Assembly (NCBI GenBank): GCA_903871775.1
Contig: CAIQIA010000014.1
Location: 1-64,000, forward strand
DNA from: an uncultured cyanobacterium
GTDB lineage: Bacteria; Cyanobacteriota; Cyanobacteriia; PCC-6307; Cyanobiaceae
Direction: 5' to 3'
DNA: 64,000 nt
In this document: piece by piece, positions 1 through 64,000 of the stretch
How the letters are laid out: every line of letters starts with the position of its first letter
How positions within the stretch are numbered: position 1 is the first letter of the stretch
Translations under genes and position numbers: made by a program
The notes under the pieces: generated by a model
The model's input: only the letters and a program-made list of their open reading frames with translations
Databases searched by the model: none
Told to the model about the DNA's origin: nothing

Positions 1-57
1 GGGCGGACTGTAAATCCGCTGGCTCTGCCTACGTTGGTTCAAATCCAACCCGGCCCA
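1..57 (+). tRNA. tRNA-Tyr (GTA), 5' end outside window
   Basis: Only the 3' part is present. The anticodon stem is at 3-7 and 15-19 with a seven-base loop and anticodon GTA at 10-12. The long variable arm that follows is typical of bacterial tRNA-Tyr (class II). The T stem is 33-37/45-49 with loop ttcaaat, the 3' acceptor strand is 50-56 and the discriminator is A57. CCA is not encoded. It sits 10 bases before a tRNA-Thr, so the two are probably co-transcribed. Confidence 0.93.
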
Positions 58-67
58 CCTTCCACAT

Positions 68-139
<72 letters not shown>

Positions 140-145
140 TCAGCA

Positions 146-1219
146 TCACCCCGTGTCACCCCCCCGGTGACCCGCCTGGCGCAGGGAATCCCCCAGGGCG
201 AGCACCAGCAGCACCACACCGATCAGACCGCTGAGCCACTCCGGCACATGCCAGTGCCAGCGCCCCAGCAGGATGCCGGCCAACATCAGCAGGCCCAGGG
301 CGCCGATGGCGTAGTGGGCGCCGTGTTCGAGAAAGATGAGCTGATCGAGGGCCCGCTCGCGGGTGAGCATCAGGGTCAGGGAGCGGATGAACAGGGCCCC
401 GAGCCCCAGGCCGGCCATGATCAGCACCAGGTTCTGGGTGATGGCGAAGGCGCCGATGGTGCCGTCGAGGCTGAAGGAGGCATCGAGCAGCTCGAGGTAG
501 ATGAGGCTGGCCAGGCCACCACCGGCCGCCAGCCGGCCGACGGCCTCCCCCTCGCCACCGAAGGCCTCGGCCAGGGAGGTGCTGAGCAGCTGCAGCACAA
601 GCCCCAGCACACCGGCGACCATCACCTCGGCCCGCAATCCCGCCGGAAGCAGCCCCGCCAGCACCAGCAGCAGCACCAGGGCCAGGGCCACCTCCACCGC
701 CTCGATGCGACCGGCATCGCTCAGGCGCCGTTCGAGCGGTCGGAACCAGTGGAGGGTCTTGGCCTCGTCGAAGAAGTAGCGCAGAAAGACCATCAGCAGA
801 AACATGCCGCCGAAGGCCAGGATCCGCGGTTCGGCCAGCTCCAGCAGCTCGCGGTAACGGTCAGGGTGGTGCAGGGCCGCATCGAGGGCATCCCCCAGCC
901 CCACGCCGCCGGCGAGGGCGACCAGCAGCAGGGGCCCCACGAAGCGCACACCGAACACCGGGATCACCAGCCCCCAGGTGAGAAAGAAGCGCTGCTGGCC
1001 GGGGGTGAGCCGCTCGAGCACCCGGGCGTTGACCACCGCGTTGTCGAACGACAGCGACACCTCGAGCAGCAGCAGCACCAGAGTGACCCAGGCCGCCTGC
1101 AGGCCCTGGAGGCCCAGGATCACCGCCAGGCCGGCGGCGCAGCAGGCCAGGGGAAAGAGCAGATAACGCAGCAGGCGCCGGATGGGCATCCCGGGATTCG
1201 GCAGAGGACTGGCGACCAT
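146..1219 (-). CDS. DUF475 family (TerC-related) integral membrane protein
   Basis: 357 residues with many hydrophobic segments spread along the chain. Recognisable DUF475 signatures are EVSLSFDNAVVNARVL near residue 55, ASFSLDGTIGAFAIT near 250 and FLEHGAHYAIG near 300. The acidic residues inside membrane segments recall TerC/Alx metal-ion exporters, to which the family is related, but no substrate is established and I do not assign one. The ATG start at 1219 is followed by a positively charged N terminus and then the first membrane helix. It is co-directional with the LysR-type gene upstream (17-base gap) and could be in its operon. Confidence 0.88.
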   Translation of the reverse strand: MVASPLPNPGMPIRRLLRYLLFPLACCAAGLAVILGLQGLQAAWVTLVLLLLEVSLSFDNAVVNARVLERLTPGQQRFFLTWGLVIPVFGVRFVGPLLLVALAGGVGLGDALDAALHHPDRYRELLELAEPRILAFGGMFLLMVFLRYFFDEAKTLHWFRPLERRLSDAGRIEAVEVALALVLLLVLAGLLPAGLRAEVMVAGVLGLVLQLLSTSLAEAFGGEGEAVGRLAAGGGLASLIYLELLDASFSLDGTIGAFAITQNLVLIMAGLGLGALFIRSLTLMLTRERALDQLIFLEHGAHYAIGALGLLMLAGILLGRWHWHVPEWLSGLIGVVLLVLALGDSLRQAGHRGGDTG

Positions 1220-1236
1220 GCTGCCGAAGCGTCGGT

Positions 1237-2112
1237 TCAGGGGTCCAGGAGGGTGAACGGGGCGGGGCCGTCGGCCAGGGGGGCCACCAGCCGGCGCAGA
1301 TGCTGCAGCAGGGCGGCGAAGGGCAGCTCATCGGCCACATCGCGGCGCAGCACCAGGGCATCGCTGAAGCGCAGGGGCACCTCGACCGGCAGGGGCCGCA
1401 GGCGGGGCTCAAGGGCCAGGCTCAGGGTCCAGCCGTAACCGAGGGTGAGGCCATCGCCGCAGCGGCCTTCCCAGCATTCGGGGTGGTAGGTGGCCATCGG
1501 GCAGGTGGCGGTCCAGAACCCCAGGTCGCGCCAGGCCCGCTCCTCCCCCGGCACCACGCCGGTGGGCAGGGCCAGGGAGGGGAAGGCGCGGCAGTCGTCG
1601 AGGCGAAGGCTGCCCTGGCCCTGCAGGGGATGGCCGGCGGTGGCGGTGAGCAGCGGCGCCGCCTCGGTGAAGCGCAGCACCACCAGGTCGGGGTCGTCGT
1701 CGGGCAGGTCGGGGTCGGCGTAGACCCAGCCGTCGATCACCCGTTCCCGCAGCAGGTTGAGCGGCTGCAAGGGCCCCACGTGGTCCAGGGTGCCGCACTG
1801 CCAGCCCGGGGGCGGGGCCTGCGCCAGGGCCTGCCGCCACCAGTAGCCGGCTTCAAGACGCAGTTGCCGGCCCTGACGCAGGCGATACAGCTGCTGGACG
1901 CGGCGCTCGAGCTGCAGCAGTGAGGCGTCCCCCAGCAGATGCTGCTCCCCGAGGCGACGCTGCAGGGTGAGCTCAAAAATGTCGAGGGTTTCCCGCACCT
2001 GACGGCTGATGGTGCTCTGGCTGCGGTTGAGGACAGTGGCTGCTGCAGTGCCCGAGCGCAGCCAGAGCAGATGGTCGAGCGCTTCAAGGGTGAACGCGTC
2101 GACCAAGGCCAC
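1237..2112 (-). CDS. LysR-type transcriptional regulator, copy 1
   Basis: 291 residues starting at GTG. The N terminus (about residues 8-60) is a winged helix-turn-helix of the LysR kind, with the recognition-helix pattern LNRSQSTISRQVRE. The rest, including an unusual YWWRQAL stretch near 90, looks like the substrate-binding effector domain. It is a paralogue of the next gene upstream: same length, same WW motif, and shared phrases such as RERVIDGWVYADPDLPDDDP versus KERVIDAWIYADPDLPDHDP. The effector is unknown. Its position downstream of an amino-acid transporter operon makes that operon a possible target (inference). Confidence 0.8.
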   Translation of the reverse strand: MALVDAFTLEALDHLLWLRSGTAAATVLNRSQSTISRQVRETLDIFELTLQRRLGEQHLLGDASLLQLERRVQQLYRLRQGRQLRLEAGYWWRQALAQAPPPGWQCGTLDHVGPLQPLNLLRERVIDGWVYADPDLPDDDPDLVVLRFTEAAPLLTATAGHPLQGQGSLRLDDCRAFPSLALPTGVVPGEERAWRDLGFWTATCPMATYHPECWEGRCGDGLTLGYGWTLSLALEPRLRPLPVEVPLRFSDALVLRRDVADELPFAALLQHLRRLVAPLADGPAPFTLLDP

Positions 2113-2197
2113 GAGAAACTCTCCTGGAATTATTTCCAGAACGCCGCCATTTGTTCAGCCAGACCTCAGAGCTGGGGGCTGATTATGCAGAAATCGA

Positions 2198-3073
2198 CTA
2201 ACCAGGGCAGTCGAGCAGCTGGTAATCGAGATGGCCGACCGCATGGTGGGCCGTGCGGCGCCGCAGATCGCGCAGCAGCAGGCCGAACGCCAGCTGGTCG
2301 GCAACATCCCGCCGCAGGATCAGGGCATCGCTGGTGCGCATCGGCAAGGCCAGGGCCAGGGGCCGCAGGCCGGGCTGCACCTCGAGCGACAGGCCGAAGC
2401 CATAGCCAATGGTGACCGCGTCCTCGCAGAGACCCTCCCAGCGGTCGAACTGATAACGGGCCATGCGGGAGGGGGTGGACCACAGGCCGAGGGCGCGGAA
2501 GGCCTTGGCCGCCTCGGGCAGCAGCTCATCCGGCAGGGCGAGGGTGGGGAAGGCGCTGGTGTCGTCGAGCTGCAGAGCGCCCTGCTGCTGCAGGGGGTGG
2601 CGCGGATCGGTGATCAGCTGGATGGCCGCATCGGAGAAGCGCAGCACCACGAGCTCGGGATCGTGGTCGGGCAGGTCGGGGTCGGCATAGATCCAGGCAT
2701 CGATGACCCGCTCCTTGAGCAGCTGCACCGGCCGCCGGGGGCCCGCCAGGTCGTATCGGCCGGTGCACCAGCCCGGCGGCGGGCAGGGTTCGAGGCTGTG
2801 GCGCCACCAGTAGGCCGCCTCCAGCCGCAGGTGCTGGCCCCGGCGCAGGCGGAACCGCTGGTGCACCTCCCGCTCGAGCAGCAGCAGCGACGGGTCCCCC
2901 TGCAGGTGCCACTCACCACCGAGGCGCTGCAGCTCAAGCCCGAACAACCGCCGCACCTCGCGGGTGTGGCGGTTGATGCTGCTCTGGCTGCGGTTGAGGG
3001 CGGCGGCGGCGGCATGGCCAGACCCACGCCAGATCACATGGTCGAACGATTCGAGAGTCTCAGCGTCGAGCAA
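2198..3073 (-). CDS. LysR-type transcriptional regulator, copy 2
   Basis: 291 residues; the best-aligned start is TTG at 3073, matching the N terminus of copy 1. The HTH is at about residues 8-55 (LNRSQSSINRHTREV). A C-terminal effector domain follows, containing YWWRHSLEPCPPPGW and a predicted-strand-rich region. It lies 84 bases upstream of copy 1 on the same strand, so this is a tandem duplication whose members have diverged. It reads away from the amino-acid transporter operon end 122 bases upstream and may be transcribed from the AT-richer gap there. LysR proteins normally bind their own upstream region. Confidence 0.8.
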   Translation of the reverse strand: MLDAETLESFDHVIWRGSGHAAAAALNRSQSSINRHTREVRRLFGLELQRLGGEWHLQGDPSLLLLEREVHQRFRLRRGQHLRLEAAYWWRHSLEPCPPPGWCTGRYDLAGPRRPVQLLKERVIDAWIYADPDLPDHDPELVVLRFSDAAIQLITDPRHPLQQQGALQLDDTSAFPTLALPDELLPEAAKAFRALGLWSTPSRMARYQFDRWEGLCEDAVTIGYGFGLSLEVQPGLRPLALALPMRTSDALILRRDVADQLAFGLLLRDLRRRTAHHAVGHLDYQLLDCPG

Positions 3074-3195
3074 GCCAGTGCAGCTGCAGACCTATGCATG
3101 CTCTCAGTTTCAGCACCTGGCAAGACGAAGGCACACCGCCCAAGCGCCACGGGCGACACAACACTCAGTTTCTGAGAAAAATAGGGCGTAATTTT
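3074..3195 (-). promoter_or_regulatory. AT-richer gap between aapP and the LysR pair
   Basis: This 122-base gap contains one of the few AT-rich patches in the window (about 3168-3202). Two interrupted inverted elements lie here: ctcagtttctgag (3162-3174) and an imperfect GAAAAAT/ATTTTTC pair around 3176-3202. It could be the LysR promoter/operator, a weak terminator for the transporter operon, or both. No convincing -35/-10 pair was found. Confidence 0.3.
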
Positions 3196-3945
3196 TCAGA
3201 GAATCTGGGCCAGAAAGCGGCGGGTGCGTTCCTGCTGCGGCGCCCCGAAAAAGGCGGTCGGTGTCGCCTCTTCGACCACCACCCCCTCATCCATCAGCAC
3301 CACCCGGTCGGCCACCTCGCGGGCGAAACCCACCTCATGGGTCACCACCACCATCGTCATGCCATCGGCCGCCAGCTGCTTCATCACATCCAGCACCTCG
3401 CGCACCATCTCGGGATCCAGGGCACTGGTGGGCTCGTCGAACAGCATGATGCGCGGCTCCATGCACAGGGCCCGGGCGATCGCCACCCGCTGCTGCTGCC
3501 CCCCCGACAGCTGCCCCGGGAACCGGTCGGCCTGGGCATGGATGCCCACCCGCTCCAGCAGCTCAAGGGCCTGGCGGCGCACCTCGGCCCGGGGGCGGCG
3601 GCGCACCTTCACCGGTGCGAGCAGCAGGTTGTCGAGCACCGACAGGTGCGGGAACAGGTTGAACTGCTGAAACACCATGCCCACCTCGCGGCGGATGGCG
3701 TCGATCTGGCGCAGGTCTTCGTCGAGCACCATGCCATCGACCACCACCCGACCCTCCTGGTAGTCCTCGAGGGCGTTGAAGGTGCGCAGGAAGGTGCTCT
3801 TGCCCGACCCCGACGGGCCCATGATCACCACCCGCTCGCCCCGCCGCACCTGCAGGTCGGCCCCCCGCAGCACATGGAAGCCGTTGGGGTACCACTTCTG
3901 CACCCCACAGGCCTCGATCATCAGCGGGCTCTCGTCGCGGCTCAT
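3196..3945 (-). CDS. aapP: Polar amino-acid ABC transporter ATP-binding protein (AapP/BgtA-like)
   Basis: 249 residues, the cytoplasmic ATPase that energises uptake of L-amino acids. The Walker A motif GPSGSGKST is near residue 42, the signature [15 protein letters not shown] near 145, Walker [13 protein letters not shown] near 170 and the switch His in VTHEVGF near 203. Length and sequence fit the GlnQ/AapP/BgtA family. The start chosen is ATG 3945 (MSRDESP), two bases after the upstream stop. A longer frame reaching 4059 only runs antisense-like through the permease end. Last gene of aapJQMP. Confidence 0.92.
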
Positions 3946-3947
3946 CG

Positions 3948-5171
3948 TCAGGCGGCGGTGGGGGAGGGTGTGGAGGGAGGAACGGTGGCGCGGTCGCGGC
4001 TGATGGACAGCCGCTGTTCGAGGGCGCGGCTGCCCATCGACAGGGCGGCGCAGGAGCACCAGTAGAGCACCGCCAGCACGAGATAGACCTCGGCATACCG
4101 CCCCAGCCAGTCAGGATTCGCCAGCACGCTGCGGGCGGTGCCCAGCAGATCGAAGAGGCCGATGATCGAGAGCAGCGTCGTGTCCTGCAGCAGGGCGATG
4201 CACTGGCCCACCATCGCCGGCAGGGCCACCCGCAGGGCCTGGGGCAGCAGCACATGGCGGATCGTCAGGGCCGACGACAGGCCCAGGGAGCGGGCCGCCT
4301 CCATCTGGCCGCGGGGCACGGCGGTCAACCCACCGCGCACGGCCTCGGCGAGGTAGGCGGCGGCAAACCCGGTGAGCACCGCCGCGGCCCGCCACACCCG
4401 GTCAGGGGCGAGGCCGCCGGGCACCAGAAAACCCACCAGGTTCTGGCCCAGAAACAGCAGCGTGATCAGCGGTGCCCCGCGGATCAGCTCGATGTACGCC
4501 ACCGACAGCCAGCGCAGCAGCGGCAGCTCACTGCGGCGGCCCAGGGCGAGCAGCACCCCCAGGGGCAGCGCCAGCAGCAGGGTGAGGCTGGTGATCAGCA
4601 GGGTGAACATCCAGCCGCCCCAGTCAGCGGGGCGCACCGTCGGCAGCCCGAGGCCGCCGGCGATCAGCCAAAGGCCGCCCAAGTAGGCCACCGCCCAGAC
4701 GGCACCCCAGGCCGAGGCGAAGCGCAGAACGGCAGGGTGGCCGCTCCAGCGGGCGAGGGCCCAGCGCAGCAGCAGCAGCAGCGCGAACAGCAGCAGCAGA
4801 CGCAGCTGGTTGACGGCGCCCAGGGCCAGGAGGGGCGGCAGCACCAGGGTGGCGCCCCCAAGCCCCGCGACCGCCAGCCGGTCGTTGCGGGGCCAGGCCC
4901 CCCGGCCGCGCAACAGGCCCCAGCTGACCCCCGCGAGGCTCACGAGCATGCCCAGCAGCAGCCAGAGGCGCCACTGCTGGGGTTCGGGGTAGCGGCCCAC
5001 CATCAGGGTGGCGGCATTGGCCCGCACCACCAGCCACTGGGCACGGCCGAAAGCCCAGCCGAAAATGCCCCAGCCGGCCCAGCCGAGCAGCAGGGCCAGC
5101 ACTGCCGTGAGGGCGGTGTCGGCAGGGGTGGCAACAAGGGCCCGCCAGGGACCCATCGTCGGGCGCTTCAT
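3948..5171 (-). CDS. aapM: Amino-acid ABC transporter permease (AapM/NatH-like)
   Basis: 407 residues. The N-terminal half carries several extra membrane helices typical of AapM. The C-terminal half is the HisM/GlnP-type permease fold with an EAA loop ([20 protein letters not shown]). The ATG at 5171 overlaps the stop of the upstream permease as ATGA, which fixes the start. The frame is open further upstream, but that stretch lies inside aapQ. It pairs with AapQ to form the membrane channel. In filamentous cyanobacteria the equivalent system is NatFGH-BgtA. Confidence 0.9.
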
Positions 5172-6118
5172 CGTTCGCGGATTCTCACGAGGTGGGCAAG
5201 CCTGTTCATCAGCAGCGAGATGCCCAGGTCGAGGCCCAGGTAGACGGTCAACAGGATCAAGAAGACCTCGATGCCCCGTCCGGTCTGGTTGAGGGTGGTC
5301 TCGGCCACGGCATAGAGGTCGGGGTAGCCGATGGCCACCGCCAGGGAGGAGTTCTTGGCGAGGGAGATGTACTGGCTGTTCAGACCGGGCACGATCACGC
5401 GCAGGGCCTGGGGCAGCACCACCTCCCGCAGGGTGGTGGTGGGCTTGAGCCCCAATGAGGCGGCGGCCTCCCACTGGCCCCTGGGCACCGAGATGATGCC
5501 CCCCCGCACCACTTCGGCGATGAAGGCCCCGGAATAGACCACCAGACCGGTGAGCAGGGCCGCCAGCTCGAGCGACAGGCGCCAGCCGCCGCTCAGCTCG
5601 CCGTTGACAAGGCTCACCGGGCCAAGGAAGACGCCGCTCTTCGCCAGGGTCAGCCCGGGGAGCCGCAGGGCCTCGGCGGCGGCGGGCAGGGCCAGGAAGA
5701 CGGCGAAGTACCAGAACACCAGCTGCAGCAGCAGCGGCACGTTGCGCACCACTTCCACGTAGGTGCGCATCACGCCCGCCAGCAGCGGGTTGCGGCTGAG
5801 GCTGGCGGCCCCGCTGGCCACCCCGAGCACCGTCGCCAGCACCAGGCCCACCACCACCACCCGCAGGGTGTTGACGAAACCGGCCAGCAGTCCCATCGCA
5901 TAAGAGCTCTGGGCCGTGTAGGGCAGCAGGGTCTCGGCGATGTCGAAACCGGCGGGGTCGTTCAGCCAGGTGAACGACAGCCTCAGGCCGGCGCGGGTGA
6001 GATTGCGCTCGAGGTTGCCGAGCAGCAGGGCGATGGCCAGCAGCACCACCAGGCCCACCGCCAGCTGAATCAGCCAGCCCAGCCGCCGCCGGTCACGCCA
6101 CCAGGGGAGGGCGCTCAC
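5168..6118 (-). CDS. aapQ: Amino-acid ABC transporter permease (AapQ/NatG-like)
   Basis: 316 residues with a first membrane helix at about residues 14-33. A long periplasmic segment follows, then the transport domain with the EAA loop WEAAASLGLKPTTTLREVVL near 238. The GTG start at 6118 overlaps the aapJ stop as GTGA, and the 3' end overlaps aapM as ATGA, so translation is coupled through the operon. Sequence features such as RNVPLLLQLVFWYF match AapQ proteins of the general L-amino-acid (polar amino acid) family. Confidence 0.9.
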   Translation of the reverse strand: MSALPWWRDRRRLGWLIQLAVGLVVLLAIALLLGNLERNLTRAGLRLSFTWLNDPAGFDIAETLLPYTAQSSYAMGLLAGFVNTLRVVVVGLVLATVLGVASGAASLSRNPLLAGVMRTYVEVVRNVPLLLQLVFWYFAVFLALPAAAEALRLPGLTLAKSGVFLGPVSLVNGELSGGWRLSLELAALLTGLVVYSGAFIAEVVRGGIISVPRGQWEAAASLGLKPTTTLREVVLPQALRVIVPGLNSQYISLAKNSSLAVAIGYPDLYAVAETTLNQTGRGIEVFLILLTVYLGLDLGISLLMNRLAHLVRIRER

Positions 6119-7176
6119 CGGAAGGGCGGCGAGTAGATCAGGCCGCCCTGGCGGTACGAGCGGTTGAGGCCCCGGTCAAGCTTGAGCTTCGACTGCTGGC
6201 CGACGTTGCGCTCGAACATCTCGCCGTAGTTGCCGACGGCCGTCAGCACCCGCGGCACAAAGTCGGCGGGCAGCCCCAGCTGCTTGCCGAACTCGCCCTC
6301 CACCCCCAGGAAGCGGCGCAGGTCGGCCTGGTTGGGATTGGCACGGGCGAAGGCCAGCTTCTCCTTGAGGTTGGCGGAGGTGATGCCCGATTCCTCGGCC
6401 TGCATGGTGGCGAACACCACCCAGCGCAGGGCGTCGGCCAGGGCCGAGTCGTTGTTGACGGTGACCGGGCCCAGGGGCTCCTTGCTGAGCACCTCGGGCA
6501 GCAGCACGTGGGCCTCGGGGTCAGGGAAGCTGGTCTTCTTGGCGGCCAGCTGCGAGCGGTCACTGGTGACGGCGGCGCAGCGGCCCTGCAGGTAGGCGCC
6601 GTAGGTCTGGTCGCCGGTCTGGTATTTGACCGGGGTGTAGGGGATGGCCTGCTCGCGGAAGCGGTCGGCCAGGTTGAGCTCGGTGGTGGTGCCGTTCTCG
6701 ACGCAGATGGTCTTGCCCGCCAGACCCTTGAGGCTGGTGATGCCGCTCGCCCTGGGCACCATCACCCCCTGGCCGTCGAAGTAGATCGTCGGGCCGAAAT
6801 CGAGCCCGTTGCCGCCGCTCGCGTCGCGGCTGAGGGTGTAGGTGGTGTTGCGCGAGAGCACATCGATCTCGCCGCTGGCCAGGGCCGTGAACCGCTCGCT
6901 GGAGGTGAGTTCGCGGAACTCGACCTTGTTCGGATCATTGAAGAGGGCTGCGGCCAGGGCCCGGCAGACGTCGACGTCGATGCCGACGTAGTTGCCCTGG
7001 TCCTGATAGCTGAAGCCGGGCAGCTTGCCGTCGACACCGCAGATCAGCTGGCCCCGGGCCTTGATCGCCGCCAGGCGACCGGCGCCGATGCCGGTGTCGC
7101 CGCCGCCGCAACCCGCCAGGGGGAGCAGGGCCGCCGCCGCCACGGCAGGCAGCAACCGCTGGATAAGGCGCCGCAT
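6115..7176 (-). CDS. aapJ: Amino-acid ABC transporter substrate-binding lipoprotein (AapJ/NatF-like)
   Basis: 353 residues. The N terminus MRRLIQRLL plus a hydrophobic stretch ends in the lipobox LAGC (about residues 20-23), so it is probably a lipid-anchored periplasmic protein. The mature part begins with the family motif IKARGQLICGVDGKLPGFS and includes DPNKVEFRELTSSERFTAL and DVLSRNTTYTLSRD, all typical of AapJ, which binds several L-amino acids. ATG 7176 is preferred over in-frame upstream Met codons because it gives a proper signal peptide. First gene of the operon, divergent from the aldehyde dehydrogenase across 73 bases, which must hold both promoters. Confidence 0.92.
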   Translation of the reverse strand: MRRLIQRLLPAVAAAALLPLAGCGGGDTGIGAGRLAAIKARGQLICGVDGKLPGFSYQDQGNYVGIDVDVCRALAAALFNDPNKVEFRELTSSERFTALASGEIDVLSRNTTYTLSRDASGGNGLDFGPTIYFDGQGVMVPRASGITSLKGLAGKTICVENGTTTELNLADRFREQAIPYTPVKYQTGDQTYGAYLQGRCAAVTSDRSQLAAKKTSFPDPEAHVLLPEVLSKEPLGPVTVNNDSALADALRWVVFATMQAEESGITSANLKEKLAFARANPNQADLRRFLGVEGEFGKQLGLPADFVPRVLTAVGNYGEMFERNVGQQSKLKLDRGLNRSYRQGGLIYSPPFR

Positions 7177-7249
7177 GAAAGCAGAACGTCGGATTGCGTC
7201 GGAGGCTAAGGCGTGGCGGCCAGCATGGGGCTCGCCATGAACCGCTTCC

Positions 7250-8599
7250 ATGACAGCCCTCACCCCCCTGCGGGAGACCGTGCTGGCGGGAACCACCCGG
7301 GGCCTGGCCTGGCGCCTGCAGCAGCTGCAGCGCCTGGCGGAGCTGCTGCAGGCGGTGGAGCAGCCCCTGCTGCAGGCCCTGGCCGCCGACCTGGGACGGC
7401 CGCCCCTCGAGGCCTGGATCGAATGGCGGGGGGTGCGCGACGAGCTGGCGCTCACCCGCCGGCGGCTGCGGGCCTGGATGGCCCGGCGGCCCCTGCGGAC
7501 CAGGCTGCTGCAGTGGCCGGCCCGGGCCTGGCTGCAGCCCGAGCCCCTGGGCTGCGTGCTGATCCTGGCGCCGTGGAACTACCCCTTTCTGCTCAGCCTC
7601 GACCCGCTGATCTCGGCCCTGGCGGCAGGGAACACCGTGGTGCTCAAGCCGTCGGAGCATGCCCCGGCCGTGGCGGCCCTGCTGGCGGAGATGCTGCCCC
7701 GGCACCTGCCCGCCAACGTGGTGCGGGTGGTGACCGGGGATGCCGCCACGGCGCGGCAGTGGCTGGAGGAACCCTTCGACCATGTGTTCTTCACCGGCGG
7801 AACGGCCGTGGGCCGTGAGGTGATGGCGGCGGCGGCCCGGCAGCTGACGCCGGTGACCCTCGAGCTGGGGGGGCGCAATCCCTGCCTGGTGCTCGACGAC
7901 GCCGACCTGCCGGTGGCCGCCCGCCGCATCGTCTGGGGACGCTTTCTGAATGCCGGCCAGACCTGCCTGGCCCCCGACCACGTGCTGGTGACCCCGGGCC
8001 TGCGCCGGCCCCTCGAGGAGGCCCTGGTGGAGGCCATCGCTGCGGCCTATGGGCCCGATCCGCAGCAGTCTCCGGATTTCGGACGGCTGGTGAGCACCGC
8101 CCACCACGACCGGCTGCTGGGGCTGCTGCAGGGGGCCGAGGTGCTCTGCGGTGGTGCCAGCGACCGGGCCAGCCGCTACCTGGCCCCGACGCTGGTGCGC
8201 TGCCCCGACGACCATCCGCTGCTGCAGGAGGAGATCTTCGGCCCGGTGCTGCCGGTGCTGCCCATCGCCGAGCTGGAGGAGGGGCTGCAACGCATCGCCC
8301 GCCAGCCCCAGCCCCTGGCCCTCTACCTCTTCAGCCGCAGCGCCACCGCCCGCGCCGAGGTGCTGCGCCGCACCCGCTCGGGCAGCGTGGTGTTCAACGA
8401 TGTGGTTCTGCAGGCGGCGGCGCCCACCCTGCCCTTCGGCGGGGTGGGTCCCAGCGGCCACGGACGCTGCCACGGCCAGGCCGGCTTCGACACGTTCTCG
8501 AACCTGCGCACGGTGCTGGCCCGCCCCGCCGGCTGGGATGTGCCCCTGCGCTACCCCCCCTACGGCAGCCGGCTGGGCCTGGCCCGACGGTTGCCCTGA
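7250..8599 (+). CDS. NAD(P)-dependent aldehyde dehydrogenase, class-3/fatty-aldehyde type
   Basis: 449 residues, matching the short class-3 ALDH length. Visible are ILAPWNYPFLLSLDPLISAL (cofactor region, about 105), the general base Glu in TLELGGRN (about 205) and the catalytic Cys in NAGQTC (about 239). The EEIFGPVLPV motif (about 330) and a hydrophobic C-terminal region are also present. Cyanobacterial relatives (AldE, slr0091-type) oxidise fatty or apocarotenoid aldehydes to acids, but the substrate here is inferred only from family. Single gene; a 66-base gap precedes the LysM gene. Confidence 0.9.
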   Translation: MTALTPLRETVLAGTTRGLAWRLQQLQRLAELLQAVEQPLLQALAADLGRPPLEAWIEWRGVRDELALTRRRLRAWMARRPLRTRLLQWPARAWLQPEPLGCVLILAPWNYPFLLSLDPLISALAAGNTVVLKPSEHAPAVAALLAEMLPRHLPANVVRVVTGDAATARQWLEEPFDHVFFTGGTAVGREVMAAAARQLTPVTLELGGRNPCLVLDDADLPVAARRIVWGRFLNAGQTCLAPDHVLVTPGLRRPLEEALVEAIAAAYGPDPQQSPDFGRLVSTAHHDRLLGLLQGAEVLCGGASDRASRYLAPTLVRCPDDHPLLQEEIFGPVLPVLPIAELEEGLQRIARQPQPLALYLFSRSATARAEVLRRTRSGSVVFNDVVLQAAAPTLPFGGVGPSGHGRCHGQAGFDTFSNLRTVLARPAGWDVPLRYPPYGSRLGLARRLP

Positions 8600-8665
8600 G
8601 GGGGGGACTGGCGCATCGCGTCAGGCTCCTTATGGTGCGGCGCATCCCCCGTCCGTCCTGACGCC

Positions 8666-9274
8666 ATGCGACGCGCCCTGCTCGCCTTGCTGCTGCTGCT
8701 GCCGGTCCTGCCGCTGCGGGCCGCCGAACCGGTGCATGTGGTGCAGCAGAAGGAGACCCTCTCCTCGATCGCCCGGCTCTACGGCGTTCCCGTGGCCACC
8801 CTGATCAGCCTCAACGCCATCGACGACCCCAACAAGGTCAAGTGGGGCACCAGCCTGCGCCTGCCCCCCGGCACCCGCCCCGTGGATTCCACCACCACGG
8901 CCGCGCCGGTGGCCACCGCGACCCCGACCCCGACCCCGACCGTGAAATCCGAGGTGAAGCCCGAGATCAGGCCCACCGCCCCCGCCGCCGCCCGCCCCCC
9001 CGTGCTGGCCAAGCGCAGCGCCACGCCTGACTGGCGCAACTACGGCCCGCTGCAGGTCGACTGGAGCGCCTGGCGGCCCATGGCCGGCAGCCTGGTGGCC
9101 CCCGGAGTGAACAGCCAGGGCCAGACGCTCTATGTGGCGGTGAACTGCGGCGCCCGCCGCCTCAACGTCACCGGACCGGCCGGCGCCTGGAAGACCTGGG
9201 ATGTGCCCAAGGAGTCGTTCGAGCAGGAACTGCTCGGCGCCGCCTGCCGCGACACCGCCCTGACCGGGGGCTGA
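8666..9274 (+). CDS. Secreted LysM-domain protein
   Basis: 202 residues. A signal peptide (about residues 1-19, leucine-rich, ending RAA) is followed by one LysM domain at about 22-68 (VVQQKETLSSIARLYGVPVA...WGTSLRLPPG), which binds peptidoglycan or chitin-like glycans. Then comes a Thr/Pro/Ala linker and a cyanobacterial C-terminal region containing NCGARRLNVTGPAGAWKTW. No catalytic domain is recognisable. The last 145 bases overlap the 3' end of recQ on the other strand. The conserved-looking C terminus suggests this frame, not the recQ tail, is the older coding sequence there. Confidence 0.85.
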   Translation: MRRALLALLLLLPVLPLRAAEPVHVVQQKETLSSIARLYGVPVATLISLNAIDDPNKVKWGTSLRLPPGTRPVDSTTTAAPVATATPTPTPTVKSEVKPEIRPTAPAAARPPVLAKRSATPDWRNYGPLQVDWSAWRPMAGSLVAPGVNSQGQTLYVAVNCGARRLNVTGPAGAWKTWDVPKESFEQELLGAACRDTALTGG

Positions 9275-10764
9275 TCCGGCAGAAGCTGCGGCGGCTGGGG
9301 CCAGACCAGGGTCCAGGGCCGCCGCAGCCAGGCCTGGCCCGCCTCGGCCAGCCACAGCCGCCGCCCCCCCTCCTCCGACTCGCTCACCAGCCCCGCCTCA
9401 GCCAGCCGCCGCAGGCGCCAACGCCAGAGCCAGGCGGGGGAGGCGCCATCGTCACCCTCGCTGGCCAGGCGCCGGGCCAGGGCGGCCCCGTCACAGCCGT
9501 CGGCTTCGGCGGCCAGGGCCGTGAGCAGCTGCCGGGCCGCTGCGGTTCCGTCTTGCCGCCCTGGGGGGTCAAGGCAACGGTCACAGCGGCCGCAGGGGGG
9601 CACCACTTCACCGACGGCCCGCAGCAGGGCCTGCTGGCGGCAGTCGCCCCCCTCGGCCACGGCCTCCATCCGGCGCCACTGGCGCCAGGCCAGCCGCTGC
9701 CGTTGCCGCTCGTCGTCAGCGGTGGCGCGGCGGAAGGGGCTGCGATCCCCCTCGCCGTGCAGAAGCACCACCCGGGCTGGCCCCCCATCCCGGCCGGCCC
9801 GGCCCGATTCCTGCAGGTAGCCCTCCGGACTGGACGGCAACTGCAGATGCAGCACCAGGCCCACATCGGGCCGGTCGACGCCCATGCCGAAGGCGACCGT
9901 GGCCACCAGCACGGGCCGTGGTTCCTCCAGAAACCGCTGCAGGGCTTCGGCACGCACGGATGGGTCGAGGCCGGCGTGATAACCGAGGGCTGGCCAGCCC
10001 GCCTGCTGCAGACGGGCCGCCCACTCCTCCACCCCCCGGCGGGTGCGGCTGTAGAGCAGGGCCGCCCCACGGCAGGCCGCCAGCTCCTCGAGCACCAGCG
10101 GCAACGGATCGTCGGGCCGGGGCTGCATCACCACCTGCAGGTTCGGCCGATGGGCCGAGCGCACCTGCAGCAGCGGCCGCCGCAGCTCCAGCAGGCGGAT
10201 GATGTCGGCCCGCACCCGCGGTGGTGCCGTGGCACTGAGGGCCACCAGGGGCACGCCGGGGCAGAGCCGCCGCAGCTGCCCGAGGCGCCGGTAGTCGGGG
10301 CGGAAATCGTGGCCCCAGGCGCTGATGCAGTGGGCTTCATCCACCGCCAGAGCCACCAGCTGCCCCTGGTCGAGCAGATCGTCGAGCAGCTGTCGGCAGG
10401 CCTCCCCCTGCAACCGCTCGGGGGCGAGGTAGAGCACCCGCAACGCCCGGGTCTCGAGCAGGCGCTGCAGCTGCCGATAGGCCTCCGGCCCCTGGCCGGC
10501 ATGCAGGCAGGCGGCGGCGATGCCCCGGCGGCGCAGCTGCACCACCTGGTCCTGCATCAGGGCCACCAGGGGCGAGACCACCAGCACCACACCGCCCCGC
10601 ACCAGGGCGGGCAGCTGATAGCAGAGGGATTTACCGGCACCGGTGGGCAGCACCGCCAGGCAGTCGCGGCCTTCCAGCAGGGCTTCGACCACCGGGCGCT
10701 GCCCGGGGCGGAACTCATCCCAGCCGAAGCGCTCTCGGAGGGTCTCGCGCAGGGAATCGGCCAC
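9130..10764 (-). CDS. recQ: RecQ-family ATP-dependent DNA helicase
   Basis: 544 residues; a 3'-5' superfamily-2 helicase of recombination and fork repair. Walker A PTGAGKSLCY is at 40-49, the DEAH box VDEAHCISAWGHDFRPDY near 140, motif V/VI GMGVDRPDV and QESGRAGRDG near 300-335. A zinc cluster (CRQQ ... CGRCDRC) lies near 375-400. It is short, lacking an obvious HRDC domain. The final ~48 residues are Ser/Ala/Pro-rich, lie antisense to the LysM gene and look like a read-through extension. GTG start at 10764. Confidence 0.9.
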   Translation of the reverse strand: MADSLRETLRERFGWDEFRPGQRPVVEALLEGRDCLAVLPTGAGKSLCYQLPALVRGGVVLVVSPLVALMQDQVVQLRRRGIAAACLHAGQGPEAYRQLQRLLETRALRVLYLAPERLQGEACRQLLDDLLDQGQLVALAVDEAHCISAWGHDFRPDYRRLGQLRRLCPGVPLVALSATAPPRVRADIIRLLELRRPLLQVRSAHRPNLQVVMQPRPDDPLPLVLEELAACRGAALLYSRTRRGVEEWAARLQQAGWPALGYHAGLDPSVRAEALQRFLEEPRPVLVATVAFGMGVDRPDVGLVLHLQLPSSPEGYLQESGRAGRDGGPARVVLLHGEGDRSPFRRATADDERQRQRLAWRQWRRMEAVAEGGDCRQQALLRAVGEVVPPCGRCDRCLDPPGRQDGTAAARQLLTALAAEADGCDGAALARRLASEGDDGASPAWLWRWRLRRLAEAGLVSESEEGGRRLWLAEAGQAWLRRPWTLVWPQPPQLLPDQPPVRAVSRQAAPSSSCSNDSLGTSQVFQAPAGPVTLRRRAPQFTAT

Positions 10765-10802
10765 GGGCGGACCCTACCGGCCCTGGCGGCCGGGGCAAGG
10801 GG

Positions 10803-11870
10803 TCAGGGGCCGGGCGGCAGGGGTGGCGGCTCCAGCTGCTCGGCGCTTTCCTCCGCCAGCTGGAGCCGCAGGCGCTTGCCGCCGGCGAGCTCCCCGAGGG
10901 ACACCCGCAGGTTGCTGCCGCTGAGGGGTTCCAGGGCCTGCAGCAGGCGGCGCAGGTTCGGGGTCGAGCTGCCGCTTTCGAGCCACAGGCGTTCGTGCAG
11001 CCCCCCCATGCGGCGCCAACTGGTGTGCAGCCGCAGCACCGCCTGCTCCAGCTGCTGGGCCTGATGCACCAGATCGGCCGCCAGCCCCAGCACATCCAGG
11101 CGCACCGCCTCCTCGAGGCTGCGGTCGAGGTCGAGGTCGTCGCCCTGCAGCGCCCGCACCGCCAGGCCCGCCTCGGCGGCACGGCTCAGCCAGCGGGCGG
11201 TGTGGGTCACCTCCTTGACCCGGTCGAGCTCCGGTTCCTCCCGCAGCACCCGGCGCAGGTCCTCCTGCTGGGGTTCGGGCAGCCGCGCCAGCTCGCGCAC
11301 CAGCGGCGCCACCACCTTGGGGGGCAGCAGCTGGCTCTGGGTGCGCTCGCGGATCTCCTCGGGCAGCAGCGGACTGGTGGCGGCCGTGAACTCCTCGGCC
11401 AGCCGCCGCACCTGCTGGCGGGTGATCTGCTGACCCTCGTTGGCGGCCTCGCTGATCAGCTGCTGCACCTCGGGGTCGGCCCGGGCGGTGTCGAGGAAGG
11501 CGCGCTTGGAGAAGTTGTTGACGCTCTGCTCCTCCAGCAGGCCCCCCCCCACGAGGTTGTCGGCCGACTCGGCCAGCTGGATCAGCCCATAGGCCCGGGT
11601 CTTGCTGATCTCCTTCTCCCGCAGCCATTGCAGAAAGCCGGCGCCACGGGCCTCGCCCCCCCGCTTCTCGCGGTCACGCACGGCCCGCAGGATCCGCCCG
11701 CGCCAGATCTCGGTCTGGAGGTCGAAGCGGTCGCACAGCTCCCAGGCCTGGCCGAGGCGGGCATGGAACTCGAGGCTGCTGAGGTCGTCCTGCTCGGGAT
11801 CAGGCAGATCCAGGTGCAGCAGCGGCGGTTCCGGGGGGACGACGGCGACCACGGCGGGGGAGAGGGGCAC
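10803..11870 (-). CDS. Conserved cyanobacterial protein of unknown function
   Basis: 355 residues, GTG start. Residues about 30-110 resemble plasmid/phage-type helical modules that precede a helix-turn-helix (FLQWLREKEISKTRAYGLIQLAE, cut here into the pieces FLQWLREKEISKTRAYGL and IQLAE). The middle is charged and helical (QQITRQQVRRLAEEF), with coiled-coil-like Arg/Glu/Leu runs to about 230. The C-terminal third has a possible beta-rich domain. No catalytic motif is visible. A DNA-binding or partition-like role is only a guess. It is divergent from psaE across 78 bases and 38 bases from recQ. Confidence 0.7.
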   Translation of the reverse strand: MPLSPAVVAVVPPEPPLLHLDLPDPEQDDLSSLEFHARLGQAWELCDRFDLQTEIWRGRILRAVRDREKRGGEARGAGFLQWLREKEISKTRAYGLIQLAESADNLVGGGLLEEQSVNNFSKRAFLDTARADPEVQQLISEAANEGQQITRQQVRRLAEEFTAATSPLLPEEIRERTQSQLLPPKVVAPLVRELARLPEPQQEDLRRVLREEPELDRVKEVTHTARWLSRAAEAGLAVRALQGDDLDLDRSLEEAVRLDVLGLAADLVHQAQQLEQAVLRLHTSWRRMGGLHERLWLESGSSTPNLRRLLQALEPLSGSNLRVSLGELAGGKRLRLQLAEESAEQLEPPPLPPGP

Positions 11871-11887
11871 GACGAATCATGACGGCC

Positions 11888-11901
11888 GGGCCCGCGGGCC
11901 C
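11888..11901. promoter_or_regulatory. Perfect 14-base palindrome upstream of psaE
   Basis: gggcccgcgggccc reads the same on both strands. It lies in the 78-base divergent gap, 47 bases before the psaE start. It could be an operator or form a structured 5' leader of psaE mRNA. GC richness alone makes such palindromes more likely, so the assignment is weak. Confidence 0.3.
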
Positions 11902-11948
11902 CACGGCCCCGGGTAACTTCAGGCGGACAGTCCAGACCCGGCCCCGGC

Positions 11949-12158
11949 ATGGCGATCTCCCGCGGTGACAAGGTGCGCATCAAGCGTCCCGAGTCGTATT
12001 GGTTCAACGAAGTCGGCACCGTTGCCTCCATCGACACCTCCGGCATCCGCTATCCCGTGGTGGTGCGCTTCGAGAAGGTCAACTACAACGGCTTCTCGGG
12101 TGTTGACGGCGGCGTGAACACCAACAACTTCTCCGAAGCCGAGCTCGAGAAGGCCTGA
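11949..12158 (+). CDS. psaE: Photosystem I reaction centre subunit IV (PsaE)
   Basis: 69 residues, the usual PsaE length. The SH3-like beta-barrel is recognisable from [18 protein letters not shown] at the N terminus, [14 protein letters not shown] in the middle and [10 protein letters not shown] at the end. PsaE sits on the stromal side of photosystem I and helps ferredoxin docking and cyclic electron flow. mutM starts only 12 bases downstream, so the two are likely co-transcribed. This gene is strong evidence for a cyanobacterial origin of the window. Confidence 0.98.
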
Positions 12159-12170
12159 TCGGCCCCACCG

Positions 12171-13031
12171 GTGCCCGAACTCCCTGAAGTCGAGACGGTC
12201 CGCCGCGGCCTGGCGCTGCAGGTGGACCGTTTCTTTGTGGAGAGGGTCGAGGTGCTGCGCTCCCGCGCGATCGTGGCGCCGGCCGGTGACGGCGATGGCT
12301 TCGCTGCAGCCCTGTCGGGCTGCAGTCCAGGGCCCTGGCGCCGCCGGGGCAAGTACCTGCTGGCGGATCTGCGGCGCCGCGATCAGCCCGCCGGGGTGCT
12401 GGGCTGCCATCTGCGCATGACCGGCCAGTTCCGCTGGCTGGGGGCCGATGCACCGCCCCCCTGCAACCACACGCGGGTGCGCTTTCTCGGCCGCCAGGAC
12501 GGTCAGCCTCGGGAGCTGCGCTTCGTCGACCTGCGGTCCTTCGGCACCCTCTGGTTCGTGCCCGCCGGTGTCGCCGAGGAGAGCGTGATCACCGGGCTGG
12601 CCCGCCTCGGCCCTGAACCCCTGGGGGCGGCCTTCACGGCCGAACATCTGCGGCAGCGGCTCAGGGGATCCGGGCGGCCGATCAAGAGTGCCCTGCTCGA
12701 CCAGGGGCTGGTGGCGGGGGTGGGCAACATCTACGCCGACGAGGCCCTGTTTCTCGCCGGCATCCGGCCCCAGACCCCCGCCGGCCGGCTGCGGCCCGAG
12801 GCCCTCGAGCGGCTGCGGGCCGAACTGGTGGCGGTGCTGGAGGCCAGCATCGGGGCCGGTGGCACCACCTTCTCCGATTTCCGTGACCTGACCGGCACCA
12901 ACGGCAATTACGGCGGGGCGGCCTGGGTGTATCGCCGCAGCGGCAGCCCCTGCCGCCGCTGCGGCACCCTGCTGCGCCGGGACAGACTGGGGGGACGCAG
13001 CAGCCACTGGTGCCCCACGTGCCAAGCCTGA
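12171..13031 (+). CDS. mutM: Formamidopyrimidine-DNA glycosylase (MutM/Fpg)
   Basis: 286 residues starting at GTG, so that Pro2 and Glu3 (PELPEVETVRRGL) are correctly placed. Pro2 is the Schiff-base nucleophile and Glu3 is catalytic. The Lys in RRRGKYLL (about 60), the helix-two-turn-helix with QGLVAGVGNIYADEAL (about 180-200) and a C-terminal zinc finger of four Cys (CRRC ... CPTC) are all present. The enzyme removes 8-oxoguanine from DNA. Position 12 bases after psaE suggests co-expression of oxidative DNA repair with photosystem I; the 3' end overlaps mtnB. Confidence 0.96.
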   Translation: MPELPEVETVRRGLALQVDRFFVERVEVLRSRAIVAPAGDGDGFAAALSGCSPGPWRRRGKYLLADLRRRDQPAGVLGCHLRMTGQFRWLGADAPPPCNHTRVRFLGRQDGQPRELRFVDLRSFGTLWFVPAGVAEESVITGLARLGPEPLGAAFTAEHLRQRLRGSGRPIKSALLDQGLVAGVGNIYADEALFLAGIRPQTPAGRLRPEALERLRAELVAVLEASIGAGGTTFSDFRDLTGTNGNYGGAAWVYRRSGSPCRRCGTLLRRDRLGGRSSHWCPTCQA

Positions 13032-13654
13032 CCATCCCGGAGCAGCAGCTCCGGCACGCGCTCGTCGTCACCATGGCGGGCCTGCACGCCCGCGGCTGGT
13101 GTGACGGCACCGGCGGCAACTTCAGCTGTGTGCTGCAACGGCAGCCGCTGCAGCTGTTGATGGCCCCGAGCGGGGTCGACAAGGGCCAGGTGGCCCCGGA
13201 GGCCCTGATCGTGGTCGACGCCGCCGGCGGGGTGTGCCAGGGGGATGGGCGAGCGAGCGCCGAAACCCTGCTGCACCTGGCGATCGTGGCCGGCTGCGGT
13301 GCCGGGGCCGTGCTGCACACCCACTCCCAGGCGGCGACCCTGCTCTCGGGCTGGGCCCTGGCCGCCGGCCAGCTGGAGCTGCGGGATCTGGAGATGCTCA
13401 AGGGGCTGGAGGGCATCCGCACCCACGCCAGCCAGGTGGCGATTCCGGTGCTGGCCAACGACCAGGACCTGCAGCGGCTGAGCGCCGCCGCCGGCCCCCT
13501 GCTGCCCTCGGCCCCCCACGGGGTGCTGATCGCCGGCCATGGCCTGTATGCCTGGGGTGCCGATCTGGCCCAGGCCCGTCGCCATGTCGAGATCCTGGAA
13601 TTTCTGCTGGAGCAACGCTGGCGCCAGCTGCTGCTGGAGGGCCTGTGCCGCTGA
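13010..13654 (+). CDS. mtnB: Methylthioribulose-1-phosphate dehydratase (MtnB)
   Basis: 214 residues of the class II aldolase/adducin fold. Zn-binding HTHSQ is near residue 104 and a third His lies in GHGLYAWG near 180. GTGGNFS near 38 binds substrate phosphate. The enzyme dehydrates methylthioribulose-1-phosphate in methionine salvage. The GTG at 13010 overlaps mutM by 22 bases; a second GTG at 13019 would shorten it by three residues. Five bases separate it from mtnC, forming a two-step salvage module. Confidence 0.92.
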   Translation: MPHVPSLTIPEQQLRHALVVTMAGLHARGWCDGTGGNFSCVLQRQPLQLLMAPSGVDKGQVAPEALIVVDAAGGVCQGDGRASAETLLHLAIVAGCGAGAVLHTHSQAATLLSGWALAAGQLELRDLEMLKGLEGIRTHASQVAIPVLANDQDLQRLSAAAGPLLPSAPHGVLIAGHGLYAWGADLAQARRHVEILEFLLEQRWRQLLLEGLCR

Positions 13655-13659
13655 CCCCC

Positions 13660-14418
13660 ATGCCTGCCACGCCCGTCACGGTGAGCGACCTGCAGGCGGT
13701 GGTGCTCGACATCGAGGGCACCACCTGCCCGGTCGATTTCGTCACCGGTGTGCTCTTTCCCCATGCCGTCGAGGCCTTGCCCGGCTGGCTGCAGCGGCGC
13801 CAGGGCAGCCCGGCCCTGGACCCCCTGCGGCAGCAGCTGCTGCAGGCCTGGCACGACGAGACCGACCCAGCGGCGCCGCCGGCACCGGCAGGCGACGCCA
13901 CCGCCGCCGAGCTGCTGCCCTGGCTGCGCTGGCTGATCGCCCATGACCGCAAGCTCACGGCCCTCAAGGACCTGCAGGGGATGATCTGGGCCGACGGCTA
14001 CGCCGACGGACAGCTCAAGGCACCGCTGTTTGACGATGTGGCGCCGGCCCTGCGGCGCTGGCATGCCGCCGGCCTGCGGCTGGCGGTGTACTCCAGCGGC
14101 TCGGTGCCGGCCCAGCAGCTGCTCTACGGCCACTGCAGCGACGGCGATCTGCGACCGCTGTTCTGCGGCTGGTTCGACACCCGCCTCGGCCCCAAGCAGG
14201 AGGCCATGAGCTACCGGCAGCTGGTGGACGCCCTGGACTGTCCGCCCCCCCGGGTGCTGTTCCTCAGCGATGCCCGCGGGGAGCTGACCGCCGCGGCCGC
14301 GGCCGGTCTGCAGGTGTGCGGCTGCCGCCGCCCCGGCAACCCGGATCCGCTGGCCGACGGGCCCTGGCCGGTGGTGGAGACCCTGGCGGCCCTGGCGCTG
14401 ACCCCTGCCGCCGCGTAG
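13660..14418 (+). CDS. mtnC: Enolase-phosphatase E1 (MtnC)
   Basis: 252 residues, HAD superfamily. The nucleophile motif is VVLDIEGTTCPVDFV near residue 12, with the Ser of VYSSGSV near 140 and the motif III/IV LSDARGEL near 200. The bifunctional enzyme enolises and dephosphorylates diketo-methylthiopentyl-1-phosphate, the step after MtnB. The ATG 13660 follows the mtnB stop by five bases; the frame is open further upstream but only inside mtnB. No dioxygenase (mtnD) or aminotransferase gene is next to it. Confidence 0.93.
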   Translation: MPATPVTVSDLQAVVLDIEGTTCPVDFVTGVLFPHAVEALPGWLQRRQGSPALDPLRQQLLQAWHDETDPAAPPAPAGDATAAELLPWLRWLIAHDRKLTALKDLQGMIWADGYADGQLKAPLFDDVAPALRRWHAAGLRLAVYSSGSVPAQQLLYGHCSDGDLRPLFCGWFDTRLGPKQEAMSYRQLVDALDCPPPRVLFLSDARGELTAAAAAGLQVCGCRRPGNPDPLADGPWPVVETLAALALTPAAA

Positions 14419-14441
14419 CTTGCGGACTGGTCTGGGTTGCC

Positions 14442-15968
14442 ATGGTTCCGCCGCGCCCCCTGGAACGACGCACCCGCCCCAACTCAGGCGAGGCGCGCAT
14501 TGTTGCCGCCGCCGAACACCTGTTCGAACGCACGCTGGTGACGGTGCGGGGCCAACCGGCCGGGGCCCTGGCCGCCCTGCAGACCAACCTGCATGACACA
14601 GCCCTGAACTACGGCGAGATCTTCCTGCGCGACAACGTGCCGGTGATGGTCTACCTGCTGCTGCAGGGGCGGTTTCCGATCGTGCGCCATTTCCTGGATC
14701 TCTGCCTGGAGCTGCAGAGCAGCAGCACCCGCACCCGCGGGGTCTTCCCCACCAGCTTCGTGGAGGAGAACGGCACCATCGTGGCCGATTACGGCCAGCG
14801 GTCGATCGGCCGCATCACCTCGGTCGACGCCAGCCTCTGGTGGCCGGTGCTCTGCTGGATGTATGTGCGGGCCAGCGGCGATGTGATCTACGGCGCCAGT
14901 CCGGGGGTGCAGCGGGGAGTGCAGCTGCTGCTGGATCTGGTGCTGCATCCCACCTTCGAAGGCACACCGGTGCTGTTTGTGCCCGACTGCTCGTTCATGA
15001 TCGATCGCCCCATGGACGTCTGGGGCGCCCCCCTGGAGGTGCAGAGCCTGCTCTACGGCTGCCTGAAGAGCTGCTGCCGTCTGATGGAACTGGTGCAGAA
15101 GGGCCAGTCGGCCCGTCTCACCCAGCAGCGCCTCGAGCTGACCCGCGTCTGGACCAGGGATCTGCGGGTGTTTCTGCTCAAGCACTACTGGGTGACCAGC
15201 AAGACGATGCAGGTGCTGCGGCGCCGGCCCACCGAACAGTACGGCGATCAGCAGTCGCAGAACGAATTCAACGTGCAGCCCGAGGTGATTCCCCACTGGC
15301 TGCAGGAATGGCTGGACCACCGGGGCGGCTATCTGATCGGCAACATGCGCACCGGGCGACCCGATTTCCGCTTCTACAGCCTCGGCAATTCCCTCGGGTC
15401 GCTCTTCGGGTTGCTCACCGGACCGCAGCAGCGGGCCCTGTTTCGGCTGGTGCTGCACAACCGCCAGCACCTGATGGCCCAGATGCCCATGCGCATCTGC
15501 CATCCGCCGATGGAAGGCGACGAATGGCGCGACAAGACGGGCATGGACCCCAAGAACTGGCCCTGGAGTTATCACAACGGCGGCCATTGGCCCAGCCTGC
15601 TCTGGCCCTTTGCCGCCGCCGTGCTGATGCACCGTCGCCGCCGGCCAACCGACGATGTGCTGCTGATGGGGCAGACCCGCACCATGCTGGAAGAGTGCTA
15701 CTGGCAGCAGCTGAACCAGCTGCCCCGCCAGCAGTGGGCCGAATACTTCGACGGCCCCACCGGCACCTGGGTGGGCCAGCAGGCCCGCACCTACCAGACC
15801 TGGACCATCGTCGGCTTTCTGCTGCTGCACCATCTGCTGCGGCGCAGCCCCGACGATGTGGACCTCTTCGACCTGGATGAGACCGCCACTCCCCTGCGGC
15901 TCAGCACCTGGACAGCGCCAGGCCGCCGGGGGGTCACAAAAAAGCCCGCCAGTGGCGGGCCCGGGTGA
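14442..15968 (+). CDS. Alkaline/neutral invertase, GH100 family
   Basis: 508 residues. Recognisable GH100 features are LNYGEIFLRDNVPVMVYLL near 50, TSFVEENGTIVADYGQRSIG near 105 and ITSVDASLWWPVL (Asp of the catalytic pair) near 130. PWSYHNGGHWPSLLWPF near 370 is a further match. Cyanobacterial relatives split sucrose into glucose and fructose in the cytoplasm. ATG 14442 was chosen because it follows mtnC by 23 bases. The last ~10 codons (GVTKKPASGGPG) are encoded by the rho-independent terminator of the opposite-strand petBD unit, so the C-terminal tail is constrained by that RNA structure. Confidence 0.93.
   Translation: MVPPRPLERRTRPNSGEARIVAAAEHLFERTLVTVRGQPAGALAALQTNLHDTALNYGEIFLRDNVPVMVYLLLQGRFPIVRHFLDLCLELQSSSTRTRGVFPTSFVEENGTIVADYGQRSIGRITSVDASLWWPVLCWMYVRASGDVIYGASPGVQRGVQLLLDLVLHPTFEGTPVLFVPDCSFMIDRPMDVWGAPLEVQSLLYGCLKSCCRLMELVQKGQSARLTQQRLELTRVWTRDLRVFLLKHYWVTSKTMQVLRRRPTEQYGDQQSQNEFNVQPEVIPHWLQEWLDHRGGYLIGNMRTGRPDFRFYSLGNSLGSLFGLLTGPQQRALFRLVLHNRQHLMAQMPMRICHPPMEGDEWRDKTGMDPKNWPWSYHNGGHWPSLLWPFAAAVLMHRRRRPTDDVLLMGQTRTMLEECYWQQLNQLPRQQWAEYFDGPTGTWVGQQARTYQTWTIVGFLLLHHLLRRSPDDVDLFDLDETATPLRLSTWTAPGRRGVTKKPASGGPG
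15938..15960 (-). terminator. Rho-independent terminator of petB-petD
   Basis: On the minus strand a 7-base-pair GC stem (gcccgcc/ggcgggc, loop act) is followed by six T. It lies 73 bases past the petD stop and inside the 3' end of the invertase frame. This is one of the two clear hairpin-plus-U-tract terminators in the window. Confidence 0.85.
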
Positions 15969-16032
15969 GATGGAAACCTCAACAACAAGGACGATCTGGA
16001 CAGCGATCGCCTGACGACGATCACTGGCTGCT

Positions 16033-16515
16033 TCAGAAGAGGCCCAGGGTCAGGGACTTGTCGATGGGCAGGGCCGCACCAATGCCGAGGTAGATGGTCA
16101 CCACGGTTCCGAAGAGGAACACAGCCATGGCCACCGGGCGGCGGAAGGGGTTCTGGAACTTGTTGAAGCTCTCGATGAAGGGAACCAGCATCAGGCCGAG
16201 GGGAATCATCGTCTGCAGGGCGATGCCGAGCAGTTTGTTGGGCACCACCCGCAGGATCTGGAAGACGGGGTAGAGGTACCACTCGGGAAGAATCTCGAGG
16301 GGGGTGGCGAAGGGATCGGCCTTGTCGCCCAGCATGGCCGGATCGAGAACGGCAAGACCAACGATGCAGGCGATGGTGCCGAGGATGACGACCGGGAAGA
16401 TATAGAGCAGGTCGTTGGGCCAGGCGGGCTCACCGTAATAGTTGTGGCCCATTCCCTTGGCCAGCTTGGCGCGCAGCTTGGGATCGCTGAGATCGGGCTC
16501 CTTGAGGATGTGCAT
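16033..16515 (-). CDS. petD: Cytochrome b6-f complex subunit IV (PetD)
   Basis: 160 residues, the standard length, with three membrane helices. The quinol-site motif [13 protein letters not shown] is at about residues 77-89. The N terminus is [20 protein letters not shown] and an acidic/polar [13 protein letters not shown] loop is present. PetD forms the thylakoid cytochrome b6f core with PetB, carrying electrons from plastoquinol to plastocyanin. It lies 50 bases downstream of petB and is followed by a strong terminator. Confidence 0.98.
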
Positions 16516-16565
16516 GACGGAGAAGATGAGGGGGGGTATGGAAACGCTAGTCAGACCCGGGGGAA

Positions 16566-17222
16566 TCAGAGGGGACCGGAGATGCCCTGTTTACGGATCA
16601 TGAGGAAGTGGGCAAGCATGAACACCGCCAGGAGCCAGGGCAGCACGAAGGTGTGCAGGCTGTAGAAGCGCGTGAGGGTCGACTGGCCGACGCTCTCACC
16701 ACCGCGGAGCAGTTCGACCATGAAGTCACCCACCACGGGAACCGCGGCAGGCACGCCGGACACGATCTTGACGGCCCAGTAGCCGACCTGATCCCAGGGG
16801 AGGGAATACCCGGTGACGCCGAAGGAGACGGTGATCACGGCCATGGTCACGCCGGTGACCCAGGTGAGTTCGCGGGGACGCTTGAAACCGCCGGTCAGGT
16901 ACACGCGGAAGACGTGCAGGATCAGCATCAGCACCATCATGCTGGCGCTCCAGCGGTGCACCGAACGGATCAGCCAGCCGAAGCTCACATCGGTCATGAG
17001 GTACTGCACCGAGGTGTAGGCCTCAGCCACCGTGGGCTTGTAATAGAACGTCATCGCAAAGCCGGTGGCGAACTGGATCAGAAAGCACACCAGCGTGATG
17101 CCGCCCAGGCAATAGAAAATGTTGACGTGGGGCGGCACGTACTTGGAGGACACGTCATCAACGATGTCCTGGATCTCCAGGCGCTCGTTGAACCAGTCGT
17201 AGACGGGAGAGGAGTTCGCCAT
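16566..17222 (-). CDS. petB: Cytochrome b6 (PetB)
   Basis: 218 residues starting at [11 protein letters not shown] (ATG 17222). Four membrane helices carry the haem ligands. Paired His are in [20 protein letters not shown] and in [20 protein letters not shown], and a Cys in NIFYCLGG (about residue 35) is the covalent haem c-n site of b6f. The longer frame to 17393 has no support. It is divergent from ctpA, and the two start regions lie within about 65 bases, so the petB promoter must lie in the ctpA 5' end. Confidence 0.98.
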
Positions 17223-17286
17223 GCAGCGGAGAGGGTTGCCTGGGGGGGTGGGGTGGCGGGATTCTACCGATAGCTCCCTGGCCGCC

Positions 17287-18531
17287 GTGATCCGGTCGAA
17301 CCCCTGGCGTCGCCTGATCGGCCTGCTGCTGGCCCTGCTGCTGGTGCTCACACCGCTGCCGGCCCGGGGGTCGGGCAGCGCCCTGGCCCTCACCGACGAC
17401 CAGAGCCTGGTGGTGGACGTGTGGCGGCTGGTGAACGAGGGCTACGTCGATCCGACCCTGGGGGGCGTGCCCTGGCGGCGGCTGCGCCAGAAGGCCCTCG
17501 AGCGTCCGATCCGCAACCGCGCCGAGGCCTACGACGCCATCGACGCGATGCTCGCCCCCCTGGAGGACCCCTACACCCGCCTGCTGCGGCCCGAGAGCTT
17601 CGCCCCGATGCAGGCCGCCACCCAGGGCAGCGTCAGCGGCGTCGGCCTCGAGCTGGGCCTGCGGCCCGACAGCGGCGCCCTGGTGGTGATCGCCCCCCTG
17701 GAGGGCTCCCCGGCGGCCGAGGCCGGCCTGGTAGATGGCACCCTGCTGCTGAGCATCGACGGTGTCCCCACCACCGACCTGGGGCTGGAGGGCAGTGCCG
17801 CCCGGCTCAGGGGCGAGGCGGGCACCCTGGTGCGCCTGGAGGTGGAGGGCCCCGATGGGGGGCGCCGCAGCGTTGATCTCGAGCGGCGGGCGGTGGATCT
17901 GCGGCCGGTGCGCAGCCGCCGGCTGCGTCACGACGGCCACACCCTCGGCTATCTGCGGCTGACCCAGTTCAGCGAACCGGTGCCGGCCGCGGTGGCCGAC
18001 GCGCTCGCGGCCCTGGAGGAAGGCGGCATCGAAGGGCTGCTGCTCGATCTGCGCAACAATTCCGGGGGCCTGGTGAGCGCCGGACTGGCGGTGGCCGATG
18101 ACCTGCTGGCCGGCGACGTGATCGTGGAGACCCAGCTGCGCACGGGCATCGACGAACGGCTGACGGCCTCAGCGCAGCAGCTCTACGACGGTCCGATGCT
18201 CACCCTGATCAACGGCGGCACCGCCAGCGCCAGCGAGATCCTGGCGGGGGCCCTGCAGGATGCCGGCCGCTCACGGCTGGCGGGCCAGCGCAGCTTCGGC
18301 AAGGCCGAGATCCAGAGCCTCATCCCCCTGGGGGACGGCAGCGGCCTGGCCGTGACCACCGCCCGCTACCTGACCCCCTCGGGCCGCAGCATCCATGCCC
18401 AGGGCCTGGAGCCCGACCTGCCCCTGGCCGGAGAGCCCCCCCAGGGCAGCACGATCGGCAGCGACAGCGATCCCTGGCTGCGGGCCGCCGCCGAGGCCCT
18501 GGCCGCCCAGCTGCCCGCCGCAGGTCCCTGA
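17287..18531 (+). CDS. ctpA: Carboxyl-terminal processing protease (CtpA/B/C type)
   Basis: 414 residues from a GTG at 17287 ([11 protein letters not shown]), followed by a hydrophobic export signal ending near ARG. The alternative ATG 17221 overlaps the petB start codon and adds 22 unlikely residues. A PDZ domain spans about 105-195 ([12 protein letters not shown] ... [16 protein letters not shown]). The S41 catalytic Ser is in [13 protein letters not shown] (about 315) and the Lys in SFGKAEIQ (about 339). CtpA trims the D1 C terminus of photosystem II in the lumen; which paralogue (A, B or C) this is cannot be decided. It sits next to petBD. Confidence 0.9.
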
Positions 18532-18535
18532 AGCC

Positions 18536-19792
18536 ATGGCGCGGCGCATCTACCACGATCCCCTGCACGGCCCGATCGAACTCGACAGCGCCCGGCCCGA
18601 GGAGGCGATGGCCATGGCGCTCATCGACGCCCCCCCCTTCCAGCGGCTGCGCCGCATCCGCCAGCTGGGCCCGGCGTTCCTGACCTTCCACGGCGCCGAA
18701 TCCAGCCGCTTCACCCACTCCCTGGGGGTGCTGCAGCTGGCCCGCCGGGCCCTCACCCACCTGGAACGGCAGCTGCCCGACCTGGCCGCCCATCGGGGGC
18801 TGCTGCTGGGGGCCGCCCTGCTGCATGACGTGGGCCACGGGCCCCTCAGCCACAGCGGCGAGGCGATGTTCGGGCTGCACCACGAAGCCTGGTCAGCCCG
18901 CCTGATCCGTGAGGAGGCCAGCCTGCGGGACCCCCTCGAGGCCGTGGCCCCCGGCACCGCCGGGGCCGTGGCCGCCCTGCTGGAGACGGGGGAGGCCCCC
19001 CACCCCGCCGTGGGGGCCCTGGTGAGCAGCCAGCTCGACTGCGACCGTCTCGACTACCTGCGCCGGGATGGCTACGCCACCGGCATGGCCTACGGCCAGC
19101 TGGACCTCGACCGCCTGATCGCCGCCCTGATCGTGGCCCCCGACGGTCAGCTGGCCATCCATCCGCGGGGACGCACGGCCGCCGAGCACTACCTGGTGCT
19201 GCGCTCGCTGATGTACGGCAGTGTCTACAACCACCGGCTGAACGTGGTGGGCAACTGGCTGCTCGAGTGGATCGTGCGGCTGGCCCGCCGGCTGGGCCCG
19301 GGGCAGGTGCCGGCGGACGCGGTGATGGGCCGCTGGCTGTGGGAGCCCGACAGCCTCGGGCCCGAGAGCTTTCTGGCCAACGACGACGTGCGCACCGGCT
19401 ACCACCTGCTGCGCTGGCGCGAGGAGGCGCCGCCCCCCCTGGCGGACCTCTGCCGCCGGCTGATCGACCGGGATCTGCTGCAGGCCACCGATGTGGCCTC
19501 CCTGCCCGCCGGCCAGCGGCTGGAGGCCCTGGCCCTGGCCCAGCGCCTCTGCCAGCAGGCCGGTCTCGACCCTGAACTGACCTGCGGCCTGCGGGAACGG
19601 CGGGTGACGGGCTACAGCCCCTACGTGGGCGGCCTGCGGCTCTGGGATGGCCATCGCCTGCAGGCCCTCGAGCAGGTGTCGCCCCTGGTGGACAGCCTCA
19701 GCCGGCCGCGGGAGCTGGCCTGGCTGCTGCATCCGCGGCCGGTGAGCCGGGAGCTGCGACGGCAGCTGGCGGCAGCAGACCCTCGGCCCTGA
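18536..19792 (+). CDS. HD-domain phosphohydrolase (SAMHD1/dGTPase-like)
   Basis: 418 residues. The HD metal site is visible as SSRFTHSLGVLQLARRA (His near 55) and LLHDVGHGPLSHSGE (about 95-109). A later Asp lies in QLDCDRLDYLRRDGYATG (about 165-180), and YNHRLNVVGNWLLEW follows. This pattern matches deoxynucleotide triphosphohydrolase-like proteins that are common in cyanobacteria, though activity is not proven. It starts 4 bases after the ctpA stop, so it is probably co-transcribed. Its last 95 bases overlap the HAD phosphatase gene on the other strand. Confidence 0.87.
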   Translation: MARRIYHDPLHGPIELDSARPEEAMAMALIDAPPFQRLRRIRQLGPAFLTFHGAESSRFTHSLGVLQLARRALTHLERQLPDLAAHRGLLLGAALLHDVGHGPLSHSGEAMFGLHHEAWSARLIREEASLRDPLEAVAPGTAGAVAALLETGEAPHPAVGALVSSQLDCDRLDYLRRDGYATGMAYGQLDLDRLIAALIVAPDGQLAIHPRGRTAAEHYLVLRSLMYGSVYNHRLNVVGNWLLEWIVRLARRLGPGQVPADAVMGRWLWEPDSLGPESFLANDDVRTGYHLLRWREEAPPPLADLCRRLIDRDLLQATDVASLPAGQRLEALALAQRLCQQAGLDPELTCGLRERRVTGYSPYVGGLRLWDGHRLQALEQVSPLVDSLSRPRELAWLLHPRPVSRELRRQLAAADPRP

Positions 19793-20411
19793 GCACGTTG
19801 GCCACATCGTCGAAATCGTTCCAGCGATGGTGGTGGATGCCCCGTTCCGACAGCCAGTCGCAGAGGGGCTCGCGGGCAAAGACCAGATCGGCGACCCGGG
19901 CCATGCCCAGGTCGGTGATCGAATCGCCGATCACCACCCGCCGCCCGCGGCCGTAGCGGTCCAGCACCCGGGCCTTGGCCACCAGTTCCTGGCCGTCGCT
20001 CCAGGGGGACGCGAACTCCAACCCGCCGCCGGCCGCCGCCTCCACCTGCGCCGCCACCAGCGCATGCAGCCGCCCCCGATGGGGCCCCAGCACCCGCTCC
20101 ACGAGGGGCTCGAGCCCGCCGGACACCAGCACGAAGGGGATGCCGCCCTGGTCGAGGGCATCGAGAAACGGCAGAAAGCCGGGCCTGGGGCTGAAGCGGT
20201 CCATGTGGGCCTCCATCGCCGCCAGATCCGGGGGGCCGAGGCCGGCGGCCAGCTGGGCCATGGCCTCGCGCAGATTGAGTTCAAAGGCGAACAGCTGGCG
20301 CTTCAGCCGCCCCCAGAGCTCGGGGGCCACCGCCCCGGCCACGGCATCAAAGCTGTCCTCGCGGGTGACCGTGCCGTCGAAGTCGCAGAACACGGTGGCC
20401 GGGGGATGCAC
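19698..20411 (-). CDS. MtnX-like HAD-IB phosphatase
   Basis: 237 residues, GTG start. Motif I FCDFDGTVTREDSFD is at the N terminus, motif II is VLVSGGLEP near 97, a Lys is in ELVAKARVLD and motif IV GDSITDLGMARVADLVFA near 165. This resembles MtnX, the phosphatase of split-pathway methionine salvage, but related HAD-IB enzymes act on other phosphates. The C terminus after about residue 210 is an Ala/Pro-rich low-complexity tail overprinted on the end of the HD gene. It is divergent from minC across 48 bases. Confidence 0.82.
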   Translation of the reverse strand: MHPPATVFCDFDGTVTREDSFDAVAGAVAPELWGRLKRQLFAFELNLREAMAQLAAGLGPPDLAAMEAHMDRFSPRPGFLPFLDALDQGGIPFVLVSGGLEPLVERVLGPHRGRLHALVAAQVEAAAGGGLEFASPWSDGQELVAKARVLDRYGRGRRVVIGDSITDLGMARVADLVFAREPLCDWLSERGIHHHRWNDFDDVANVLRAEGLLPPAAVAAPGSPAADAAARPAPAAG

Positions 20412-20459
20412 GGGCGCAGGGGCGGCAGAGGCCTATCTTCACGCCGCTGCCCCAAGCCG

Positions 20460-21161
20460 ATGGTCGCCCGTTTTCACGCCGCTCCCCCGGGGGGACTGCA
20501 TCGGCTGTCGCTGGGGCGGGCCGCCGAGGCCAACGGCGACCTGGCCAGCAGCGTTGACCATGCCCTGGGGGCCGAGCCGCCGGCGGGGCCGCTGCGGCTC
20601 GAGAGCCACGACTGGCGGCTGACGCAGGCCGATCTGACCCTGCTGGAGGGCCGCCTCAACCGGGCCGGTCTGGTGCTCGATGCGCTGGTGGCCGACGACG
20701 GCCTCACCCGGGTGGCGGCGACGGCCCGGGGCTGGCCGCTGCTGCCGATGGCGGCGGCCCCGGCGGAACCACCCCCGCGGGATCTGCTGATCCACCGAGG
20801 CACCCTGCGGGCGGGCGAACACCTCGATGCCGAGGGGGCCGTGCTGGTGGTGGGGGATGTCAACCCCGGGGCCCGGGTCAGCGCCGGCGGCGACGTGCTC
20901 GTGTTCGGGCGGCTGCGGGGCATCGCCCATGCCGGCCGGGACGGTGCCCGGGACGCCCGCATCGTGGCGCTGCAGCTGCGGCCCCTGCAGCTGCGCATCG
21001 CCGCCGCCGTGGCCCGCGGCCCCGAAGACACGCCCGCCGAGGGTCAGGCCGAAGAGGCGACCCTGGTGGATGGCGAAATCCGCATCCGGCCGGCCCGGCT
21101 GGGGCTGCCGATCACGGCCGGACCAGCCCCAACCCCCCCAGCAGGCCGGCAACGGCCATGA
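20460..21161 (+). CDS. minC: Septum site-determining protein MinC
   Basis: 233 residues from ATG 20460. The C-terminal domain is a right-handed beta-helix with the family motif TLRAGEHLDAEGAVLVVGDV and GGDVLVFGRLRGIAHAG (about 120-165). The last part (ALQLRPLQLRIA ... PARL) also fits MinC. MinC inhibits FtsZ polymerisation away from mid-cell, recruited by MinD. The final ~16 residues (PAPTPPAGRQRP) overlap the convergent transporter gene. Unlike the compact min loci of related picocyanobacteria, minD starts 2.2 kb away, beyond three minus-strand genes. Confidence 0.9.
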   Translation: MVARFHAAPPGGLHRLSLGRAAEANGDLASSVDHALGAEPPAGPLRLESHDWRLTQADLTLLEGRLNRAGLVLDALVADDGLTRVAATARGWPLLPMAAAPAEPPPRDLLIHRGTLRAGEHLDAEGAVLVVGDVNPGARVSAGGDVLVFGRLRGIAHAGRDGARDARIVALQLRPLQLRIAAAVARGPEDTPAEGQAEEATLVDGEIRIRPARLGLPITAGPAPTPPAGRQRP

Positions 21162-21684
21162 ACCAGAGGGGTGACACCCGGGTGAAGAGCATCAGTCCAC
21201 AGGCCACCAGCGAGATCAGCAGCGCCACCGGGCCGTGGTCGGCGGTTCTGATCACCGTCACCCCCACCGAGAACAGGATCCCCAGGGTGATGGGGCCCAG
21301 ACCCTTTTCGAAGGCCACCCGCACGGGGGCATCCCGCAGCCGGTTCCAGTTCAGCACCGCCAGCACCATCACCAGGGTCGACGGCAGCAGCACCGCCACC
21401 TCGGCGGCGACGGCGGTCAGCAGGGCCCAGGCCGGCCCGTGGCGCCAGCCGGCCCCCAGCCCCAGGAGGCCCACGATCATCGAGCTGGGGCCCGGCGCCG
21501 CTTCGGCGAGGGCGTAGAGGTCCACGAACTGGCGGGCCGTGATCCAGTGGTAGGTGTCGACCGCCAGATGGTGGTACTCCTGCAGCAGGGTGTTGCCACC
21601 GCCCAGGGAAAAGAGCGACAGGCGCAGGAACGTGCCCACCACCTGCAGCAGGGTCTGCCAGGGGGTCGGATCGGCGGGGGTCAT
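21112..21684 (-). CDS. chrA: Chromate-transporter (ChrA/CHR) family half-protein, second gene
   Basis: 190 residues with about six hydrophobic segments. The CHR half-domain signature is FLRLSLFSLGGGNTLLQEYH near residue 18, and AEAAPGPSSMIVGLLG is near 60. Full ChrA proteins have two such halves. Here the halves are separate genes that overlap as ATGA at 21681-21684 and presumably assemble as a heterodimer. Substrate (chromate, sulfate or another anion) cannot be read from the sequence. Its 3' end overlaps minC by 50 bases. Confidence 0.88.
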   Translation of the reverse strand: MTPADPTPWQTLLQVVGTFLRLSLFSLGGGNTLLQEYHHLAVDTYHWITARQFVDLYALAEAAPGPSSMIVGLLGLGAGWRHGPAWALLTAVAAEVAVLLPSTLVMVLAVLNWNRLRDAPVRVAFEKGLGPITLGILFSVGVTVIRTADHGPVALLISLVACGLMLFTRVSPLWFMAVAGLLGGLGLVRP

Positions 21685-22253
21685 GGGGTGCCTCCGGCCC
21701 CCTGGCGGGGCCAGTAGAGGAGCATCGCCAGCGGACCGAGCACCAGCACCACCGGAATCAGCGACAGGTGCAGGCCCTGGAGCGCCACGAAGGTGACGAG
21801 CGCCAGCAGCAGGGCCAGGGGGTCCCGGCGGTAGGTGCGCAGGATGCGGAAGCCCATCGACAGGGCCAGGCCGGCGGCGGCGGCCACCACCCCCAGCAGC
21901 ACCCGGTCGACGGCGGGGATGGCATGCACCTGGAAATAGACCACCCCCAGCAGCAGCAGCAGGGCGAAGGGCACCAGCAGCATGCCGGCCACCGCCGCCA
22001 CCGCCCCCGCCAGCCCCCGGAACCAGGCCCCCACATAGACGGCCATGTTGATCTGGTTGGGGCCCGGGAACAGGCGCGCCACCGTCAGGCCGGTGAGGAA
22101 GCTCTCCTCGCTGAGCCAGGCCCGCTGATCCACGATGATCCGCTGGCTCCAGGCGCTCAGCCCGCCGCCGAAGGCCGACAGGGCCACCTGCAGCATGCCG
22201 CCGAAGAGCGCCCGCAGGCCGGGGGGCTGGGGGATCGGGGCTGCGTCGCGCAT
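21681..22253 (-). CDS. chrA: Chromate-transporter (ChrA/CHR) family half-protein, first gene
   Basis: 190 residues, the partner of the next gene. The CHR motif MLQVALSAFGGGLSAWSQR is at about 20-38 and the signature VARLFPGPNQINMAVYVG at about 58-75, followed by hydrophobic segments. The ATG start is at 22253. It lies 10 bases downstream of the phospholipase-D-like gene, so these three minus-strand genes form a small operon inserted inside the min region. Confidence 0.88.
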   Translation of the reverse strand: MRDAAPIPQPPGLRALFGGMLQVALSAFGGGLSAWSQRIIVDQRAWLSEESFLTGLTVARLFPGPNQINMAVYVGAWFRGLAGAVAAVAGMLLVPFALLLLLGVVYFQVHAIPAVDRVLLGVVAAAAGLALSMGFRILRTYRRDPLALLLALVTFVALQGLHLSLIPVVLVLGPLAMLLYWPRQGAGGTP

Positions 22254-22263
22254 GGGTCAGCCC

Positions 22264-23271
22264 TCAGTCGTGGATGAAGTGGGGGTCCGGCGGCAGCTCG
22301 CCCTCCTCGTGCAGCGCCGGATCGAGGGGATCAGGGGCGCTGAAGGGGTGGGCGGCGTGCCAGTCGTCGTGGAAGAGCTCGCAGCAGCGGGCGATCACCT
22401 CGGGGGCATCGGTCTCGATGCCGAGCTCGCGGCGCAGATCGAAGGCGCTGCGGTCGATGTTCATCGAACCGATCAACGCCGAACGGCGGTCGACGACGAT
22501 CAGCTTGGCGTGGAGCTTGAGGTGTTTCTGGCGCCGCACCTTCACCCCGCCCCGCTCAAGCAGCCGCAGGCTCGAGAACGTGTCGTAGATGTCCCAGTCC
22601 GAGATGCCGTGCTTGCCGCCGCAGAGCACATGCACGCTGGCCCCCCGCTCGCGGGCCTGCAGCAACCGGTCAAGGATGACGGCATCCACGAACTTGGGGT
22701 GCTGCACGAGCAGCTCGTCGCGGGCGCCGTCGATCAGGCGGGCCATCTGGCCGCGGCTGTGGCGACTGCTCCAGACCAGGCCCACCTCGAGATCCGGGTC
22801 GAACTCCGCCCGCTGCCAGTCGGCCTCGAAGCCTGCGATGACCTGCTGCACCGCCGCCGGAGAGCTGGTGACGATGCCGTAGTCGCGGGTCTCGCTGAAG
22901 TACTTGTCGGCCAGGTTGAAGGTGGCGATCAGGGCCTCGCGGCCGTCGATCACCATCGATTTCTCGTGGGTGACCGCAAAGGCTTCGCTGGTCCAGCGGA
23001 CGTCGATGCCGTGCTCCTGAAGCTGGGTGAAGACCGCGTCGTTCCAGCGATCACCACCGGAGGTGTGGGGATTGAGCATCACCCGCACGCCCACGCCGCG
23101 ATCGTGGGCCCGCAGCAGGGCCTGCTGCACCGGCTCAGACTGCAGCTTGAACTGCTTGAGCAGCAGGCCGGTGGTGGCGGCGTCGATCAGGGCGAGCACC
23201 GCCTCGACGCCGTCGTCGGGCATCACCAGGAGCCTCTGCCGGTGCCCGCGGCTGTCGCATCCGGTGGTCAT
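22264..23271 (-). CDS. Phospholipase D-like (HKD) family protein
   Basis: 335 residues from ATG 23271 (MTTGCDSRG). Two HxKx4D motifs are present: HEKSMVIDGREALIATFNL (about 130) and HAKLIVVDRRSALIGSMNID (about 260), the paired half-sites of the PLD active site. Cardiolipin synthases have the same arrangement but longer membrane N termini, absent here. A soluble phosphodiesterase, lipase or nuclease is therefore as likely. No signal peptide is visible. It is divergent from minD across 118 bases. Confidence 0.87.
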   Translation of the reverse strand: MTTGCDSRGHRQRLLVMPDDGVEAVLALIDAATTGLLLKQFKLQSEPVQQALLRAHDRGVGVRVMLNPHTSGGDRWNDAVFTQLQEHGIDVRWTSEAFAVTHEKSMVIDGREALIATFNLADKYFSETRDYGIVTSSPAAVQQVIAGFEADWQRAEFDPDLEVGLVWSSRHSRGQMARLIDGARDELLVQHPKFVDAVILDRLLQARERGASVHVLCGGKHGISDWDIYDTFSSLRLLERGGVKVRRQKHLKLHAKLIVVDRRSALIGSMNIDRSAFDLRRELGIETDAPEVIARCCELFHDDWHAAHPFSAPDPLDPALHEEGELPPDPHFIHD

Positions 23272-23389
23272 GGGGTCGTGGGGGGGGCCGATGGTGCCTC
23301 CAGGATGGCGCGACGACGGCCCCTGGGAGTAAGTTCGGCCCCGGTCCAGCGCCCACCCCCGGGCAGGCCGCGCCGCTGACTCCCCGACC

Positions 23390-24205
23390 GTGAGCTCCAC
23401 TCCACGCACCATTCTCATCTGCTCGGGCAAGGGCGGTGTGGGCAAGACGACCCTCACCGCCAATCTGGGCATCGCCCTCGCCGGCGAGGGCGTCCGCACG
23501 GCGGTGCTGGATGCCGATTTCGGCCTGCGCAACCTCGATCTGCTGCTGGGTCTCGAGAACCGCATCGTCTACACGGCCCAGGAGGTGCTCTCGGGCACCT
23601 GCCGGCTGGAGCAGGCCATGGTGAAGCACAAGCAGGTGCCCAACCTGTCGCTGCTGCCGGCGGGCAATCCGCGCATGCTCGACTGGCTCAAGCCCGACGA
23701 CATGAAGCGCATCGTCGAGCTGATCAAGCCCCAGGTCGATGTGATTCTCATCGATGCGCCGGCCGGCATTGAAGACGGCTTCCGCAACGCCGCCGCCGCC
23801 GCCGAGGAGGCGATCGTGATCACCACCCCCGAGGTGTCGGCGGTGCGGGATGCCGACCGGGTGGTGGGGCTGCTGCAGAGCCAGGGCATCAGCCCCGTGG
23901 CCCTGGTGCTCAACCGGGTGCGGCCGAAGATGATGGCCAACCAGGAGATGCTCGGCGTCAGCGATGTCACCGACATCCTCGCCCTGCCGCTGCTGGGCCT
24001 CGTGCTCGAGGACGAGCAGGTGATCGTGAGCACCAACAAGGGCGAACCGCTCACCCTGAACGGCACCCGTTCGCCGGCGGCCCAGGCTTACCGGAACATC
24101 GCCAAGCGCCTGCGGGGGGAGGAGATTCCGGTGCCTGACCCCAGCGAGCTCAACCGGGGCTTCCGGGCCCGGGTCCGCGACCTCATGAACAAGCGCATCT
24201 TCTGA
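23390..24205 (+). CDS. minD: Septum site-determining ATPase MinD
   Basis: 271 residues with a GTG start. The deviant Walker A ICSGKGGVGKTTLTANLG is at about 10-27 and the switch/Walker B VILIDAPAGIEDGF near 119. The amphipathic C-terminal membrane-targeting helix is FRARVRDLMNKRIF. MinD-ATP binds membrane and recruits MinC or MinE to position the division site. minE follows after three bases. No minC precedes it directly in this genome. Confidence 0.97.
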   Translation: MSSTPRTILICSGKGGVGKTTLTANLGIALAGEGVRTAVLDADFGLRNLDLLLGLENRIVYTAQEVLSGTCRLEQAMVKHKQVPNLSLLPAGNPRMLDWLKPDDMKRIVELIKPQVDVILIDAPAGIEDGFRNAAAAAEEAIVITTPEVSAVRDADRVVGLLQSQGISPVALVLNRVRPKMMANQEMLGVSDVTDILALPLLGLVLEDEQVIVSTNKGEPLTLNGTRSPAAQAYRNIAKRLRGEEIPVPDPSELNRGFRARVRDLMNKRIF

Positions 24206-24208
24206 GCC

Positions 24209-24505
24209 ATGACCATGCGTGACCTCTTCGACCGCCTGGTCGGCCGCAGCCCCGCCAGCGCCTCCACGGCCAAGGCCCGCCTGCAGCTCGTGCTCGCCCA
24301 CGACCGGGCCGACCTCAACCCCGAACTGCTGGAGCAGATGCGCCGCGAGATCCTGGCGGTGGTGCAGAAATACGTCGAGCTCGACCTGGAAGGCGGTGAT
24401 GTGAGCCTCGAGACCGAGGAGCGCACCACGGCCCTGGTGGCCAACCTGCCGATCCGGCGGGTGCGGGATTCCGCGCTGCAGTTGCTGGCCAGGGGGGAAT
24501 CCTGA
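24209..24505 (+). CDS. minE: Cell division topological specificity factor MinE
   Basis: 98 residues. The N-terminal MinD-activating segment is [20 protein letters not shown] (about 19-38). It is followed by [20 protein letters not shown], which matches the dimerisation region of MinE. MinE stimulates MinD ATPase and drives its pole-to-pole movement. It is separated from minD by three bases. Confidence 0.95.
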
Positions 24506-24527
24506 GCAGGCAGCCTCCGGTCCTGCC

Positions 24528-24776
24528 TTGATCGCCTCTCCCCATCCCGCCCCCACCCCTGAGCCATGTCCGCAGGGCCCGTTCACACCGGCTCAGCTCC
24601 AGGTGCTCGAGTTGCTGCTGAGGGGCTGGACGAACGGGCGGGCCGCCGGACAACTGCAGCTGTCGGTGCGCACGGTCGAGAGTCACGTGCAGGCGATGCT
24701 GCGACGCAGCGGTACCCACAACCGCACGGAGCTCGTGAGCTGGTGGCTGCAGGGGGCAGCGGTAGATTTGGGCTGA
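24528..24776 (+). CDS. Minimal LuxR/GerE-type helix-turn-helix protein
   Basis: 82 residues with a TTG start at 24528, 22 bases after minE. After a Pro-rich N terminus, residues about 19-75 form a LuxR-type DNA-binding domain. It has FTPAQLQVLELLLRGWTNGR, then VRTVESHVQAMLRRSGTHNR with the recognition helix, then TELVSWWLQ. There is no receiver or ligand domain, so it is either a stand-alone DNA binder or needs a partner. It may be read through from minDE; whether it regulates division genes is unknown. Confidence 0.7.
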   Translation: MIASPHPAPTPEPCPQGPFTPAQLQVLELLLRGWTNGRAAGQLQLSVRTVESHVQAMLRRSGTHNRTELVSWWLQGAAVDLG

Positions 24777-24792
24777 TTCCGTCAGGGGTCGT

Positions 24793-24864
24793 GCCGGCTT
24801 AGCTCAGTGGTAGAGCAGCGCTTTTGTAAAGCGAAGGCCATCGGTTCAAATCCGTTAGCCGGCT
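24793..24864 (+). tRNA. tRNA-Thr (TGT)
   Basis: A 72-base cloverleaf. The acceptor gccggct pairs with agccggc (24857-24863). The anticodon loop tttgtaa has anticodon TGT at 24825-24827, the T loop is ttcaaat and the discriminator is T24864. The last ten bases overlap the stop codon region of ktrA on the opposite strand, so the ktrA stop TAA lies in the tRNA's T arm/acceptor junction. Confidence 0.95.
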
Positions 24865-25583
24865 TTCTGGTAGGCACCTCGGGCCCCTGGGATCTGGCCC
24901 AGGGCATCGTTCGTGCCCATCAGCACGAGAAGATCCCCCTGCTGCAGCATCAGGTCGGCAGGGGGGTTGACGGTGAGGCCCTGGTCGGGACCAGCCGCCA
25001 GAACGGTCACCCCCCAACGGGGCCTGAGATCCAGCTCGGCGAGGGTGCGGCCGACAAAGGCCTGCGGCACCCGACGCTCCTCGATCGCATGGCGCCCGTC
25101 GAGTCGCAGGCGTTCCAGCAGGCCCGGCCGCGCCAGCTCGCTGCCCAGGCGCAGGCCCTCCTGCCGGGAGGGGAAGACCACCAGGTCGGCCCCCAGCCGC
25201 TCCAGCATCGTCTGATGCAGCTGACTGCTGGCCCGGGCGATCACCCGCCTCACGCGGCTGCCGCTGGCCACCCGGGCGATGAGGGTGGCGGTGACGCTCA
25301 CCTCGATGGGGCTGCCGATGGCCACCACCACCGTGGGCATGTCGAGCACCCCGGCCTCCCGCAGGGATTCCTCATCGGTGCAATCGGCCACCCGGGCCTC
25401 GAGGGCGGGATCCCGCAGCAGCAGCTGAGCGATGGCCCTCTCACTGGCGTCGACGGCCAGCAGCGGCACGCCGGCCTCGATCAGCTCTTCACACACGGCC
25501 GCCCCGAACCGGCCCAGCCCGATGACGGCATATCCGGCATCGGCGTCATCACGCCACCAGGAGGACTGCGGGGTCGTGGTCAC
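24855..25583 (-). CDS. ktrA: Potassium uptake regulatory subunit KtrA (TrkA-N/TrkA-C)
   Basis: 242 residues, GTG start. The Rossmann RCK domain begins with YAVIGLGRFGAAVCEEL (GxGxxG about 20-25) and includes VDASERA and the region VVVAIGSPIEVSVTATLIAR. The TrkA-C domain is about 160-235 (VGRTLAELDLRPRWGVTVLA ... GDLLVLMG). It forms the cytoplasmic nucleotide-gated ring on KtrB. Its start overlaps the ktrB stop as GTGA, so translation is coupled. The C terminus is encoded partly inside the tRNA-Thr gene on the other strand. Confidence 0.93.
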   Translation of the reverse strand: MTTTPQSSWWRDDADAGYAVIGLGRFGAAVCEELIEAGVPLLAVDASERAIAQLLLRDPALEARVADCTDEESLREAGVLDMPTVVVAIGSPIEVSVTATLIARVASGSRVRRVIARASSQLHQTMLERLGADLVVFPSRQEGLRLGSELARPGLLERLRLDGRHAIEERRVPQAFVGRTLAELDLRPRWGVTVLAAGPDQGLTVNPPADLMLQQGDLLVLMGTNDALGQIPGARGAYQKAG

Positions 25584-26959
25584 AGGATCAGATCATCGAC
25601 GGGGTAACGCACCCGGGCCAGCGGCCGGGTGCCGTAGACGGCCGACAGGATCAGCAGGATGCCCAGGCGTCCCACGAACATACCCACCATCAGCACCAGC
25701 TGGCCCCAGCGGGACAACCGGGCCGTGACGCCCACATCAAGCCCGACCGTGGCAAACGCCGAGACGCAGGTGAACAGCTTCTCGAGGAACGTGAAGCGTG
25801 GCAGGGATGGTTCACCGCCGCTGGTGGGCCCAAGGCCCAGCAGCAGGGCCATCAGCACCACGACGGCCAGGGAGGCCAGCACCACCCCCACCGCCCGCAG
25901 CAGCACCTCGGGTTCCAGCCGCCGCCGGCGGATGACCACATCCTCACGCCCCTGGAGGGTGGAGCGGGTGGCCGCCACCAGCACGGCGATGGTGGTGGTC
26001 TTGACGCCACCGCCGGTGCCGCCGGGGCTGGCGCCGATGAACATCAGCACCACCAGCACCAGCAGGGCCGCATCCGAAAACGTGTGCAGCGACAGGGGCA
26101 CGGTGTTGAAGCCCGCCGTGCGTGCACTGACGGCATGGAAAAGGCCCACCTGCAGCTGCTGCAGGGGGCCGAGGGAGGACAGCAGTCCATCGGGGGCGAA
26201 ACGCTCCGTGGCCAGCAGGGCCAGGGTGCCGAGGCCGAGCAGGGCCAGGGTGCTGCGCAGCACGAGCCAGGTGTGCAGGGAGAGGCCCCGGCGACGGCAG
26301 GACCGCAGCCCCCAGAGCTCACGGCAGACCCGCCAGCCGATGCCACCCATCACGATCAGCGCAGCGATGACGGCATTGACGACCGGATCATCGCGATACG
26401 CCTCAAGATTGGAGCTGAAGAGACCGAAACCGGCGTTGTTGTAGGCGCTGATGGCGTGAAAGACGGCGACCCACAGCCGACGACCGGGGTCGGTGATGTC
26501 GCGGAACCCGAACAGAAAGAGCACCAGGGCGCCGGCGCCGATGACCACGGCGGCCATGCGCAGCACCAACCGCAGGGTGCCACCCACCGCACCGACGCCG
26601 TAGACATCGAGGGAGCGGCCCCGATCGAGCCGCTGACGCAGGGCGCCGCCACCGAGCACGACCCCCTGCAGCACCGAGGTGATGGCCATCAGGCCAAGAC
26701 CGCCGACGAGGATCAGCAGCGCCAGCAGGCCCTGGCCGACCGGTGTGAGTTCGTTGCCGACGTCGATGATCGACAGGCCCGTGACGGTGATCGCCGAGGT
26801 GACGGTGAACAGGGCCTCCCAGAGCCCGACACTGTCGCTCGAGCAGACGGGCAGGGCCAGCAGCACGGTGCCCACCGCGATCACGAGACCTCCGCTGAGG
26901 ACGGTGAACTGGGGCACGTCCAGACGCCGCCACCATCGCCGCCCTGCCTGCGTCACCAC
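25580..26959 (-). CDS. ktrB: Potassium (sodium-coupled) transporter KtrB
   Basis: 459 residues with four repeated membrane-pore-membrane units. The selectivity-filter segments are TVTSAITVTGLS (about 53), AISAYNNAGFGL (about 168), AVSARTAGFNTV (about 275) and CVSAFATVGLDVG (about 397), each with the expected filter Gly. Ktr systems take up K+ during osmotic shock. Cyanobacteria often also need KtrE, which is not adjacent. The start is GTG 26959 (a second GTG follows immediately). It is divergent from the peptide gene across 171 bases. Confidence 0.95.
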   Translation of the reverse strand: MVTQAGRRWWRRLDVPQFTVLSGGLVIAVGTVLLALPVCSSDSVGLWEALFTVTSAITVTGLSIIDVGNELTPVGQGLLALLILVGGLGLMAITSVLQGVVLGGGALRQRLDRGRSLDVYGVGAVGGTLRLVLRMAAVVIGAGALVLFLFGFRDITDPGRRLWVAVFHAISAYNNAGFGLFSSNLEAYRDDPVVNAVIAALIVMGGIGWRVCRELWGLRSCRRRGLSLHTWLVLRSTLALLGLGTLALLATERFAPDGLLSSLGPLQQLQVGLFHAVSARTAGFNTVPLSLHTFSDAALLVLVVLMFIGASPGGTGGGVKTTTIAVLVAATRSTLQGREDVVIRRRRLEPEVLLRAVGVVLASLAVVVLMALLLGLGPTSGGEPSLPRFTFLEKLFTCVSAFATVGLDVGVTARLSRWGQLVLMVGMFVGRLGILLILSAVYGTRPLARVRYPVDDLIL

Positions 26960-27130
26960 CCCCTTCCAAAGCTGGTCGCAACCAGGTTAGGCAGGGTCGC
27001 CGCAGGCCTGGCGCAGGGTGCCCCTGCCACGCACCGACGCCGCTGATCGCCGATGTGGGGTCCATGGCTCCCCCTACACCGGAGTCGGGAGGGACATCGC
27101 TCCCTCCTCTGTTCTCACACCCACGACACC
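26960..27130. promoter_or_regulatory. Divergent gap ktrB / double-glycine peptide, with leader hairpin
   Basis: This 171-base gap must contain promoters for both directions. A perfect 7-base-pair inverted repeat, ggaggga/tccctcc with a six-base loop (27088-27107), lies 23 bases before the peptide start. Its left arm is Shine-Dalgarno-like, so the hairpin could control translation or define an operator. No clear -35/-10 pair was seen. Confidence 0.4.
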
Positions 27131-27322
27131 ATGACCCTCATCACCCTCAACGAGTGCGCTGCCGAGACCGTGCGCGGCGGCTTCTTCGACCTGGCCGCCA
27201 TCCGCCAGGTGGCCCGTCAGGACAACGCCGGCGCCAACGTCTCGGTGGGCCTGCTCAACCCCGCCTTCCAGGGGATCATCCAGGGCAACAGCGCCGTCCA
27301 GCTGGCCTTCGCCAACGCCTGA
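27131..27322 (+). CDS. Double-glycine-leader secreted peptide precursor
   Basis: 63 residues from ATG 27131. The first 17 residues form a double-glycine leader (LNECAAETVRGG, cleavage expected after Gly17). The mature part is 46 residues, Cys-free and rich in Asn, Gln, Ala and Val, ending QGNSAVQLAFANA. The leader type, small size and the adjacent C39-peptidase exporter mark it as the exporter's substrate. It could be a class II microcin/bacteriocin or an EbfG-like biofilm matrix peptide. Its leader resembles that at the start of the exporter frame (LDASQCDVITGG). A strong hairpin follows the stop. Confidence 0.8.
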   Translation: MTLITLNECAAETVRGGFFDLAAIRQVARQDNAGANVSVGLLNPAFQGIIQGNSAVQLAFANA

Positions 27323-27340
27323 TCAGCCTCTGATCAACCC

Positions 27341-27370
27341 CGGCCGGCGGCGGCGATAGCTGCCGCCGGC
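27341..27370 (+). promoter_or_regulatory. Intercistronic hairpin between peptide and exporter genes
   Basis: A perfect 10-base-pair stem ggccggcggc/gccgccggcc encloses a ten-base loop, 18 bases after the peptide stop and 26 bases before the next ATG. There is no T tract, so it is more likely an mRNA-stabilising or attenuating structure. Such structures allow many peptide transcripts per exporter transcript. Two tgatca palindromes (27319 and 27330) precede it. Confidence 0.6.
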
Positions 27371-27396
27371 CACCTAACACCTACTCCTCAAGAGCC

Positions 27397-27606
27397 ATGT
27401 TGCGAACCCTCGACGCGTCGCAGTGCGACGTCATCACCGGCGGCTGGGCCATGCCCCCCGTGACGGTCAACGCCCCGATCAACGTGGGTGCGACCTCCGT
27501 GGTGCAGCTGGGCAACCAGCTGAACTTCGGGCTCAACCTCGCCCTGCTCCCCGGTTCCCAGAGCATCAGCCAGGGCAACGGTTATCTGGCAGGCGTGTCT
27601 GATCCG
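27397..27606 (+). other. Peptide-like segment at the start of the exporter frame
   Basis: Codons 1-70 have the make-up of a second substrate peptide: a 16-residue leader with double glycine, then an Asn/Gln/Val/Leu-rich, Cys-free stretch containing SISQGNGYLAG that recalls IIQGNSAVQLA of the first peptide. No stop separates it from the peptidase. In another frame a TGA occurs at 27600-27602, just before ATG 27607, so a frameshift (biological or sequencing) would restore two separate genes. Confidence 0.6.
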
Positions 27607-29832
27607 ATGCTCTCCCGGAGTGACCCGACACGATCCCGTCCCGCCAGGGGGCGGGGGCTGGCCTGGTCCCTCCGGGCCGGGCGCTGGAACTGCGTGCGCC
27701 AGTGGAACATCGAAGACTGCGGTGCCGCCTGCCTGGCCAGCGTCTGCCGCCAGCACGGCCTGCGCCGTGACCTGGCCGACGTCCGCGCACTGGTGGGCAC
27801 CACCGGCACCGGCACCACCCTGCTCGGTCTGCAGCGGGGGGCCGAACGGCTGGGCTTCCACACCCGTGCCGCCCAGGCCGGACCGGATCTGCTCGACCAC
27901 CTCGACGAGGTGCCCCTGCCCCTGATCCTCCATTGGAAGGGCTGCCACTGGGTGGTGCTGCATGGCCGTCGGGGGGGCCGCTGGCTGGTAGCTGATCCGG
28001 CCCATGGCCTGCAGTGGCATGACCGCGACAGCCTGCTGCGCCACTGGAACGACGGGGTGCTGCTGCTGCTCGAACCCGACCCGGTGCGGCTGGAGGCCGC
28101 ACGGCAGCAGCGCCCCGCCGCCGGCGGCGGCTGGGGCTGGCTGGCCACCCTGGTGGCCCCCTTCCGGCCCCTGCTCTGGCGGGCCTTCGCCCTCAACGGC
28201 GTGATCGGCCTGATGGCCCTGGCCCTGCCGGTGCTGATGCAGGTGCTTACCGATGACGTGCTGGTGCGCGGGGATGGACGCCTGCTGGCGGGCTTCTGTC
28301 TCGGAATCGCCCTGCTGTTTCTGATCCGCGCGTTGCTCAACCTGATGCAGGGGGTGCTGGTGGGCCACTTCGGCCAGAAGCTGCGGCTGCAGATGGTGCT
28401 GCACTACGGCCAGCGATTGCTGCGCCTGCCCCTGAGCCATTTCGAGAGCCGCCGCAGCGGCGAGGCGGTGAGTCGCCTGGCCGACATCGATCAGCTGCGG
28501 GACCTGATGAGCCAGGTGATGCTCGCCCTGCCAAGCCAGTGCTGCGTGGCGCTGATCTCGCTGATGGTGATGGCGCTGTACAGCCCACCCCTGACCCTGG
28601 CGGCCCTCGCCGGCCAGGGCCTGGTGCTGCTGGCCTATGCCGCCGTGCTGCCGGCCCTGCAGCGCCGCACCCGCGCCCTCACGGTGCAGTCGGCCGAGAA
28701 CCAGGGCTTTCTGGTGGAGGTCTTCCGTGGCTCGACCCTGCTGCGCACCACGGCAGCGCACCAGCAGGCGTGGCAGGAGTTCCAGCGCAACTTCGGCCGG
28801 CTGGCCCATCTCGCCTGGGATGCGCTGCTGCTGGAGCTGCGGGCCGGGACCCTCACCACCCTGCTGGCCAGCCTGACGACGATCGGCGTGCTCTGGTACG
28901 GCAGCACCTTCGTGCTCTCGGGCCGGATGACCATCGGCCAGCTGCTGGCCTTCCACGGCATGAGCGCCAACGTGCTCGTGTTCCTGGGGGCCCTCGGCGG
29001 CGCCACCGAGAACCTGCTGCGCTCGCGGATCGTCATCAGCCGCCTCAGCGATGTGCTGCAGGAGGAGCCGGAGGATGCCGACGGCCGCCATCGCCACACG
29101 GTGGCCATCGCGCCCGCTGAACCGATCCGGTGCGACGGGGTGAGCTTCCACCATCCAGGCCGGCGGCGGCTGCTGCACGACCTGACCCTCGAGCTTCCCG
29201 GTGGCGAGGTCACGGCCCTGGTGGGTCCCTCGGGCTGCGGCAAGAGCACCCTCGTGCGGCTGCTCGCCGGGCTCTATCCGCTGGAGGCGGGCAGCATCCG
29301 CTTCGGCGCCTTCGACGGGGCCGACATCGCCATCGACAGCCTGCGCCGTCAGGTGGTGCTGCTGCCCCAGGAGGCGGTCTTTCTCAGCCGCAGCATCTTC
29401 GACAACTTCGTCTTCGCCCACCCGGGGGTGACCTTCGAGGAGGTGGTGCACCTCTGCCGGCTGACCCTGGCCGACGACTTCATCCACAGCCTGCCCAACG
29501 GCTACCACACGGTGCTGGGCGAGTTCGGCCTCAACCTCTCGGGTGGGCAGCGGCAACGGCTGGCCCTGGCCCGGGCCCTGGTGGGGGAACCGCCGGTGCT
29601 GCTGCTCGACGAATCGACCTCGGCCCTCGATCCAGACATGGAGCAGCGGGTGATGGAGCGGCTGCTGCGCCATCGCCTGGGTCGCACCACGGTGCTGGTG
29701 AGCCATCGCCCCTCGGTGATCCGCCGCGCCGACTGGATCGTGCACCTCGAGAACGGCCAGGTGCGCCACCAGAACCGCCCGGAGGCCCTGGGCGACTGCC
29801 TCGACCTGCATCCCTACCTGCTCACCCCATGA
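27397..29832 (+). CDS. C39-peptidase ABC exporter with N-terminal fused double-glycine peptide
   Basis: 811 residues as one open frame. Residues 1-16 are a leader ending ITGG, and 17-70 look like a mature peptide (NAPINVGATSVVQLGNQLN). From about 95 comes a C39 peptidase with Gln102, Cys108 (DCGAAC), His184 (KGCHWVVL) and Asp200 (VADPAHG), all catalytic positions intact. A membrane domain (about 265-560) and an ATPase domain follow: Walker A GPSGCGKST about 607, LSGGQRQR about 714, LLLLDESTSALD about 735. It cleaves double-glycine leaders while exporting peptides. The true exporter start could be the internal Met71 (27607) if the first part is a separate peptide. Overlaps the hlyD gene by ATGA. 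Confidence 0.88.
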   Translation: MLRTLDASQCDVITGGWAMPPVTVNAPINVGATSVVQLGNQLNFGLNLALLPGSQSISQGNGYLAGVSDPMLSRSDPTRSRPARGRGLAWSLRAGRWNCVRQWNIEDCGAACLASVCRQHGLRRDLADVRALVGTTGTGTTLLGLQRGAERLGFHTRAAQAGPDLLDHLDEVPLPLILHWKGCHWVVLHGRRGGRWLVADPAHGLQWHDRDSLLRHWNDGVLLLLEPDPVRLEAARQQRPAAGGGWGWLATLVAPFRPLLWRAFALNGVIGLMALALPVLMQVLTDDVLVRGDGRLLAGFCLGIALLFLIRALLNLMQGVLVGHFGQKLRLQMVLHYGQRLLRLPLSHFESRRSGEAVSRLADIDQLRDLMSQVMLALPSQCCVALISLMVMALYSPPLTLAALAGQGLVLLAYAAVLPALQRRTRALTVQSAENQGFLVEVFRGSTLLRTTAAHQQAWQEFQRNFGRLAHLAWDALLLELRAGTLTTLLASLTTIGVLWYGSTFVLSGRMTIGQLLAFHGMSANVLVFLGALGGATENLLRSRIVISRLSDVLQEEPEDADGRHRHTVAIAPAEPIRCDGVSFHHPGRRRLLHDLTLELPGGEVTALVGPSGCGKSTLVRLLAGLYPLEAGSIRFGAFDGADIAIDSLRRQVVLLPQEAVFLSRSIFDNFVFAHPGVTFEEVVHLCRLTLADDFIHSLPNGYHTVLGEFGLNLSGGQRQRLALARALVGEPPVLLLDESTSALDPDMEQRVMERLLRHRLGRTTVLVSHRPSVIRRADWIVHLENGQVRHQNRPEALGDCLDLHPYLLTP

Positions 29833-30983
29833 CCCTGTCGCCCCTCGACCTCGATGACGTGCTGCCACCGCCCGACCGCTGGTCGCGGGCCCTCGGGAGG
29901 CGGCTGCTGCTGGCCCTGGTCGGCACCGGCTTCGGCCTGGCGGTGTGGCCCCTGGCCGAGACCGTGCGGGCCGGCGGGGTGGTGCGCCCCCTGGGGGAGA
30001 ACAACCTGCTGCAGAGCCGGCTGGGGGGGGTGCTGACCGCGGTGAGCATCCGCCCCGACCAACGGGTGCAGCGGGGGCAGGTGCTGGGGCGTCTCGACAC
30101 CGCCCCCCTCGACCGGGAGCGGCAGCTGCTGCTGCAGGAGATGGGCAGCCTCAGCCGCCAGCGGCGCCAGTCGCTGCAGGAACAGCAGGCGCTGCAGGAC
30201 CAGGAACGGGCGGCGCGGCGGATGCTGCTGGCCCGGCTGGAATCGGTGCGCCGTGACGGCGACAAGGCAGCCGTCACCCAGGACTTCCAGCGGCGCGAGC
30301 TGGAGCGGTTCCGGTCTCTGCAGAGCGAGGGTGCCGTGGCCCGCAGCCTGGTGGAGGAACAGGAGGCGCGGCTGCGGATCGGCGGCAGTGACCTGGCCAA
30401 GGCGCGCCAGAGCCTCGACGAACAGCAGGCCCAGGGGGCCGAAGACCTGGCGGCCCTGCGCCGCAGTGCCCTGCAGGCCCGGGTGGCGGCGGAGGAACTG
30501 GAGAAGAGCCTCGATGAACGCCGCCATCGCCTGAAGATGCTGGACCGGGACCGGCAGGACAGCGTGCTGCGGGCCCCCGCCGGCGGCACCGTGCTCGCCA
30601 CCGTGCTGCGGCACCGGGGGCAGGTGATCCGCCCCGGGGAGGTGGTGGCCACCATCGCGCCCGCAGGGGCCCGCCACGAGATCGTGCTGAAGGTGACGAG
30701 CCGCCAGCGCCCCCGCCTGCGGCCCGGCCAGCCGGCGATGGTCACGATCAACGGCTGTTCGCGCTCCGAGTTCGGCGTGCTGCGGGCCCGGGTCGAAACT
30801 GTGGCCGACGACGTGGTGAGCCGCGGCCTCTACGCGGTGCGGCTGCGGCCGGAACGGCAGGGCCTCACGAGCAGCCGCGGCAGCTGTCCCCTGCGACCCG
30901 GCCTCGAGGTCGACGCCGACGTCACGACACGGATGACGACGGTGCTGCAGTTCCTGGCCGACCGCTTCGAACGGCCGCTCTGA
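29829..30983 (+). CDS. HlyD-family periplasmic adaptor (membrane fusion protein)
   Basis: 384 residues from ATG 29829, overlapping the exporter stop by ATGA. A single membrane anchor is at about 28-46 (LLLALVGTGFGLAVWPLAE). A lipoyl-like half-motif (NNLLQSRLGGVLTAVSIRPD) follows, then a long coiled coil rich in Glu/Arg/Gln (about 90-240). The second lipoyl half (DSVLRAPAGGTVLATVL, about 240) and a beta-barrel region come last. It links the inner-membrane exporter to an outer-membrane channel; no TolC gene is adjacent, so a shared TolC is assumed. Confidence 0.92.
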   Translation: MTLSPLDLDDVLPPPDRWSRALGRRLLLALVGTGFGLAVWPLAETVRAGGVVRPLGENNLLQSRLGGVLTAVSIRPDQRVQRGQVLGRLDTAPLDRERQLLLQEMGSLSRQRRQSLQEQQALQDQERAARRMLLARLESVRRDGDKAAVTQDFQRRELERFRSLQSEGAVARSLVEEQEARLRIGGSDLAKARQSLDEQQAQGAEDLAALRRSALQARVAAEELEKSLDERRHRLKMLDRDRQDSVLRAPAGGTVLATVLRHRGQVIRPGEVVATIAPAGARHEIVLKVTSRQRPRLRPGQPAMVTINGCSRSEFGVLRARVETVADDVVSRGLYAVRLRPERQGLTSSRGSCPLRPGLEVDADVTTRMTTVLQFLADRFERPL

Positions 30984-31082
30984 GTCCGGCGCGCATGCGC
31001 GGCGGATCGGCCGGCGGCTGCCGGCTCCAGCTCCGAACCCGGTTCAATCCCCTTACCCCCTGCCCGAGGAGGCTGCCCCACC

Positions 31083-31268
31083 ATGGATCCCAACCCCTGG
31101 GAGATCGGCAGCAACCCGATCGACCTGCTCGACCTGCTGACCGGCGCCGACAGCTCCCAGGCCCTGTGGTTCGTGGCGGGCTACATCCGTGGCGCCCAGG
31201 ATGCCTGCCGCTTCGCCGTCGATGACGGCGCCGACGGGGACGGGGCCACAGGTCCGGGGGGGCCATGA
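31083..31268 (+). CDS. Small acidic protein coupled to phosphoribosyltransferase
   Basis: 61 residues, preceded by a good ribosome-binding site (gaggagg at 31066-31072). The sequence MDPNPWEIGSNPIDLLDLLT is followed by ALWFVAGYIRGAQDACRFAV and an Asp/Gly-rich tail. It is not a family I recognise. The stop overlaps the next start as ATGA, so expression is coupled to the phosphoribosyltransferase. Its helix around WFVAGYIRGAQDA could contact a partner; function unknown. Confidence 0.6.
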   Translation: MDPNPWEIGSNPIDLLDLLTGADSSQALWFVAGYIRGAQDACRFAVDDGADGDGATGPGGP

Positions 31269-31984
31269 CCGACGACGTCCCGGCCTGGCCGGACCGCAGC
31301 AGCGCCGGGGAAGACCTGGCCCGTCGCCTGCCGATGTTCTGGCGCCCCGGAGAGGCCATCACCGTCGTCGGCATTCCCCGCGGCGGCCTGGTGGTGGCGG
31401 CGCCGGTGGCCTGGCGACGGGGCTGCCCGCTGGTGAGCTGGTCGACGCGGCGGCTGGTGCTGCCCGGCAGCGGCGGGCTGGGGCTGGGGGCCGTGGCCCC
31501 GGGGGGGATCGTCGTGATCGACCCCGACCAGGTGCGGCTGCAGCATGTGCCCCTGGGCACCCTGCTGGATCTGATCCACCATCAGCAGCTCGTCGTTGAG
31601 CGCCATCAGCGGCTGTTCGCCGAACCACGGCCGGCCGCGATCGCCGGTCACCACCTGATCGTGATCGACGACTACCTGAGTTCGGGGTTGACGATGGAAG
31701 CCACCCTGCGGTCGTTGCGGCAGCTCTGGCCCCGGTCGATCACCCTGGCCGTGCCGGTGGGCGCCCAGGGGGTGATCCGCTGCCTGCGCCCGGAGGTGGA
31801 CAACATCCTGGTGCTGATCAGCACCGAACAGCCCGAGACCGGGCTGGGCTGGGGCCGGCGGCTGGGGCCCGTGGACCTGCGACAGGTGCTGCAGCTGCTG
31901 CAGCCCCCCCTGGGCGGGAGTGCCGGGGATGCGCCGCAGTCCGGCAGCAGAGACGTTTCGCCGGGATCGTCAACTTCAGGATGA
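31265..31984 (+). CDS. Phosphoribosyltransferase-fold protein, copy 1
   Basis: 239 residues. GIPRGGLVVAAPVAWRRG near 36 is the PRTase core. The PRPP-binding loop is IVIDDYLSSGLTMEATLRSL near 135 (DD and SSGLT retained). The region between the two, which carries hydrophobic side-chain contacts to the base in other members, is unlike that of copy 2 and contains RLQHVPLGTLLDLIHHQQL. Family resemblance is to COG1926, stress-associated PRTases of unknown substrate. The C-terminal tail is disordered (Gly/Ser/Asp). It is followed 22 bases later by a sigma factor gene. Confidence 0.78.
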   Translation: MTDDVPAWPDRSSAGEDLARRLPMFWRPGEAITVVGIPRGGLVVAAPVAWRRGCPLVSWSTRRLVLPGSGGLGLGAVAPGGIVVIDPDQVRLQHVPLGTLLDLIHHQQLVVERHQRLFAEPRPAAIAGHHLIVIDDYLSSGLTMEATLRSLRQLWPRSITLAVPVGAQGVIRCLRPEVDNILVLISTEQPETGLGWGRRLGPVDLRQVLQLLQPPLGGSAGDAPQSGSRDVSPGSSTSG

Positions 31985-31997
31985 GCACACCTCATCC
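31979..31997 (+). promoter_or_regulatory. Hairpin between phosphoribosyltransferase and sigma factor
   Basis: A perfect 7-base-pair inverted repeat, ggatgag/ctcatcc with loop cacac, overlaps the phosphoribosyltransferase stop codon (31982-31984) and ends nine bases before the sigma factor ATG. It is placed to affect ribosome access to the sigma gene or re-initiation after the upstream stop. Confidence 0.5.
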
Positions 31998-32006
31998 CAG
32001 AGCTCC

Positions 32007-32830
<824 letters not shown>

Positions 32831-32834
<4 letters not shown>

Positions 32835-32873
32835 GGCCAGCCCGGCCGGGGGGAGCGGCTGCCGGGGCCTCAG
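32831..32873. terminator. Convergent hairpin at sigma factor / CopG gene ends
   Basis: An inverted repeat ctgaggcc (32831-32838) / ggcctcag (32866-32873) spans the gap and includes the stop codons of both convergent genes, with extra GC pairing inside. It lacks a T tract on either side, so any termination would be weak or rely on Rho. It may also limit RNA degradation. Confidence 0.4.
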
Positions 32874-33178
32874 AACAGGGGTTTGCCGGCGTGGCCGTCC
32901 GGCACGAAGCCGGCGGCAGCCACCGGGCGCCCCTTGAGGTAGTTGACGCCGGCCAGCTTGTGGCCGACGCCATCGGGGGTCCCGCGGGCGCCCGCTTCGG
33001 CCAGGCCGAGGCCGTTCTCCAGCAGGTAGGCGGCCAGGTTCGACACCGAGCGTCCCTCGAGGTCGGAGCGGCTCACGAGGCGTTCGTAGGTGGACTGGGA
33101 AATGGTGATCGAGATGCGCTGGGGCTTGCGGCGGAGCACGGCCATCCGATCGGCGGCCGGACGAGGGGCTTCGGTCAT
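32870..33178 (-). CDS. Ribbon-helix-helix (CopG/Arc-like) small protein
   Basis: 102 residues from ATG 33178; a longer GTG start at 33226 gives a Pro/Ala-rich extension and seems less likely. The motif KPQRISITISQSTYERLVSR then GRSVSNLAAYLLENGL (about 18-53) is a ribbon-helix-helix DNA-binding fold. The C-terminal half (GHKLAGVNYLKGRPVAAAGF) is unassigned. No toxin gene is adjacent, so an antitoxin reading is unsupported; a small transcription regulator is more likely. Confidence 0.7.
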   Translation of the reverse strand: MTEAPRPAADRMAVLRRKPQRISITISQSTYERLVSRSDLEGRSVSNLAAYLLENGLGLAEAGARGTPDGVGHKLAGVNYLKGRPVAAAGFVPDGHAGKPLF

Positions 33179-33291
33179 GGGGGGGGTCGGAGAAGGGACG
33201 GCTGCGCGGGGCGGCGCAGCCACCACCCATATGGCGCGAGGCTCCTCATCCCGTCGGCGATCTCAGCACGACTGCAGCCGGGGCCCGGCAC

Positions 33292-33975
33292 TCATGCCTC
33301 CGCCTGCGGCACCGTCGCACCACGGCCACGGGCCAGCAGATCGATGACGGTGGCATCGTCCACGGGGCGGAAATCGTCGTACCACTCCCCCACAGAGCGC
33401 AGCCAGCGGACCCGGCGCAGCACCAGCAGATCGTCGACGAGGGGGCGCAGGCGATCGATCGTGGTGCCGTCGGCCACCGGCACAGCCAGCCGCAGGGAGG
33501 CCGGCGACAGCTGCATCAGAGACCGCAGGATCGCCTCGATGGTGAGGCCGGTCGCCAGGCCGTCATCGACCACGAGCAGGTGCCGCCGACGGAGGGCGCC
33601 AGCCGGCGGATCGCCGTAGCGGCTGCGTCGACGCTCCAGCTCGGCCGTCTCGCGGGAGATGGCCCGCTCCAGGGCCGCCCCCTCCATGCCCAGCCGCCGC
33701 GCCTCGTCGCCATGGATCAGCTGAACCCCTCCTGGCGCGATGGCGCCGATGGCGTACTCGGGGCTCACCTCGGCGGCAAGCTTGCGGGCGCACCAGCTGC
33801 ACAGCGGCAGCCCCAGGCGGTGGGCGACGGCGGCCGCCACGACGATGCCGCCGCGGGGAACGCCGATGACCAGGCCCCCGGCCAGCACCTCCGGCGGCAG
33901 GGCGGGGAGCAGGTGTTCGGCCAGCAGGCCGCCGGCATGGCAGCGGTTGCGCCAGCGGTGGGGGGCATCGGCCAT
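33292..33975 (-). CDS. Phosphoribosyltransferase-fold protein, copy 2
   Basis: 227 residues from ATG 33975. GVPRGGIVVAAAVAHRLG is near 40. The family motif CARKLAAEVSPEYAIGAIAP includes the usual Lys and Glu. The PRPP loop VVDDGLATGLTIEAILRSL is near 143, and a C-terminal SVGEWYDDFRPV (typical of COG1926) is present. It keeps all family signatures and so is the canonical copy, whereas copy 1 has diverged. In other bacteria such genes sit with Hsp20 and dormancy genes. It is divergent from hsp20 across 131 bases. Confidence 0.85.
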   Translation of the reverse strand: MADAPHRWRNRCHAGGLLAEHLLPALPPEVLAGGLVIGVPRGGIVVAAAVAHRLGLPLCSWCARKLAAEVSPEYAIGAIAPGGVQLIHGDEARRLGMEGAALERAISRETAELERRRSRYGDPPAGALRRRHLLVVDDGLATGLTIEAILRSLMQLSPASLRLAVPVADGTTIDRLRPLVDDLLVLRRVRWLRSVGEWYDDFRPVDDATVIDLLARGRGATVPQAEA

Positions 33976-34106
33976 GGACAGGGGGAACGCTGCCCTTCCT
34001 CTACCGGCGGGCGGCCCCTCCGACGGCCGCCGCAGCCGTGCCGCAGCGGTGCATACCGGGCGCCCCCGCCGCAGACGGGGCCCCGACACTGAATCTGTCG
34101 CTGTCT

Positions 34107-34595
34107 ATGACCGCCATGACTCTGATGAAGTGGGATGCCCTGCGGGATGTCGAGAACCTGCTCGAGCGCACCAGCCGCTCCCTGGGCTGGATGCCGGGAC
34201 GGTCCTCCCTGGGCTGGATGCCGCTGCTGGCCCCCGAGATGGCGGCCAACGGCGAATGGTGCCCCTGCGTCGACATCGGCGAGAACGACCGGGCGTTCGT
34301 GCTGAAGGTGGAGCTCCCCGGGGTGAAGCGCGAAGACGTGGCCATCAACATCCAGAACGACGTGCTCACCCTCGAGGGGAGCCGGCGCCGGGAGGAGGAG
34401 AGCCAGGGCCAGCGCTTCCACCGGCTGGAGCGCTCCTGCGGCCGCTTCCTGCGCAGCTTCAGCCTGCCGGACAACGTCGACGCCAACGCCATCGCCGCCC
34501 ATTTTCACGACGGGCTGCTGGAGGTCGAACTGCCGAAGACCGCCGCCACCCAGGCCCGCAGCATCGAGGTGACGATCAACGGGGCGACCAGCTGA
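34107..34595 (+). CDS. Small heat-shock protein Hsp20 (alpha-crystallin family)
   Basis: 162 residues from ATG 34107 (MTAMTLMKW). ATG 34116 is a close alternative. The N-terminal arm is repetitive (SLGWMPG ... SLGWMPLL). The alpha-crystallin domain spans about 50-145, with VDIGENDRAFVLKVELPGV, INIQNDVLTLEGSR and a C-terminal GLLEVELPK. It is an ATP-independent holdase that prevents aggregation under heat or oxidative stress. No CIRCE element was seen upstream. The gene ends within a small palindrome shared with the convergent Wza gene. Confidence 0.92.
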   Translation: MTAMTLMKWDALRDVENLLERTSRSLGWMPGRSSLGWMPLLAPEMAANGEWCPCVDIGENDRAFVLKVELPGVKREDVAINIQNDVLTLEGSRRREEESQGQRFHRLERSCGRFLRSFSLPDNVDANAIAAHFHDGLLEVELPKTAATQARSIEVTINGATS

Positions 34596-34606
34596 GGCAG
34601 CCTCAG
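34592..34606. terminator. Convergent palindrome at hsp20 / Wza gene ends
   Basis: ctgagg/cctcag with a three-base loop covers both stop codons (34593-34595 on plus, 34603-34605 on minus). It is short and lacks a T tract, so it is at best a weak bidirectional terminator. Confidence 0.35.
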
Positions 34607-35712
34607 GGGCCCGAGACGGTGCGGATGACGTTGTAGATGGCCGTGCCGTTGACCAGGGCCGACAGCGGTGCGGTGACCGCCGTGAAGCCGTCGACCACCT
34701 GCGCATAGAGCGAGCGGTTGACGATGATCGTGTCGCCGTCCCGCAGGGGCGGGTTGGCCGTGCTCGACACCCCCTGGCCGTAGTTGACGGCGAAGGCCTG
34801 ACGGGTGGCGGTGCCATTGCGGTTGATCCGCACCAGGTCGACGCTGCCCGTGCGGGCACGGAAGTTGACCGGCCCGCCGGCCGCCAGGATCGCCTGCACC
34901 AGCGGGGTGTTGGCCCGCAGCTGCTTCTCGCCGGGGGCCTTGACCTCGCCGACGATGTTGACGCGGATCGAGGACGGCGAGAAGTTGGCGACGGCCAGCT
35001 CCATGATCTCGGCGTCGGTCGGCGCCTCGGCACGACCCACTTCGATGGTGTCACCGTCGAAGAGGTAGGGGTTCTGTTGCTGGTCCCCCCGCTGCAGCAG
35101 TGCCGCCAGATCAAGGCTGGTGGTCTTGAGGCGCCCGGGGGCACCGATCAGCCGACGGGACAGACGCACGTTGCGCAGGTCGGCCAGCTGGGTGAGGCCT
35201 CCGGCCTTCTGGATGGCGGTGATCAGGGTGGGCACGCCCGAGATCTGCCCGCCGCCGTTGGCGGTGCCTGAGCTCTCGGTGGGGGTGAGGGTGTACAGGC
35301 CTGGATTGCTGACCTCACCGATGACACTGATGAGCTGCGGCCGCGGCTGCTGCAGCCGCAGGGTGAGGTCGGGGCGCACCACCTGGCGGCCGTAGAGGCG
35401 GGTGAGCAGCCCCCGGGCCTGGTCGATGGTGGTGCCGCTCACGGGCACCGACCCCAGCAGAGGAAAGACCGCGGTGCCGTCGTTCAACACCTGGGTGGCA
35501 CCGCCCAGCTCCTTGAGCTTGGGATCGAGCAGATCCACCTGCAGCAGATCGCCGGGGCCGAGGATGTAGGCATCGGGCTGGGTGATCCTCACCTGCGGAT
35601 CCTGCTGGGCCAGGGCCTCGGGACCGGCGCCCAGGGCGATGGCGGCAACCGTCAGAAGGGCCGCGACCGTGGGCCTGCGGGACAGACGGAAGGGACGATC
35701 GTCGATCGGCAC
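34603..35712 (-). CDS. Wza-like polysaccharide export protein (Poly_export, SLBB)
   Basis: 369 residues. GTG start, signal peptide to about residue 36 (ending ALAQQ). Then the Poly_export domain with ITQPDAYILGPGDLLQVDLL at about 43-62 and ARGLLTRLYGRQVVRPDLTL. Two SLBB-like segments follow (VIGEVSNPGLYTLTP and VNIVGEVKAPGEKQLRANTP). The family forms the outer-membrane exit channel for exopolysaccharide. No lipobox Cys is visible, unlike E. coli Wza. It is divergent from the Wzc-like gene, the usual partner. Confidence 0.92.
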   Translation of the reverse strand: MPIDDRPFRLSRRPTVAALLTVAAIALGAGPEALAQQDPQVRITQPDAYILGPGDLLQVDLLDPKLKELGGATQVLNDGTAVFPLLGSVPVSGTTIDQARGLLTRLYGRQVVRPDLTLRLQQPRPQLISVIGEVSNPGLYTLTPTESSGTANGGGQISGVPTLITAIQKAGGLTQLADLRNVRLSRRLIGAPGRLKTTSLDLAALLQRGDQQQNPYLFDGDTIEVGRAEAPTDAEIMELAVANFSPSSIRVNIVGEVKAPGEKQLRANTPLVQAILAAGGPVNFRARTGSVDLVRINRNGTATRQAFAVNYGQGVSSTANPPLRDGDTIIVNRSLYAQVVDGFTAVTAPLSALVNGTAIYNVIRTVSGP

Positions 35713-35840
35713 GGCGTCGATGGTCCTGACCTGGAGGTGGCGCCACGCTACCGGACATTCCTTTTGCGGCGGCTATAGTCGCGGCGGTCTCGGCCCCGTC
35801 CCGTCCCGCTGCCACGGCAGTCCAGGTCACCACAACCTTC
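35713..35840. promoter_or_regulatory. Divergent promoter region, Wza / Wzc genes
   Basis: 128 bases between the two export genes. A tatagt at 35774-35779 on the plus strand is a plausible -10 element for the Wzc gene, but no good -35 lies at 16-18 bases. Shared control of export channel and kinase is expected from the arrangement. Confidence 0.35.
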
Positions 35841-38159
35841 ATGGTTCAAGCCAGCAGCTCCCCCAACGGCACCGCGACCTCCGGCACGGGTGGAACCGCA
35901 GGGCAGGCCTACGACAAGCCGGCGTCGTCGCAGCCGCAGATCCTGCGGGCGATCCGACGCCGCCAGAGCCTGTTCCTGCTGGTGTCTCTGGCCTCCTTCG
36001 CCGTGATGGGGGTCAACCTGGCGCGGGAGCGCATCTTCTCGCCGAGCTACACCGGCGGTTTCCAGATCCTGCTGAACGATCCCATCGGCGACGGCAGCAA
36101 GGGCCGTGGACCGGCGGGAAGCACCGAACTGGCCGAGCTGGCCAACCTCACCACCAACGCCCGCATCCCCGACCTGGTCCAGGTGCTTCGCAGCCCGTCG
36201 ATGCTGGAGCCACTGGCCGCCAAGATGCGGGTCAGCGCCGGCAAGATCGACAGCAACCTGCGCATCGCCCCGCCGTCGGAAGATGTGCAGGACGTGCTGC
36301 TGATCAGCCTGAACTGGTCCGACCCCTCCCAGGGGGTGACGATCCTGCGGGCCCTGGCCGACGAATACCTCGATTTCTCGAAGCGCCAGCGTCTCAACCG
36401 TCTTCAGGACGGCATCTCGTTCCTCGACACCCAGGCACCCATCCTCGAGAAGAAGGTCAACGACATCCAGGGCGAACTGGAAACCTTCCGGCGCACCCAC
36501 AACCTGATCACCCCCGATGCCCGCGGCAGTGCGCTGCAGAGCCAGTACGACGTGCTCAAGGAATCGCTCGGCAGCCTGCGGCAGCAGCAGGCCCAGCTGG
36601 CCAGCCAGGCCCGGTCGATCCAGACCGGCACCCTTTCACCGGCCTGGCTGCCCAGCACCCCCCTCCCCGGCGCCCCGGCGACAGGTGGCACCACGGCCGG
36701 TGGAGCAGCCCCGGCGCCCACCGGACTGCTGACCCCGCAGCAGCAGCTGGATCAGCTGGACCAGAAGATCGCCGAGGCTTCAGCGAGTTACCGCCCCGAC
36801 AGCCCGGTGCTCCGCAGCCTGCTGGCGGAACGGGATCAGCTGCGGCCGGTGGTGCAGCAGCAGGCGATGGCCGGCGTGGTGAACCAGCTGAACAGCAACC
36901 TGGCCCAGCAGGCCGAAATCATGCGCCAGCTGCAGGTGCTGCGCAACAGCTTCCAGCGCAGCCCGGCGCTGATCAAGACCTACGAGGGCATGCAGCAGAG
37001 GCTCGAGGTGGCCAAGCTCAACTACAGCGGCTACATCCAGGCCCGGGAGAATTTCCGCCTGGAGGCATCCCAGCAGTCGGTGCCCTGGAAGCTGATCGCC
37101 TCACCCCGGTTCAATGAGGTCCCGACAAAGCCCAATGTCGGCCGCGGACTGCTGCAGTCGGCAGCCCTGGCCCTGATCATCGGTGCCGGCGCCGCCCTGC
37201 TGCGGGACCGCCTCGACAACATGATCCACACCCCCCAGGAGATCGAGGAACAGCTGAACCTGCCGGTGCTGGGCCTGATTCCCTACCTGCCCCTGCAGCC
37301 GGGCCTGACGGTGACCCGCTCGATCGAGCAGATGGATGCCGGCGACCGCTTCGCCGTGCGCGAATCCCTGCGCAGCCTGTTCACCACCTTCCGGCTGCTG
37401 CGCTCTGACCGCGCCATCCGCCTGGTGGCGGTGACGTCATCGGGGCAGGGCGAAGGCAAGTCGACCGCCACGGCCATCTTCGCCACCACCCTGGCCAACC
37501 TCGGCCTGAAGGTGCTGATCATCGACGCCGACATGCGGCTGCCGCGACAGCATCGCTACCTGGGCCTCGAAAACAACGACGGATTCTCGAATCTGCTCAC
37601 CGACTCCAGCCTCGACATCCACAGCCTGATCCGTCCGGTCACCGACACCCTGCACCTGATCACCGCGGGCCCGAAACCCCCTGACCCGGCCAAGCTGCTC
37701 AGCTCCCGCCGTTGTTCCGAGCTGCTGAACGAGATGCGCAGCGGTCTCGAGGAGTACGAGATCATCCTGTTCGACACCCCCCCGGCCCTGCTGCTGGCCG
37801 ATCCGGTGCTGCTCGGCGAGAAGGTCGATGGCCTGCTGTATCTGGTGGGCCTGGGGCGGATCGACCGCACCGTGGCCCCGCAGGCCCTGCGGCGGGTGCA
37901 GGCGAGCGGAGTCGATGTGCTGGGTGCCATCGCCAACCAGATCGAGTTCCCCACCAGCCTCAACGATTACGGCTACGGCTATGGCTACGGGTATGGCTAT
38001 GGCTACGGCGGTTATTCCGACCGGTACCGCAACAACTACAAGACGGCCGCAGTGCTGGAAGACCGCGCCGGCAGCCTCAAACCCCAGGCCAAGGAACCGG
38101 CGATCAACACCGCCGCCCAGCGGGTCAGCCAGTTTCTTCGCGAGCGTAAGGAGCGTTGA
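35841..38159 (+). CDS. Wzc-like polysaccharide co-polymerase with tyrosine autokinase
   Basis: 772 residues. A Wzz domain is bounded by membrane helices at about 43-60 and 435-455, with a coiled coil and a Pro/Ala-rich insert between. The C-terminal BY-kinase has Walker A SSGQGEGKST about 532-541, Walker A' VLIIDADMR about 557 and Walker B ILFDTPPALLL about 640. A Tyr tail NDYGYGYGYGYGYGYGGY (about 708-725) plus further Tyr holds the autophosphorylation sites. It governs polymer length and export with Wza. The tail's 3' end overlaps a phosphatase gene, which may reverse the phosphorylation. Confidence 0.93.
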   Translation: MVQASSSPNGTATSGTGGTAGQAYDKPASSQPQILRAIRRRQSLFLLVSLASFAVMGVNLARERIFSPSYTGGFQILLNDPIGDGSKGRGPAGSTELAELANLTTNARIPDLVQVLRSPSMLEPLAAKMRVSAGKIDSNLRIAPPSEDVQDVLLISLNWSDPSQGVTILRALADEYLDFSKRQRLNRLQDGISFLDTQAPILEKKVNDIQGELETFRRTHNLITPDARGSALQSQYDVLKESLGSLRQQQAQLASQARSIQTGTLSPAWLPSTPLPGAPATGGTTAGGAAPAPTGLLTPQQQLDQLDQKIAEASASYRPDSPVLRSLLAERDQLRPVVQQQAMAGVVNQLNSNLAQQAEIMRQLQVLRNSFQRSPALIKTYEGMQQRLEVAKLNYSGYIQARENFRLEASQQSVPWKLIASPRFNEVPTKPNVGRGLLQSAALALIIGAGAALLRDRLDNMIHTPQEIEEQLNLPVLGLIPYLPLQPGLTVTRSIEQMDAGDRFAVRESLRSLFTTFRLLRSDRAIRLVAVTSSGQGEGKSTATAIFATTLANLGLKVLIIDADMRLPRQHRYLGLENNDGFSNLLTDSSLDIHSLIRPVTDTLHLITAGPKPPDPAKLLSSRRCSELLNEMRSGLEEYEIILFDTPPALLLADPVLLGEKVDGLLYLVGLGRIDRTVAPQALRRVQASGVDVLGAIANQIEFPTSLNDYGYGYGYGYGYGYGGYSDRYRNNYKTAAVLEDRAGSLKPQAKEPAINTAAQRVSQFLRERKER
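37968..38015 (+). repeat. Tandem Tyr-Gly codon repeat in Wzc tail
   Basis: Seven consecutive Tyr-Gly codon pairs built on a ggctac/ggctat hexamer, followed by Gly-Tyr. Codon alternation between tac and tat and one ggg suggests expansion followed by point change. Such hexamer runs can change length by slippage without frameshift, altering the number of phosphorylatable Tyr. Confidence 0.85.
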
Positions 38160-38613
38160 GCACCTGCTCCAGCAGAGCCAGCTGACCGAACAGGGGTCGG
38201 GCGGGGGGATGCTGCCGTTTCGTGTGATCGAGGGCCTCGAAGATGGTCAGCCGCTGCTGCAGGGCCAGCAGGCCAATGCCCATCAGCACCGACCGTTCCT
38301 GGCCGGCCCAGCAATGCACATACAGGCAGTCGCTGTCGGCATACAGATCACACAGAGCTTCGAGGGTCTGCTTGAGGGTGTCTTCCTGCAGGGGCACCTG
38401 CGCCCGATGGTCGGGGAGCGGTCGGCGGAGGCTGCGCCAGCCCCAGGCGGCGGGCACCTGGGGCAGATGGCGATCTTCGTCGGGAAAACAGCAGTTGAAC
38501 ACGGCATTGATGCCGGCCTGACGCAGCAACCCCCAGTCGGCGGCGGTCATGGGATGGGAACCGATGGCGAGTTCTCCGGGCAGCAGCCAGTTCCAGCTGA
38601 GGTCAGAAGTCAT
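38125..38613 (-). CDS. Cysteine-based protein phosphatase (dual-specificity type)
   Basis: 162 residues from ATG 38613. The CX5R signature YVHCWAGQERS gives Cys101 and Arg107, and an acid Asp68 lies in PLPDHRAQVP. The overall pattern fits DSP/PTP-like phosphatases rather than the low-molecular-weight Wzb type. Its C-terminal codons overlap the Wzc-like kinase gene by 35 bases (convergent), and its start overlaps the PEP-CTERM-like gene upstream. The location argues that it dephosphorylates the kinase's Tyr tail, but that is inference. Confidence 0.85.
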   Translation of the reverse strand: MTSDLSWNWLLPGELAIGSHPMTAADWGLLRQAGINAVFNCCFPDEDRHLPQVPAAWGWRSLRRPLPDHRAQVPLQEDTLKQTLEALCDLYADSDCLYVHCWAGQERSVLMGIGLLALQQRLTIFEALDHTKRQHPPARPLFGQLALLEQVLNAPYAREETG

Positions 38614-39235
38614 CACGACAGAACGAGAGGGTTGACCTGAGCTGATGTCGCAGGCGTCTGGCGAAACCAAGACCGGCAACGACTCCGGCGGCGGGCAGGG
38701 GGCCAGGTATCAGAAGCGTGAATGCTTCAAGTGTTCCACTCCAGGTGTCGGAAGGGTTGAAGGTAAAGGAGAGGGAGCCGGTCTCGCCGCTGGAGGCGAT
38801 GAAGGTGCCGAAGCCAGCGAAGGTGTTGGAACCGACAGCATCCAGGGGGTTGGTGCGGGTGACCAGAGGATTGTCGAAGGTGATGGAGTTGCCGAACATG
38901 GGCGTGAACGGGAGAGCAACGGTCAGGGGAGTTGCCCAGGAGAGGGGGCACACCTTGCCTGCCGTGTTGCAGGTGGCGTTCACTGGTCCACCCACAATGC
39001 CGTAAGAGAGGCTGCCAAACGCTGCGGCCACTGCACCGGTGGCTGGTGCACCGTGCCGCTCAATGACATTCGTATGAAGGGTGTATCGACGCTGGCCGGC
39101 AGGAGGACTTGAGGCAACGGAAGAGACGGTGCCACCAACGGTGTACCTGAAGATGAGAGCCTCGGCCCTGGAGGGAACCGTCAGAACCAGACCACCAATG
39201 GTCAGGGCCACGGTGGTCGTTGCGACTGGGTGCAT
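38603..39235 (-). CDS. PEP-CTERM-like secreted protein, paralogue B
   Basis: 210 residues from ATG 39235 (MHPVATTTVALTIG, signal peptide to about 26). A longer frame to 39307 runs into the upstream terminator. The body (YTVGGTVSSVASSPPAGQ ... NSITFDNPLVTRTN) is near-identical in parts to paralogue A. The sorting region IPGPLPAAGVVAGLGFARRL then RHQLR is the cyanobacterial PGPLP form of PEP-CTERM, followed by an unusual extra tail (about 10 residues, STLSFCRDDF). Expected cell-surface or exopolysaccharide-bound. It starts after the paralogue A terminator and overlaps the phosphatase by 11 bases. Confidence 0.8.
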   Translation of the reverse strand: MHPVATTTVALTIGGLVLTVPSRAEALIFRYTVGGTVSSVASSPPAGQRRYTLHTNVIERHGAPATGAVAAAFGSLSYGIVGGPVNATCNTAGKVCPLSWATPLTVALPFTPMFGNSITFDNPLVTRTNPLDAVGSNTFAGFGTFIASSGETGSLSFTFNPSDTWSGTLEAFTLLIPGPLPAAGVVAGLGFARRLRHQLRSTLSFCRDDF

Positions 39236-39276
39236 CAGGAGGGGAAACCGGTCCTCTGCCAAGGCGAGATGACGAC

Positions 39277-39304
39277 AAAAAAAGCACCCGCCGAAGCGGG
39301 TGCT
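39277..39304 (-). terminator. Rho-independent terminator after PEP-CTERM paralogue A
   Basis: On the minus strand a 9-base-pair stem agcacccgc/gcgggtgct with loop ttcg is followed by seven T, 19 bases after the paralogue A stop. A UUCG tetraloop makes it especially stable. It separates the two paralogues, so paralogue B needs its own promoter or read-through. Confidence 0.9.
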
Positions 39305-39322
39305 CAAAACAATGATCTGAAA

Positions 39323-39925
39323 TCAGACGGAGGTCTTCAGCTGGCGACGCATGCGGCGGGCAAAACCGAGACCGGCGATCACACCAGCGGCGGGCAGGGG
39401 GCCAGGAACGCCGACGTTCAGGTCAAGGGTACCGCCCCAAGTGCTGGCGGGATTGACAGTGAAGGACAGAGAACCGGTCTTGCCGCTGGAGGTGGTGAAG
39501 GTGCCGAAGCCAGCGAAGGTGTTGGAACCAACAGCACCCAGAGGGTTGGTGCGGGTCACCAGAGGATTGTCGAAGGTGATGGAGTTGCCGAACGTGGCAG
39601 TGTTCGGGAGGGCAACGGTCAGGGGGGTGGCCCAGGAAAGGGGGCAAGACTTGCCAGCCGCGTTACAGGTGGCGTTCACCGGGCCACCAAAAATATTGTA
39701 AAGAAAGTTGCTGAATGCGGTGGCGGCATCTCCGGTGGCGGGGTTAACGCCAATGTTCATGACATTGGTATCAAGCGTAAAGAGGCGCTGTCCGGCAGGA
39801 GGAGTGGCCGCGACAGACGAAACGGTGCCGCCAACGGTGTAGGAAACAGCTTTGGCCTCAGGAGCGACCATCAGGGCAGTGGCGCCGATGGAAACCGCCA
39901 GAGTGGCTTTGACGAGGGCTTTCAT
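39323..39925 (-). CDS. PEP-CTERM-like secreted protein, paralogue A
   Basis: 200 residues from ATG 39925 (signal peptide MKALVKATLAVSIGATALMV, cut near AKA). The sequence YTVGGTVSSVAATPPAGQRL opens a beta-rich body of unknown fold with two Cys (NATCNAAGKSCPLSW). The C terminus is the sorting cluster VPGPLPAAGVIAGLGFARRM then RRQL: motif, hydrophobic helix, basic end. The exosortase encoded upstream is expected to process this tail. Tandem copy B lies downstream. The body may contact exopolysaccharide; no function is known. Confidence 0.85.
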   Translation of the reverse strand: MKALVKATLAVSIGATALMVAPEAKAVSYTVGGTVSSVAATPPAGQRLFTLDTNVMNIGVNPATGDAATAFSNFLYNIFGGPVNATCNAAGKSCPLSWATPLTVALPNTATFGNSITFDNPLVTRTNPLGAVGSNTFAGFGTFTTSSGKTGSLSFTVNPASTWGGTLDLNVGVPGPLPAAGVIAGLGFARRMRRQLKTSV

Positions 39926-40060
39926 TGGAAAGAATAGTGGGCGCTGAGGTGCCCTGGATGGGCGTATCCTCATTTTAGTACGCAGAGAGGCAAAGGGGAA
40001 GAAGGTGCGGGCAATGTCTGCAGAGTCAGACAAGTCTCAGAAGACTGGATCAGTGGATCC

Positions 40061-41029
40061 CTACCGACGCTGACCACCCTTGGGACGCCCCCTCCTCCCG
40101 AAGAGCTTGCCCATGCCCGATTCGAGGCCGCCCAGGTCCTTGGCCAGGCGCTCTCCCATCCCTGGGCCACGGCGAAACGGCTTTGGCGGGCGGTTCGACG
40201 GCGCCGCAGGCTTGTTGAGGGCCCGCTGCATGTCTCGTTGGCTGGTGCGCATCAGTGATTGGGCGAAAGCCACCGCTCCGGTCACAGCACCGGTGAGCAG
40301 CCGGGTCACGTTGTCGACCCAGGGCAGCAGACGGGCACTCACCAGCAGAAATCCGACAGAGGCCAGGGCGGCGTTCGCCATGATCGTCCGCACCAGGGCC
40401 CCCTGGGCCTTCACCACGCCGGCGATCTCCTGGCGCCCCTGGGTCTTCTGGGCCTCGAGGCCCTTGCTGATGGCCGTGCCGACCTCGGTCCGCACCTGGT
40501 CAGGGGAAGCGCCGGCTGGCAGGTCGATGTTCGAAATCTCGGGGTAGGTGCGCAGGGCCGCGAGGATTGCGGGGGTCGAATCGAGCTTGACCAGGTCGGC
40601 CTCGATCTGGGCGCCGCGGGTGCGACCCGCCTGCAGCACGTTCTGGAGACGTGTGTCGAGACGGTCCTTGAGCCCCTGCAAGAGCACCCCCGCGGAGGGG
40701 ATCGCCGCCAGATAAAGCAGCAGCAGCAGCAGCGGCACCAGACGCAGCAGGCTCCAGTTCCAGCCGGCTCGGTCGGCGAGACGCTCGCGGCCGAAGAACA
40801 CCAGCGAGAAGCCCAGGAGCAGGGTCGGAAACTGCGATACGAAAGTGAACAGCTTCTGCAGCAGAGCCTCGGGCTGCACCGAGCGCTCCCCGTACAGCGC
40901 CAGGCCGATGGTGAGCAGGCTGGAAGCGATCAGCACGCCGCCTGCGATCAGAAGCAGCGATGGTCCCGACGATCCCCCCCGGGGGGAGGGGGCGCGAAGG
41001 GAGGGGCTCGGCGGCGGCGTGGCGGTCAT
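40061..41029 (-). CDS. HpsJ-like membrane protein, cyanoexosortase A-associated
   Basis: 322 residues. Membrane helices at about 24-46, 60-80 and 92-115 precede a soluble central part (ARTRGAQIEADLVKLDSTPA-type sequence near 135). A fourth helix is near 215 (VRTIMANAALASVGFLLVSA), and the basic C terminus is Arg/Lys/Gly-rich. HpsJ is known from hormogonium polysaccharide secretion, and this variant travels with exosortases. ATG overlaps the upstream gene as ATGA, the last of the long coupled run before the PEP-CTERM genes. Confidence 0.75.
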   Translation of the reverse strand: MTATPPPSPSLRAPSPRGGSSGPSLLLIAGGVLIASSLLTIGLALYGERSVQPEALLQKLFTFVSQFPTLLLGFSLVFFGRERLADRAGWNWSLLRLVPLLLLLLYLAAIPSAGVLLQGLKDRLDTRLQNVLQAGRTRGAQIEADLVKLDSTPAILAALRTYPEISNIDLPAGASPDQVRTEVGTAISKGLEAQKTQGRQEIAGVVKAQGALVRTIMANAALASVGFLLVSARLLPWVDNVTRLLTGAVTGAVAFAQSLMRTSQRDMQRALNKPAAPSNRPPKPFRRGPGMGERLAKDLGGLESGMGKLFGRRGRPKGGQRR

Positions 41030-41682
41030 CGGGGGGAGCGGGCGACCTCTGGCATGAGGACAGGACTCAGAAAAGTCCAGGCCTGAATCAGGTGAACCGC
41101 AGGATCATCGCCGATGGCGGCGGCTCCCGGGAGTGATTCCACGCGAAGGGAGACCAGCAGACAACCCGGCACGGGCTGGGGGACCAGTCCCGCCAGGGCG
41201 GCCAGTGAGGGAAGTCGGCCGTCGGGGGCGAGCCGGGACAGATCCTGACGACTCGCGGCGGCGCCCCGAAGGGTGACGCAGGTCTGCAGGGCTGGGCGGT
41301 CACCCAGGCGACCGATCAGCACCCGATCGTTGCCCAGCCGCCGGGGGCGGCCGGCCTTCATCTGCAGGGGGGTGGCCTTGGTGAGGGCCGGCACCGAACG
41401 CTGCTCGGGCCCACGCACCACCGCCTGCACCAGCACCAGCTGCAGATCACCAGCGGGGGTCTGCAGCTGACGCCGTTCACTGCGCACCCGACGATCAGCG
41501 GCCGCCGGGAAGGGGAAGGGGCTGGGGGGACCGAGCCGACCGACACCAACCTGGGAAGGCAGCGGCGGCAGCGATGGCGGCTCCGGCAACTGGGGCCCGA
41601 GGGAGGCGGCCGCCACAGCCACCACCCCGGCGGCCGCCAGGCTCCCCGTGACCACCATCGTCAGGCGCTGGGGCACGGTCAT
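41026..41682 (-). CDS. Cyanoexosortase A system-associated protein
   Basis: 218 residues. One N-terminal membrane anchor (about 8-28), a Pro-rich linker, then a globular domain with VRSERRQLQTPAGDLQLVL near 65 and two Cys (LQTCVTLRG and PGCLLVSLRV). The layout matches the partner protein that follows cyanoexosortase A in other genomes; its role in sorting is not known. It overlaps the exosortase stop as ATGA and the HpsJ gene as ATGA. Confidence 0.72.
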   Translation of the reverse strand: MTVPQRLTMVVTGSLAAAGVVAVAAASLGPQLPEPPSLPPLPSQVGVGRLGPPSPFPFPAAADRRVRSERRQLQTPAGDLQLVLVQAVVRGPEQRSVPALTKATPLQMKAGRPRRLGNDRVLIGRLGDRPALQTCVTLRGAAASRQDLSRLAPDGRLPSLAALAGLVPQPVPGCLLVSLRVESLPGAAAIGDDPAVHLIQAWTFLSPVLMPEVARSPR

Positions 41683-42533
41683 GGGGAGGCCTGCAACTGA
41701 CGATTGACGAAGCGGCTGTAGATGAGCCCGATCAGGAGCACCGACAGGCCGGAGAAGACCAGCGAACCCGAGCCCTTATGCCAGAACTCGAAGCTGCTCT
41801 CCTTGAGGCTGCCGCCGATGGCCACGATCAACCCCAGCAGGGCGATGCGGAACACATTCGAGACGAGCCCCACCAGCGGGGCCAGCAGCAGGATGGCCAG
41901 CCTGTCCTGGGAGCGCCTCAGGGGGAAGCAGACCAGAAAGATGATGGCGACAGCCAGGGCCTGGTAGATCACCTCGAGGCCGTTACAGATCCCTTCGACC
42001 CGCACCGACCCTCCCCCTCCCGCAAAACTGATCACCCGGCCACTGACCTGGGGCGCCAGGCCAAGAAGCTGCAACATCAGCGCAGAGGCACGCGCGGTGA
42101 ACAGGCTCAGGGGTTGCTCCGGAAAGAGCTTGACCACCAGCAGCCAGACCGGCAAGAGCAATGCGATGACCAGTGATTCCCGGAACTGACCCAGGCGCCG
42201 CAGGGGACGCAGCAGCAGGGCAAGGCCCACCATCGCCAGCGGCGGCGTGATGTAGAGCAGGCTGTCGTAACTGGCCACCAACGCCGTGCGCCAGAGGATC
42301 CAGATCAACAGCAGCGCTCCCGCCAGCAACGACGGACCCGACGGCAGCGGTTCGAGATCCTCCCAGTGGTCTTCAAGGCAGATCCAGGAAGCACCCCAGA
42401 CGAGCAACGCGAGCATGAGCACCGCCGGCAGGTTCTGGGTGCGGTGAAACACCACCAGGTGCTGGCTGGCCACGGCCAGGGCCAGCAGCAGCCACAGATG
42501 GCGCAGTCGGCAGCGGTGCAGCAGAGCGTTCAC
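41679..42533 (-). CDS. Cyanoexosortase (transpeptidase-like sorting membrane protein)
   Basis: 284 residues with about eight membrane helices. The exosortase catalytic triad is visible: Cys183 (VEGICNGLE), Arg229 (SNVFRIALLG) and His252 (FEFWHKGSGS). Exosortases cleave PEP-CTERM tails of secreted proteins and attach or release them at the membrane, in genomes that also make exopolysaccharide. It starts at GTG 42533, overlapping a glycosyltransferase by GTGA, so it is expressed with polysaccharide synthesis. Confidence 0.92.
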   Translation of the reverse strand: MNALLHRCRLRHLWLLLALAVASQHLVVFHRTQNLPAVLMLALLVWGASWICLEDHWEDLEPLPSGPSLLAGALLLIWILWRTALVASYDSLLYITPPLAMVGLALLLRPLRRLGQFRESLVIALLLPVWLLVVKLFPEQPLSLFTARASALMLQLLGLAPQVSGRVISFAGGGGSVRVEGICNGLEVIYQALAVAIIFLVCFPLRRSQDRLAILLLAPLVGLVSNVFRIALLGLIVAIGGSLKESSFEFWHKGSGSLVFSGLSVLLIGLIYSRFVNRQLQASP

Positions 42534-43900
42534 GCAGAGGCGGTGGCGGCAGGCCTGGGGGCAGGGCGGCGGGCCTCGGGCAGATGGGGCGCCAGCCGCT
42601 GCAGGTAAGCGTCGCAGATCCGCTCGGGATGGGCCTGGTTGAGCAGCAGCCGACGGGCGGCCTGGCCGAGGCTGCGGGCCTGGGCCGGGTGGTCCCGGAG
42701 GTCGGCGATCCAGGCGGCCAGGCCATGGGAATCACCGTTGGCGAACCAGCGGCCGCAGCCCTCGCCTTCGACCAGCTGCTGCAGGTGCGAACCGTCGGGG
42801 GTGATGGCGGCGACGGGGGTGCCGGCCGCCAGATGGCCGTACACCTTGCAGGGGGCCACCAGGCCATCGGCCCCCCGCGAGAGACTCACCACCGCCAGGT
42901 CGGCGGCCGCCAGGGAGTAGGGCAGCGCCTCCCGTTCCTGGTAGGGGAGAAAGAGCACATTGGGCAGGGCCAGATCGCGCACCAGCCGGGACAGCGACGA
43001 ATGCTGGGGCCCATGGCCGATCAGCACGAAACGGATGCCCGGGTCATGGCGCAGCAGCAGGGCAGCTCCGACCAGGGTGACCAGGTCATGGCAGCGACCC
43101 TGATTGCCCGAATAGACGACGTTGAAGGTCTCGGCCAGGCCGTGGCGCTCGACGAACCAGTTCTCGCTGCGGGGCAGGGGCCGGATGGCCTCGGGGTCTG
43201 CCCAGCTGGGGATGATGGACAACCGTGGTGCCAGGTCAGGCACCTGGGCCAGCACCCGCTCGGCCATCGGCTCGCTGAGCACAATCACTTCATCGGCGTG
43301 GGTCAGCATGGCCCGGTTGAGCCGTCGCCAGAGGCGGATCAGCGGATGGCGCTCGGGAAGGATCTTCAGCTCGACGAGCACATCCGGGTAGAGGTCGTAG
43401 AGCAGCACCACGTACGGGGTGCGGAAGAGGGTCTTGAGCAACCAGCCCAGCAGCGGCAGGTAGGGGGGCTCGGTGGTGTAAAGGATGAGATCCCCCCTCT
43501 GCAGGGACCGCAGCAGCCGCTGGCCTGCCCTGAGCACGAACAGCAGCCCGTTCACGGCACGGCCGCGGATGCGCCGAGGCCAGAACCGCGAGGCGCGGCT
43601 GCGGCGGATGCAGCGGTTGGGTTCGAACTCGAGGGAGTCGGCCCGTTCGCTCGAGTAGGCGTAGGCAGGCATGCCCGTGAGCACCTGCACCTGCAGCCCC
43701 CGGGCCGCCATGCGGGTGGTCAGGTCATCGAGCAGCTGGCCAGTGGCGGCGAAATCGGGGGGGAAGAACTGGCTCACCACCGTCAGCCGGGCGTGGGAGC
43801 GGCGCTGGGCGCGCCAGCGGCGGCGAGAGGCCAGGCGATCGGCCAGGACCCTGAAGTCAAACTTCGGTCGGCGTAACGCCTGGATGGAAGAGAACCCCAA
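42530..43900 (-). CDS. Glycosyltransferase family 4 (WbuB-like)
   Basis: 456 residues if read from the TTG at 43900; no ATG or GTG fits in this frame after the upstream gene ends. The start is therefore uncertain. Conserved parts are VVSQFFPPDFAATGQLLDDL near 40, the acceptor domain and the donor-site region RGADGLVAPCKVYGHLAAGT near 360. It transfers a nucleotide-sugar residue in exopolysaccharide synthesis, sugar unknown. It is followed by the exosortase with a 4-base overlap. Confidence 0.85.
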   Translation of the reverse strand: MGFSSIQALRRPKFDFRVLADRLASRRRWRAQRRSHARLTVVSQFFPPDFAATGQLLDDLTTRMAARGLQVQVLTGMPAYAYSSERADSLEFEPNRCIRRSRASRFWPRRIRGRAVNGLLFVLRAGQRLLRSLQRGDLILYTTEPPYLPLLGWLLKTLFRTPYVVLLYDLYPDVLVELKILPERHPLIRLWRRLNRAMLTHADEVIVLSEPMAERVLAQVPDLAPRLSIIPSWADPEAIRPLPRSENWFVERHGLAETFNVVYSGNQGRCHDLVTLVGAALLLRHDPGIRFVLIGHGPQHSSLSRLVRDLALPNVLFLPYQEREALPYSLAAADLAVVSLSRGADGLVAPCKVYGHLAAGTPVAAITPDGSHLQQLVEGEGCGRWFANGDSHGLAAWIADLRDHPAQARSLGQAARRLLLNQAHPERICDAYLQRLAPHLPEARRPAPRPAATASA

Positions 43901-43971
43901 GGGTGTGGGACCACCAGTGGGGACGATTTTTATCCGAGTCCCATGAAAAAGCTCATGGGACTGGGCAGATT

Positions 43972-44526
43972 TCAGCGCTGGCCCACCACCACGGCCGGAT
44001 TGCCCCTCAGGATCACCCGCGCCGGCCAGCGGCCGCTGACCACGGCCCCCAGGCCGGCGATCGCCCCTGGCCCCAGGCCAGTGCCTGGGGCCAGCACCGC
44101 CGCCGCGGCCACCCACACGTCATCGCCGAGGTCAATCGGCCCCAGGCGCAGATCAAAGCCGGGGGAGCGGTAATCGTGGTTGCCGGTGCAGAGGTACGCC
44201 CCCTGGGAGAGACAGACCCGGTCGCCGAGGCGCACCGGGGCCAGGTTGTCGATCCACACGTCCTCCCCCAGCCAGCAGTGGGCGCCGGCCTCAAGGCGCC
44301 AGGGAAACTTGACCCGCAGGCCAGGCTTGAGGCGGCAGCCGCCGCCCAGACGGGCACCGAAGCCCACCAGCAGCAGCCGCCGCCAGGCCGAACCCGGCAG
44401 CCAGCGGGCCGCCAGCAGCGGCGCCCCGACGCAGAACCACAGCAGCTGCCTGCCCAGGGGAGCCCCGGGGCTGTAATCGGCGGGGAGGCGATAGCGGTCC
44501 AGCCGCTGGAGGCCGTCGTCGCCCAT
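43972..44526 (-). CDS. WcaF-like hexapeptide-repeat acetyltransferase
   Basis: 184 residues. Left-handed beta-helix repeats include LGEDVWIDNLAPVRLGDRVC and LGDDVWVAAAAVLAPGTGLG, and a NHDY loop (catalytic His region, CTGNHDYRSP) is near 115. Family members O-acetylate exopolysaccharide sugars, as in colanic acid. ATG 44526 shares one base with the upstream stop (TGATG). The 71-base gap downstream is the largest break within this stretch of the operon. Confidence 0.88.
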   Translation of the reverse strand: MGDDGLQRLDRYRLPADYSPGAPLGRQLLWFCVGAPLLAARWLPGSAWRRLLLVGFGARLGGGCRLKPGLRVKFPWRLEAGAHCWLGEDVWIDNLAPVRLGDRVCLSQGAYLCTGNHDYRSPGFDLRLGPIDLGDDVWVAAAAVLAPGTGLGPGAIAGLGAVVSGRWPARVILRGNPAVVVGQR

Positions 44527-45323
44527 CAGCGGCCGACCGTGGCCCGGTCTTCCCAGAGCATCAGGCTCAGCAGCAGTTCGGCGTAGGCCCGCTGGAAGGC
44601 GTAGAACCAGCCCCGCCAGCCATCAAGCACACCCCCCCGCAGCACCAGGCAGATCAGCGGCAGGGCCAGGGGGGCGATCACATGGCGGCGGCGCAGACGA
44701 TCAGCGAACGACAACTGGCTCTTCGGCGTCTGCCGCAGCTTGTCGACCTCCTGGCGGGCATAGCGCTGCTGAGACCCGAGCCAGCGGCTCAGCGCCTTGC
44801 GGTCGTCGTGCAGCAGGGGTTCGCTGATGCGGCCGCAGGAGCCGTCGAGCACCAGATGCTCCTTGTGGCCGTCATCCTCGAAATGGGCCCTGTCGAGGCG
44901 GAACAGGGCAATGCGGGCCGGCAGCACGGCGCAGCGCAGGGGTTCGCCGTGGACGCAGTAGCGGAAGGGGATCCGGAAACCGACGTGCCCCTCGGCCTCG
45001 GCGCGGCCGACCGCCATCGCCAGGGCCTCAGCCAGGGCCGGCGAGACCCCGTAATCGGCATCCAGGCTCAGCACCCAGGGGGTGTCGACCTGGGCCAGGC
45101 CGGTGTTCCACTGGGGACCGAAGCTGTCGAAGGGGCGCACCACCACCGTGATGCGCGGGTCAGCGGCCAGCAGCTCGAGGGTGCCGTCGGTGCTGCCGCT
45201 GTCGACCACGACGATGCGTCGCGCCCAGGCCAGCCCCGCCAGGGTGCGGCCGATGTTGTCGATCTCGTTGTAGGTGAGCAGCACCGGCGTGATCGGGCAC
45301 GGGGCTGCGTCCTGGGGTCTCAC
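44526..45323 (-). CDS. Glycosyltransferase family 2
   Basis: 265 residues from GTG 45323, overlapping the upstream stop as GTGA. The GT-A motif PVLLTYNEIDNIGRTLAGL is at about 12-30, DSGSTDGTLELL near 40 and the metal-binding LSLDADYGVS near 85. A C-terminal hydrophobic region near 215 suggests membrane association. It belongs to the same family as LPS core glucosyltransferases of the KdtX type; donor unknown. Confidence 0.88.
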   Translation of the reverse strand: MRPQDAAPCPITPVLLTYNEIDNIGRTLAGLAWARRIVVVDSGSTDGTLELLAADPRITVVVRPFDSFGPQWNTGLAQVDTPWVLSLDADYGVSPALAEALAMAVGRAEAEGHVGFRIPFRYCVHGEPLRCAVLPARIALFRLDRAHFEDDGHKEHLVLDGSCGRISEPLLHDDRKALSRWLGSQQRYARQEVDKLRQTPKSQLSFADRLRRRHVIAPLALPLICLVLRGGVLDGWRGWFYAFQRAYAELLLSLMLWEDRATVGR

Positions 45324-46501
45324 GCGGGCGGGGCGTTCGGGTGCGGGGGAGCGTAGGTCCTGTAACGGTCGAGCAGGGAGCGGGCGATGGGTTCCCAGCC
45401 GAAGCGCTCCTGGGCCAGCCGGCGGGCGGCCGCCCGCTGCTGCGGATCCGGCGGGGTGAGGCAGGCCAGCAGGGCCTCGGTGAGGGGCTCCAGCTGACCA
45501 GGGCACAGGCGTCCGGCGTCGGTCTCGGCCACCGCCGCCGCCAGGGCCACCTCAGGCGACAGCAGCACCGGTGTGCCGGCAGCCAGGGCCTCAAGGGCGG
45601 CAATCCCGAAGTTCTCCGAGGCCGACGGCAGCACGAACCAGTCGGCCGTCGCCAGCAGCTCCAGCTTGGCGGCGCCGGCCACGAAGCCCAGCCAGCGAAC
45701 CCGCGGCCCCAGGCCCAGATCACGCACTTGCTGCTGCAGCTGCCCGAGATAGGCCGGGTCGCCGTCTCCGGCCACGGCCAGGCTCCAGTCGATGGCCGGT
45801 CGCCGACGCTGGACGGCGGCCAGGGCCTCGAACAGCAGGGGCAGCTGCTTCTTGGGATGCAGCCGCGACAGGAACACGAACCGGGTGCCCCCCGGGGTCC
45901 GCTGGCCGGGCAGCTCCCCTGCCGGGGGCAGGTCCACCCCCAGGGGCAGCACGAAGCTGGGGGTGGCCAGCCCCAGGGCCGCCGCCTCCTCCTGCTCGGC
46001 CGCGCTCGTGAAGTGCAGGGCCGCAGCTCCCTGCAGGTTGCGGCGGTCCACCAGCCGCAGCAGCAGCCGCTTGCGGCGAGGGCTCTGCCGCAGGCTCCAG
46101 GTGTTGAGCTGGCCGATGGTGCGCAGCAGATACGGCACCCGCCGGCGCCGGGCCAGGGCCATGCCCGTGCTGGTCGACCACGAGAAGAGGGCATGCACAT
46201 GCAGCAGATCCCAGCGGGGCAGCTCTCGCCAGAGCCAGGGGGCCAGGGCCGGGGCCACCTGGAACTCCCGCAGGGGTCGCACCGGAGGCGACCAGCGGTG
46301 GAAGGCCCGCAGGGGCACCCCCTGCCACTCCCCCCAGCCCCCCACGGGCAGGTCGTGCAGCAACCCGGGCCCGTGGTCATTGGTGGTGACGATGCGGGCA
46401 TCGCAGCCCAGGGCCCGCTCGGCCTTCACCATCGCCACCACCGCCTGGCTGGGGCCGCCCCGCAGGGGGCTGACGGACGGGATGAGGTGCAGGACGCGCA
46501 T
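45320..46501 (-). CDS. Glycosyltransferase family 4
   Basis: 393 residues. The N-terminal glycine loop LHLIPSVSPLRGGPSQAVV and the HVHALFSWS motif are followed by the C-terminal donor-binding EX7E region SENFGIAALEALAAGTPVLL near 308. ATG 46501 shares its first base with the FkbM gene stop. Retaining sugar transferase of exopolysaccharide assembly; substrates unknown. Confidence 0.9.
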   Translation of the reverse strand: MRVLHLIPSVSPLRGGPSQAVVAMVKAERALGCDARIVTTNDHGPGLLHDLPVGGWGEWQGVPLRAFHRWSPPVRPLREFQVAPALAPWLWRELPRWDLLHVHALFSWSTSTGMALARRRRVPYLLRTIGQLNTWSLRQSPRRKRLLLRLVDRRNLQGAAALHFTSAAEQEEAAALGLATPSFVLPLGVDLPPAGELPGQRTPGGTRFVFLSRLHPKKQLPLLFEALAAVQRRRPAIDWSLAVAGDGDPAYLGQLQQQVRDLGLGPRVRWLGFVAGAAKLELLATADWFVLPSASENFGIAALEALAAGTPVLLSPEVALAAAVAETDAGRLCPGQLEPLTEALLACLTPPDPQQRAAARRLAQERFGWEPIARSLLDRYRTYAPPHPNAPPA

Positions 46502-47388
46502 CAGAGGGTCTGATCGAGGACCCGAAGAGCCGTGGCCGACGTCAGCCGCTCCCGGACCCAGGCCGGATCCCGCACCCAGATCTGGTTGCCGCCGCTGGTG
46601 AGCACCCCCTCCTCCAGGCGGCGCTCCCAGGGGTGGTAGGTGCAGGGCACAAACGCGTGCTGGTCCATGGCGGCCATCACCTCGGGCTGACGTCCCTCAA
46701 GCAGCACCACCCGCAGGGCCGGCGAGGAAAGCACCCGGCGCCCCCCCGCCAGCAGCGCCGGCTCATGACCCTCCACATCGATCTTGGCGCAGCAGGCCCG
46801 TTCGGCCCCGCGCACGGCATCCAGGGGCAGCAGCGGCACCGACGCGCGGAGACCGCCGTAGGCCGCCGTCACCACCTGATTCGTGGCATCGCGGTCGAGG
46901 CTGAACAGCACCTCGCCATGGTCGGCCCCCAGGGCCACCGGCAGCACCTCGACCCGGTCGGTGAGCCCGTTGAGGGCGATGTTGTCGCGCAGCACCGCCA
47001 GGGTGACGGGGACCGGCTCCACGGCCATGACCTCGGCCCCCGCCACCGCCCCGGCGAGAACGGTGTAGCTGCCCACATTGCTGCCGATGTCGAGGAACAG
47101 GTCACCAGGGCGCAGCAGATGCAGCACCAGGGGCATGTCGGGCCATTCATGCAGGCCGCAGTAGAGGTTGCCGGTGGCGCCCGCCAGGCCCCGGCGCACC
47201 AGCAGTCGCGACCCCTGCAGCCACGGCATGACGATCGGCTCGGGGCGCAGGCGGCTGGCGAGCTGCCAGCGCACATACCGCAGGGTGGCGGCGGTGCGGT
47301 TGCGGCCCGCCAGCGGATGACGCCAGATCCAGGCCAGTCCCCGCTGGGTGACGGCCCGCACGGGCGATGGCAAGGAAGGGAAGGGCAC
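46501..47388 (-). CDS. FkbM-family methyltransferase
   Basis: 295 residues, GTG start. The SAM-binding motif LFLDIGSNVGSYTVLAG is near 97 with the acidic residue in VMAVEPVPVTL after it. The FkbM signature CAKIDVEGHEPALLAG lies near 205. These enzymes often O-methylate sugars or polyketides, and here a sugar of the exopolysaccharide is the likely target. The 27-base gap upstream has short ggttggtc repeats. Confidence 0.87.
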   Translation of the reverse strand: MPFPSLPSPVRAVTQRGLAWIWRHPLAGRNRTAATLRYVRWQLASRLRPEPIVMPWLQGSRLLVRRGLAGATGNLYCGLHEWPDMPLVLHLLRPGDLFLDIGSNVGSYTVLAGAVAGAEVMAVEPVPVTLAVLRDNIALNGLTDRVEVLPVALGADHGEVLFSLDRDATNQVVTAAYGGLRASVPLLPLDAVRGAERACCAKIDVEGHEPALLAGGRRVLSSPALRVVLLEGRQPEVMAAMDQHAFVPCTYHPWERRLEEGVLTSGGNQIWVRDPAWVRERLTSATALRVLDQTL

Positions 47389-47415
47389 GGTCAGGGTTGG
47401 TCGGGACGGGGTTGG

Positions 47416-48597
47416 TCAGGACAGGGGGAGGGTGTCAAGACAGGAGTTGTCAAGAGAGGGGGCGTGGGCATCGAGGAGGGCCGCCAGGGCACGGCTGCGG
47501 GCCGCCTCGCCGAAGGCGGTGGCGGTGGCGGCGGCCAGGGCCTGCGGCTCGAACCAGAGGGCCGGCCCCTGGCGCCGCAGCAGCCGGTCGAGGTGGGGCA
47601 CCAGCGGGGCATCGGGATCCACCAGGGCGCCGAGACGGCCATCCTGCAGCGGATCGGCGGTTCCGTCACGGTTGCCGCCAAGCACCGGGCAACCGCAGCC
47701 GAGGGCCTCGAGAAACACGATGCCGAAGCCCTCCTTGCTGCTGGGCAGCGCAAACACCGTCGCCAGGCGGAAGTGATCGGCCAGTTCGTCATCGGCCAGG
47801 CGCCCGGGCAGCAGCACCGCCCCGGCCAGCCCCAGGCATCGCACCAGCTCCTGCAGCCGCGGCCGGTCATCACCATCGCCACCGATCAGCAGCCGCAGGT
47901 CGGGATGCAGCCGCCGCAGCTCGGGCATGGCCTCGATCAGCCGCTCGATCCGCTTGGGGCGGTCGGCGACGCTCAACCGGGTGAGGCTGAACAGCAGTGG
48001 TGTCTGCGGCCCGAGGCCGTAGCGCCGCAACAGCGCCGGGGGCCGGGGGCCGGGATGGAAACGGCCCGGGTCGTAGGCATTGGGCAGCACGCTGCAAGGG
48101 GGTGGTGACCGCCGACCCCGCAGCAGCGGCTGCAGCTGGCTGGCGGTGTAACGGCTCACCGGCAGCAGACGATCGACGCGGCGCAGGCTTGAGCGACGCA
48201 ATCCCCGCGGCAGGCCCCACACCTCCTTGCCATGGGCCGTGAGCCAGGCCTCCACACCGGCCCGCCGGGCCGCCAGCAGGGCGGCCGGGGCCAGATGCAC
48301 GTGGGCGGCCAGCACCAGCCCCGGCCGACGCCCGGCCGCAGCCAATGCCGACCGCAGCAGCCGCGGTTCCCAGCGCCAGCGGGGCCCGCCCCCCAGCCCC
48401 TGCAGCTGCAGGGCCGGGCCCATTCCCAGCTCCGGCGGGCACTGGTCCTGGCGGTCAAGCACGCTGATCACCTCGATCGCGACCCCGGGGCGCGCCTCGC
48501 GCAGACTGTGGAGCAGGCCACGGCCGTAGGCCTGCACCCCCCCGTCGTGGCCCCAGGCCTCAGGCAGCAACAGCAGGATGCGGGGACGGTGGGTCAT
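47416..48597 (-). CDS. Glycosyltransferase family 4
   Basis: 393 residues. ILLLLPEAWGHDGGVQAYGR at the N terminus, AHVHLAPAALLAARR near 98 and the donor-site motif SKEGFGIVFLEALGCGCPVL near 290 show the GT-B fold. It overlaps the upstream glycosyltransferase by ATGA. The 3' end is Asp/Ser/Leu-rich and close to short direct repeats. Confidence 0.9.
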   Translation of the reverse strand: MTHRPRILLLLPEAWGHDGGVQAYGRGLLHSLREARPGVAIEVISVLDRQDQCPPELGMGPALQLQGLGGGPRWRWEPRLLRSALAAAGRRPGLVLAAHVHLAPAALLAARRAGVEAWLTAHGKEVWGLPRGLRRSSLRRVDRLLPVSRYTASQLQPLLRGRRSPPPCSVLPNAYDPGRFHPGPRPPALLRRYGLGPQTPLLFSLTRLSVADRPKRIERLIEAMPELRRLHPDLRLLIGGDGDDRPRLQELVRCLGLAGAVLLPGRLADDELADHFRLATVFALPSSKEGFGIVFLEALGCGCPVLGGNRDGTADPLQDGRLGALVDPDAPLVPHLDRLLRRQGPALWFEPQALAAATATAFGEAARSRALAALLDAHAPSLDNSCLDTLPLS

Positions 48598-49787
48598 GCC
48601 GGCCGGCGGATCAGGGCCAGCGCCTGCAGCAGGCCAGCCGTGGTGGCCTCGTAACCGTAGAGGGCGACCCGATCCCGCGCCGCCTCCCCGAAGCGCTTGA
48701 GCCGCCAGGGATCGGCGAGGGCGTCAGCCAGGGCGTTACCCAGGGCCTGCCGATCACCGGCGGGCACGACCCAGCCCGTGCGACCGGGCAGCACCAGATC
48801 GGGACCGCAGCCCACATGGCTGCTGACGATGGCCGGCAGCCCGAGGTTCATCGCCTCGTTGATGCAGAGCCCCCAGGTCTCACCGGGCCCCTCTGACGGC
48901 AGCACGATCACGTCACCGAGGGCATAGGCCGCCGGCATGGCCGACTGGTTCACGAAGCCGGTCAGGTGCACCCGCGCGGCCGGCGCCCGGGCCAGCCGCT
49001 GGCGGATCTGCGGCTCGAGCGGGCCGGCCCCCACCAGCACCAGCACGGCGGTGGGATGGTCGAGGGCCAGAAAGGCCTCGAGCAGATCGAGGGGACGCTT
49101 CTTGGCGATGAGCTTGCCGGTGAACAGCACCACCGGGGCGGTCGGGTCGATCCCCAGCCGGCCCCGCCAGGCAGCGGCCTCGGCCCTGGCAGGGCCGGCT
49201 GCCGCCAGAAAGCGGTCGTTGTCCACGGCGTGGGGGGCCAACACGATGCGCCTGGGCGGCAGACCGGAGGCCAACAGATGCCGGCGGTTGGCCTCCCCCA
49301 TGGCCAGAGCCCCCGCCAGGCGGTGGAACAGGATCCGACGCAGCAGCCGGGCCAGCGCCGCCCGTGGACCGGTGCGGGGCACCAGGTCATGGGAATCACC
49401 CCGCAGCAGCACCGGCATCGACGCCAGGCGGGGGTCCAGCAGCAGCTGCAGCTGGGCACGCCAGGCATAACCGAACAGCAGCACCCCGTCGGCGCGCCAG
49501 TCGCGCAGCTGCCGCGGCAGGTCTGGGCAGTGCAGCCCGCCGAAATGATCACTGCCGGGACGGCGGGACCGGTTGGGCACAAAGGTGTGGTCGTACCCCT
49601 GCAGCAGCGGCAGATCCCAGCGGATGGCCTGGCCGAACCCCGGATCCAGGGCCCCACCCCCCATGCCGGTCCAGAGATAGAAGACCCGCAGCACAAGGTC
49701 GTGGCGGCGGGCGAGGGCCACGAACCAGGGCACGTAGTACTGGATCGGGTGGCTCACCACCACCGCCAGTCGAATCGGCGCCGTCAC
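48594..49787 (-). CDS. Glycosyltransferase family 4
   Basis: 397 residues, GTG start overlapping the upstream stop. VVSHPIQYYVPWFVALARRH opens the acceptor domain, FTGKLIAKKRPLDLLEAF begins the donor domain near 215, and GPGETWGLCINEAMNLGLPA near 300 is the EX7E motif. Part of the translationally coupled exopolysaccharide operon; sugar specificity unknown. Confidence 0.9.
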   Translation of the reverse strand: MTAPIRLAVVVSHPIQYYVPWFVALARRHDLVLRVFYLWTGMGGGALDPGFGQAIRWDLPLLQGYDHTFVPNRSRRPGSDHFGGLHCPDLPRQLRDWRADGVLLFGYAWRAQLQLLLDPRLASMPVLLRGDSHDLVPRTGPRAALARLLRRILFHRLAGALAMGEANRRHLLASGLPPRRIVLAPHAVDNDRFLAAAGPARAEAAAWRGRLGIDPTAPVVLFTGKLIAKKRPLDLLEAFLALDHPTAVLVLVGAGPLEPQIRQRLARAPAARVHLTGFVNQSAMPAAYALGDVIVLPSEGPGETWGLCINEAMNLGLPAIVSSHVGCGPDLVLPGRTGWVVPAGDRQALGNALADALADPWRLKRFGEAARDRVALYGYEATTAGLLQALALIRRPA

Positions 49788-51250
49788 CGTCGCGGGGCGG
49801 CCGAGCCAGCGCCGGAACCGAGCACGAGGGTCAGCAGCAGCACAAAGGTGATGATCTGGGCGATGGAACCGACGAAGGTGGAGGCCACCGCCTCATAGGA
49901 GGTGAGCCAGACGACCGTGACCGCGAGCGACAGCAGCCCGGAGACCGACAGCAGGGGCTGCAGGCGGCCGACGTTTTCGCTGATGCGCAGCAGCACGCCC
50001 ACCGCGACGCCATAGAGCAGGGGCCCGAAGAAGCTTCCGAAGTTGCCCACCGCCTCGGGAAGGAAGCCCCAGGCGATGTAGGTGACCTCCGTCTGTTCAC
50101 GGTTCTGCTGGCGGCCGAAGTGCAGGTTGAGCAACACCTGGCCCTCCTGACCGCGCACCTTCTGGGGATTGAGCACCCGTGGCACCAGCACCTGGGGGAT
50201 CACCGCCAGGCTGCCTCCATCCATCGGTGGCGTGCCGGCCTCGAGCTTGTCGACCACGTAGAAAAGGTTGTAGAGGTTGCTGACCCGATCAGCGAGACCC
50301 TTCTTCTGGATTCCAGAGCCCTCGGTGGGGGCGGCATTGAGGCTGGCATCGATCCATTCGGCGACCAGCTGCGTCGGGTTGACAGCCGCGAGGGCCTTGC
50401 CGCCCGTCCCGTTCTCCCAGTAGCGCTCACGGACCACCGCCTTGCCCTGCTGCAACACTCCCACCAGCACCAGGGCCACCAGCGTCACCGGCAGCGCCCG
50501 CCGGGGTCGGCCCAGCCACAGCCCCAGCAGCACGGTGAGCACCAGACCCTGGGCGCTGGAGAGCAGCAGGGTGGAGAAGCTCTGGAACAGGATCGCCCCC
50601 ACCGTGAGCCACCAGAGCCAGGCGCGCGGCAGGGCACCGATCGCCCAGCGGTAGGCCCCCAGAAATCCGCCGGCGGTGATGGCGAAACTGCCCACCACCT
50701 TGAGCAGCGAGAAGACGGTGTTGGCGTTGCTGCCGAGCAGCGTCCAGAACCCCGGGGCTGCCGGGGCGAGCCGGGTCAGCAGCGCCACCAGCAGCAGCTG
50801 GTGGGCCAGCCAGGTCTGGGTGCGCGCCAGGGGCAGGGGCGTGCGGTCAGCGGCCATGCCCAGGGTGGGCGACGTGAACAGCCAGCCGACCCCGATGGCG
50901 AGAAACCACAGCGCCAGAGACACCGTCACGGCCGACAGCAGCTCCCCCTTCTCGAACCAGGCGGCCGGGATGCTGGTGCCGGCCAGGGGAACGAGATTGA
51001 CGATCGCCTGGATGAGCACGTAGGCCGGCAGGATCGGCAGCACCGGGCCCGCCTGACGCAACCACAGCTGAATCAGCACCACCAGGGGGCCTGCAATTGC
51101 CGCGAAGAGCAGCAGGCTGGGCAGGCCCGCCACGAACAGAAGCAGGCCGGCGATGGCCGCCAGCAGCCCCTGCAACCAGGGCAGCACCCGCAGGGCCAGG
51201 CGCTGAAACCCAGCGGCCACCTGCTCAATGGTGACGTCATCGCTTGTCAT
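49784..51250 (-). CDS. Polytopic membrane protein, Wzy-like (polysaccharide polymerase candidate)
   Basis: 488 residues from ATG 51250, overlapping the upstream stop as ATGA. About 12 hydrophobic segments are spread over the chain, with one large hydrophilic loop at about 285-370 (AVNPTQLVAEWIDASLNAAP ... NPQKVRGQEGQVLL). That layout, and its place among glycosyltransferases with no other polymerase gene, fits an oligosaccharide repeat-unit polymerase. Sequence is too diverged for a family call from motifs alone. Confidence 0.6.
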   Translation of the reverse strand: MTSDDVTIEQVAAGFQRLALRVLPWLQGLLAAIAGLLLFVAGLPSLLLFAAIAGPLVVLIQLWLRQAGPVLPILPAYVLIQAIVNLVPLAGTSIPAAWFEKGELLSAVTVSLALWFLAIGVGWLFTSPTLGMAADRTPLPLARTQTWLAHQLLLVALLTRLAPAAPGFWTLLGSNANTVFSLLKVVGSFAITAGGFLGAYRWAIGALPRAWLWWLTVGAILFQSFSTLLLSSAQGLVLTVLLGLWLGRPRRALPVTLVALVLVGVLQQGKAVVRERYWENGTGGKALAAVNPTQLVAEWIDASLNAAPTEGSGIQKKGLADRVSNLYNLFYVVDKLEAGTPPMDGGSLAVIPQVLVPRVLNPQKVRGQEGQVLLNLHFGRQQNREQTEVTYIAWGFLPEAVGNFGSFFGPLLYGVAVGVLLRISENVGRLQPLLSVSGLLSLAVTVVWLTSYEAVASTFVGSIAQIITFVLLLTLVLGSGAGSAAPRR

Positions 51251-52536
51251 GGCTGCAGGCACCGCCGCAGGAAAGCCGTCAGCTCCCCGGCCTGGGCCTG
51301 GGCCGTGAACGGGGCGAAGGCCGCATGGCGCAACGGCACCACACGGGTGTGCGCCCCCTCGCGCAACCAGCGACCATCGATCGCTGCCGCCAGAGTGCCG
51401 GGGGAATCGTCGCCCTCGAAGGTCACCACCTGGCCTCCGCCACAGCGCTGGAGCAGGTCGACCACAGAGCTGCGACGGTGCATGACGGCGAGCAGGGGAC
51501 GCCGGGCGAGCAGGTAAGGGTAGATCTTGGAGGCGGTGTAACCGGCATCGCTGGAGCCGATCACCAGCAGCGCATCGGCCGCCCTGAGGCAGCTCAGGGC
51601 CTGGGAGAGGGGGAGCCGGTCGGTCTGCTCGAGCACGCAATCCCCCAGGCCATGGCGTTCAGCCAGGGGCAGCACGCTGGGGATGCCGCGGCCGGCGGCG
51701 GCATACGACGTGCCGAGAAAGTGCAGGCGCAGGCGCCGACGCAGCTGCGGGTCGGCATGGCCGGCGATGGCCGAGAACAACCCCTCGAGGGCCATGGCCA
51801 GGTCGGGGCCGCCGCGGCCGATCGACACCCAGTGCAGCAGGCCGTCGTGGGGGTCGAAGGGGAGGGGCCAGGGGGGTGGATCGGGCAGCCGGGCGAAGTC
51901 AGCGGGTTCGCCCGGAAACGGCAGCACCAGCTCGGGCAGGGTCTGCAGCCAGGGGTAACGGCCCCGGATCTGCCGGCCGTACGCGGCGCTGACCGCGGTG
52001 ATGCCGCTGGCGTGGCGCAGCACCCTCGGTTCGTGAAAGCGGTTGAGCCGGTCACTGACCGCCTGCTTGAGCCGTCCTCCGGGGGGGCGGATCGCAGGAT
52101 GCTGCCTGTAGAAGTCGTTGACCCAGGGATCCTGGTAGTCCAGAACGAAGGGCACGCCAAAACGTCGGCGCCAGCGGGGACCGAGGCGGAACAGGCCGAA
52201 GGCCGTGGTGGAGACGTACACCCCATCGAATCCGCCCCGGCGCAGCAACCGCGATCCGGCCCGGTCCAGGGCCCCCAGGGTGCGGGCCGGCACCCCCCCC
52301 AGCCCCGGCAGGCGCGACCAGGCCAGGGGCAGGCCACGCACCCGATGCACCGGCACCTCGGCCGGCAGAGCCTCGGCCTGCCAGGGATCCAGCGGTGCCG
52401 CCAGGTTCCCGGGCTCCACCGCCAGCACCTCCGCCCGGCAGCCGGCGGCGGCCAGGTGGGGCAGCAACATGCGCAGCCGCTGGGCATCGGCGGCGTTGGT
52501 GGGCGGAAACTGGGGGGAGACCAGCAGCAGGCGCAT
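51247..52536 (-). CDS. Glycosyltransferase, GT-B fold (family 4-like)
   Basis: 429 residues from ATG 52536 (MRLLLVSPQFPPTNAADAQR); the frame extends further upstream without support. A DYQDPWVNDFY motif near 140 and the C-terminal SSDAGYTASKIYPYLLARRP region resemble family 4 enzymes that act on lipid-linked sugars. It is the first gene of the coupled run that ends with HpsJ. The upstream gap (84 bases to the divergent FkbM gene) is the likely promoter. Confidence 0.85.
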   Translation of the reverse strand: MRLLLVSPQFPPTNAADAQRLRMLLPHLAAAGCRAEVLAVEPGNLAAPLDPWQAEALPAEVPVHRVRGLPLAWSRLPGLGGVPARTLGALDRAGSRLLRRGGFDGVYVSTTAFGLFRLGPRWRRRFGVPFVLDYQDPWVNDFYRQHPAIRPPGGRLKQAVSDRLNRFHEPRVLRHASGITAVSAAYGRQIRGRYPWLQTLPELVLPFPGEPADFARLPDPPPWPLPFDPHDGLLHWVSIGRGGPDLAMALEGLFSAIAGHADPQLRRRLRLHFLGTSYAAAGRGIPSVLPLAERHGLGDCVLEQTDRLPLSQALSCLRAADALLVIGSSDAGYTASKIYPYLLARRPLLAVMHRRSSVVDLLQRCGGGQVVTFEGDDSPGTLAAAIDGRWLREGAHTRVVPLRHAAFAPFTAQAQAGELTAFLRRCLQP

Positions 52537-52619
52537 CAGCGGCAGTCCGGGGCCTGCGGGGTAGCCTGACGCGCCATCGGGGCCCCCCTGGGGCTCAATG
52601 CCACCCCCGCATCCGGTCC

Positions 52620-53417
52620 ATGCCCGTGGTCGAGCCCCGTCCATCCCGGTTCAGGCGCCTGCTGAACCGACTGATCAACCCCTACCGGCTCAACGATTCC
52701 GCCCTTTACGCCCAGTACCTGCGGCTGCGCAATCCCCGGCATCTCGAGCAGAAACGCCGGGAGCGGGCCTTCTATGAACGGCTCATCGCCGCCAACGGCG
52801 GCGGCACCGTCTTCGACATCGGCGCCAACTGCGGCCAGAAGGCCGCCCAGTTCCGAACCTGCGCCCAGCGGGTCATCTGCGTCGAACCCGACCCCAGCGC
52901 CGTCGCGCAGCTGCGGGCGCGCTTCGCCCACGGCGACGATGTGGTCGTGGTGCATGGGGGGGTCGGCGGGGAACCCGGCCAGGCCACCTTCTATCAGCTG
53001 GGCCCGGCCAGCCCGCTCAACACGTTCTCGCGCACGTGGTCTGACGCCCAGGCCGCCGCCGCGACCGAGACCAGCGTGGCGATCATCACCCTCGACATGC
53101 TGATCGCCAGCCACGGCCTGCCCGCTTACATCAAGATCGACGTCGAGGGCTACGAGCTGCAGGTGCTGCAGGGCCTCCACCAGCCGATCCGGGCCCTCAG
53201 CTTCGAGTGCAATCTGCAGCAGTTCCGCCAGCAGACCCTCGACTGCATCGCCCGGCTGGCGGCCCTGCAGCCGGGCCTGTTCAACCACTGCCTCAGCGAA
53301 CCCCCGAGCCGCTTCGCCTCCGACCGCTGGCTCACGGCCGAGGAGATGGCGGCCATCGTCGCCGGTGCCGACCACGACTACGCCGAGATCTACTTCCAGG
53401 CCGACGGCGTCAGCTGA
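52620..53417 (+). CDS. FkbM-family methyltransferase (plus strand)
   Basis: 265 residues from ATG 52620. SAM motif TVFDIGANCGQKAAQF is near 62, with the following VICVEPDPSAVAQL. The FkbM signature YIKIDVEGYELQVLQG is near 168, then ECNLQQFRQQT. It is the only plus-strand gene in the 26 kb from 38,160 to the window end, so it is regulated separately from both flanking glycosyltransferase runs. Target is probably a sugar hydroxyl; unproven. Confidence 0.87.
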   Translation: MPVVEPRPSRFRRLLNRLINPYRLNDSALYAQYLRLRNPRHLEQKRRERAFYERLIAANGGGTVFDIGANCGQKAAQFRTCAQRVICVEPDPSAVAQLRARFAHGDDVVVVHGGVGGEPGQATFYQLGPASPLNTFSRTWSDAQAAAATETSVAIITLDMLIASHGLPAYIKIDVEGYELQVLQGLHQPIRALSFECNLQQFRQQTLDCIARLAALQPGLFNHCLSEPPSRFASDRWLTAEEMAAIVAGADHDYAEIYFQADGVS

Positions 53418-53436
53418 GCGACGGCGTCAACTGAGC
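53403..53436. repeat. 17-base tandem repeat at convergent gene ends
   Basis: gacggcgtcagctgagc (53403-53419) is followed at once by gacggcgtcaactgagc (53420-53436), one mismatch. The first unit contains the FkbM stop TGA and the second contains the stop of the convergent glycosyltransferase. Duplication of the first unit may have set the end of the neighbouring gene. Confidence 0.8.
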
Positions 53437-54536
53437 GTCGGCGGCAGCGCCTGCAGGAAGCCCTCCAGCCGGGCCACCAGGGCCTGGCGGGACTCGGCCA
53501 GGGAAAGGATGCGCGCCACCCCGGCCAGGGCCTCCCGGTGGGCGTCGTCCTCCAGGGCCACCCGCCTCACCAGGTCGGCAAGGGCAGCGGGGGTGGCCCC
53601 CAGGGGCAGGGCCTGCGGATCCCAGCGGTAGCCGCGGGCGCCGGTGGGGGTGGTCAGCACCGGCAACCCCTGTTCCAGGGCGGTCTTCACCTTCATGCTG
53701 CAACCCCGCGCCGGGCAGAAGATCGGGTTCACCACGCCGCGCCAGCCCACCATCTCCGCCGCCAGGTCGGCGTCGGAGAGGCGTCCGAGGTACGTGATCG
53801 AGGGATGGCGGTGGGCGAGACGCCGGCCGAGGCCCTCGGGGCCGCCCACCAGGCGCAGCTGCACCCCTGGGCGGGCATCAAGGGCCTGGGCCAGCTGCAC
53901 CAGCCCGTCGTGGTTGGGGGCATGGTTGAGGGTCGAGACGCAGCCGATGCGCCCCGGCAGCGGCTTCAGGTCGAGGGGTCGGGGCCCCAGGGGCCGTGGA
54001 ATCCAGCAGTGGACCGGGCTGCCCAGCCAGGCCTCCATGGCGTCATCGCTGGCCGAGATCGACACCGTGCCGTCAATGTGCCGCCGCAGGCGCAGGTCGT
54101 CGTCCAGCACCCGGCCAGGCGTGGCCTCGAAGGGCCGGCGAGGCCCCTCCCCCGGCAGGGGCAGGCGCCAGCCGTTGACGACATCGGTGACCACCGGGCC
54201 ATGGGACAGGTACACGAGCCTGAGGCCGGGCATCGCACGGCGCAGCAGGGGGGCCAGGGCCAGGGCATCGGCGTTGTTGAGCAGCAGCATCGTGGTGCCC
54301 GCCTCCCGCAGATGGCGGAGGCAGCGCCGCAGCTGGGACCGGTCGATCAGCCGGTGGTAAGGCGACGGGAACAGCCGGCGCCGCAGCCGTGCCGGCAGCC
54401 CCTGGTCGGTGGCATAGGTGACCAGCGGCAGGGCCGGATCAATGGCCCGGAACAGGTCCAGGAACTCGTTGGTGCACACCTGCACGCCGCCGGCACCCAC
54501 CAGCAGACAGTCATTGGTGAGCAGGGCCAGCCTCAT
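53427..54536 (-). CDS. Glycosyltransferase (family 4-like)
   Basis: 369 residues from ATG 54536, overlapping the upstream stop as ATGA. LLTNDCLLVGAGGVQVCTNE at the N terminus, SHGPVVTDVVNG near 122 and RIGCVSTLNHAPNHDGLVQL near 200 fit a GT-B enzyme. Near 286, GCSMKVKTALEQGLPVLTTP takes the place of the usual EX7E site (Lys/Glu retained). Last gene of the second coupled run. Confidence 0.8.
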   Translation of the reverse strand: MRLALLTNDCLLVGAGGVQVCTNEFLDLFRAIDPALPLVTYATDQGLPARLRRRLFPSPYHRLIDRSQLRRCLRHLREAGTTMLLLNNADALALAPLLRRAMPGLRLVYLSHGPVVTDVVNGWRLPLPGEGPRRPFEATPGRVLDDDLRLRRHIDGTVSISASDDAMEAWLGSPVHCWIPRPLGPRPLDLKPLPGRIGCVSTLNHAPNHDGLVQLAQALDARPGVQLRLVGGPEGLGRRLAHRHPSITYLGRLSDADLAAEMVGWRGVVNPIFCPARGCSMKVKTALEQGLPVLTTPTGARGYRWDPQALPLGATPAALADLVRRVALEDDAHREALAGVARILSLAESRQALVARLEGFLQALPPTLS

Positions 54537-55810
54537 GGCCCCAGGGGCAGGGGGCCGGGGCCGGGGGTGGCCACGGCCTCCTCCAGCACCTCGCGGATGC
54601 GGCGCCGATAGTCGTGCCACTGCCAGCCGGCGGCGGTGCGCAGGGCCGCAGATCGCAGGGCCGCCACACCCTCCCGATCGCCATCCAGCCGCGCGATCAC
54701 CGCCGCGATGGCAGCGGCATCACCGGCCTCGATGAGCCAGCCGTTCTCGCCCTCCCGCACCAGATCGGCGGCCCCGGCCCGCCGGGTGGTGACCACCGGC
54801 AGCCCCTGGGAGAACGCTTCGTTGACCACCAGCCCGAAGCCGTCACAGAGGGTGGGAAAGATCAGGGCGTGGGCCCCCTGCATGCACCGCAGCAGCTCGG
54901 GCCGGGGAATGCTGCCGTGGAACCGCACCGCCGCGGGGGCCGCCGCCACCCGCTCGGCCGGCAGCCCCTGGGCGCCGTAGACATCGATCTGCAGCCGCTC
55001 GGGTCCCCAGCCCAGACCCTCCACCGCCTCGAGCAGCAGGTGGGCCCCCTTGCGGATCGAGAACGTGCCGGCCCACAGCAGGCGCAGGGGTCCGTCGAGG
55101 GGCACCGGCACCGGAGCCGCCAGGGGGGGCGGGGCGCCGTAGGGCACCACCGCCACCCGGCGGGGACTCCAGCCGGCCGCCGTCCAGGTGTCGGCGGTGA
55201 AGCGCGAGTTGGCCACCACCAGATCGGCCAGCTCCCACTCCTGCCGACGGCGCTCGGTCCGTTCAGCCTGCCGGGCCCCCGTGTGGCGGCGATAGGGCGT
55301 CACCAGGGAGGGGAAGCGGTCGTACTCGGGCGCGAGCAGGGCCTCGACGGCGTCGTGTTCGGGCGACGGCAGGTCGTAGGCCGTGCGCACCCCCAGGGCC
55401 CTGGCGCTGCGGAACATCGCCAGCGAGGCGTACTCGTAGCCGTACAGCAGATCAAACCCCCGCAGCTGGGTGGCCACCCAGCGGTCAAAGCCATCGCGGC
55501 CCCAGTGGAACAGGTGGTCGCCCAGCACCGGGTCGTTGAGGGTCTTGACCTGCAGCATCCGCAGCAGCTCGCGGCGGGGCCGGTCGCGCACCCGCTCGGG
55601 TGGCAGCACGGTGACGGCCCGACGGCCCAGCTCGCGGCCCAGGTCGATCCCCGCCAGGGCGGCGCCACGGCGGGCCAGGCGCTGCCAGGGACCCTGGGGC
55701 CGGTCCACCAGGGTGGTGAAGAAGGTGGTGTCGTGGCCGCCGTCGTGCAGGGCGGCGGCCACGTGCTGGGTAAAGGGCGCCGGGATCAGGTGGGCAACAG
55801 CGGCTTTCAT
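54533..55810 (-). CDS. Glycosyltransferase family 4
   Basis: 425 residues from ATG 55810 (MKAAVAHLIPAPFTQ). The acceptor domain includes LLYGYEYASLAMFRSARALG. The donor domain has LLWAGTFSIRKGAHLLLEAV near 242 and EX7E in CDGFGLVVNEAFSQGLPVV near 325. Ten bases separate it from the upstream gene. Confidence 0.9.
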   Translation of the reverse strand: MKAAVAHLIPAPFTQHVAAALHDGGHDTTFFTTLVDRPQGPWQRLARRGAALAGIDLGRELGRRAVTVLPPERVRDRPRRELLRMLQVKTLNDPVLGDHLFHWGRDGFDRWVATQLRGFDLLYGYEYASLAMFRSARALGVRTAYDLPSPEHDAVEALLAPEYDRFPSLVTPYRRHTGARQAERTERRRQEWELADLVVANSRFTADTWTAAGWSPRRVAVVPYGAPPPLAAPVPVPLDGPLRLLWAGTFSIRKGAHLLLEAVEGLGWGPERLQIDVYGAQGLPAERVAAAPAAVRFHGSIPRPELLRCMQGAHALIFPTLCDGFGLVVNEAFSQGLPVVTTRRAGAADLVREGENGWLIEAGDAAAIAAVIARLDGDREGVAALRSAALRTAAGWQWHDYRRRIREVLEEAVATPGPGPLPLGP

Positions 55811-55820
55811 GGCGCCCAGG

Positions 55821-56852
55821 TCAGCGGCCCATGGCCGTGTAGATGCCGAGGTAGGCCTCAGCGATGGCCGCCGCAGAGTAGTGGAGCTCGACCCGGCGGC
55901 GGCAGGCCCGCCGGTCGATGGCATCAATGCGGCCGATGGCCGCCACCAGCTCATCCAGGTCATCGACCACCCAGCCGGTCTCGCCGTCGGTCACCACCTC
56001 GGGCACGGCCCCGCGCCGGAAGCCGAGCACCGGGGTGCCGCAGGCCATGGCCTCGGCCATGACGATCCCGAAGGGTTCCTCCCAGAGAATCGGCATCAGC
56101 AGGGCGCGGGCGCCGGCCAGCAGCTCGGCCTTGCGGGCGTCGTCGACCGGACCGATCCAGCGCACCTGATCACCATCGAGGGCGGGCCGCACCTCCTGGT
56201 CGAACCAGGCCTCGTGCCCCTCGGGCACATTGCCGGCCAGCACCAGCGGCAGACCGGCGCGGCGGGCGGCGGCAATGGCCAGATGGGGCCCCTTGATCGC
56301 CTCGAGGCGGCCGAGAAACACCAGCGGCGCATCAGCGGCCACAGCCTCGCTGGCGGGGTAACGCGCGAGGTCGACGCCATTGGGCACCAGGTGCCAGCGG
56401 CCCACATCGTTCACGTGGGCCATCATCCAGTCGCTGATGGCGCTGAACTGCAGGCTGCCGCCGGACAGGTGATGGCCCAGCTGCACCGACCGCCGGCTGA
56501 TGGCCCGCTGGTAGGTCATCAGCTTGGGCACCGCGGTGGGCAACAGCGGCAGCAGGTAGGCGATGCGTGAGAACGAATGGACCACGTCCACCGGCCGCTG
56601 GCGCACGGCGCGCCAGAGGGTGGCGGCATTGCGGACACCGTCGCGGCGGGAGCGGCTCGCGCGTCCCGGCCAGGGAACCAGCTCCGCAGCGGCCGTCGAG
56701 TCGGGATGGGCCACCAGGGTGACGTCGTGGCCGCGGCGGCGGTACTCGCTGGCCAGGAGATCGATGATCCGTTCGATGCCGCCATACAGCCGAGGGGGCA
56801 CCGGCAGTTCAGGGTCGGCGGTGAGAACGATGTGCAGGGGGCGCGGATCCAT
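55821..56852 (-). CDS. Glycosyltransferase family 4
   Basis: 343 residues. YGGIERIIDLLASEYRRRG is near 23, the donor-domain start VFLGRLEAIKGPHLAIAAAR near 184, and EX7E in WEEPFGIVMAEAMACGTPVL near 262. Such proteins are typical of cyanobacterial exopolysaccharide loci. Ten- to eleven-base gaps on both sides. Confidence 0.9.
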   Translation of the reverse strand: MDPRPLHIVLTADPELPVPPRLYGGIERIIDLLASEYRRRGHDVTLVAHPDSTAAAELVPWPGRASRSRRDGVRNAATLWRAVRQRPVDVVHSFSRIAYLLPLLPTAVPKLMTYQRAISRRSVQLGHHLSGGSLQFSAISDWMMAHVNDVGRWHLVPNGVDLARYPASEAVAADAPLVFLGRLEAIKGPHLAIAAARRAGLPLVLAGNVPEGHEAWFDQEVRPALDGDQVRWIGPVDDARKAELLAGARALLMPILWEEPFGIVMAEAMACGTPVLGFRRGAVPEVVTDGETGWVVDDLDELVAAIGRIDAIDRRACRRRVELHYSAAAIAEAYLGIYTAMGR

Positions 56853-56862
56853 GGCCGGTCGC

Positions 56863-57825
56863 TCAGGGGGAAGGGCGCAGGCGCCGCAGGGAGGCCTGCA
56901 GACGCACAGCCCGGCGCCAGCCGATCAGGCGACCGAGGCGCTGCAGCCGTGGTCCGCCGGGAAGCGGCAGATCGCTGCCCCCGAGCCGTTCGATCTCCGG
57001 CTCGAGGGCGGCGGCCAGATCCCGGCAACCGGGATCAGCCCAGGCCTCGTGAACGAAGTTCTGCAGCATGTTGGCGCACGATCGCCGGGCCGCCGCGTCC
57101 GTGCGCCGCGCCAGCAGGTGGCCGGTGCCCAGCCGCAGCGACAGCTGGGCCGATTCCATCGCCCGGCGGTCCTTGCGCGACGAGAGGCTGCCGGGGAGGG
57201 CCGACCGGTAGGCCACCACGGCCTCGGGCGTGAAGCGCACCTCCCGGGCGGCGCAGAGCACCCGGCTGTAGAACTCGAAGTCGTCGATCAGGCTGAGGCG
57301 CTCATCCCAGCCGCCGCAGCGGTCAAGCAGGGCCCGGGGGATCAGGAACAGGCCCGGCTGCATCATCGGCCGGGCCCAGCGCCAGGCCTGCACCAGCCAG
57401 TCATCCGCCGGCAGCGTGCACCACACGGGCTCTGGATTGCGCTGCAGGTCGCTGCCGTCGGCCCGCCTGAAGCGGCCCCAGCCGCAGCTGGCCACCCCAT
57501 CCTCGCGGCCGCCGAGGGCGATCAGCTGCCGTTCGATCAGGTCGGGGCTGAGCAGATCGTCGGCATCAAAGAACTTGACGACCGTGCCCCGGGCCCGGGC
57601 GAGGGCCGTGTTGCGGGCCCGGGCGGCACCACCGGCGGCCTGGTGCACCACGGTGACGCCGCGCTCGCGGTAGCCGTCCAGCAGCGCACCGCTGCCGTCG
57701 TCGGAGCCGTCGTCGACCACGATGATCTCGAGCTCGCGCCAGGTCTGGGCCAGCAGGGCCTCGAGGGTGGCCGCCAGCCAGGGGCCGGCGTTGTGGCACG
57801 GCACGCACACCGACACCAGCGTCAC
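56863..57825 (-). CDS. Glycosyltransferase family 2
   Basis: 320 residues from GTG 57825, which overlaps the upstream stop as GTGA. VSVCVPCHNAGPWLAATLEA at the start, IIVVDDGSDDGSGALLDGYR near 36 and the DxD-type KFFDADDLLSPD near 81 define a GT-A inverting enzyme. An LSLIDDFEFYSRVL acceptor motif is near 190. No membrane helices. Confidence 0.9.
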   Translation of the reverse strand: MTLVSVCVPCHNAGPWLAATLEALLAQTWRELEIIVVDDGSDDGSGALLDGYRERGVTVVHQAAGGAARARNTALARARGTVVKFFDADDLLSPDLIERQLIALGGREDGVASCGWGRFRRADGSDLQRNPEPVWCTLPADDWLVQAWRWARPMMQPGLFLIPRALLDRCGGWDERLSLIDDFEFYSRVLCAAREVRFTPEAVVAYRSALPGSLSSRKDRRAMESAQLSLRLGTGHLLARRTDAAARRSCANMLQNFVHEAWADPGCRDLAAALEPEIERLGGSDLPLPGGPRLQRLGRLIGWRRAVRLQASLRRLRPSP

Positions 57826-58814
57826 GGCGCCAGCTCCTTGAGCCGCCGCCGCCAGGACGGACCGAAGTACAGCGGCTTGCTGTCGGCGACGAAGTGGTGC
57901 AGCACCCCCTCGCCCCGGCGCACCTGGCGCCGGCTCGGGGCGGTGATGTAGCGCTCGCGGGGCAGCACCAGGGGCTGCTCCCGGGCCGCCAGCATCGCCA
58001 CCAGGGCCTGCTCCAGGAAGTAGCAGCTGCCCTCCTGCTCCCAGAGGGTGCGGCACCAGTGCTCCAGCTCCTCCCAGTCGAGCAGCCGGCTGTGCAGACC
58101 GCACACGCCGACGTTGAGCAGCGGCGGGATCGGCGCACCGCAGAGCGACTCCATCAACGGCCGCGAGTAGCCGTACGACTCCTCGCAGTCGACCATCAGA
58201 CAGGGCCGGCGCCGCTGGTCGTCGGGCGCTGCCACCGCCATGGCATCCCACCAGGCCAGCAGCTCGTGCGGCGGCGCCAGCACCAGCATGTCCGAATCGA
58301 GAACGAGCCGCAGGCCCGGCGGCTGGCCCAGGTGCACCGCGATCAGCTTGTGGATGTTGATGTAGTCGTCCCAGCGGGCCCGCAGGGTCGGGAACCGTTC
58401 CCGCGGCAGCAACCCGTCGACCAGCGGCTCCAGCTCCCGGCGCCAGCGGGTGCTGCCCCGGGGGAAGAGGCGCCGCAGGGCCGCCTCATCGGCGGGGGTG
58501 AGGGTGCCGTCATCCACCAGCTGCAGCACCAGTGGCCGGCGGCTGCTACAGGCCAGGGTCCAGGCGCAGAAGGCGGTCTGATACCAGAACCGTCGACCCG
58601 TGAGGAACCAGACCTCCAGGGGCTCGCCGCCATCGGACCCCGGCGGCGGCAGGGTGAGGGCCGCGGCCTCCATCTGCCCCTGCCAGGCCGGCAGCCGCAG
58701 CACCGCCCGGGGCCCCCACACCCGCAGCCGATGGGCCTGGCGACGCAGGGGGTCGAGGGTGCGGCGCCGCCAGCGGCCGAGGTGGGGGCGCAGGCGGCTG
58801 ACGAGCTGCCTCAT
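57822..58814 (-). CDS. Glycosyltransferase-like protein with DxD motif
   Basis: 330 residues. The central region LRLVLDSDMLVLAPPHEL (about 168-185) is a GT-A DxD site. YINIHKLIAVHLGQ and LLNVGVCGLHSRLLDWEE (Asn and Gly near 232) are features of GT8-like folds. The N-terminal 40 residues are Arg-rich. Starts at ATG 58814, overlapping the upstream stop by ATGA. Family assignment is tentative. Confidence 0.75.
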   Translation of the reverse strand: MRQLVSRLRPHLGRWRRRTLDPLRRQAHRLRVWGPRAVLRLPAWQGQMEAAALTLPPPGSDGGEPLEVWFLTGRRFWYQTAFCAWTLACSSRRPLVLQLVDDGTLTPADEAALRRLFPRGSTRWRRELEPLVDGLLPRERFPTLRARWDDYINIHKLIAVHLGQPPGLRLVLDSDMLVLAPPHELLAWWDAMAVAAPDDQRRRPCLMVDCEESYGYSRPLMESLCGAPIPPLLNVGVCGLHSRLLDWEELEHWCRTLWEQEGSCYFLEQALVAMLAAREQPLVLPRERYITAPSRRQVRRGEGVLHHFVADSKPLYFGPSWRRRLKELAP

Positions 58815-59758
58815 GGCTGCCGCTCCGGCCGCAGGCCGGCCCGGCCCTGGTATTGCCCCAGGGCGCCGGCCCAGCGGATGCGGGCCGCCGGTCCCCGCCA
58901 GATGCGATGGGTCCAGGCCGCCCGCAGGGCCCGCAGGGGCACGGTCCAGGCCGCGATGGGAGCCCAGGGGCGGATGCCGTGCACATCCAGCACCCGCACG
59001 AAATCACGGAAGCTGGCGCGGGCCATGCGCTGCTGGTAAGGCAACCGCAAGCGCCCGGGGGGGATCAGGTGCCGCAGCGCCAGGGCCGGCACGTAGGCCA
59101 GCTCCCAGCCCTGGCGCAGCAGGGTGAGGTTGATGTCGTTGTCTTCCCCCGAACTCAGGGCCCGGCCCCGGCGGCCCAGACCCTGGCGGCGGGGATCGCG
59201 GGCGACGGCCTCGGCCCACAGCTGCAGGGCCTCGCGCCGGATCACCAGACCGGCGCCGATGGGGGCCGCCGGCGGGTAACCGGGGTGGGCCGGATCCCAG
59301 CGCATCCAGATGCCGTCGGCCCCGTGGTCGCGGCAGCCCAGGGGGGCGAGACCGGGCTGAAACCAGGCCGGTGGCGGCTCCTCGTACTCCGCCACGGCAG
59401 GCCCGCCGGCGGCACCGAGGCGGGGATGGGCGGTGAACAGATCAAGGGCCTGACGCAGGTAATCCGGGCAGAGACAGTTGTCGTCGTCAACCCACACCAG
59501 CAGCGCGCCGCGGGCCGCAGCCAGCCCGGCCAGGCGGGCGTGGGAGAGGCCCAGCCGGGGCTCGGGCACGACCCGGGCCTGGGGATGCCAGGCCAGCAGC
59601 TGCGGATCCAGCGGCGGTTCGCTGGCGTTGTCGATCAGCAGCAGCTCCCAGCGGTCGCGGGCCAGGTCCTGGGCCTGCAGACCCTGCAGCGCCCGCTGGA
59701 GCCGGCCCGGATGGGGATTGTGGGCCGGAACGATGACGCTGAGGGCTGGCGTGGTCAT
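58811..59758 (-). CDS. Glycosyltransferase family 2
   Basis: 315 residues. LSVIVPAHNPHPGRLQRALQ at the N terminus, LLIDNASEPPLDPQLLAW near 40 and VWVDDDNCLCPDYLRQ near 88 carry the GT2 signatures. A SSGEDNDINLTLLRQGWELA segment near 208 is the acceptor/ED motif. Possible membrane-associated C-terminal helix. Coupled to both neighbours by 4-base overlaps. Confidence 0.9.
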   Translation of the reverse strand: MTTPALSVIVPAHNPHPGRLQRALQGLQAQDLARDRWELLLIDNASEPPLDPQLLAWHPQARVVPEPRLGLSHARLAGLAAARGALLVWVDDDNCLCPDYLRQALDLFTAHPRLGAAGGPAVAEYEEPPPAWFQPGLAPLGCRDHGADGIWMRWDPAHPGYPPAAPIGAGLVIRREALQLWAEAVARDPRRQGLGRRGRALSSGEDNDINLTLLRQGWELAYVPALALRHLIPPGRLRLPYQQRMARASFRDFVRVLDVHGIRPWAPIAAWTVPLRALRAAWTHRIWRGPAARIRWAGALGQYQGRAGLRPERQP

Positions 59759-61005
59759 GGCGCCCCCTGCCCAGGGCCCAGGGCCATGGCCCGTCGATAG
59801 GCCTGCAGCTGCAGGGGCAGCACCTGGTCATCCCCGAGACGATCGAGGATCCGCTGCCGGGCCGAGCAGGCCATCGCAGCCGCCGCCCCGGGCGAGGCCA
59901 GCAGGCGCTCAAGGGCGGCGGCGATGGCCTGGGGACGGCGGGGGGGCACCAGCAGGCCGTCCTGGCCGTCGCGGATCACCTCCGCCATCCCCCCCGCCCG
60001 GGACCCCACCACCATGCGCGCCGCCGCCATGGCCTCCCAGCAGGCATTGGGGAAATTCTCCCAGTGGCTCGGCAGCACCACGGCGTCGCAGCGGGCCAGT
60101 TCCGCCGCCACCGCCTCCGCCGCCACCGGACCGACGACGGTGACCCGGTCGCTCCAGGGCCGCAGCCGCCGCTGCAGCCACTGCTGGGCATCGCCGCGGG
60201 CGGTGGGCCAGCTGGGGCCGATGAGGCGCAGCCGCAGCAGGGGATGGCGGGGAAGCAGGTGGGCCATGGCCTCGGCCAGGTCGAAGATCCCCTTGCGGGT
60301 TTCGAGGCGGCCGAGGAACCCCACCGTCGTGAGCTGCCGGGGCGGGGCCAGGGTCAGCAGGGCCGGCGCTGGTCGGAAGACATTGGGCACCACCTGCAGC
60401 CGATCCGTCGAAAGGCCCCAGCGACGGCTGCAGATGTCAGCAATGGCCTGGCTGGGGGCCACCACAAGCGAAGCCGCAGCGCAGAAGCGCCGTTCCAGGT
60501 CGGCCTTGGCGCTGGGGGCCGGTGGTCGGGGCCACACCAGCCTGCCGCGACGGATCCCCCCCAGCAGCATGCGCAGCCGGGTCGTGGCCGACGGGGGCTC
60601 CCAGCCGAGGTCATTCAGCAGTTCGGTCGGGGTGTGCAGACGCACCACCAGGGCGGCCCCTGGGCAGAGGCCCCAGGCATCGGCCGCCTCGGCCGCCAGT
60701 TCGGGGCTTTCGATCACGGCGAAGGGGGCGCAGCGGTGCCGTTCTGCCAGCACCGGCCCCAGGGCGGTCCTGAACGCCGCCCGCGAATCGCAGGGCAGCC
60801 GATGGATGACCAGACCCGACGCCGCCCAGGGCTCTCCCCCCGCAGGGGGCACACCGGCGCAGAACACCTCCACCTCCGCCCCGGCGGCGGCGAGCATGCG
60901 GGCAGCCATGGCGCTGTAGGTGCCGATGCCGCCGATGGCCACGGCCGGCGGGAACTCATACGACACCAAAGCCAGGCGCAGGCCGGCCGCCACCCCAGCC
61001 GTCAT
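59755..61005 (-). CDS. Glycosyltransferase family 4
   Basis: 416 residues from ATG 61005, overlapping the sulfotransferase stop as ATGA. SYEFPPAVAIGGIGTYSAMA is near 14, the donor-domain start TVGFLGRLETRKGIFDLAEA near 226, and EX7E in WENFPNACWEAMAAARMVV near 317. Retaining transferase of the same surface-polysaccharide pathway. Confidence 0.9.
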   Translation of the reverse strand: MTAGVAAGLRLALVSYEFPPAVAIGGIGTYSAMAARMLAAAGAEVEVFCAGVPPAGGEPWAASGLVIHRLPCDSRAAFRTALGPVLAERHRCAPFAVIESPELAAEAADAWGLCPGAALVVRLHTPTELLNDLGWEPPSATTRLRMLLGGIRRGRLVWPRPPAPSAKADLERRFCAAASLVVAPSQAIADICSRRWGLSTDRLQVVPNVFRPAPALLTLAPPRQLTTVGFLGRLETRKGIFDLAEAMAHLLPRHPLLRLRLIGPSWPTARGDAQQWLQRRLRPWSDRVTVVGPVAAEAVAAELARCDAVVLPSHWENFPNACWEAMAAARMVVGSRAGGMAEVIRDGQDGLLVPPRRPQAIAAALERLLASPGAAAAMACSARQRILDRLGDDQVLPLQLQAYRRAMALGPGQGAP

Positions 61006-61826
61006 GGCCGGCCCGCGACCCGCCCGAGCAGCCGCACGATCCGGTCCCGGCGGCGGGGACGGCGCAGCTCCTGCAGGCGGCGGTGCAGCGTGGCGTCGTC
61101 CTGGGCCTGGAGACGCTCGATGAACGCCCTGGCCTCGAGGTGGTTGACCACGTAGTCCTCGACGGGGGGGGCCACCTTGGGGTGACGGTCGAGGGGGTAG
61201 TCTCCGGGAGGCAGCCCCAGATGCCGCTCGATGCGCTCGAGGGCCACCCCCGGTCCGGCCGCCAGCAGGTCCCGCTCGTAGTCGATCAGCAGCCATTGCC
61301 GGGCCTCGGCGTGGTGCACCAGGCGTCGCTGACCCAGCAGCAGCGAGATCAGCCAGGCCTCCCCCTGGCGATCGAGGGGCAGGGTGATGCGCTCACCGGC
61401 AGGATCGGCGGGGGCATCGGAGGCGTGCCAGCGCCGGCTGAGGCGGGCCCGGCGCAGGGAGGCCGCCTGGGCCAGCAGATCCCGGCGCACCAGGGCGACA
61501 ACGGTCAGCCAGGCGAATCCATCGTCCAGCCCCCGCAGGGCGGTCTCGGTCGACTCGAGATCATGGAGGTTGCTCTTGATGGCCCGCCAGCCCTCAGGGG
61601 CGACGTGGGGCACCATGGCGGCGATGACACCCGGGGCCAGCGGGTAGTCCGGTCGGCCATGGGCGGTCCAGCAGGAGAGGAACTGACCGAAGAAGGTCGC
61701 AGCCCAGAGCTCCTGCTCGAAGAACGACACGTCCTCACGGCAGTCGAGGAGCCGCTGCAGCACCGTGGTGCCGGAGCGCTGGAACCCCAGCAGGACGAGG
61801 CAGCGATCGGTGGCGAGGGAGCTCAT
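61002..61826 (-). CDS. Sulfotransferase family protein (PAPS-dependent)
   Basis: 274 residues from ATG 61826, which overlaps the upstream stop as ATGA; an ATG four codons earlier is less likely. The 5'-phosphosulfate loop LLGFQRSGTTVLQRLLDC is at about 12-29, and the VVALVRRDLLAQAASLRRAR region near 113 holds the 3'-phosphate-binding Arg/Ser. It likely sulfates sugars of the exopolysaccharide, as in sulfated cyanobacterial matrices; a protein target is not excluded. Confidence 0.87.
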   Translation of the reverse strand: MSSLATDRCLVLLGFQRSGTTVLQRLLDCREDVSFFEQELWAATFFGQFLSCWTAHGRPDYPLAPGVIAAMVPHVAPEGWRAIKSNLHDLESTETALRGLDDGFAWLTVVALVRRDLLAQAASLRRARLSRRWHASDAPADPAGERITLPLDRQGEAWLISLLLGQRRLVHHAEARQWLLIDYERDLLAAGPGVALERIERHLGLPPGDYPLDRHPKVAPPVEDYVVNHLEARAFIERLQAQDDATLHRRLQELRRPRRRDRIVRLLGRVAGRP

Positions 61827-62872
61827 CGCAGCGACCATGCCGGCAGACGATCATCGCCGCAGGGTCGCGGCTCGGGCACCTCACCCGCCAGGCGGGAAAG
61901 GGCGGCCATGGCGGGGTTGCGGCCGGCCACCGACCCCCAGCCCAGCAGCAGCAGCAGGGCCGTTGCTGCCTTCGTCAGGGGCAGAAGCCCCAGCGTCCAG
62001 GCACGGATCACGCCACGGGCCGCCAGGGGGACAGCCCCCCCGAAGTGACGGCACAGCAGGGCGCCGCGCAGCACCCAGTGGGCCAACAGCCGCCGCCGAT
62101 GGCCATCGAGACAGCCCCGGCCCACCACCTCCCGGGCCACCCGATCGATCACGGCGTTATGGGACCCGTCAGCGTAGTAGCGCTGGAAGGCGGCAGCCCC
62201 ACTGAAGCAGTCATCCCTGGGGACCCGCCAGTGGTAATCGACCTCTGCTGTGCGGGCGATGCGGCAGCCGCGGCAGAGGGCCCTGACGAACAGCTCATAG
62301 TCATGACCACCTCGGACGAGGGCTTCATCCCATTCACCGATGCGGCAGAAGGCTCTGCGACGCCAGAGCACCCCGGCGGTCTGCCAGGGCACCCGTTCGG
62401 CAAGGAAGCAGTCGAGGGGATCGCGCTCGAGGGTGTCGGCCCCCCAGAGGTTGTCGCTGCCGAGGTCGAACGGCCGATCCCGGAAACGACAGGCGACCGC
62501 ACCGACACCATCGAGGCCAGGGTCGAGGCTCAGCCGTCGCCAGCGGTGTTCGAGGCAGGTGGGCGCCAGCAGGTCATCCGAGTCAAGAAAGAGCACTGCC
62601 TGGCCACGGGCCTGCCCCAGCCCCAGGTTGCGGCAGACCTGGGAGCCGCCACCGTCGGGGCGCAGCACGGGCCGATCGATCCAGTGCAGGCGAGGGTCAT
62701 GGCGGGAGGCAGCCGCCAGCCAGGCACAGGTGCCGTCATCGGAGCCGTCATCCACCACCAGCAGCTCCAGATCCACGAGGGTCTGGTCCAGCACCGAACG
62801 GACCGTCTCCTGCAGCAGGGAGAGACGGTCACGGGTGGGCACCACGACCGACACCTGGGGGGGGGCCTTCAT
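61823..62872 (-). CDS. Glycosyltransferase family 2
   Basis: 349 residues. VSVVVPTRDRLSLLQETVRS, LLVVDDGSDDGTCAWLAA near 38 and VLFLDSDDLLAPTCLEHRWR near 93 show the GT-A site. An RGGHDYELFVRALCRG segment near 190 matches the acceptor ED motif. A C-terminal hydrophobic stretch (about 280-325) may anchor it. Start ATG overlaps the ABC exporter stop. Confidence 0.9.
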   Translation of the reverse strand: MKAPPQVSVVVPTRDRLSLLQETVRSVLDQTLVDLELLVVDDGSDDGTCAWLAAASRHDPRLHWIDRPVLRPDGGGSQVCRNLGLGQARGQAVLFLDSDDLLAPTCLEHRWRRLSLDPGLDGVGAVACRFRDRPFDLGSDNLWGADTLERDPLDCFLAERVPWQTAGVLWRRRAFCRIGEWDEALVRGGHDYELFVRALCRGCRIARTAEVDYHWRVPRDDCFSGAAAFQRYYADGSHNAVIDRVAREVVGRGCLDGHRRRLLAHWVLRGALLCRHFGGAVPLAARGVIRAWTLGLLPLTKAATALLLLLGWGSVAGRNPAMAALSRLAGEVPEPRPCGDDRLPAWSLR

Positions 62873-64000
62873 CCCGGCTGCAGCGATCGGTCGCTGAGAG
62901 CCTGACGCATCAACAGCTGGCGGTAGGTGCCGGTGGCCTCCAGGCTCAGGTCGGCATGGGTGCCGCGCTGCACGATGCGCCCACGGTCAATGACCAGGAT
63001 CTGATCGGCATCGACGACCGTGGCCAGCCGATGGGCAATCACCAGACGGGTCAGGGAGTGATCAAGGTCCCGCAGGGCCTCCTGCACCAGAAACTCGTTC
63101 TCGGTGTCGAGGGCACTGGTGGCCTCATCGAGAATCAGCAGCTCGGGCTGGCGCAGCAACGCCCGGGCCAGGGCGATCCGCTGGCGCTGGCCACCGCTGA
63201 GGCGGAAACCACGCTCCCCGACATGGGTGTCGTAGCCCTCCGGCAGCTGACTGATGAAGGTGTCGGCATGGGCCATGGCCGCAGCAGCCACGATGGCGTC
63301 TCGGGATGCCCCTGGGCTGCCGAAGGCGATGTTGTCGGCGATGCTGCGGTTGAACAGGAACGAATCCTGGTTGACCACCCCCAGACGCTGCTGCCAGCCC
63401 TGGGGATCAATCTGCTGGAGATCAACGCCGTCGATGCGGATCGAGCCGGTGCTGGGGGCGTACAGGCCGATCAGCAGATCGGCGATGGAACTCTTGCCGG
63501 CGCCACTGCTGCCCACGAGCGCCGTTGTGGTGCCCCTGGGCATGGTGAACGACAGATCGTGCAGCACCTGGTGCTCTGACGAGGGATAGATGAAGCCCAC
63601 ACCGTCAAAGCAGATGGCCTCCCGCAGGGAGGCAAAGGCGCTGCCACCGCGACGCACGAACTGCTTGTCGTCGGCGGTGAGAATGCCGTCGATGCGCCCC
63701 AGGATCGGCAGGTTGTCGACGACGACCGTGACCGAGGTCGCCAGCGACGTGAGACGCACATTCAGGCGCTGCAGACCGAGCACAAAGGTGATCAGGCTGG
63801 GCATCACGCCGGTGCTGCGGTTCTTGAACAGCACCACGCTGAGGGCCACCAGGATCGTGATGCAGACCAGGGGCAGCAGCGAGCTGATCGGCGGAATGAG
63901 ATTGATCAGCCGGGCCCGCCGCCTCAACCCAGTCTCAAGGGCCTCCGTGCGGCGCTCGAGGGCGGTCTGGGCCTGATCAAGCTGCCCGTAGGAATGGAGC
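62869..64000 (-). CDS. ABC exporter, MsbA/PglK-type flippase candidate (5' end outside window)
   Basis: Partial, about 377 residues visible, and the frame stays open to the window edge. The end of the membrane domain (HSYGQLDQAQTALERRTEAL, then LPLVCITILVALSVVLFKN) precedes an ATPase domain with Walker A GSSGAGKSS, LSGGQRQRIALARALL and LLILDEATSALD, then the switch His in VIAHRLATV. The fused membrane and ATPase layout, and location beside glycosyltransferases, suggests a lipid-linked oligosaccharide flippase. There is no peptidase domain in the visible part. Confidence 0.88.
   Translation of the reverse strand, partial: LHSYGQLDQAQTALERRTEALETGLRRRARLINLIPPISSLLPLVCITILVALSVVLFKNRSTGVMPSLITFVLGLQRLNVRLTSLATSVTVVVDNLPILGRIDGILTADDKQFVRRGGSAFASLREAICFDGVGFIYPSSEHQVLHDLSFTMPRGTTTALVGSSGAGKSSIADLLIGLYAPSTGSIRIDGVDLQQIDPQGWQQRLGVVNQDSFLFNRSIADNIAFGSPGASRDAIVAAAAMAHADTFISQLPEGYDTHVGERGFRLSGGQRQRIALARALLRQPELLILDEATSALDTENEFLVQEALRDLDHSLTRLVIAHRLATVVDADQILVIDRGRIVQRGTHADLSLEATGTYRQLLMRQALSDRSLQPG

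Follow-up and report, generated by a model that had tools for sequence, protein, structure and literature searches.

Two double-glycine peptides upstream of a PteB-type exporter in a Cyanobiaceae genome: a putative peptide-secretion operon with a twin Q-x-N cargo family

What is exported by a gene cluster in which a double-glycine peptide precedes a C39 peptidase-containing ABC exporter, and what might the product do outside a picocyanobacterial cell? Most work on picocyanobacteria treats them as free-floating, and the initial annotation of such a locus, within a window of 64,000 nucleotides from an uncultured cyanobacterium of the family Cyanobiaceae, left a bacteriocin-type peptide and a biofilm-matrix peptide side by side. 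Here, we find that the window most likely contains a small operon making and exporting two short, sticky peptides (Table 1). The reading as double-glycine cargo, C39 exporter and HlyD adaptor is strongly supported, including by co-occurrence in other genomes, and both the HlyD gene and the 63-residue peptide, with a leader ending in V-R-G-G, were found as described. However, only one peptide had been assigned to the operon; peptide 1 is borne out, while a second double-glycine peptide had been overlooked.

Table 1. Features of the putative peptide-secretion operon in the window.
Feature	Position	Strand	Details
Peptide 1, distal-type double-glycine precursor, 63 aa	27131..27322	+	leader 27131-27181 (MTLITLNECAAETVRGG), mature part 27182-27319
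RNA hairpin, perfect 13 bp, between both peptide genes	27342..27371	+	z -5.7
Peptide 2, proximal-type double-glycine precursor	27397..27597	+	leader 27397-27444 (MLRTLDASQCDVITGG), mature from 27445 (WAMPPVTVNAPINVGATSVVQLGNQLNFGLNLALLPGSQSISQGN...); end ~27597
1-nt deletion site relative to same-genus genome	27597..27598	+	GTG-TCTGA vs GTGTTCTGA
PteB-type exporter, N-terminal C39 peptidase	27607..29832	+	own ATG (probable start) 27607; C39 27688-28080, transmembrane domain 28192-28968, ATPase 29173-29622
HlyD-type periplasmic adaptor	29829..30983	+	overlaps exporter stop

The second peptide was hidden in the open frame 27397-29832 (811 aa), which had been taken as exporter throughout. Its initial ~70 residues constitute the peptide 2 precursor, with the leader/mature junction MLRTLDASQCDVITGG^WAMPP..., and lie outside the exporter; in a same-genus genome, peptide 2 stands apart as a 70-aa gene that ends in a stop codon of its own, 4 bases before the exporter ATG. 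Since a single base is missing between 27597 and 27598 in the window, the stop of peptide 2 is lost, the peptide is joined in frame to the exporter and the exporter's open frame begins at 27397, while its own start is probably the ATG at 27607, giving a length of ~741 aa. Could the fusion be genuine, with peptide 2 as an N-terminal extension of an exporter that removes its own leader or retains the peptide as a tether? The frame is open in the assembly, with Gly-Gly preserved in its leader and an intact C39 domain. However, the two genes are separate in the other cargo-bearing Cyanobiaceae operons as well as in the same-genus genome, the exporter's own ATG is preserved, and in the predicted structure of the fused frame residues 1-88 are disordered and undocked, with the C39 fold starting from ~91. 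Because the difference amounts to one base, it is explained by an error in the assembly or by a mutation of recent date, and a genuine fusion seems highly improbable to us; as a conserved design, it is rejected as the general state. At site 27597, GTGTTCTGA would mark the fusion as an assembly error, whereas GTGTCTGA would mark a real mutation.

In the Pfam search, the 811-aa frame matches Peptidase_C39 (4.6e-29), ABC_membrane (1.1e-32) and ABC_tran (2.9e-29). Gln102 (oxyanion), Cys108, His184 and Asp200 are invariant in 35 relatives, in agreement with the last three having been described as intact, and the C39 peptidase is predicted from its residues to be cleavage-competent. Its fold resembles those of PCAT1, ComA and LahT. 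The exporter is 50% identical to PteB of an S. elongatus-type genome and ~30% identical to the other exporters of its own genome. In the tree, it falls into the PteB-type branch, which excludes L002 and L003, within a fully supported clade that is sister to PteB and confined to the Cyanobiaceae, where HlyD lies directly 3' of the exporter in every copy with enough sequence. By its catalytic residues, tree placement, adjacent HlyD gene and upstream double-glycine precursor, the exporter belongs to the PteB-type (group III) family.

Then, what is the cargo? Nearly all exporters of the clade have two to four tandem double-glycine peptides upstream and HlyD downstream. Of the double-glycine ORFs near such exporters, 56 lie upstream on the same strand, whereas the opposite strand has 3 and the same-strand downstream side 0, so that the upstream ones are not due to chance. 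These peptides make up a single, almost Cys-free family with twin Q-x-N motifs ~18-22 residues apart, which is defined here by a double-glycine leader, a Cys-free core, two Q-x-N motifs and an adjoining PteB-type exporter, and to which both window peptides belong. Against a cargo profile built from other genera, with the window genus left out, peptide 1 scored 18.5 bits (best of 400 shuffles, 10.7) and peptide 2 scored 16.8 bits (best of 400 shuffles, 8.4). The single cargo family is tied to the single exporter clade: among 400 genomes, the exporter occurs in 21 of the 24 with cargo versus 14 of the 376 others (p ~1e-22, only indicative because the genomes are related), which is the co-occurrence that the initial annotation had proposed to look for in other cyanobacterial genomes. 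The mature peptides matched no Pfam family and had no significant match among solved structures. The twin Q-x-N family is conserved and absent from every library searched, and the novelty is a new cargo family within a known kind of system.

The mature peptides of the window are rich in Asn, Gln and Val and Cys-free, and that of peptide 1 (46 aa) carries the motifs Q-D-N and Q-G-N. No further copies were found elsewhere in the same genome. The 63-residue frame, whose conservation had been set as a check, is kept in the same-genus genome with a 3-nt indel and a dN/dS of 0.24; the value for peptide 2 and its counterpart is 0.33, and both peptides are under purifying selection. The hairpin between the two peptide genes is without a T tract, and hairpins with z < -2.5 are equivalently placed in the EbfG operon and in most of the related ones; it is possible that the hairpin is an mRNA stabiliser or attenuator setting the peptide-to-exporter ratio. 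No Sigma-70-type promoter was found, which says little in cyanobacteria. Genes for an RpoD-like sigma factor and for a ribbon-helix-helix protein are often found close to the operons. A neighbouring exopolysaccharide island had been thought to favour the biofilm reading; Wza/Wzc homologues are near none of the other Cyanobiaceae copies, and these genes give no functional support because they are not conserved there.

Based on the exporter family, the operon order, the single cargo family and the co-occurrence, together with the several parallel cargos, the lack of a shared immunity gene, the purifying selection and a hydrophobic alternation with a two-residue period along the window's peptides (z 4.6, from four non-independent sequences), we favour, with slightly better than even confidence, a peptide-secretion operon of the PteB kind, whose mature peptides would have an EbfG-like role at the cell surface or in a matrix with unrelated cargo. 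That is, two small precursors with double-glycine leaders would be produced, and the exporter's C39 domain, with Cys108, His184 and Asp200, would, as in its relatives, bind the leader and cleave after Gly-Gly. Together with HlyD and a TolC-type outer-membrane channel whose gene lies elsewhere, the ABC exporter would then move the ~45-residue mature peptides out of the cell, where they would most likely remain on the cell surface or self-associate as a matrix holding cells together, as EbfG1-4 in S. elongatus. The matrix role is suggested by analogy, since no homology of the mature peptides to EbfG1-4 or Pfam families was detected, nor any significant one to solved structures. Against it stand the beta-alternation signal, which other genera show only weakly (z 2.0) and EbfG lacks, and the AlphaFold model of peptide 1 alone, which is helical but of low confidence (pLDDT 53) and uninformative.

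Could the two mature peptides act jointly on competing cells, as a multi-peptide bacteriocin or microcin? The peptides of two-peptide class II bacteriocins act together, and class II bacteriocins and microcins are typically exported with a double-glycine leader, a C39 exporter and HlyD. The cargo sequences diverge fast between genera, 2 of 36 cargos weakly match 'CTB family bacteriocin' in NCBIfam (0.0017), and such cyanobacterial clusters were named bacteriocin clusters (PMC3140520). However, since the 20 operons share no small gene besides cargo, exporter and HlyD, no immunity gene is seen among them, and the cognate immunity gene that marks a class II bacteriocin operon is missing. In addition, the one to four parallel cargos share the conserved twin Q-x-N core, unlike divergent toxins, and the characterised exporter relative secretes biofilm proteins, not toxins (PMC4997328). 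On balance, we consider a bacteriocin unlikely. The peptides might also be secreted signals from which neighbouring cells sense density or stress, as signal peptides, too, are processed by C39 exporters (of the ComA type, whose fold is matched here), and the sigma factor and ribbon-helix-helix protein often nearby would fit. However, no receptor or histidine kinase is common to the operons, and mature parts of 45-60 aa in two to four versions per genome do not resemble known peptide pheromones, so that signalling appears quite improbable.

Returning to the surface or matrix reading, a bolder form of it is conceivable but doubtful, in which the twin Q-x-N peptides would form a hitherto undescribed family of small surface or matrix proteins that self-assemble in an amyloid-like way, with distal and proximal subunits in a ratio set by the hairpin and a dedicated PteB-type pump, convergent with EbfG and not homologous to it. 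The operon is found in ~1/16 of the sampled genomes of the family, and the pump type in 1/11. If the surface or matrix reading is true, some picocyanobacteria have a programme dedicated to aggregation or to the cell surface, the PteB pump stayed in place as its cargo was exchanged, and EbfG-like functions may be common yet invisible to peptide homology searches.

Among known systems, class II bacteriocin and microcin export (PCAT1, ComA, CvaB type) shares the C39 fold and catalytic residues, whereas no immunity gene is seen in the operon and the window peptides match no bacteriocin family. Curli and Fap functional amyloids are likewise secreted matrix proteins with Asn/Gln-rich repeated short motifs; however, they use another secretion route and have no significant sequence match to the window peptides. 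The Pfam search gave no curlin or Fap match, a non-significant FapC profile match (E 1.9) was lost once the leader was removed, and the top match of the mature-only sequences was to beta/gamma-crystallins (E ~0.6); homology to curlin or Fap is thus rejected. The 'group III' clusters, reported in S. elongatus PCC 6301/7942 and twice in Cyanobium PCC 7001 (Wang et al., 2011; PMC3140520), resemble the present operon in their short-type C39 ABC transporter, HlyD and double-glycine precursors. However, that survey saw little core-peptide conservation (PMC3140520), whereas a conserved twin Q-x-N core is tied here to one exporter clade.

The closest comparison is EbfG/PteB of S. elongatus PCC 7942. 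The window genome has two genes of the TldD/PmbA family, to which we take EbfE to belong; such genes occur in most control genomes and do not discriminate. EbfE is the second processing factor of S. elongatus and was named a microcin-processing-peptidase homologue (PMC9981879). In S. elongatus, EbfG secretion and biofilm formation require PteB with its Cys intact (PMC4997328), and amyloid is formed by EbfG1-3 (PMC9981879); a comparable role is predicted for the window operon. The latter has two cargos instead of four, and its exporter lies in a different clade. The proposed likeness to EbfG/PteB does not extend to the peptides: EbfG1-4 mature sequences did not outscore shuffled ones against the cargo profile, the profile-profile comparison of EbfG1-4 with the cargo family gave a probability of 0.1%, and EbfG1-4 homology is rejected at the profile level. 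The likeness does hold for the exporter family and for the operon layout, in which tandem double-glycine cargos lie directly upstream and HlyD directly downstream in the order cargo-exporter-HlyD, and both systems have Cys-poor mature peptides and a hairpin between cargo genes.

All three genes named in the initial annotation, that is, peptide 1 (the 63-aa double-glycine precursor), the C39-peptidase ABC exporter and the HlyD adaptor, are present, but a second double-glycine precursor had been overlooked. The exporter residues Cys108, His184 and Asp200, described earlier as intact, show no variation in 35 related C39 domains, nor does Gln102 (numbering of the 811-aa exporter frame). In the predicted model of residues 1-238 of this frame, the C39 fold is confident from about residue 91 and resembles the peptidase domains of PCAT1, ComA and LahT, and residues 1-88 are disordered. 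The disordered N-terminal stretch is the second precursor, peptide 2, which consists of MLRTLDASQCDVITGG followed by WAMPPVTVNAPINVGATSVVQLGNQLNFGLNLALLPGSQSISQGN. In G001, a genome of the same genus, peptide 2 is a 70-codon gene of its own with the 3' end TTCTGA, and the exporter ATG lies four bases past its end. Compared with G001, a single T is absent between 27597 and 27598 of the window (GTG-TCTGA), which removes the stop, and consequently peptide 2 continues in frame into the exporter. The absent T would be either a real mutation or an assembly error, and the exporter ATG at 27607 is unbroken in both cases.

Features of the operon and its surroundings in window coordinates
Feature	Position	Strand	Remark
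MinD- and MinE-like genes	23390-24505		
TrkH/TrkA potassium-uptake pair	24855-26959	minus	immediately 5' of operon
Peptide 1	27131-27322		
C39-peptidase ABC exporter	27397-29832		frame
HlyD adaptor	29829-30983		
Phosphoribosyltransferase, RpoD-like sigma factor, ribbon-helix-helix protein, Hsp20	31265-34595		3' of operon
Wza- and Wzc-like genes	34603-38159		

Apart from the single base at 27597/27598, the window and G001 keep a common reading frame, as the indels within peptide 1 and peptide 2 measure 3 and 6 bases. The peptide 1 frame proposed earlier is retained in G001, with a dN/dS of 0.24 and no differences in the leader. The corresponding dN/dS values of peptide 2 and the exporter are 0.33 and 0.14. 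Based on these sequence comparisons, both peptides behave like real genes under selection.

In the exporter tree, 21 Cyanobiaceae exporters, including that of the window, form one clade with support 1.0. Double-glycine peptides, the putative cargo, lie 5' of the exporter in 20 of them, and the remaining exporter starts 219 bases from its contig end. Upstream of all Cyanobiaceae exporter copies taken together, 56 ATG-started double-glycine ORFs share the orientation of the exporter and 3 have the reverse one; the corresponding downstream counts are 0 and 4. HlyD follows immediately 3' of the exporter wherever the sequence suffices. Among the 56 mature peptides, only 3 contain Cys, while Q-x-N-x-A occurs in 33 and Q-G-N in 25 (1.8 and 2.0 expected from shuffles, respectively), and the two Q-x-N motifs of this family, here termed twin Q-x-N, are mostly spaced by 18 or 21-22 residues. 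With a mature-part profile built from other genera, peptide 1 scores 18.5 bits and peptide 2 16.8 bits, versus 10.7 and 8.4 for the top of 400 shuffles. In related operons, the leader tends to 15-16 residues in the exporter-adjacent peptide and to 17-18 in those lying farthest from it.

The co-occurrence of cargo and exporter was also assessed by a search across whole genomes. A whole-precursor profile, with the window sequences included, matches in 24 of the 400 genomes of the family; 21 of these belong to the 35 exporter genomes, and in one of the other three an exporter fragment adjoins the cargo; this is not fully independent evidence, since the profile was derived from exporter neighbours. 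Some twin Q-x-N copies (L232-L236), a few of them paired, lie apart from any exporter, in genomes that carry an exporter or exporter fragment at another site.

Searched with a profile of the first ~385 exporter residues, PteB-type exporters are widespread in the class, frequently several in one genome, and named copies in the public collection include Nostoc, Scytonema, Calothrix, Xenococcus and Chamaesiphon. Within the window's family, probably GTDB Cyanobiaceae, the type is rare (35/400 genomes, 26/251 good genomes, 10/59 genera). A second Cyanobiaceae group (L203-L205, L210-L218, L222) falls outside the cargo clade; no twin Q-x-N peptides were found upstream of its exporters, and a few have unrelated double-glycine ORFs 3'. 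Two PteB-type exporters are in decay (the second exporter copy at L214, and L121), one with two internal TAG stops and the other broken into two frames.

In the window, the genes of peptide 1 and peptide 2 are separated by a hairpin with 13 perfect pairs (z -5.7); hairpins occur at the corresponding place in G001 (z -4.4), as well as in the EbfG operon and the majority of relatives. Since no T tract accompanies it in the window, it is a possible mRNA stabiliser or attenuator, which would yield more distal peptide than exporter.

The initial annotation had drawn on the exopolysaccharide genes for support, which is not sustained, because no Wza- or Wzc-like genes were found within ~5 kb of the other Cyanobiaceae exporter copies. 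Instead, a stress-type neighbourhood recurs, with families assigned from their sequences: RpoD-like sigma factor at 8, ribbon-helix-helix protein at 7, Hsp20 at 6 and phosphoribosyltransferase at 5 of 20 loci (~5 kb, window counted). These four span several genera in varying gene order. The TrkH/TrkA pair is kept in G001.

As implied by the protein families, the C39 domain would recognise the leader and cut after Gly-Gly, and the peptide would be exported at the expense of ATP, passing HlyD and an outer-membrane channel whose gene lies outside the operon. In Synechococcus elongatus, EbfG secretion and biofilm require the catalytic Cys of PteB (PMC4997328), EbfG1-3 are amyloid-forming, and EbfG4 is present both in the matrix and at the cell surface (PMC9981879). 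By analogy, the cargo may well consist of surface or matrix peptides. The 20 operons share no common immunity gene and generally have several parallel cargos, which favours the surface or matrix role, as does, weakly, a two-residue hydrophobic alternation in the window peptides (z 4.6 across four non-independent sequences, falling to 2.0 for other genera and lacking in EbfG). A bacteriocin is rather unlikely, and a signalling role is improbable.

Neither window peptide matches Pfam, peptide 1 has no NCBIfam match, the NCBIfam 'CTB family bacteriocin' model weakly matches just two of 36 precursors, and solved structures gave no significant match. Upstream double-glycine cargos of PteB-type exporters in other cyanobacteria (L092, L098, L100, L108, L110, L124, L125) appear quite different, that of L108 matching beta/gamma-crystallin (PF00030, 3.4e-9). 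The peptides of genome G065 contain exactly the published fragments of EbfG1, EbfG2 and EbfG4 (TTYNPPSYPYPSYPK, SGYSIPTYPK and LLQTANSVAAAIAK; PMC4997328), and therefore its exporter is PteB. The likeness to EbfG/PteB suggested earlier stands for the exporter, which is ~50% identical to PteB and roughly 30% to the C39-like exporters found elsewhere in the same genome, but not for the peptides: homology by descent was rejected, since EbfG1-4 score no higher than their own shuffles on the mature-part profile and the profile-profile probability is 0.1%. We found no earlier description of the conserved twin Q-x-N family and its link to a single exporter clade, the supplementary precursors of PMC3140520 lying outside the comparison. 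The operon in the window is of the known group III kind of that source, which already lists two group III clusters for Cyanobium PCC 7001; the EbfG/PteB operon is the studied case of this kind.
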